From IMG/VR virus record IMGVR_UViG_3300032265_000775, positions 1 through 21,581 of that record: 21,581 nt of DNA. The stretch is one strand, 5' to 3'. Below the pieces are notes generated by a model. It did not search any database, was not told the DNA's origin, and saw only the letters and a program-made list of their open reading frames with translations. Shown here one piece after another: positions 1-21,581 of the stretch. Every line of letters begins with the position of its first letter. Position 1 is the stretch's first letter. A program made the translations under genes and the position numbers. This stretch comes from a virus.

Positions 1-1
1 C

Positions 2-193
2 TCAACATTTGGCACACCTGCGTCAGGTGGCTTCGGTTCCACCAGCGGTGGTTTTGGATCAACAGCACCTTCGACACCAAGTAGCTTTGGCGGAGGCGGC
101 TTTGGAAGCACACCTGCATCGACAGCAACAACACCAGCAGTAAACGCAAGCGGGAAGAAAGTTATTCCAACTTTCGACCAACCAGCACTATAA
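2..193 (+). CDS. C-terminal end of a Phe-Gly/Ser/Thr-rich protein (5' truncated)
   Basis: An open frame enters from the left edge and ends at the TAA at 191-193. About 63 residues are visible. They are almost entirely G, S, T, P, A and F, with several FG dipeptides (FGTP, GFGS, GFGS, SFGG, GFGS), followed by a short conventional end, KKVIPTFDQPAL. This is a disordered tail. The globular part that would identify the protein lies outside the window. Some single-stranded DNA-binding proteins (phage gp32, bacterial SSB) end in such flexible Gly-rich linkers, and a replication protein would suit a T4-like genome, but the acidic tip of gp32/SSB is not present. The reading frame is certain; the identity is open. 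Confidence 0.6.
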   Translation, partial: STFGTPASGGFGSTSGGFGSTAPSTPSSFGGGGFGSTPASTATTPAVNASGKKVIPTFDQPAL

Positions 194-203
194 GGAAAAT
201 ATT

Positions 204-389
204 ATGAAAAAGTTTTTAATTGCACTAAACGTTGTAATATGGAGCATTGTATGTTTCGAAGTAGCACACGCAGAGCCAGCAAAAAAGCCGGCGGCTGTTA
301 AAAAAGAAGTTAAGCATCATAAAAAAGCAGAAGGCACACAAGTAGCAGGTACTAAACCAGATACAGTGGCTCCTAAAAAGAAAAAGTAA
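204..389 (+). CDS. Small secreted lysine-rich protein with signal peptide
   Basis: A 61-residue protein. Residues 1-24 form a typical Sec signal peptide: two N-terminal lysines, a hydrophobic core FLIALNVVIWSIV, and an AHA-type signal peptidase I site before EPAKK. The mature part of about 37 residues is basic and low in complexity (repeated KK, PAKKP, a terminal KKKK), so it should be a disordered cationic periplasmic or secreted peptide. An AAGGA Shine-Dalgarno at 192-196 overlaps the stop of the previous gene and supports this start. Lysine-rich secreted peptides of this kind are common in proteobacteria and the gene may have come from a host. No enzymatic role can be proposed; envelope interaction is a guess. 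Confidence 0.65.
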   Translation: MKKFLIALNVVIWSIVCFEVAHAEPAKKPAAVKKEVKHHKKAEGTQVAGTKPDTVAPKKKK

Positions 390-401
390 TAACTCAAACT
401 C

Positions 402-430
402 TTGACAGGCTCCACTTAAGATAGTATAAT
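402..430 (+). promoter_or_regulatory. Sigma-70-type promoter for the dnaJ-def-clpA genes
   Basis: TTGACA at 402-407 and TATAAT at 425-430 are separated by 17 nt, a perfect match to the bacterial housekeeping consensus. Transcription would begin near 437, about 26 nt before the next start codon. A strong consensus promoter is typical of early T4-like phage transcription. It lies wholly within the left arm and loop of the hairpin at 408-456. Confidence 0.8.
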
Positions 431-456
431 TACTATTATTAATTGGAGCCTTTTTT
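408..456 (+). terminator. Intrinsic terminator hairpin that contains the promoter -10 box
   Basis: GGCTCCA (408-414) pairs with TGGAGCC (444-450). Inside it TTAA (416-419) pairs with TTAA (439-442) and ATAGTA (421-426) pairs with TACTAT (431-436), leaving a 4-nt TAAT loop. TTTTTT follows at 451-456. This is a long stem with small bulges and a U-tract, as expected for a Rho-independent terminator ending the upstream transcript. Transcripts initiated inside it at about 437 contain only the right arm and cannot form the hairpin, so they would escape termination. Confidence 0.75.
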
Positions 457-462
457 ACGACT

Positions 463-1323
463 ATGACTGATTATTACCAAACCCTAGGTGTTAGCGAGGG
501 TGCTAGCCCAGATGAAATTAAAAAAGCCTATAGAAAATTGGCTAATCAGCATCACCCCGATAAGGGAGGAGATCAAGCCAAATTTAAAGATATAAGTGTT
601 GCATACGATACATTAGGCAACGATCAAAAACGTGCTGAATACGACCAACAGCGACAATTCGGTAACGGACAACAATTCCATTTCCATACTGGTAATCCGT
701 TTGGTGGTGCAGATCCATTCGCTCATATGTTTGGCGGCGGACACCCATTTGGAGATATTTTCGGACAAATGCGGGGCGGCCATCTCCGCCGTAACAGAGA
801 TTTAAATATCCAATGTACCGTTAGTTTTATTGACAGTTACACAGGAAAACAATTAGAAGCTAACTATCAACTACCTAGCGGCAGGAATCAAAATGTAGTA
901 ATCAATGTTCCGCCCGGAGTTAATCACGGTGACACTATTAGATATAGCGGTCTCGGTGACGACAGTGTTCCCGGGGCGCCTCGTGGAAATCTAAATGTTA
1001 CTATTTTAGTAACTTCTGATCCTGTATATCGTAGACAAAATGATGACGTATATTTTACAATTAATATTACACCAATTGAAGCCATGATCGGTTGTAGGAA
1101 AACTGTTAAAACACTATCTGGACAAGTAATGGATTTAGACATTCGTCCCGGAGTTGAGTCAGGTACCGAGTACGCATCAAGCGGGCACGGATTTCCAAAT
1201 GTAAACACTGGACATAGAGGTCGGTTTGTATCTCTAGTAAATATTAAAACTCCATCAATAACTGTACCGGACTTAGTAGAAAAACTAAGAGCGTTAGATG
1301 CTGAAATTAGTCGCAGAGTTTGA
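463..1323 (+). CDS. dnaJ: DnaJ/CbpA-type co-chaperone (class B J-domain protein)
   Basis: A 286-residue Hsp40. Residues 3-65 are a J domain with the DnaK-stimulating HPD motif at 31-33. A Gly/Phe-rich linker with several FGG/PFG units follows at about 66-105. The two beta-rich client-binding domains fill roughly 110-286 (for example NVPPGVNHGDTIRYSGLGDD, and DLDIRPGVESGTEY in the second). The CxxCxGxG zinc repeats of class A DnaJ are absent, so this resembles CbpA. It should recruit and stimulate host DnaK. The start is fixed because the J domain begins at residue 3; the only SD-like element is GGAG at 445-448, rather far upstream in the terminator arm. Its 3' end overlaps the deformylase gene by 26 nt. 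Confidence in the family is very high; the client in infection is unknown. Confidence 0.95.
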   Translation: MTDYYQTLGVSEGASPDEIKKAYRKLANQHHPDKGGDQAKFKDISVAYDTLGNDQKRAEYDQQRQFGNGQQFHFHTGNPFGGADPFAHMFGGGHPFGDIFGQMRGGHLRRNRDLNIQCTVSFIDSYTGKQLEANYQLPSGRNQNVVINVPPGVNHGDTIRYSGLGDDSVPGAPRGNLNVTILVTSDPVYRRQNDDVYFTINITPIEAMIGCRKTVKTLSGQVMDLDIRPGVESGTEYASSGHGFPNVNTGHRGRFVSLVNIKTPSITVPDLVEKLRALDAEISRRV

Positions 1324-1786
1324 TCCAATATTAAAACAAAAAGCTGAGAATTGGGATTTTAAAAATAACTCCAATGCCGCAGATATCGAACGAGAAATGC
1401 TTGAGCTTATGAAGGCTAGAAACGGTATTGGACTTGCCGCTAACCAAGTTGGATTACTACACAGAGTATTTGTTATGCAAACACAGGACGGAAGAGAGTT
1501 TAGTTGTTTTAATCCCTATGTTCTCCAGGGTGATAACAATTTTGTTGAAGAAAGGGAAGGCTGTCTAAGTTTTCCCGATCTATGGCTCAAAATTAAACGG
1601 CATAACAAAATTACTGCCGCATATCTTGACAATACAGGAAAACAATGTATAATAGAACTTGAAGGCATTGATGCTAGATGTTTCCAACACGAATTGGATC
1701 ATTTAGATGGTATTACATTTACAGAATATGTAAGTGATTTAAAATTACAAATGGCACGTAGAAAACAAAGGAAATTAAATGGTTGA
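1298..1786 (+). CDS. def: Peptide deformylase
   Basis: A 162-residue metallo-hydrolase that removes the formyl group from the N-terminal fMet of new proteins. All three signature motifs are intact: GIGLAANQ at 43-50, EGCLS at 87-91 supplying the metal ligand Cys89, and HELDH at 131-135 supplying His131, His135 and the catalytic Glu132. It is near full bacterial length, although many marine-phage deformylases are shorter; the end is a short basic tail (ARRKQRKLNG). It overlaps dnaJ by 26 nt and clpA by 8 nt, so all three should be translated from one message. Phage deformylases are usually interpreted as processing abundant viral or host proteins during infection; coupling to ClpA-type proteolysis is a possibility raised only by the context. 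Confidence 0.96.
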   Translation: MLKLVAEFDPILKQKAENWDFKNNSNAADIEREMLELMKARNGIGLAANQVGLLHRVFVMQTQDGREFSCFNPYVLQGDNNFVEEREGCLSFPDLWLKIKRHNKITAAYLDNTGKQCIIELEGIDARCFQHELDHLDGITFTEYVSDLKLQMARRKQRKLNG

Positions 1787-4052
1787 ACCAAGCGACAACT
1801 TACAAGCAGTATTTGAAAAAGCTATTGATACTGCTAAAAAGTTACATCACGAATATCTAACGATAGAGCATTTGCTATGTGCTATGTTAATGGAAGAAAA
1901 TTTTAGATCATGCCTAGAAGAGTTTGGTGCAAAACCTAATCAATTAAAAGATCATCTCACTGACTATCTGCAAAATAAATGCGGAGAAATAACAGTTGAA
2001 GATGTAGTAGTGAAACCTAAAAAAACTCAAAGTGTAGAACGTGTGCTTAATCGTGCATTTACACAGGTCTTGTTTAACGGTCGTCAGCGCATTGAACCGA
2101 CAGATATTTTTCTAGCTATGATGGGCGAAAAGCGTAGTTGGGTGTATTACTTTATTACGCTAGCAGAAATTGATAAAGATAAGTTTGCCGCATTTTTAAA
2201 TAATGCTGTAGAAAATGATGACGAAGAAACTGAAGCAGTGGGTCAAAGTAGCAAAGCATTAAACGCATATACTACAAATTTAAACGATCAAGTTAAAAAA
2301 AGTAAAATTGACCCGGTTATTGGTCGTGTAGACGAATTAGAAAACATAGCACTAGCTATGGGTCGACGTGGCAAGAACAACGTAATCCTTGTAGGCGATC
2401 CTGGTGTAGGTAAGACGGCCATAGCCGAAGGTCTTGCCTACAACATAGTTAAGGGCGCAGTTCCAGACTTCCTCAAGGATTATACTGTTTATAATTTAGA
2501 TATTAGTGCGATGCTTGCCGGTAGCAAATATCGTGGAGACTTTGAAGAACGCTTTAAGATGATTCTTAAGATATTAACTAAAAAAGGTAAGACTATTTTA
2601 TTCATCGATGAAGCACATATGATTAGTGGTGCAGGATCAGCAGGCAATTCGTCTAACGATCTCGCTAATATGATGAAACCGGCACTGAGCAAAGGTAACA
2701 TTAAAGTTATTGCTAGCACTACGTGGGAAGAATATCGCAAGCACTTTGAAAAGGATCGTGCGTTGATGCGCCGTTTCCAACGTATCACAGTTGACGAGCC
2801 AAGTAATGAAGTTACTTTACAAATTCTTAAAGGTATTAAAAAATACTACGAAGGATTTCATAACGTTAAAATCCGTAATGATGCACTAACAACTGCTGTG
2901 AAATTATCAGTCAAATATCAGACAGATAAAAAATTACCTGATAAAGCGATTGATTTAATTGATCTAGCATGTTCACGTTTTAATCTTAAACTTGCCGATG
3001 AACGCATTATAGGTGAAAGAGAAATCCAGTTTGAACTTGCTAAGATGGTACAAATGCCCGAAGATAAGATCATGGAAACTGAAAGTAACACCATGTCATC
3101 GTTAGAAGATAACATTAAACAAGAAGTATTTGGTCAAGATATTGCTGTTACAGAAATTGTAGATCGAATCATTGTTGCCCAAGCGGGTCTCAAATCCGAA
3201 AACAAACCTATTGGATCATTTGTATTCATGGGCCCAACAGGAACTGGTAAGACTGAAACTGCCAAGTCTCTTGCTAAACACTTAGGTGTTAAACTACTAC
3301 GCTTTGATATGAGTGAATATCAAGAAAAGCATAGTATTTCTAAGCTAATTGGTAGCCCTCCAGGATATGTTGGATTTGAAGAAAATGCCGGCTTGTTGAT
3401 TACACAAGTTCAAGAGAATCCCAATGCTGTTCTATTGTTCGACGAAGTAGAAAAATCGCATCCTGATGTTAGCACAGTACTGTTACAAATGATGGATAAC
3501 GGTTTCATTACTGGATCAAATGGTAAGAAAGCAGATTGTCGTAACTTGGTATTAATTCTTACTACTAACGCTGGTGCTAACGAGGCTGAAAAGAACGCAA
3601 TTGGATTCGGTTCACAAGATAAGGAATATTCAGATAAGGATCTAAAGAAATTCTTTACTCCAGAATTCCGTAATCGTCTAGATGCTATTATTACGTTTAA
3701 TAAACTACACCGCGATACTATTATCAAAGTTGTTGAGAAATTTATTGAAGAATTGCGTGTTCAAGTTAAAGACAAAAATGTTAAAATTAAACTCGACAAA
3801 GAAGCTATTAATTGGTTTGTTGACAACGGGTTTGATAGTAAGATGGGTGCTCGTCCGTTACAACGTGTTATTGACAAGGAAATTAAACGTGTCCTTGCCA
3901 AGATGATGTTGTTTGGCGAGTTACGTGGTGGCGGTTGGTTGTATATAAGTGTTGTTGATAACAAGATTGTGTTAACTGCTAAATCAAAAACTGTTGACCT
4001 ACCGTTACTAACTGTAGAGGATACAGCCGAGCATGTTGATCAAGAAAACTAA
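1779..4052 (+). CDS. clpA: ClpA-type AAA+ unfoldase (two ATPase domains)
   Basis: A 757-residue Hsp100 protein, about the length of bacterial ClpA. A Clp-N repeat domain covers about 1-145. The first AAA+ module has Walker A GDPGVGKT (206-213), Walker B with DE at 277-278 and an MRRF arginine-finger region at 330-333. The second has Walker A GPTGTGKT (485-492) and Walker B with DE at 555-556. There is no long ClpB middle domain. IGF at 608-610 sits where ClpA and ClpX carry the IGL/IGF loop that docks on ClpP, so it could feed host ClpP, since no protease subunit is encoded here. It overlaps the deformylase gene by 8 nt and the next gene by 20 nt. Targets and adaptors are unknown. Confidence 0.95.
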   Translation: MVEPSDNLQAVFEKAIDTAKKLHHEYLTIEHLLCAMLMEENFRSCLEEFGAKPNQLKDHLTDYLQNKCGEITVEDVVVKPKKTQSVERVLNRAFTQVLFNGRQRIEPTDIFLAMMGEKRSWVYYFITLAEIDKDKFAAFLNNAVENDDEETEAVGQSSKALNAYTTNLNDQVKKSKIDPVIGRVDELENIALAMGRRGKNNVILVGDPGVGKTAIAEGLAYNIVKGAVPDFLKDYTVYNLDISAMLAGSKYRGDFEERFKMILKILTKKGKTILFIDEAHMISGAGSAGNSSNDLANMMKPALSKGNIKVIASTTWEEYRKHFEKDRALMRRFQRITVDEPSNEVTLQILKGIKKYYEGFHNVKIRNDALTTAVKLSVKYQTDKKLPDKAIDLIDLACSRFNLKLADERIIGEREIQFELAKMVQMPEDKIMETESNTMSSLEDNIKQEVFGQDIAVTEIVDRIIVAQAGLKSENKPIGSFVFMGPTGTGKTETAKSLAKHLGVKLLRFDMSEYQEKHSISKLIGSPPGYVGFEENAGLLITQVQENPNAVLLFDEVEKSHPDVSTVLLQMMDNGFITGSNGKKADCRNLVLILTTNAGANEAEKNAIGFGSQDKEYSDKDLKKFFTPEFRNRLDAIITFNKLHRDTIIKVVEKFIEELRVQVKDKNVKIKLDKEAINWFVDNGFDSKMGARPLQRVIDKEIKRVLAKMMLFGELRGGGWLYISVVDNKIVLTAKSKTVDLPLLTVEDTAEHVDQEN

Positions 4053-4668
4053 CCGACTGTTCAACAACAAGTATCAATATAAAATTGTATTGGTAGTTGC
4101 TGGTGCCGCTTATTTCAGAGATCGAGATATTGTTAATGTATATCAAGGTCTTGAGCAGATCGACCTAGATCAAGATAAGCTCAAATTAGGGCATAGACAA
4201 AGTTCTATCAAACACAAAGAAGATTTAGACTATGCCCTAAAACTTCAACATGTTCTTTCAACAATGAAAGACTACGATATTCGTATAGAAATTCCATGGA
4301 TCAGTATCTATGCTAATGATAAAAACGATGTAGATCGACTGATAAATCTAGATAGTGATAAAGTAAAATATGTATGCGAACCTCCTGCTAACCAAGTATT
4401 AAGTAAAGATACAATCATTTTAAACAAGATCAATCACGATTATCGAATAACATTAGGCAAGACTTCGCAGGATCATACTGCATTTATTGACTGGGCTAGC
4501 ACTAATAAGAAACTCAAGCTAACTAAAGGTTGTATTAAAGAACTATCTAAATCACGTAGTTGGGGCGGAACTTACTTCTATGTCACGGGCGAAAACAACT
4601 TGCTCATGGCTAAAATGCACTTAGGCGACGCTATAAACAAAATCGATCGTATTGTCAAAGCCCTGTAA
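4033..4668 (+). CDS. Conserved-looking protein of unknown function
   Basis: A 211-residue protein not recognised as a known family. It starts inside the last 20 nt of clpA, so translation is probably coupled. The composition is that of a globular mixed alpha/beta protein rich in charged residues, with a beta strand near the N-terminus (YKIVLVVAGAAYF), a central stretch IRIEIPWISIYAND and a probable helical C-terminus (MAKMHLGDAINKIDRIVKAL). There is no signal peptide, membrane segment, nucleotide-binding loop or cysteine motif. It is the last gene before the late-type promoter motif at 4674, so it probably belongs to the preceding transcription unit. The start at 4033 has only a weak SD (GAGG near 4017). 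Confidence 0.75.
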   Translation: MLIKKTNRLFNNKYQYKIVLVVAGAAYFRDRDIVNVYQGLEQIDLDQDKLKLGHRQSSIKHKEDLDYALKLQHVLSTMKDYDIRIEIPWISIYANDKNDVDRLINLDSDKVKYVCEPPANQVLSKDTIILNKINHDYRITLGKTSQDHTAFIDWASTNKKLKLTKGCIKELSKSRSWGGTYFYVTGENNLLMAKMHLGDAINKIDRIVKAL

Positions 4669-4673
4669 AAGCG

Positions 4674-4681
4674 ATAAATAC
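4674..4681 (+). promoter_or_regulatory. Candidate T4-type late promoter (ATAAATAC)
   Basis: GATAAATAC lies 6 nt after the stop of the preceding gene and about 46 nt before the first head-cassette gene. T4 late promoters consist of a single TATAAATA-like -10 element read by gp55 with the clamp, and cyanophages use the same core. There is no TTGACA-type -35 element at the right distance. The match is 7 of 8 to the T4 core. Initiation would be expected at about 4688-4692, at the foot of a small hairpin. Confidence 0.55.
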
Positions 4682-4688
4682 TCTAACT

Positions 4689-4702
4689 GCAGAGGTTTCT
4701 GC
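4689..4702 (+). other. Small hairpin in the leader of the first head-cassette gene
   Basis: GCAGA (4689-4693) pairs with TCTGC (4698-4702) around a GGTT loop, with one further C-G pair after a T-T mismatch. A T-rich but interrupted stretch (TGATTTATTAATTT) follows. It could be a weak terminator for the upstream unit or a 5' stabilising stem of the late message. The stem is short, so significance is modest. Confidence 0.35.
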
Positions 4703-4726
4703 TGATTTATTAATTTGGGCTTAAAA

Positions 4727-5098
4727 ATGCGTATACAAGAACTACTAGAAGGAAAATTTTTTAACGATTTAGATTACGTCAAACACGGTGAGAACGGTCG
4801 TGAACTTGACTATGATCTAATTGAAGATTTATCCTATTTCATGCACAATGACGATCATGCTTATCGTCGTCATACTCACCCGATAGTAGTAAAAGGTATT
4901 GACAGCCTAAAGCATCATAAAAAAGTTGGTGCTAGTATTTTTGAGCCGGCTGTAAAAGAATGTTATAAAATGTACATTCGTCAATATCCTATACGCGAAC
5001 TACCGGACGAGTTAGATGAAGAGACTTGCAAGAAAGTATGCGATAAACTACATGAAGAGTTAAAACAGCATACCGAAGAAGGCAAATACAAGGATTAA
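4727..5098 (+). CDS. Small protein with capsid-targeting-like N-terminus; function unknown
   Basis: A 123-residue protein. I choose ATG 4727 over an in-frame TTG at 4715 because the resulting MRIQELLEG N-terminus matches those of at least four neighbours (MRLRELF, MNLRELFE, MRAKEFVIE, MRIKELLE). LLE followed by G fits the (L/I)-x-E cleavage rule of the T4 prohead protease gp21, so the first 8 residues may be a removable capsid-targeting peptide. The rest is charged and helical, with clusters of His and Tyr (DDHAYRRHTHPIVV), Cys residues within a C-terminal helix (CYKMY, ETCKKVCDK) and an acidic-basic tail. No known fold is recognised. It is first in the operon behind the late-type promoter. 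Confidence 0.75.
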   Translation: MRIQELLEGKFFNDLDYVKHGENGRELDYDLIEDLSYFMHNDDHAYRRHTHPIVVKGIDSLKHHKKVGASIFEPAVKECYKMYIRQYPIRELPDELDEETCKKVCDKLHEELKQHTEEGKYKD

Positions 5099-5100
5099 TT

Positions 5101-6339
5101 GTGCGATTACGTGAGCTTTTTATTCGCGAAGCCAAGCCAGCTGATGATAGTATGGAAAAATATGGGCGGGCGTTTAATCATCCCGAACATTTAGTGTTCT
5201 TCAAAGGTAGTAAAGGTACAATAGAAGCATTAAATCATTTTAAAGAAATAGCTACCGAAGAAAATGGTGCTACTACTGTTAGAGGCAAGTGGGACGGCAA
5301 TCCTCAAATCTACTGGGGTAGAGAACATAAAGGTGGTCCGCTAATCCTAGCAGGTCATAATCAATGGTCACGCGGTATTAAAGGCGACAGCAAAGAAGCA
5401 GTATACGACTTTATTGCCAATCAAAGTGGCAAAGCAACAACCCCTAAAGAAGTTAAAGAACGTCAACAGTTTGCTATTAATTTTAGCAACCTATATCCGT
5501 TATTTGATGCCGCAACACCTAAGGACTTTGTAGGGTTTGTCTATGCAGATGCATTGTTTGGCGTTGATCCTAAATTTAATAAACAATTAATTCCAATGGA
5601 TGGTTATCCAAAAGGTGTATGGACGTTTGCTCCTAATCCAAATAGTAATACAAGATATTATGTAGATGCCGATACTACTGACAAGAGTAAGTTAGGAGCT
5701 CGTATTGCACACGCTAAGGTTATGGTAGTAGGCCATGCTAAGTTTGATAGATATGGTGCCGGGGATAAAGAACAACACCCTACCGATGACTTTAGCATGT
5801 TTAATGGTAACCCAGGATTGATAGTACAAGGTCCTATATATACTAGCAAGGGCAGTGGTCAAGACACTACAGAGATCGATGCTATGATTGATCAAGTAAC
5901 TGATGAAGTATCAGGAGTCGGTGCTAATCTAGATGCGTTTATTGCCAGCTTACCTGATCCAGATAAGAATGGGATATTCTATCCGTTCTTCAATGCCATG
6001 AGCGGACTGCATGCTAGGAATGAGCAGGCATTTGATAGCATTACTGCTGGCACATTCACGGGCTGGATGCTTAAGAAGGGTGTAAGTAAACCTAAACAAG
6101 CTCATATTATTCAAATGATCAAGACCTATCCTGGTGCATTTGATTCAATGCTACAATTGATCAAAGATATAAGAAATATGAAAGATCAAGTAGTTGCCGC
6201 ATATAAATCACACGGTCGACCAGAAATATGGGACTCCGATGGCGAAGGTTATGTTAGATACGCTAATCCTGAAAAGCATAAATATGGTAATATAAAGATA
6301 GTACCAACAACTTGGGCACCGGGCAGAAAAGAATCATGA
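5101..6339 (+). CDS. Ligase-like covalent nucleotidyltransferase with capsid-targeting-like N-terminus
   Basis: 412 residues from a GTG start, supported by AAGGA at 5090-5094 with 6-nt spacing. Several elements resemble the DNA/RNA ligase-capping enzyme superfamily: RGKWDGNPQIYWGR contains KxDG at 63-66, where the lysine would carry AMP or GMP; FVGFVYADALFG (143-154) resembles motif III/IIIa; EGYV (382-385) resembles motif IV; and KIKIV-like NIKIVP (397-402) resembles motif V. The spacing from motif I to motif IV (about 320 residues) is longer than in small ligases, so a large insertion would be needed. No OB-fold domain is seen. The N-terminus MRLRELFIREAK fits the head-targeting pattern with IRE before AK. 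Ligase membership is inferred from motifs only; activity is untested. Confidence 0.6.
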   Translation: MRLRELFIREAKPADDSMEKYGRAFNHPEHLVFFKGSKGTIEALNHFKEIATEENGATTVRGKWDGNPQIYWGREHKGGPLILAGHNQWSRGIKGDSKEAVYDFIANQSGKATTPKEVKERQQFAINFSNLYPLFDAATPKDFVGFVYADALFGVDPKFNKQLIPMDGYPKGVWTFAPNPNSNTRYYVDADTTDKSKLGARIAHAKVMVVGHAKFDRYGAGDKEQHPTDDFSMFNGNPGLIVQGPIYTSKGSGQDTTEIDAMIDQVTDEVSGVGANLDAFIASLPDPDKNGIFYPFFNAMSGLHARNEQAFDSITAGTFTGWMLKKGVSKPKQAHIIQMIKTYPGAFDSMLQLIKDIRNMKDQVVAAYKSHGRPEIWDSDGEGYVRYANPEKHKYGNIKIVPTTWAPGRKES

Positions 6340-7574
6340 ATTTAAGAGAATTATTCGAAGTTAATTTAGCTGGAGTGCTAGGAAACCCTGTTAGAGGTAA
6401 AATAGCCAGATCAGCCGCTGCCGACTCAGAGAGAGAAGTAGGTACTATATCTGCATCAAGAGCTAAATCACAAGTTCAATCGGCTGCTAAGGCACAGGAA
6501 AAAGAAGAAACTCATAACACTACTGCGGCATTTTGCTTTGGTCGTTTTAACCCTGCGCATCAAGGGCATGCTAAGGTATGGGAAGCTGTTGCCAATGCCG
6601 GACAACATTGGTACATTGGCACTAATCCTACTACTATAGGTCCTGACGATCCCCTACCGTTTAATATCAAAACAGCTTGGATGACAGCAATTGATCCTAA
6701 AATTAAAGGACACATACTAGGCGAGAAAAGTGTTGTTACTCTTGCAAGCGAAATATACAAACAGGTTGGCGAGGATGCTCTAGTATCCTATGTTACAGAT
6801 GCCAAAGACTGGGAATGGAGTGGCAAACTACTACACAGCTACAATGGTAAAGCGGGCCCACACGGTTATTATAATTTTAAAACTCCAATCCGTCATGTAG
6901 AAAGCCCCCGTGTAACTAGTGCTAGCGATCTACGTGCGGCGGCTCGTGCTGGCAATGAAAAATTATTTTATCAGTTGTCAGGAACAGAACCGAGTCTAAC
7001 AGTACATGGTAAAACTTATTTTGAAACTGTAGCAGAAGCATGTGGACAACACCCTGAAAAAATTAAACGTTCCAAGAACGAAAAAAATACTCGCGAAGAT
7101 GCCGCGGGAGTAGGCACTATTACTGATCAGAATTCTACAGTAGACGTTAACAAAAGTACGCCAGGAAAGAATTTACGAGCATTTAATCTGATTAAAGAAG
7201 TTAATGCAAAGATAAGAGAAGGTAAAGTTACACAGCGTCATCCAGACCACGATTCAGTATCACAAGGTGTTCATAGATCGCGTGATGTGGGCGGTTACGA
7301 TCGTGTGTATCATATGAATCGTATTATGATGGCTATGGCTATGGCTGATGGTAAAGATACTAAGCCGGTCGATAGTCCAGCAGAAACATGGGCTGAAAAG
7401 TATAATACACATCATCCGTATACTGAAGTAGAATATAATATGGTTTTATCCGCTTTTAAAACTGTACCGAGTGATCAACAAGAAGTAAGTCCATTTAGTA
7501 AAAGCAAAGAACCAGACGACACCCATAAGATCAGTCCGGTAGCGCAACGTAAACGTAATAGGCACGGTGTATAA
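6336..7574 (+). CDS. NMNAT/cytidylyltransferase-like protein with capsid-targeting-like N-terminus and shared C-terminal domain
   Basis: 412 residues from ATG 6336, which overlaps the previous stop as ATGA; a TTG at 6312 would add only 8 residues and hide the MNLRELFE N-terminus. Residues 64-235 are a HIGH-superfamily nucleotidylyltransferase: GRFNPAHQGH (69-78) is the nucleotide-binding motif and TSASDLR (194-200) takes the place of ISxTxxR. NadM and PPAT enzymes use this fold to make NAD or CoA precursors, and some large T4-like phages encode NadM. Residues about 318-412 are a separate domain also found in the proteins at 7576 and 8797, ending SPVAQRKRNRHGV. The substrate cannot be read from the sequence. 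Confidence 0.8.
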   Translation: MNLRELFEVNLAGVLGNPVRGKIARSAAADSEREVGTISASRAKSQVQSAAKAQEKEETHNTTAAFCFGRFNPAHQGHAKVWEAVANAGQHWYIGTNPTTIGPDDPLPFNIKTAWMTAIDPKIKGHILGEKSVVTLASEIYKQVGEDALVSYVTDAKDWEWSGKLLHSYNGKAGPHGYYNFKTPIRHVESPRVTSASDLRAAARAGNEKLFYQLSGTEPSLTVHGKTYFETVAEACGQHPEKIKRSKNEKNTREDAAGVGTITDQNSTVDVNKSTPGKNLRAFNLIKEVNAKIREGKVTQRHPDHDSVSQGVHRSRDVGGYDRVYHMNRIMMAMAMADGKDTKPVDSPAETWAEKYNTHHPYTEVEYNMVLSAFKTVPSDQQEVSPFSKSKEPDDTHKISPVAQRKRNRHGV

Positions 7575-7575
7575 T

Positions 7576-8124
7576 ATGAGAGCTAAAGAATTCGTCATAG
7601 AAGCTAAGATTGATAAGACTCGTAATGAGGTTAAACCTATTATAAAATCTCTATCTAAAGAAGTTAAAGACGCTAAGAACACACAGTCTATTGCTCCATA
7701 TAAAACTAAAACATTTAAAACTGGTAAGCATGGTGAGCCAACTGGTATTCATCATTATGACCTACACAATCAAACGCAAGATGCGGATGAATATGGTAGT
7801 GAACGCGGAGACATTCCTATCGAAGCACAGGCAGCTATGCCCGGAGCTCTTAGTGTACCAGATCTAGCTAGCGATTTCTATGGTGTGTATCGTATGGGCA
7901 TGGCTATTGCCGCTGGAGATCTCAATGTTGCGTCAGCTGATAACTTTGGTAAGCATCCGTTTGTTATGCCATTTGCTCCCGAAGAGCATGCTAGTGTGAT
8001 AAAAAATATCAAGCGTACAGGACATAAAGTTAAACAAAGAACTACTCCCCAAAGTTTAGAACTATCAACTAATAATGTAGTTAGCCCTGTGGCTAATAAG
8101 AAACGTAACAAGTACGGTATATAA
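7576..8124 (+). CDS. Putative capsid-internal protein with shared C-terminal domain
   Basis: 182 residues from ATG 7576, one base after the previous stop; a GTG at 7567 would add only MYN. The N-terminus MRAKEFVIEAK has VIE before AK, a good prohead-protease-type site. A basic linker (about 11-55) and an acidic, polar stretch lead into residues 87-182, related to the C-termini of the products at 6336 and 8797: an aromatic YGVYRMGMAIA segment, HPFVMPFAPEEHASVIKNI, then the basic tail SPVANKKRNKYGI. No enzyme motif is visible. The last base of its stop is the first base of the Dps start (TAATG). Confidence 0.75.
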   Translation: MRAKEFVIEAKIDKTRNEVKPIIKSLSKEVKDAKNTQSIAPYKTKTFKTGKHGEPTGIHHYDLHNQTQDADEYGSERGDIPIEAQAAMPGALSVPDLASDFYGVYRMGMAIAAGDLNVASADNFGKHPFVMPFAPEEHASVIKNIKRTGHKVKQRTTPQSLELSTNNVVSPVANKKRNKYGI

Positions 8125-8564
8125 TGGAAAATAACAAATATCATCTAGCACTTAAAACTGCATTTGCCAGCGAATTTAGTTTTTATCTAAAAGCACATAA
8201 CTTTCATTGGAACGTAGAAGGTCCTTTGTTTGCTCAGTTGCATGAATTATTTCAAACCATATACGAAGAAGTATACGGTGCCATAGATCCGTTTGCCGAA
8301 CACCTACGTGCTTTACAGATCTATACTCCGGCTAGTCTACAAAAATTCAGTATGTTGTCCACAGTTCAAGATGAAAATGATGTACCTGAGTGGTCTGGTA
8401 TGTTAAAAGAACTATTAGCAGACAGCGAAAAGATGGCTAACATATTCCGTATAACTTTTGACATGGCTGAAAGTGCTGGCGATCATGGATTGAGTAATTT
8501 TCTAGCTGATCGTCAAGATGCACATAAGAAACACAGCTGGATGTTACGAGCGAGCCTTAAATAA
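8124..8564 (+). CDS. dps: Dps-like ferritin (DNA protection during starvation family)
   Basis: A 146-residue four-helix ferritin-like protein. KAHNFHWNVEGPLFAQLHELF and AIDPFAEHLRAL are typical of Dps, which forms a 12-mer that oxidises and stores iron and often coats DNA. By position His28, His40, Asp55 and Glu59 match the inter-subunit ferroxidase residues. The second conserved acid (Asp67 in E. coli, Asp47 in Listeria) is Gln44 here, so the second metal site may be weaker. There is no basic N-terminal extension for DNA binding and no head-targeting peptide. It sits between head-cassette genes, overlapping each neighbour by 1 nt, which suggests late expression. Confidence 0.9.
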   Translation: MENNKYHLALKTAFASEFSFYLKAHNFHWNVEGPLFAQLHELFQTIYEEVYGAIDPFAEHLRALQIYTPASLQKFSMLSTVQDENDVPEWSGMLKELLADSEKMANIFRITFDMAESAGDHGLSNFLADRQDAHKKHSWMLRASLK

Positions 8565-8800
8565 TGGATGATCTATCACGTCTTAAGAAACTAGCGGGCA
8601 TTACAGAGTTTAAAGGTCTGCAACCTTACGGCGGAAGTAACATTAGTATAACTGGTACAGAGAAAAGAATTATAGAACGTGAACAGAACATACAACCAGG
8701 AACCGAAGAATGGTTTAAGTTATGGTTTAGTTTACCCAAGTTTATGGGTGGTGAACCAGCGTACATTCCCGGTAGTCCAGGATTTAGGAATAGAAAATGA
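8564..8800 (+). CDS. Small conserved T4-like phage protein, function unknown
   Basis: A 78-residue protein. SNISITGTEKRIIEREQNIQPGTEEWFKLWFSLP (residues 25-58) resembles a small protein I recall from many marine T4-like phages, of unknown role. The N-terminal MDDLSRLKKLAGI matches a recurring R-(I/L)-K-x-(L/V)-(A/T) motif also found at the ends of the proteins at 9721 and 11516. It overlaps dps by 1 nt and the next gene by 4 nt (ATGA), so it is part of the same message. No signal or membrane segment. Confidence 0.75.
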   Translation: MDDLSRLKKLAGITEFKGLQPYGGSNISITGTEKRIIEREQNIQPGTEEWFKLWFSLPKFMGGEPAYIPGSPGFRNRK

Positions 8801-9213
8801 AGATGTCCGATTTGTTAAATGAAGATGTAGGCGGCGATTCGTCTGACAGCGGAATTGGACAGGGTAATACTGGAAGTAGTATAGCCGCTAACAAGGGGAA
8901 AATACATCCACATCATAATGCCGCTATTAAAAATCTAGCACATTTTCCAGGTCTGCCTGGACATTATTATGATATGTATAGATTTGGGGTACACATGGCC
9001 GGGGCTCATAATGATCCAGCACCAGCAGGGCCGGCTGCCAACGAACTTATGACTGCGGCCTATACTGAAGCAGATGCAGAAATTATTAATAATAGTCGTA
9101 AAGCAATGGGGTTAAAAATTGGTATGTTATCAAGTTCTGAAAGTAAGGAACCTGAAGAAACAAACATAACTAGTCCTATAGCTAATAAAAAACGTAACAG
9201 ATACGGAGTTTAA
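8797..9213 (+). CDS. Putative capsid-internal protein with shared C-terminal domain
   Basis: 138 residues, starting within the previous stop (ATGA); ATG 8803 is an equally possible start. MKMSDLLNEDV carries L-N-E before D, compatible with prohead-protease cleavage. A Gly/Ser/Asp-rich linker is followed by residues 44-138, homologous to the C-termini of the products at 6336 and 7576: FPGLPGHYYDMYRFGVHMAG, a short helical part, then SKEPEETNITSPIANKKRNRYGV. The SKEP-acidic-T stretch is shared with the 6336 product almost residue for residue. This protein is little more than a targeting peptide plus the shared domain, so it may show that domain's minimal form. Confidence 0.75.
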   Translation: MKMSDLLNEDVGGDSSDSGIGQGNTGSSIAANKGKIHPHHNAAIKNLAHFPGLPGHYYDMYRFGVHMAGAHNDPAPAGPAANELMTAAYTEADAEIINNSRKAMGLKIGMLSSSESKEPEETNITSPIANKKRNRYGV

Positions 9214-9214
9214 T

Positions 9215-9694
9215 ATGAGGATTAAAGAGTTATTAGAAAATAGACACGGGTATGACGACAGCGGTATGAGTCTTGCTCCTGGAAATGACGAAGGCGAAGA
9301 TTCATGGGATTACAGTGCGGCACATGACAGGATTGGTGCTGGCGATCCTCGTAGACATCGCCAATATTCAAAGCAAGCTGATGTGCCACATGATGTACAT
9401 ATCAACGGTAAAAAGTGGAAAACATTTGGATCACACGGTCACGCTAGCAATGTTGCTAAAAAGATCAAGGGCGCAACTGTACATAAATCATTAGAAGAAT
9501 CAGCTACAGCGGGAGCAACAAGTTCAGCTAATATAGCCACAGTAGTAAACCCTGATTATGCTAATAATGCTAACAATAAGCCTGTAAAAAGCGTTAATGC
9601 ACTAGATCAAGACGAAGTTAGCTTGTTTGGTGCGCCAATGGAAAACATAAAAAATGCGTCAGGTAAGAAAGCCTCTATAATCAAAAGACGCTAA
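9215..9694 (+). CDS. Putative capsid-internal protein, MRIKELLE N-terminus
   Basis: 159 residues. The N-terminus MRIKELLENR is the clearest example of the repeated head-targeting pattern (LLE before N). A highly acidic, Gly/Asp-rich part (11-45) is followed by VHINGKKWKTFGSHGHASNVAKKI (61-84), a small IxGKxWKTF motif recalled from other marine-phage proteins. SLEESATAGATSSANIATVVNP (92-112) contains a second possible phi-x-E site (L93-E-E95). The end is strongly basic (KKASIIKRR). No fold or activity is recognised. It starts 1 nt after the previous stop and ends the first late operon. Confidence 0.72.
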   Translation: MRIKELLENRHGYDDSGMSLAPGNDEGEDSWDYSAAHDRIGAGDPRRHRQYSKQADVPHDVHINGKKWKTFGSHGHASNVAKKIKGATVHKSLEESATAGATSSANIATVVNPDYANNANNKPVKSVNALDQDEVSLFGAPMENIKNASGKKASIIKRR

Positions 9695-9698
9695 ATAT
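9691..9698 (+). promoter_or_regulatory. Candidate T4-type late promoter (CTAAATAT)
   Basis: CTAAATATATATAG overlaps the stop codon of the preceding gene. It differs from the T4 late core TATAAATA only in the first bases and shares TAAATA with the motif at 4674. A good SD (GGAG at 9711-9714, 6 nt before the ATG) follows, leaving a very short leader. It would serve the three large proteins at 9721-14015. The AT-rich composition makes chance occurrence possible. Confidence 0.4.
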
Positions 9699-9720
9699 AT
9701 ATAGAAAACGGAGTATACTC

Positions 9721-11511
9721 ATGCCATCAGAATTAGACCAAATGAATCAAGGAATGGATCAAGACCCAACAATGGGATTAGATTCACCAGAACAAACCAT
9801 CGGATTACACGGCGGTGAAGCGGATAGAGAAGGCGAAATGGCCAAGATCGATCTACAGAAAATTGCATCATACGCACAAAAGTTAGACGAAAAAATGCAA
9901 GACGAAGACCAGCTAGAAGCCTGGGTACAGAAAAAGATCGCAGTTTCAGCAGAAAATCTAGCATCAGTTTATCATTATCTAGCTTATGAAATGCAAATCA
10001 ATGAATATGCAGAAATGCTAAAGAATACTGGTATGCTAAGTGAAGGTCAGCAAAGTGCTCCGTTAATCCGTAAAATCATGGAAGCTAAAAAGAAAGTTGC
10101 AGAGCTAAAGAAAGCACAAGCTGAAAAAGTAAAGGCCGGCAAACAAGAAAAGATGGACGAAAGTATGATGGAACCATGCTCAGCTTGCGGTGGTCACGGT
10201 CATGTTGAGAAGCGTATTCCAGAAGAAGTTAAAGCTAAAGCTGAAAAATATAATCGTTTAACCAAGGCTATGAAAGCCGCACACAAGCGTTTAGATGCTA
10301 ATCATAACGGTATTCCAGATGATGAAGAACTAGAAGAAGCTAATTTTGACGGCGAACGTGGTGGCGATCAAGACACATCTAGCAAGTTTAACAAACAAAA
10401 AACATCAACCGGAACACGTTATACACGCAAGTCGAGCACGTTTAGCGATGAGCATGATGGCGGATCAGGTATAAAGAGCCATGCTAAATCAAAGTCGGCT
10501 GCTGAAAAGAAATCACAAGCTCCGGAACAAAAACAATCTCCTAAAAGTGCTAAGACATGGGGCATGAAAGGCGGTGAAAAGTTTGACAATCGAGACAAGG
10601 AAAAATCAGTTAATGAAGCTAAAATGACTGCTGGTCAAAAAGCTCATCACCATGCTCACATGTATGCTGATTGCCATAAGAAAGGTCAACTAGAAATGGC
10701 TATGCATCACCTAGAAGAATGTGAAGCATGTGGTGGTAAGATACATCACGGTGCTATGGGTGAGTGCTATCATACACATCCAGAAATGAACAATGGACAA
10801 ATGTATGAATGCGGCACTAAGTCTATCATGCCATCTACTATGTACGAAGCTAAGAAATGCTGTTGCGAAACTAAGGGCAAAGAAAAATGTCCAGTACACA
10901 GTCCAAAAAAGATGGATGAGGCTAAACCAACAAAATTTGATAAATCCCAATACGACGGCGATAGAGAAGAGCCAGCTGATAGTAAATCAAAGCCTCACCC
11001 AAAAGGTCATTTGAATAAAATGCTACGTAAAAAATTGGGTGAGCCTGAAAAGAAAGTTGATGAGTCTAAACCAAGTGCAGGACTAAGTGCCGCTAAGAAA
11101 TCTGCCGTTGTAAAGAAAGCTAAGGCCGGTGGAGACATTGGTAAGCCAGGTAAGAGTTTTGACAAGGTAGCCAAGGCTGCTGGTGGTGGTGAGAAAGGTG
11201 AGAAGATTGCCGCAGCCGCTATGTGGAAAAACATGAAAGAAACTGTTGCTTACATCGCTGAAAAAGCAAAAGCTACTAAAGACTTGCCAGGCAAGCAAGA
11301 GAAATTAGATGTTAACCATAATGGCAAAATTGATGGCGATGACTTGGCTAAACTACGTGCTGGTAAAAAAGAAGCTACTAAAGAAAGTTCTGAAGTATCA
11401 CGTTTGAAAGAAGTAACTGGACGTTTGAATGTTTTTGATAAGCCAGGACATATTAACGAAAGCTCAGATGTTAATCAGATCCGTGCATTAACGCAACGCC
11501 TATTGGGATAA
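9721..11511 (+). CDS. Large modular, possibly self-segmented virion/head protein with EF-hand-like and Cys/His-rich parts
   Basis: A 596-residue modular protein, not recognised as a whole. Residues 62-100 (DQLEAWVQKKIAVSAENLASVYHYLAYEM) are a helical motif recalled from marine-phage virion proteins. CSACGGHGH at 153-161 and a Cys/His-rich stretch at 309-393 (including CEACGG, KCCCE, ECYHTH) could bind zinc. DANHNGIPDDEE (192-203) and DVNHNGKIDGDD (530-541) match calcium-binding EF-hand/dockerin loops at positions 1, 3, 5, 9 and 12. Residues about 473-505 are a GKPGKSFDKVAKAAGG-type domain. Junctions repeatedly read phi-x-E-(A/S)-K (VNEAK 297, MYEAK 374, MDEAK 398, VDESK 446, also IMEAK 119). 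The end is IRALTQRLLG. Low-complexity Lys/Ala/Glu linkers dominate. Confidence 0.75.
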   Translation: MPSELDQMNQGMDQDPTMGLDSPEQTIGLHGGEADREGEMAKIDLQKIASYAQKLDEKMQDEDQLEAWVQKKIAVSAENLASVYHYLAYEMQINEYAEMLKNTGMLSEGQQSAPLIRKIMEAKKKVAELKKAQAEKVKAGKQEKMDESMMEPCSACGGHGHVEKRIPEEVKAKAEKYNRLTKAMKAAHKRLDANHNGIPDDEELEEANFDGERGGDQDTSSKFNKQKTSTGTRYTRKSSTFSDEHDGGSGIKSHAKSKSAAEKKSQAPEQKQSPKSAKTWGMKGGEKFDNRDKEKSVNEAKMTAGQKAHHHAHMYADCHKKGQLEMAMHHLEECEACGGKIHHGAMGECYHTHPEMNNGQMYECGTKSIMPSTMYEAKKCCCETKGKEKCPVHSPKKMDEAKPTKFDKSQYDGDREEPADSKSKPHPKGHLNKMLRKKLGEPEKKVDESKPSAGLSAAKKSAVVKKAKAGGDIGKPGKSFDKVAKAAGGGEKGEKIAAAAMWKNMKETVAYIAEKAKATKDLPGKQEKLDVNHNGKIDGDDLAKLRAGKKEATKESSEVSRLKEVTGRLNVFDKPGHINESSDVNQIRALTQRLLG

Positions 11512-11515
11512 TACT

Positions 11516-12574
11516 ATGGGCATAGCATACGATCTACTAAGAGAGTTTGTAGAGCAAGGTATAATAGAGGCTCTTGACAATGATCAAGATTTAGCCGCAT
11601 ACTATACCTCTGCACTAACTCGATTATTAACTCAAGCTACTGAACCTTGGGAAAAAATCCAACTTCAAAAACGTATCGAAGCAGTCGGCAATGGTGACCT
11701 ACCAAGATCTGCTAACGGTGGACCTATACCTATATTACCCCCTAAAGAATGGGAAGCCAAAACAAGTCCTAAAATTATTGCCAGAATAGTCGGTAAAGAT
11801 GGCATGAGTCCAGAGTATCTAAAGACACACGGGTCAATATTAGATCGTACTCTTGATTTTATTGGACTTGAAGACTGGAATCCTGAGCAGGCAAAACTAG
11901 ATCGTTTACAAGCTCTACGAGATAAACAACACCCAGCATTAAATGTTCGAGGTGAACTAAGTCCCGAAGAAGAACGCGAATATCAAAAACTTCAACGTGA
12001 TTTAAAAGGCAATGATGATGCTAAATCAATAGATCCAGATATCGATAAACCGTTACATACTGGGGGCAGTAGTGCTAGTCTAACAGGTATGTGGTCAGTT
12101 CCTGATCCTGTAGACCTTGACGAAGATGCTACCAATGTTGGAGACTTTAGCGGGTCAAGAGGCCAAGTAGAAATATTTCTAACATACAGTAGTGGCCTAT
12201 ACAATCCCAGCACACTAACCCCTATTGCAATCACTCCAACTTTATCATTGACTCCTACAAGTACACCTTATAAGCAAGGCGAAGATATGAATGCATGGAT
12301 TATGTCAAATCTAAAAGCGGCCAATGCAAAGTTACCTAAAGAGTTACAAGTTAGTGATGATAAGTTAAGCCAATTAGGCGGTCTAACAAAATATGTTCCA
12401 CATGCCGATCCTGAAAATTTATCAAATTTACAAGGACAACTTGCCGATGCTAAAAGCAAAGGTTATGGTCCAGATGTAACTGATACACTGCAAGCCCAGA
12501 TCAATTCAACATCACCGATGCAAGAAAGTTTAGATAGAATTAAATCTTTAACAAGTCGTCTACTAAAAGGTTAA
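11516..12574 (+). CDS. Unknown phage protein, probably virion-associated
   Basis: 352 residues, not recognised. A helical N-terminus (MGIAYDLLREFVEQGIIEALDND) is followed by a charged region with RLQALRDKQHP and SPEEEREYQKLQRDL helices (130-165), a polar Gly/Ser stretch, a Thr/Pro/Ser-rich segment (TLTPIAITPTLSLTPTSTP, about 231-250) and a helical end. The last residues ESLDRIKSLTSRLLKG repeat the C-terminus of the previous gene product (DVNQIRALTQRLLG). The stop-start junctions before and after this gene share the 11-nt string TAATACTATGG. Position between two modular proteins and late-operon membership suggest a virion or core role. Confidence 0.65.
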   Translation: MGIAYDLLREFVEQGIIEALDNDQDLAAYYTSALTRLLTQATEPWEKIQLQKRIEAVGNGDLPRSANGGPIPILPPKEWEAKTSPKIIARIVGKDGMSPEYLKTHGSILDRTLDFIGLEDWNPEQAKLDRLQALRDKQHPALNVRGELSPEEEREYQKLQRDLKGNDDAKSIDPDIDKPLHTGGSSASLTGMWSVPDPVDLDEDATNVGDFSGSRGQVEIFLTYSSGLYNPSTLTPIAITPTLSLTPTSTPYKQGEDMNAWIMSNLKAANAKLPKELQVSDDKLSQLGGLTKYVPHADPENLSNLQGQLADAKSKGYGPDVTDTLQAQINSTSPMQESLDRIKSLTSRLLKG

Positions 12575-12578
12575 TACT

Positions 12579-14015
12579 ATGGACATGAAACGTATTCTAC
12601 AAGCGATGGACAGTGTTCCTACTAAGCCAGTAGAAGGCATTTCAAACATGGCTAAGTTTTTATCAGTTGTAGATAAAAATGCAGATGTTCAAATATTACA
12701 AGAAGCCAAAAATCCTCACAAAGTAACATTGCCAGTACAGATGGCAATGCAACATTATCAACAACCTGAAGTTCAATCTAAGCCTATTCCAGAAAAGAAG
12801 GTTAGTATTCTCAAAGGTTACTATCAATCAGTTGAGGAAGAAATTGCAGAAGAACAAACTAATAAGCGTCAATTAATTAATCAATACGCTAGTACTATTG
12901 CAGAACGTGTATTGATGAAAGAAAACGCTAATCCTGCACAACCAGCTGCCATTGCCATTGCCAAGAGAAAATCTGGCAAATATAATAAGGATGGCAAGCG
13001 TATAAGAGAAAATGAAATCCCGGGGCATAGTATGGGATTCACTGGCGGAGTTGGTCCGGGTATAGGTAACTATAAAGTAGATGAAAATCCACTTGTTGAT
13101 TTTAATAAAGATGACCCTATTAAAACAGGTGTTCAGCTTCCTGGACTTAATCCTGGAACAATTGAATATCGTATAATGCGAGCCCGTGGTCAAATTAAAG
13201 ACTTAGCAAGACGTGTGGATAGTAATGAACTAATAGTATGGGAAAGTATTGCACGACAGTTTCCGGAACTAGCTGATAATATGCGATTAATTGAACACGG
13301 TATCCAGGAACTAGCAAAAAAGCGTAAGAAAGGTGGACGAGGAGTCCATAACATAGATAAACATATCGGCGAAACAGCTTCTATCAAAGCAACTAACGCT
13401 AGAATTAAAGAATCAAAAAAAAAGACTTTAAAAAATAGTAATCCTTGCTGGAAGGGCTATCATCCAGTAGGTACTAAAAAGAAAGCAGGCCGTACAGTTC
13501 CTAATTGTGTGCCTAGAGAATCAATCAACGAAGTCAATCTAGGTAGCGAACTCAAAACTACCGGTCAATACGTAGCACCAAGTCTAGCACTATTAGGACT
13601 TCCTAATATCAGTTTCTTTACTCCAATCGTTAAAGACTTTCCATATTACACCTATTGGGATTTATTAAGTGATATGGGAATTGTAGCGGCTACGTTTGCC
13701 GCGGGGACACTTGCGGCTCCTGAAACTCTAGGTGCTAGCGAGGCTGCCGCTATAGTGGCTGCCGCTCCTCGTATTACTCGAATGATTAAAGTAGCAGAAG
13801 TTGTAATCAAGAGTATAAGATTATTTGTTCCTGATATGCCTAGTATCGTAAAAGCTGTTAGACAAATAGCTAAAATGAATCCAGGCGAACTAACGCAATT
13901 CATTAAAATAGCAAGTACTACTGGCGTCCAATCCGCATTATTAAATATTGGCATTAACTTTGGTATTAGTAAAGTTTCACCCAAAGACGACACTGCTCAA
14001 CCCCCTTTAAAATAA
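12579..14015 (+). CDS. Putative virion protein with PCWKGY-NCVP motif and hydrophobic C-terminal region
   Basis: 478 residues. ILQEAK (39-44) is a phi-x-E-A-K site like those of the head-cassette proteins, so a 42-residue propeptide is possible. Residues 187-260 form a charged helical domain (PGTIEYRIMRARGQIKDLARRVD). NPCWKGYHPVGTKKKAGRTVPNCVP (288-312) is a two-cysteine motif recalled from many marine-phage virion proteins, function unknown. Residues about 330-400 are unusually apolar (LALLGLPNISFF; GIVAATFAAGTLAAPETL; AAAIVAAAP), and further hydrophobic helices run to 465, so the C-terminal third could insert in or span a membrane, or form a buried helical bundle. The gene closes the late block. 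Confidence 0.68.
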   Translation: MDMKRILQAMDSVPTKPVEGISNMAKFLSVVDKNADVQILQEAKNPHKVTLPVQMAMQHYQQPEVQSKPIPEKKVSILKGYYQSVEEEIAEEQTNKRQLINQYASTIAERVLMKENANPAQPAAIAIAKRKSGKYNKDGKRIRENEIPGHSMGFTGGVGPGIGNYKVDENPLVDFNKDDPIKTGVQLPGLNPGTIEYRIMRARGQIKDLARRVDSNELIVWESIARQFPELADNMRLIEHGIQELAKKRKKGGRGVHNIDKHIGETASIKATNARIKESKKKTLKNSNPCWKGYHPVGTKKKAGRTVPNCVPRESINEVNLGSELKTTGQYVAPSLALLGLPNISFFTPIVKDFPYYTYWDLLSDMGIVAATFAAGTLAAPETLGASEAAAIVAAAPRITRMIKVAEVVIKSIRLFVPDMPSIVKAVRQIAKMNPGELTQFIKIASTTGVQSALLNIGINFGISKVSPKDDTAQPPLK

Positions 14016-14021
14016 TTCGAG

Positions 14022-14041
14022 CAGATAAAAATTTTTATCTG
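14022..14041. repeat. Perfect 20-nt palindrome upstream of the dsbA-like gene
   Basis: CAGATAAAAA is followed immediately by its reverse complement TTTTTATCTG. As RNA it gives an 8-bp AT-rich stem with a 4-nt loop, followed by TTGCTTTC rather than a pure T-run, so it is a weak terminator at best. Read as DNA it is a symmetric operator-like site. It begins 7 nt after the preceding stop and abuts the promoter -35 box. Confidence 0.6.
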
Positions 14042-14070
14042 TTGCTTTCAAATGATAATTAGTATATAAT
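14042..14070 (+). promoter_or_regulatory. Sigma-70-type promoter for the dsbA-like gene
   Basis: TTGCTT (14042-14047) and TATAAT (14065-14070) with 17-nt spacing. The -10 is perfect and preceded by TA; the -35 has 4 of 6 matches. The predicted start near 14077 leaves a leader of about 14 nt with AAAGGAG (14078-14084) 6 nt before the ATG. The -35 box touches the end of the palindrome at 14022-14041, so a protein bound there would block polymerase. Confidence 0.7.
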
Positions 14071-14090
14071 AGGCTATAAAGGAGATTTCA

Positions 14091-14348
14091 ATGTCAGGAC
14101 GCAATTATGGTGCAGAAGAAAAGGCAAAACTAGAAAGATTAATTTCAGAAGGCAGTACAGTACTACGTGAAGTTGAAGATTTAACCGAAGGCTTAAAAGA
14201 AACAGTTAAGGCAGTCGCAGAAGAGTTACAAATCAAACCATCAGTAATTAATAAAGCTATTAAGATTGCTCACAAAGGCGATTGGAAAGCTCACAATGCT
14301 GATTGGGAAGAGATTGAAGCTATTTTAGATATTACTAAACGTATCTAA
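14091..14348 (+). CDS. dsbA: DsbA-like double-stranded DNA-binding protein
   Basis: An 85-residue helical protein with a strong SD (AAAGGAG). The second half, VKAVAEELQIKPSVINKAIKIAHKGDW...EEIEAILDI, parallels T4 DsbA (IRAKDELGVDGKMFNRLLALYHKDN...EEVVELYD), a dsDNA-binding protein that stimulates late transcription and lies in the replication/late-transcription gene cluster. This is the phage DsbA, unrelated to the bacterial disulfide oxidoreductase. Similar small proteins precede replication genes in cyanophages. The match is moderate and from memory; a general helix-turn-helix role is the alternative. Confidence 0.6.
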   Translation: MSGRNYGAEEKAKLERLISEGSTVLREVEDLTEGLKETVKAVAEELQIKPSVINKAIKIAHKGDWKAHNADWEEIEAILDITKRI

Positions 14349-14370
14349 TAAGTAATAAAGAGAAAGGCCA

Positions 14371-14421
14371 GCGGGCCATAAACCGCATGTTAGGTATTTG
14401 TCAGCCTAAAATGACATAAGG
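14371..14421 (+). promoter_or_regulatory. Two-hairpin leader of gp43, candidate autogenous translational operator
   Basis: GCGG (14371-14374) pairs with CCGC (14383-14386) around loop GCCATAAA. TGTCA (14399-14403) pairs with TGACA (14412-14416) around loop GCCTAAAA. Both loops are 8 nt and nearly alike. The second stem ends 1 nt before the SD AAGG (14418-14421) of the polymerase gene. T4 and RB69 gp43 repress their own translation by binding a hairpin with a 5-bp stem and 8-nt loop next to the SD. An alternative pairing, TTAGG (14390-14394) with CCTAA (14405-14409), excludes the second hairpin. Function is inferred from position and shape. Confidence 0.55.
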
Positions 14422-14427
14422 AAAAAT

Positions 14428-17094
14428 ATGAGCTATGTAGATGCATGGTTTGACCGCGAGAATGATATCATCAAAGTGGTTGAACGCAACACAAAAGGCG
14501 AAAGGGAATTTAGAGATATTCCTGTACGTCATACATTTTATGTAAAAGATCCACGAGGTAAACACACCTCAATTTATGGCGATCCCGTTCAGCGGATCGT
14601 TTGCAAAAATACTAAAGAACTTCGTAAAGAAATGGCCATTAATAGTGGCAAGACTATGTACGAAGCAGACATTAATCCAATATTTGTAACCCTTAGTGAA
14701 AATTATCTTAATCAAGATGCTCCAAAGTTAAATGTAGCGTTTTTCGATATTGAGGTAGACTTTGATCCAGAACGTGGCTATGCATCACCGGATGATGCGT
14801 TTATGCCTATTACTGCGATTGCTGTCTATCTACAATGGTTAGAAACTATGGTGTGTTTGGCTATTCCGCCTAAAGGTCTTAAGATGGAAGAAGCTCAGGA
14901 AATGATTAAAGATTTTCCTAATACGTATTTGTTTGATAACGAAGGTGACTTGCTAAACATGTTCTTAGATTTGATCAAAGATGCAGATATTGTTAGCGGA
15001 TGGAACTCGGAAGGATTTGATATTCCATATACTACTAATCGTGTAACTAAAGTTTTAAGTAAAGACGATACAAGACGCTTCTGTTTATTTGATCAATTTC
15101 CTAAACGTAGAGAATACGAAAAGTTTGGACGTGATAGTGTAACTTATGACTACATCGGTCGTGTACACTTAGACTATCTCGAACTATATCGCAAATACAC
15201 TTACGAAGAACGTCACAGCTACAGACTAGATGCTATTGCCGAATACGAATTGGGCGAACGTAAAACACAATACGAAGGCACGTTAGATCAATTATATAAT
15301 AATGATTTCCGCACATTTGTTGAATATAACATCAATGACTGTATGCTACTAGAGAAGTTGGATAAGAAACTAAAATTTATCGATCTTGCCAACACACTAG
15401 CACATGAAAATACAGTATTGCTTCAAACTACGATGGGTGCGGTAGCTGTAACTGAACAGGCTATTATCAACGAAGCACATCGAAGAGGTATGCAAGTACC
15501 TAATCGTCCTAAAATGGACGAGCGTGAGAATAATGCGGCTGCCGGTGCTTATGTTGCCTATCCCAAAGAAGGCATCCACGATTGGATCGGTTCATTAGAC
15601 ATTAATAGTCTATATCCGTCGGCTATTCGTGCCCTAAACATGGGGCCAGAAACTATTGTCGGTCAGTTACGACAAACTATGACTGACGAATATATTGAAA
15701 CTAAAATGGCAAAAGGCTCCAGCTTCGCGGCGTCATGGGAAGGTATATTTGGTTCGCTAGAGTATACAGCCGTAATGAATCAAGAGATCGGTACCGATAT
15801 AACTATTGACTGGGAAAACGGTGATACTGATGTGCTTAGTGCCGCGGAAGTATACAGACTAGTGTTTGAAAGCAACCAGCCTTGGACTATTAGTGCGAAC
15901 GGAACTATTTTTAGTCATGAAACAGAAGGTATCATTCCTGGCTTGTTAAAGCGTTGGTATGCCGAACGTAAAGAGATGCAGGCCAAACTTAAAGAAGCTA
16001 TCAATGCAGGTAACAAGATTGAAGAAGAATACTGGGACAAGCGTCAGTTGGTTAAGAAGATTAACCTAAATAGTTTGTATGGGGCTATTCTTAATCCCGG
16101 TTGTCGTTTCTTTGATAAGCGTATTGGACAATCAACTACACTAACAGGTCGACAAATTGCAAAACATATGGCGGCCAAGGTTAATGAGATTATTGCCGGT
16201 GAGTATAATCATACCGGTCGAGCAATTATCTACGGTGATACTGACTCATGTTACTTTAGTGCGTACAAGACACTGCAAAAAGACATAGATGCCGGTCATA
16301 TACCATGGAGTAAAGAAAACATTGTTCAATTGTATGATCAAATCGGTGAAGAAGTTAACCAAACGTTCCCACAATTTATGTTAGACACATTTCATGTGCC
16401 TAAGTCACGGGGTGAAGTTATCAAGGCAGGGCGTGAGATCGTTGGTAGTAAGAGCTTGTTTATTACTAAGAAACGGTATGCTGTCTTGTACTATGACAAA
16501 GAAGGCAAACGTGCAGACGTAGATGGAAAGCCTGGCAAGATAAAAGCTATGGGCCTGGACTTAAAGCGTAGTGATACTCCTGAATTTATTCAAAACTTCT
16601 TAAGTGATGTACTTGAAATGGTCTTAATTGGTAAGGCTGAACAAGAAGTATTAGATGCAATTAGCGAGTTCCGTATGAAATTCAAATCCAGACCGGGCTG
16701 GGAGAAAGGCAGTCCAAAACGTGCTAATAAGATTACAGAATATCAAGCTAAAGAAGTCAAAGCTGGTAAGACTAACATGCCTGGACATGTTCGTGCTAGT
16801 ATCAATTGGAACACTCTAAAGCGTATGTACGATGACAAGTATAGCATGGCGATTACTGACGGTGCAAAAGTTATCGTATGTAAACTTAAACAGAATCCGC
16901 TAGGTTATACAAGCGTTGCTTACCCAGTAGATGAATTGCGTTTACCACAATGGTTCAAAGATCTTCCATTTGATCATGCAGAGATGGAACAAACTATTAT
17001 TGATAACAAATTAGATAATCTTATCGGAGTACTGAAATGGGATATAACTAGCACCGAAGAGAAAAATACCTTCAATAGCTTATTTGAGTTTTGA
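14428..17094 (+). CDS. 43: Family-B DNA polymerase (T4 gp43 type)
   Basis: 888 residues, close to T4 gp43 (898). It carries an intact 3'-5' exonuclease: DIE at 107-109 (Exo I), NSEGFD with Asp198 (Exo II), YNIND at 300-304 (Exo III). The polymerase motifs are DINSLYPS at 391-398 (motif A), KKINLNSLYG at 543-552 (motif B) and YGDTDS at 602-607 (motif C), so both activities should be functional. It is the replicative polymerase. The last residues NSLFEF resemble the C-terminal clamp-binding peptide of RB69 gp43 (LFDMFDF), and the candidate clamp gene follows directly. The start is set by AAGG 6 nt upstream; the leader carries paired hairpins described separately. Confidence 0.98.
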   Translation: MSYVDAWFDRENDIIKVVERNTKGEREFRDIPVRHTFYVKDPRGKHTSIYGDPVQRIVCKNTKELRKEMAINSGKTMYEADINPIFVTLSENYLNQDAPKLNVAFFDIEVDFDPERGYASPDDAFMPITAIAVYLQWLETMVCLAIPPKGLKMEEAQEMIKDFPNTYLFDNEGDLLNMFLDLIKDADIVSGWNSEGFDIPYTTNRVTKVLSKDDTRRFCLFDQFPKRREYEKFGRDSVTYDYIGRVHLDYLELYRKYTYEERHSYRLDAIAEYELGERKTQYEGTLDQLYNNDFRTFVEYNINDCMLLEKLDKKLKFIDLANTLAHENTVLLQTTMGAVAVTEQAIINEAHRRGMQVPNRPKMDERENNAAAGAYVAYPKEGIHDWIGSLDINSLYPSAIRALNMGPETIVGQLRQTMTDEYIETKMAKGSSFAASWEGIFGSLEYTAVMNQEIGTDITIDWENGDTDVLSAAEVYRLVFESNQPWTISANGTIFSHETEGIIPGLLKRWYAERKEMQAKLKEAINAGNKIEEEYWDKRQLVKKINLNSLYGAILNPGCRFFDKRIGQSTTLTGRQIAKHMAAKVNEIIAGEYNHTGRAIIYGDTDSCYFSAYKTLQKDIDAGHIPWSKENIVQLYDQIGEEVNQTFPQFMLDTFHVPKSRGEVIKAGREIVGSKSLFITKKRYAVLYYDKEGKRADVDGKPGKIKAMGLDLKRSDTPEFIQNFLSDVLEMVLIGKAEQEVLDAISEFRMKFKSRPGWEKGSPKRANKITEYQAKEVKAGKTNMPGHVRASINWNTLKRMYDDKYSMAITDGAKVIVCKLKQNPLGYTSVAYPVDELRLPQWFKDLPFDHAEMEQTIIDNKLDNLIGVLKWDITSTEEKNTFNSLFEF

Positions 17095-17106
17095 AGAGAA
17101 AATATA

Positions 17107-17134
17107 TTGACATAGTCATAAAAACCTATATAAT
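17107..17134 (+). promoter_or_regulatory. Sigma-70-type promoter for the sliding clamp gene
   Basis: TTGACA (17107-17112) and TATAAT (17129-17134) with 16-nt spacing, beginning 13 nt after the gp43 stop. Transcription would start at about 17141, which makes an ATG at 17143 almost leaderless and favours translation from ATG 17155. It allows clamp-level expression independent of the polymerase message, in keeping with the higher copy number of a clamp. Confidence 0.75.
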
Positions 17135-17144
17135 AACATAACAT

Positions 17145-17148
17145 GGAG
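17145..17148 (+). promoter_or_regulatory. Ribosome binding site that decides the clamp start
   Basis: GGAG lies 6 nt before ATG 17155, ideal spacing, and overlaps the upstream ATG at 17143, which has no SD of its own. This selects MKDFLQDL as the N-terminus and removes four residues (MENY) from the longest reading. Confidence 0.7.
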
Positions 17149-17154
17149 AATTAT

Positions 17155-17886
17155 ATGAAAGACTTTTTACAAGATCTAGTAGCACATACACATAGCTTAG
17201 GCTTTTTGCCGTTGGTTAAAGTATCGGCAACTGACAAAGAAACAAAAATTGAATCAATGGCTGAAGACCGTTCAGTTATCCTTAATGCTAAAACGCATAA
17301 TCCTGTGGATAATTTTGAAGGTACATTCGGCATGCCTAATTTAAACAAATTAGATTTACATTTAAAGTGCCCGGAGTACAAAGAAGGTGCCAGTATTACA
17401 GTAGTTAAACAACAACGTAATGGGGAAGAAATACCGACAGGAATACATTTCCAGAATAGTACAGGCGATTTTGAAAATGATTATCGTTTTATGAATAGTG
17501 AAATTATTAATGAACGACTGAAGTCAGTAAAATTTAAAGGTCAAGGATGGGACGTAGAATTTGCACCAACTGTTGCTAGCATCCAGCGTTTAAAGTTTCA
17601 GGCTGCCGCTCATACAGAGGAATCAGTGTTCCAAGTTAGTACAGATAACGGAAACTTGATATTTAAATTTGGTGATGCATCGACACACGCAGGCTCATTC
17701 GTATTCCAAGCAGGCGTTAGCGGCAAACTAAAACAAACATGGTCATGGCCTGTGCAACAGATCCAAAGCATATTAGGTCTAAGTGGTGACATTACTATGC
17801 GGATTGCAGATGCAGGTGCATTACAAATTACTGTAGACAGCGGCATTGCTGAATACGAATATATCCTGCCAGCGCAGAGCAAATAA
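17155..17886 (+). CDS. 45: Sliding clamp (gp45-like)
   Basis: 243 residues, close to T4 gp45 (228). The sequence is diverged and has no catalytic motif, as expected of a clamp. The evidence is fold-like: alternating beta strands and short helices, and a C-terminal pattern GDITMRIADAGALQITVDSGIAEYEYILPA that ends like clamps in general (PCNA and DnaN also finish with a Y-x-x-x-P type strand). Position immediately after gp43 with its own promoter adds support. The ring would tether the polymerase and, in T4-like phages, also activate late transcription. Stop and next start share TAATG. If not a clamp, it would be another replication-linked protein, but I consider that less likely. Confidence 0.72.
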   Translation: MKDFLQDLVAHTHSLGFLPLVKVSATDKETKIESMAEDRSVILNAKTHNPVDNFEGTFGMPNLNKLDLHLKCPEYKEGASITVVKQQRNGEEIPTGIHFQNSTGDFENDYRFMNSEIINERLKSVKFKGQGWDVEFAPTVASIQRLKFQAAAHTEESVFQVSTDNGNLIFKFGDASTHAGSFVFQAGVSGKLKQTWSWPVQQIQSILGLSGDITMRIADAGALQITVDSGIAEYEYILPAQSK

Positions 17887-18062
17887 TGACTGAACTCCAT
17901 AAACGTACTATACTGCGAGCATTGAGTTATAGGATAGTGGCATTGCTCATAACTGCTATATGGACTGGGTTAAGTGATGCTATTATAATTCACATTATCT
18001 TAACTGCTGTACATTATATCATGGAAAGATTTTGGTTAAAAATAAAGTGGGGTAAACTTTGA
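17886..18062 (+). CDS. Small DUF2061-like inner-membrane protein
   Basis: A 58-residue ORF between the clamp and DpdA-like genes. HKRTILRALSYRIVALLITAIWTG (5-28), a second hydrophobic segment AIIIHIILTAVHYI (32-45) and MERFWLKIKWG (46-56) fit the DUF2061 pattern (R-x-x-x-K/R-A-x-S-Y-R, then a second helix ending in H-Y..ERxW..I.WG). Two membrane helices are expected with positive termini. Bacterial members are of unknown function. It starts in the clamp stop (TAATG) and its stop overlaps the next TTG start (TTGA), so it is translated from the same message. Confidence 0.8.
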   Translation: MTELHKRTILRALSYRIVALLITAIWTGLSDAIIIHIILTAVHYIMERFWLKIKWGKL

Positions 18063-19768
18063 ATCGTAATTTAACTGCTACACAAAACGACTACGCTTAC
18101 TTTTTGCCAGCTACATCTGGCTTTTATAGTACGTTCATAGGTAAACAACGCTATGGAAACTACGTAGACCCTGCACGTTTACCCGGATCCTTTACTAATG
18201 GGGTTGAAGGTTTGAATTATCTTGAACCTGATAAAGGCATGTTTTATTATGATCATTGCTTGTATTCAGCAGGTCATGCTAATTTAGATTTAACCAAACA
18301 AGATGATAGTGAAGATATGTTCCGTAATAGAGACCGTACTACTAGCTGGGTGTTAGGTGACTCTGGTGGTTTCCAAATTGGTAAAGGTGTATGGGAAGGT
18401 GAATGGAATGATCCAACAGGACAAATAGTAGCACAACGCATGGCAGAAGCAATTGCCAAAGGTATTGAACTAGTTCCACAATTACACCCAACAGGTCATC
18501 CTAAGACTGATAAGAATGGTAATCCTAAGTATACTAAAGTTGATCATGTTAAACTTTATCAGGCACAATTAGATGCCGCACAAAAGAAACGTGAACTAGT
18601 TTTAAATTGGATGGACGCACTCATGGACTATGGTATGGTGCTAGATATTCCAGCTTGGGTATGCCGCAGTCCAGCTGGTATTAAGGCTACCGGAATCTCA
18701 ACTTATCAAGAAGCAGTAGAAGCTACAAAGTATAATAATGAATATTTTATCAAACATCGCACAGGTGCTTGCAAGTTCCTAAATGTGTTGCAAGGTGAAA
18801 ACCATACTGATGCCGAAAATTGGTACGATGAAATGAAAAAATTCTGTGACCCTAAGCAATATGATAAACCATTTAATGGTTGGGCCATGGGTGGGCAGAA
18901 TATGTGTGACGTTCATCTAGTATTGAAAAGACTAGTAACATTACGGTTTGATGGGCTTCTTGAAAAAGGTCATCAAGACTGGATGCACTTCTTAGGCACC
19001 TCTAAATTAGAGTGGGCAGTTCTTTTAACCGATATTCAACGTGCTATTAGGAAATACCATAATGAAAACTTTACCATCTCTTTTGATTGCGCATCGCCAT
19101 TCCTTGCTACAGCAAATGGACAAATCTACATGGCAACTGAAACCCCGGACGGTGACAAATGGGTCTACCGTATGCAGGCTTCTGCAGACGACAAAAAATA
19201 TTCAACAGACACAAGACTATTCAAAGATGCAGTAGTCCAAGATAAGATTTTTGATAGATTTGAAACAAGCCCAATTATTGATCAAGTACAAATGAAAGAT
19301 ATTTGTATCTATGCGCCTGGCGATCTAAATAAAGTAGGAAAAGAAGGCCGCACAAGTTGGGATAGTTTTACCTATGCAATCATGATGGGGCATAATGTTT
19401 GGATGCATTGTAATGCTGTACAAGAAGCCAATCGACAAAGCGATACAGGAATAATTCCTGCCATGTTAAGTGCTACTACAGCAGATAAGTCACATAGAGA
19501 TTATAGCCCTGCACCAAATAAATTTAAAGATATTGTGGATTTGATATTTTCTATCGATAACAAACAAGATGCACTCGATTTGGTTGAATTTTATGGTTCT
19601 TATTTTGACAGCATAATTGGTACTAGAGGTAATACAGGGGATCGAATTACTAATGCTAGTGCCAAAGCAGACGAGTTTGGCTTTCCTGCGGTTGACTTTA
19701 GTGACCTAAAAGTTGTAAAATCAGAGAAAGCAACACCTATCTTAAACGATAATCTATTTGAATTTTAA
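18059..19768 (+). CDS. dpdA: TGT-like transglycosylase, probable DpdA-type DNA 7-deazaguanine inserting enzyme
   Basis: 569 residues from a TTG start that overlaps the previous stop (TTGA). It has the tRNA-guanine transglycosylase barrel signatures: LGDSGGFQ with Asp101, GWAMGG (274-279), and FDCASP with Asp343 in the place of the catalytic nucleophile. The C-x-C-x-x-C...H zinc site of tRNA-modifying TGT is not seen, and about 220 residues follow the core, as in phage DpdA proteins that swap guanine in DNA for preQ0-type bases and so protect against restriction. None of queC/E/F or folE is in the window, so the base would come from the host or elsewhere. The C-terminus LNDNLFEF resembles that of gp43 (NTFNSLFEF), a possible clamp-binding peptide. 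Confidence 0.8.
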   Translation: MNRNLTATQNDYAYFLPATSGFYSTFIGKQRYGNYVDPARLPGSFTNGVEGLNYLEPDKGMFYYDHCLYSAGHANLDLTKQDDSEDMFRNRDRTTSWVLGDSGGFQIGKGVWEGEWNDPTGQIVAQRMAEAIAKGIELVPQLHPTGHPKTDKNGNPKYTKVDHVKLYQAQLDAAQKKRELVLNWMDALMDYGMVLDIPAWVCRSPAGIKATGISTYQEAVEATKYNNEYFIKHRTGACKFLNVLQGENHTDAENWYDEMKKFCDPKQYDKPFNGWAMGGQNMCDVHLVLKRLVTLRFDGLLEKGHQDWMHFLGTSKLEWAVLLTDIQRAIRKYHNENFTISFDCASPFLATANGQIYMATETPDGDKWVYRMQASADDKKYSTDTRLFKDAVVQDKIFDRFETSPIIDQVQMKDICIYAPGDLNKVGKEGRTSWDSFTYAIMMGHNVWMHCNAVQEANRQSDTGIIPAMLSATTADKSHRDYSPAPNKFKDIVDLIFSIDNKQDALDLVEFYGSYFDSIIGTRGNTGDRITNASAKADEFGFPAVDFSDLKVVKSEKATPILNDNLFEF

Positions 19769-20020
19769 ATGACACTACCTGATGAAAGATATCGAGCTGT
19801 AGTACAGACTCAAAGATTTTTACTTAGAATCTTAACTACTCCTCGAGTTCCCAAAGCCGTTAAAGATGAAGCAAGAGCATGTTTGCGTCATTATCCTAGC
19901 GAATACGATATGAAAAAAGTATCACAAACAAGTGCTGACATATTTGCCGAACGCATGGAAGATGTAACAAAATTTTTTAAACAATACGAAAAATCAAAGG
20001 CAGAAAAGAATGAAACGTGA
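19769..20020 (+). CDS. BPSL0761-like small protein
   Basis: 83 residues, starting directly after the previous stop. MTLPDERYRAVVQTQRFLLRILTTPRVPKAVKDEARACLRHYPSEYDM resembles a small bacterial family (BPSL0761) common in Burkholderiales, with the pattern ERxRAVxxTxxFL...P..V...AR..LRHYP....DM. Function unknown. The remaining 35 residues are a charged helix (ERMEDVTKFFKQYEKSKAEKN), probably a phage-specific addition. Bacterial origin is plausible but from memory. It overlaps the next gene by 11 nt. Confidence 0.65.
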   Translation: MTLPDERYRAVVQTQRFLLRILTTPRVPKAVKDEARACLRHYPSEYDMKKVSQTSADIFAERMEDVTKFFKQYEKSKAEKNET

Positions 20021-20537
20021 ATATACTAGCGGTACAAGCGAAGATGTAACATTTTTTATTGGTACAGAAATTGAGCGTACACCTGCTTTTGGTATGCGTA
20101 CATTGTTTGTTGTAGGTACACACGACGAGCAAGTTATTGTTAGCCTAGCTAAAAACAACGATTGCAATCATATCTATTTTGGAGCTAATCAAAGTTTTGG
20201 TACCAACGGAGTTAATGATATCCCGGGATGGAAACCGTGGGAAGATATGATCCAAGGTTGCTTAGATGCAGGGTACTGGTGTACTTTAGATTTTGATGTT
20301 TCGGAACACGAAGGTGTTTTAGAAAGTGGCTTAACAGAACATCGTCGATTTATTCCACAAATCAGTGTAAAATTACCATATCTAAGTCAATTAGGCTACA
20401 ATGCTACAATTAAAATTGATGACAAAGACTTTGATGCAACTAATCCAGGAGTATGGTGTGTTCCGATCAGTGCTATTACACAACGCAAATATTTCACCAA
20501 CTGGGATGAATATACTAACGATGAAATTATAAAGTGA
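20010..20537 (+). CDS. Conserved T4-like marine phage protein, function unknown
   Basis: 175 residues. FFIGTEIERTPAFGMRTLFVVGTHDE near the N-terminus, HIYFGANQSF in the middle, and FIPQISVKLPYLSQLGYNATIKIDDKDFDATNPGVWC near the end recall a protein found across cyanophage-type T4-like genomes; I know of no function. It is a globular mixed alpha/beta sequence with clustered aromatic residues and no signal or membrane segment. It overlaps the previous gene by 11 nt and the next by 4 nt (GTGA), so it is translationally coupled in the dpdA operon. Confidence 0.75.
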   Translation: MKREYTSGTSEDVTFFIGTEIERTPAFGMRTLFVVGTHDEQVIVSLAKNNDCNHIYFGANQSFGTNGVNDIPGWKPWEDMIQGCLDAGYWCTLDFDVSEHEGVLESGLTEHRRFIPQISVKLPYLSQLGYNATIKIDDKDFDATNPGVWCVPISAITQRKYFTNWDEYTNDEIIK

Positions 20538-21181
20538 TAAACTACAAAGTACATTCTATTCCTAATCGAGGGTTTTTACTGGTTGATATTCCTGCCGACG
20601 TTCTTTCGTCTATAAACAATGAAATTAATAGCATTTCATCTAATAGAACTGCTTCTAAAAAAATGACTAAAGAACTAGTTGGTCAAATTGCAAATGAATT
20701 TGAAATGTTTGATTCACGCTCAACAATAGAAAAACTATCATTAGAATTAATAAACGAATATGAACGTCATTTTAAACATGCCAGTTTAAGATGTGATATT
20801 TTACAAAATCTTAAATTAAACCCTTCAATGTTTGAACTCGGACCGTTATGGGTTAATTTTCAAAAGAAATATGAGTATAATCCTCCGCACAAACATTCGG
20901 GCGTATATAGCTTTGTAATGTGGATTAAAATCCCGTATAATATACAAGATGAACGTAATGCAGAGAACTCTATTGATTCTTTTAGGAATAGCAATGGAAT
21001 TTTTTATTTTCAATTTATAGATTCTCTAGGGGAAATTAATAAATTTTCGTTTGATGCTGATAAATCATACGAAGGTAAAATGTTATTTTTTCCTGCAGAA
21101 ATGTGGCATGGGGTAAATCCATTTTTTACATCCGACAACGAACGAATTTCAGTAAGTGGTAATATATTTTTAAAGGCATAA
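20534..21181 (+). CDS. 2OG-Fe(II) oxygenase-like protein
   Basis: 215 residues from a GTG that overlaps the previous stop. Residues 104-215 resemble the phage 2OG-Fe(II) oxygenases: NPPHKHSGVYSFVMWI (116-131) with His119 and His121, GKMLFFPAEMWHGVNPF with His192, and RISVSGNI with Arg204, the expected 2-oxoglutarate anchor. These enzymes hydroxylate proteins or nucleobases using iron, oxygen and 2-oxoglutarate. The usual Asp/Glu of an HxD triad is not obvious (HKHS), so activity is not certain. The N-terminal 100 residues are helical and not assignable. Location downstream of the DpdA-like gene leaves open a role in base modification. Confidence 0.7.
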   Translation: MINYKVHSIPNRGFLLVDIPADVLSSINNEINSISSNRTASKKMTKELVGQIANEFEMFDSRSTIEKLSLELINEYERHFKHASLRCDILQNLKLNPSMFELGPLWVNFQKKYEYNPPHKHSGVYSFVMWIKIPYNIQDERNAENSIDSFRNSNGIFYFQFIDSLGEINKFSFDADKSYEGKMLFFPAEMWHGVNPFFTSDNERISVSGNIFLKA

Positions 21182-21182
21182 C

Positions 21183-21575
21183 ATGAGCACACTAAGACAA
21201 GATTGGCGCCCTAATAAAATGATCTGGGTAACTTTTCAAAAAGAGGGCATCCATGCATATCCGGCTGCCGCAACCGAACCGACACTAGCAACTGGAGATG
21301 AATATGATGTATCGTTTTTGGCTACTCCTCATCGTCATATATTCCATTTTCGTGTCTGGCTTTCAGTTACCCACAATGATCGTGACGTCGAATTTATACA
21401 ATTCAAACGATGGTTGGAAAATCTCTACAAAGATGCTATACTAATGTTAGATTATAAGAGTTGCGAAATGATGTCAGATGATTTATATGGCATGATTTCA
21501 CAAAAGTATCCAGGTCGTGAGGTTTGGATTGAGGTCTCCGAAGATGGAGAAAATGGTAGTTTTATCAAATATTAA
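21183..21575 (+). CDS. Conserved phage protein with a possible PTPS/QueD-like pattern
   Basis: 130 residues, complete within the window. It resembles conserved marine T4-like phage proteins. Features fit a diverged 6-pyruvoyl-tetrahydropterin synthase/QueD fold: IHAYPA with His24, HRH (50-52) followed by a beta strand IFHFRVWLSV, VEFIQFKRWL (69-78) like the DFxxLK segment, and VWIEVSEDGENGSFIKY (114-130) like the terminal V-x-V-x-E-T....Y strand with Glu120. The catalytic Cys of QueD (C-x-x-x-H-G-H) is missing, and the LDH motif reads LDY. It starts 1 nt after the previous stop. The fold is a pattern judgement, so the call stays tentative. Confidence 0.55.
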   Translation: MSTLRQDWRPNKMIWVTFQKEGIHAYPAAATEPTLATGDEYDVSFLATPHRHIFHFRVWLSVTHNDRDVEFIQFKRWLENLYKDAILMLDYKSCEMMSDDLYGMISQKYPGREVWIEVSEDGENGSFIKY

Positions 21576-21581
21576 AAAGAG

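Follow-up and report, generated by a model that had tools for sequence, protein, structure and literature searches.

How do phages come to replace one-quarter to one-third of their guanines, rather than all of them, and when in the cycle does the replacement take place? DpdA and DpdA2, enzymes of the tRNA-guanine transglycosylase (TGT) family, insert 7-deazaguanines into phage DNA (Hutinet et al. 2019, PMC6884629); that paper is silent on a clamp, on any C-terminal motif, and on coupling to replication. Here we analyzed a stretch of 21,581 nucleotides (IMG/VR record IMGVR_UViG_3300032265_000775; referred to as the window) from a large freshwater phage, in which a predicted DpdA2-like enzyme ends in the same residues as the phage's own DNA polymerase.

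Four genes of this locus lie on the plus strand, with neighbors overlapping or almost overlapping. The first encodes an 888-amino-acid family B DNA polymerase of the gp43 type (positions 14,428 to 17,094; Pfam DNA_pol_B, 4e-38; PHROG 262, 1e-199), whose nearest named relatives are those of the jumbo phages Phosso, Atu_ph07, and the RaK2/121Q group. It is followed by a candidate sliding clamp gene (17,143 to 17,886), a gene for a 58-amino-acid membrane protein (17,886 to 18,062), and the predicted transglycosylase gene (18,059 to 19,768), an order that bears out the initial annotation, which had placed the clamp between polymerase and transglycosylase. The same annotation had called the small open reading frame (ORF) DUF2061-like; the window's own copy has no Pfam match, and the name holds only through its equivalent in the closest relative, L005 (96% identical), which matches DUF2061 (PF09834) at 28.2 bits against a cutoff of 23.1.

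The second gene encodes 247 amino acids, or 243 from an internal ATG at 17,155, and its product had been expected to fold as a clamp. An AlphaFold2 model built from an alignment of 19 sequences (pLDDT 82.5) has the two-domain clamp fold of gp45 and PCNA and matches PCNA in both Foldseek (E = 1.4e-10) and VIA-align (Z = 16.5 over 228 amino acids). The protein also matches PHROG 12062 (8e-35), a family whose member in Vibrio phage 2.275.O additionally matches the processivity factor PHROG 223; an HMM search of PDB sequences with the clamp alignment gave no match. The product of 17,143 to 17,886 thus models as a sliding clamp of the PCNA/gp45 type.

The fourth gene, which starts with TTG, encodes 569 amino acids. 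Its product matched nothing in Pfam, PHROGs, or NCBIfam scans or in an HMM search of PDB sequences with the DpdA alignment. Structural comparison of its model, a poor one (pLDDT 56.6), returned TGTs for all of the best 50 VIA-align matches (Z of 9.8 to 11.2, 249 to 281 residues aligned), and the top Foldseek match was the archaeosine TGT 1iq8. By profile, the window family is linked to the DpdA2 family of phage nt-1 (hhalign Prob 94.8, E = 5e-8, 370 columns), and DpdA2 in turn to TGT (Prob 93). Direct comparison with 9g-type DpdA1 gave a Prob of only 1.6 to 4.8, but the control of DpdA1 against TGT itself reached just 2.4, so this test is underpowered, and we took the relation to TGT from structure comparison and the DpdA2 bridge instead. 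Aligned with E. coli TGT by hhalign, at a score that is not significant, GDSGGFQI of the window protein falls on TDSGGFQV. This DSGGFQ motif (residues 101 to 106, 18,359 to 18,376) is the equivalent of the TGT active-site motif, and D343 (19,085 to 19,087), in ISFDCASP (compare MFDCVMPTR of TGT), is the likely nucleophile; both are invariant in 25 homologs, including those of 2.275.O, PA5oct, and Phosso, and the motifs FLNVLQGE, GWAMGG, and HFLG are also present. The TGT/DpdA-like identity given in the initial annotation is therefore upheld: fold model and motifs mark the product as a TGT-fold, DpdA2-like enzyme.

Does such an enzyme act on DNA? The fold is that of a tRNA-guanine transglycosylase, and DNA mass spectrometry for the window group was not found in the accessible literature, so an enzyme acting on tRNA, with its clamp-like tail serving another role, has to be weighed. 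We judge this highly improbable: the closest profile is DpdA2, the DNA of phage nt-1 contains dPreQ0/dADG/dG+, a replisome tail makes little sense for a tRNA enzyme, and precursor genes are phage encoded. Of 14 records, 11 have FolE, 5 have QueD, and 1 has QueC; folE and queE are found in close relatives (in L005, QueE sits beside FolE) and queD in larger contigs. The window contig carries no precursor genes, an absence that says little because the contig is short. Since queC is missing from most relatives, the gene content suggests that the inserted base is 7-carboxy-7-deazaguanine or that host preQ0 is used.

What sets the locus apart is how its two enzymes end. Read directly from the ORFs, the polymerase terminates in ...STEEKNTFNSLFEF (NTFNSLFEF; peptide TFNSLFEF, of clamp-binding type, at 17,068 to 17,091) and the transglycosylase in ...KATPILNDNLFEF (LNDNLFEF; peptide NDNLFEF, the proposed clamp-binding tail, at 19,745 to 19,765). 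As first reported, the LFEF ending is unique to this pair, with no third case among window ORFs of at least 60 amino acids. Across eight related genomes or contigs, LFx[FW] C termini occur in 10 of 1,572 predicted genes (eight polymerases and two DpdAs) and in none of the remaining 1,562; in the 349-kb genome of 2.275.O, the 2 such ends among 496 genes are again those of polymerase and DpdA. One could still suppose that the likeness is functionless, a product of chance, composition, or gene conversion between neighboring ends, given that the match spans only four residues and that LF-type motifs turn up in some 5% of the 60-residue tails of unrelated genes. Besides the empty background of 1,562 proteins, the codons speak against this: synonymous codons differ between the tails (TTATTTGAGTTTTGA against CTATTTGAATTTTAA), which are therefore no recent duplicate of a single gene end, and we rejected the idea of copied DNA on this ground. 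The motif also survives divergence of the linker, is relocated in most homologs, and recurs across three DpdA groups (see below). A functionless match is thus already strongly disfavored, and we regard it as extremely improbable; the likeness of the two tails is real and beyond chance.

Relatives of the window locus show what is conserved. The 73 unique polymerase tails follow T-F-N-[SN]-L-F-[ED]-[FW]. An LF or FF motif is kept in nearly all of 113 distinct DpdA tails (terminal in 37, internal at about 35 residues inward in 72, QVNNLF in 1, and degenerate in 3), counts that overstate independence because the homologs are related by descent. The conserved unit is TxFxxLF[ED], either terminal (LFE, LFEF, LFEL, or LFEV) or internal. 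The initial annotation would have been refuted by homologs with a variable C terminus, and the relatives do not refute it: the motif is kept, although the linker, the position of the motif, and the last residue vary, the motif lies off the terminus in most relatives, and LFEF as such is not conserved. Judged from these alignments, this is behavior typical of a short docking motif. An apparent association of FF-type polymerase tails with FF-type DpdA tails (Fisher P = 6e-4) was set aside, as its three cases form one clade with 98%-identical polymerases. Each of the 151 related loci has its clamp gene upstream of dpdA on the same strand, at a median gap of 195 bp. In Phosso, the dpdA gene is distant from those of the clamp and the polymerase, and its product ends in no more than EGLF.

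The tail might instead belong to the folded enzyme or to a dimer interface, its likeness to the polymerase being convergence on a generic hydrophobic end, and in DpdA1 the tail does follow closely behind the TGT core. In the window family, however, the preceding linker (residues 533 to 562, 19,655 to 19,744) is poorly conserved, variable in length, and probably disordered (pLDDT 36 to 43 over the last 50 residues of a model that is poor overall), the motif occurs at either of two distances from the core, and nt-1-like DpdA2 does without it. A structural role of this kind is very unlikely.

In two other lineages as well, the tail tracks that of the phage's own polymerase, as read from their sequences. 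In Vibrio phage 2.275.O, polymerase and DpdA tails change together (NTDLFDW and NNDLFGW). In marine T4-like phages with DpdA2, gp43 ends in TLEGLFG and DpdA2 in TLEDLFG-like peptides; T4-like contig G016 has ATLEGLFG and VSLEDLFA, and other DpdA2 proteins end in ATLEDLFG or ATLEGLFG. DpdA2 of nt-1 and KVP40-like phages lacks the tail, though these phages have gp45, and the tail is thus not essential to the chemistry. DpdA1 enzymes, apparently unrelated to the window family, adjoin beta clamps (clamp downstream in 76 of 77 cases) and carry an LF-type, QELF-like tail in 77 of 77, against a background of 2 in 750. An exact Qxx[LMI][FW] end, as in the canonical bacterial beta-clamp-binding motif QxxLF (a pentapeptide with a QL[SD]LF-like consensus), occurs in only 3 of 77 viral-contig DpdA1 proteins; most end in [VI]QELF, with the Q one place nearer, and we therefore make no strong claim that the DpdA1 tail is the canonical motif. 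In the window phage and in many unrelated phages, the predicted guanine-swapping enzyme ends in a likeness of the polymerase's clamp-binding tail.

In known systems, tails of this type bind the clamp. The C-terminal peptide of RB69 gp43 binds gp45, and so do the similar C termini of T4 gp43, gp55, and gp33, which can be exchanged for one another and also function when internal (PMC2988020). By sequence, the window DpdA shares such a short hydrophobic-acidic C-terminal motif with its own polymerase. The gp55 and gp33 epitopes likewise follow a divergent flexible linker but tether RNA polymerase for late transcription rather than a DNA-modifying enzyme (PMC2988020). In T4, gp45 binds several partners and offers at least two sites (PMC2988020), and the clamp gene sits in a general replication neighborhood; the tail could accordingly dock on another replisome partner, such as the single-strand binding protein, the clamp loader, or the primosome. 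Binding of the RB69 peptide to gp45 itself, the adjacency of DpdA and clamp in both the window-family and DpdA1 loci, and the resemblance of the DpdA1 tail to the bacterial beta-clamp motif make this unlikely.

The closest precedent for a base-modifying enzyme on a phage sliding clamp, with modification proposed to be linked to replication, is the T4 alpha-glucosyltransferase, which binds gp45 (Sommer 2004, cited and confirmed by pulldown in PMC13216743); in the 2026 study, the modification level was judged to depend mainly on something other than this binding (PMC13216743). That enzyme differs in glucosylating hydroxymethylcytosine, and the accessible part of the study describes no polymerase-mimic tail (PMC13216743). 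We found no earlier report of DpdA with a clamp in the open-access literature. Eukaryotic DNMT1 is tethered to PCNA by a short peptide and modifies newly replicated DNA; it differs in being a methyltransferase with a PIP box and has no homology to the window enzyme.

From the computed clamp and TGT folds, the tail that both enzymes share and relatives conserve, the order of the genes, and the folE, queE, and queD genes linked to it in relatives, we infer that the tail binds the clamp and that the enzyme exchanges bases on DNA, as well as which base is inserted and when, and we consider it likely that the DpdA2-like enzyme docks on the clamp by a polymerase-mimic tail that couples 7-deazaguanine insertion to replication. 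The enzyme encoded at 18,059 to 19,768 would replace guanine in the phage's DNA with a 7-deazaguanine, and its NLFEF peptide would mimic the polymerase's own clamp-binding peptide and dock on the clamp encoded just upstream. The disordered linker of about 30 residues would let the enzyme ride the clamp, so that base exchange would follow the replication fork and new DNA would gain protection from restriction soon after synthesis. Viral DNA would then probably be disguised while being copied.

Other modifying enzymes carry comparable ends. In G016, a GT4/GT1-like enzyme adjoining DpdA2 ends in SLESLFA; a beta-glucosyl-HMC-alpha-GT-like enzyme of G018 ends in ASLEDLF, and a TAGT-like enzyme of Phosso ends in QLSDLFDFG. 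It is evenly balanced, in our view, whether clamp tethering underlies phage DNA hypermodification in general. If it does, DpdA2-like enzymes (with a gp45/PCNA clamp), DpdA1 (with a beta clamp), and several glycosyltransferases would each have gained or kept a local copy of the clamp peptide, and modification would run behind the fork.

A clamp-docking tail would give a direct and testable answer to the question of how and when guanines are replaced, placing modification at the fork or immediately behind it, and would explain the long-visible order of dpdA, clamp, and polymerase in DpdA1 phages. The idea can be reduced to a simple one-peptide test. As a sequence signature, the tail may also help to uncover unknown DNA-modifying enzymes in phage dark matter, and it could provide a means of bringing modifying enzymes to replicating DNA.

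The DNA polymerase of the window (family B, gp43-like; 14428-17094, + strand) ends in NTFNSLFEF and the transglycosylase (DpdA; 18059-19768, +) in LNDNLFEF; no other ORF in the window ends in LFEF. Between them, in the order given by the initial annotation, lie a candidate clamp gene (17143-17886, +) and a 58-amino-acid ORF (17886-18062, +) that has no match in Pfam and whose equivalent in the nearest relative (L005, 96% identical) is a DUF2061 gene. Overlaps of a few bases join the clamp gene, this ORF, and dpdA. Because the Leu and Glu codons differ between the two tails, a recent duplication is excluded. Immediately 5′ of the polymerase is a gene for a DsbA-like transcription regulator (14091-14348; PF11126 slightly below the cutoff; PHROG 639).

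The product proposed to start at 17155, modeled from 17143 (pLDDT 82.5), indeed folds as a clamp, matching PCNA with a Foldseek E value of 1.4e-10 and a VIA-align Z score of 16.5 over 228 residues. Its homolog in Vibrio phage 2.275.O additionally matches the PHROG of DNA polymerase processivity factors, and the Sinorhizobium phage Phosso homolog, which shares PHROG 12062 with it, carries the annotation "sliding clamp." The homolog in Pseudomonas phage PA5oct, gp170 (L003:10915-11661), is annotated as a structural protein found by mass spectrometry, which is probably a misannotation or a sign that the clamp is packaged in virions.

The transglycosylase has no match in Pfam, PHROGs, or NCBIfam. 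AlphaFold modeled it with low confidence (pLDDT 56.6), and the best 50 VIA-align rows for this weak model are all tRNA-guanine transglycosylases (TGTs; Z, 9.8 to 11.2). By sequence profile, its place is with DpdA2 from nt-1, a Vibrio phage (Prob 94.8, E = 5e-8); DpdA2 in turn matches Escherichia coli TGT (Prob 93). The TGT motifs DSGGFQ, LDIPA, FLNVLQGE, GWAMGG, HFLG, and ISFDCASP occur in the correct order, and neither D101 nor D343 varies among 25 homologs.

To assess chance, we predicted 1,572 genes in eight related genomes and contigs (2.275.O, PA5oct, and six environmental contigs). Ten proteins end in LFx[FW], comprising all eight polymerases and two DpdA proteins, and none besides polymerase and DpdA does. 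In the 349-kb genome of 2.275.O, this end occurs on only 2 of 496 genes, those for polymerase (NTDLFDW) and DpdA (NNDLFGW). The remaining DpdA proteins mostly end in LFE (one residue less), LFEV, or otherwise, or carry the motif internally, as in PA5oct (FNSLFDV in DpdA; polymerase end, FDSLFGW).

We then examined 149 loci from two scans of viral contigs, plus three isolates. The clamp gene precedes dpdA on one strand in all 151 loci having both (median gap, 195 bp; abutting or overlapping in 48). Among 113 distinct DpdA tails, LF or FF lies at most two residues from the end in 37 and within the final 60 residues in 72; one has QVNNLF and three have YF, HF, or NF. Terminal motifs follow a linker of ~30 residues, while internal ones directly adjoin the enzyme core (GTRGATGKKTVNAS-TMFANLFDEV) and precede an acidic extension of ~35 residues. 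The LF motif is thus conserved, although the literal LFEF end is not the conserved unit; with its letters constant and its position shifting, it behaves as a docking peptide. The consensus sequences, T-F-N-[SN]-L-F-[ED]-[FW] for polymerases and T-x-F-x-[NS]-L-F-[ED] for DpdA, are one motif; its loose form has a 5% background in unrelated genes.

DpdA tails also covary with those of the polymerases encoded alongside them, as in 2.275.O and PA5oct above. Distant DpdA2 proteins of marine T4-like contigs end in ATLEDLFG, VSLEDLFA, INLEELF, or ATLEGLFG, and one of these contigs (G016) encodes a gp43 ending in ATLEGLFG. DpdA2 proteins of the nt-1 and KVP40 type end in FKS or FKEQE, without an LF tail (gp43 there ends in TLESFFG), and are a natural tail-less case.

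The unrelated DpdA1 family presents a similar arrangement. In phage 9g and 14 further phages, dpdA follows folE (or a small gene) and is itself followed, often with a small gene intervening, by the genes for the beta clamp and then the polymerase; tails are LF type throughout (VQELF, IQELF, QPGLF, QRRLF, LQDLFDE; one QSLW). In Dp-1, the clamp gene lies 0.6 kb downstream of dpdA, with no polymerase within the stretch examined. Among 77 complete DpdA1 proteins from viral contigs, 70 have [LMI][FW] within two residues of the end (the others have QELY, QDLFGTLA, QDLYGMLQ, or QDLFKGLTPC), as do 2 of 750 other proteins of those loci; a clamp gene follows in 76 of 77. The likeness to the bacterial beta-clamp motif seems real but inexact, as Gln in most tails is one place closer to LF than in QLxLF.

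In T4, the C termini of gp43, gp55, and gp33 are alike (hydrophobic and acidic), bind gp45, and are interchangeable; the gp55 epitope functions when placed internally, and its preceding linker is divergent (PMC2988020). A 2026 T4 study reports that alpha-glucosyltransferase copurifies with gp45 and that expression is the main determinant of modification level (PMC13216743). DpdA is required for 7-deazaguanines in phage DNA (Hutinet 2019, PMC6884629); that paper does not mention a clamp, and we found none linking DpdA to one in the open-access literature.

Together, these results bear out the tails and gene order of the initial annotation and support its proposal of clamp-tethered, replication-coupled modification. 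We infer that DpdA most likely uses its tail to dock on an unoccupied subunit of the clamp ring, next to the polymerase or trailing it, and would swap guanines in freshly made duplex. That the tail increases yield is a guess, made because nt-1-like DpdA2 is tail-less and nt-1 DNA is far less modified (~0.02 to 0.1% of Gs) than that of the DpdA1 phage CAjan (32%; PMC6884629), a contrast with many other possible causes.

The window stops 1.8 kb past dpdA, short of where relatives carry precursor genes; in L005, the distance downstream is 5.6 kb for folE and 6.7 kb for queE. FolE occurs in 11 of 14 records, QueD in 5, and QueC in 2.275.O alone. The complete genomes of PA5oct and Phosso encode FolE, QueD, and a protein annotated as QueE-like, and QueC was not found in either; the inserted base may therefore be 7-carboxy-7-deazaguanine, its derivative, or host-derived preQ0.

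In 2.275.O, the gene directly following dpdA (L001:16723-17835) encodes an amidoligase-like protein (PF12224, E = 1.8e-4, slightly below the cutoff) that could amidate a carboxylated base. Glycosyltransferase-like proteins encoded 3′ of dpdA in PA5oct (gp167, L003:13620-14681) and L005 (11795-12892), alike at their start (ETRYTxxW), might further decorate 7-deazaguanine. A base-modification role is conceivable for a 2OG-Fe(II) oxygenase (20534-21181; PF13759, 41 bits) 0.8 kb past dpdA, a position kept in L005.

In Phosso, whose polymerase ends in TFNDLFTF, a weakly matched TAGT-like glycosyltransferase (223052-223924, L448:1053-1925; Pfam E = 0.026, PHROG 842 E = 0.012) ends in TQLSDLFDFG and a small protein encoded after folE (153487-153894) in NLNDLFDFG; both are possible further clamp clients. 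Glycosyltransferase-like proteins of two marine contigs with DpdA2, G016 (L465:53128-54486, directly adjoining DpdA2) and G018 (L467:3328-4254; PHROG 842, beta-glucosyl-HMC-alpha-GT, E = 0.0013), end in SLESLFA and ASLEDLF, resembling the tails of gp43 and DpdA2. As far as we found, a known enzyme class and a known kind of tether are joined here for the first time, and the fact that matching tails recur among glycosyltransferases of phages suggests a wider rule, beyond DpdA.
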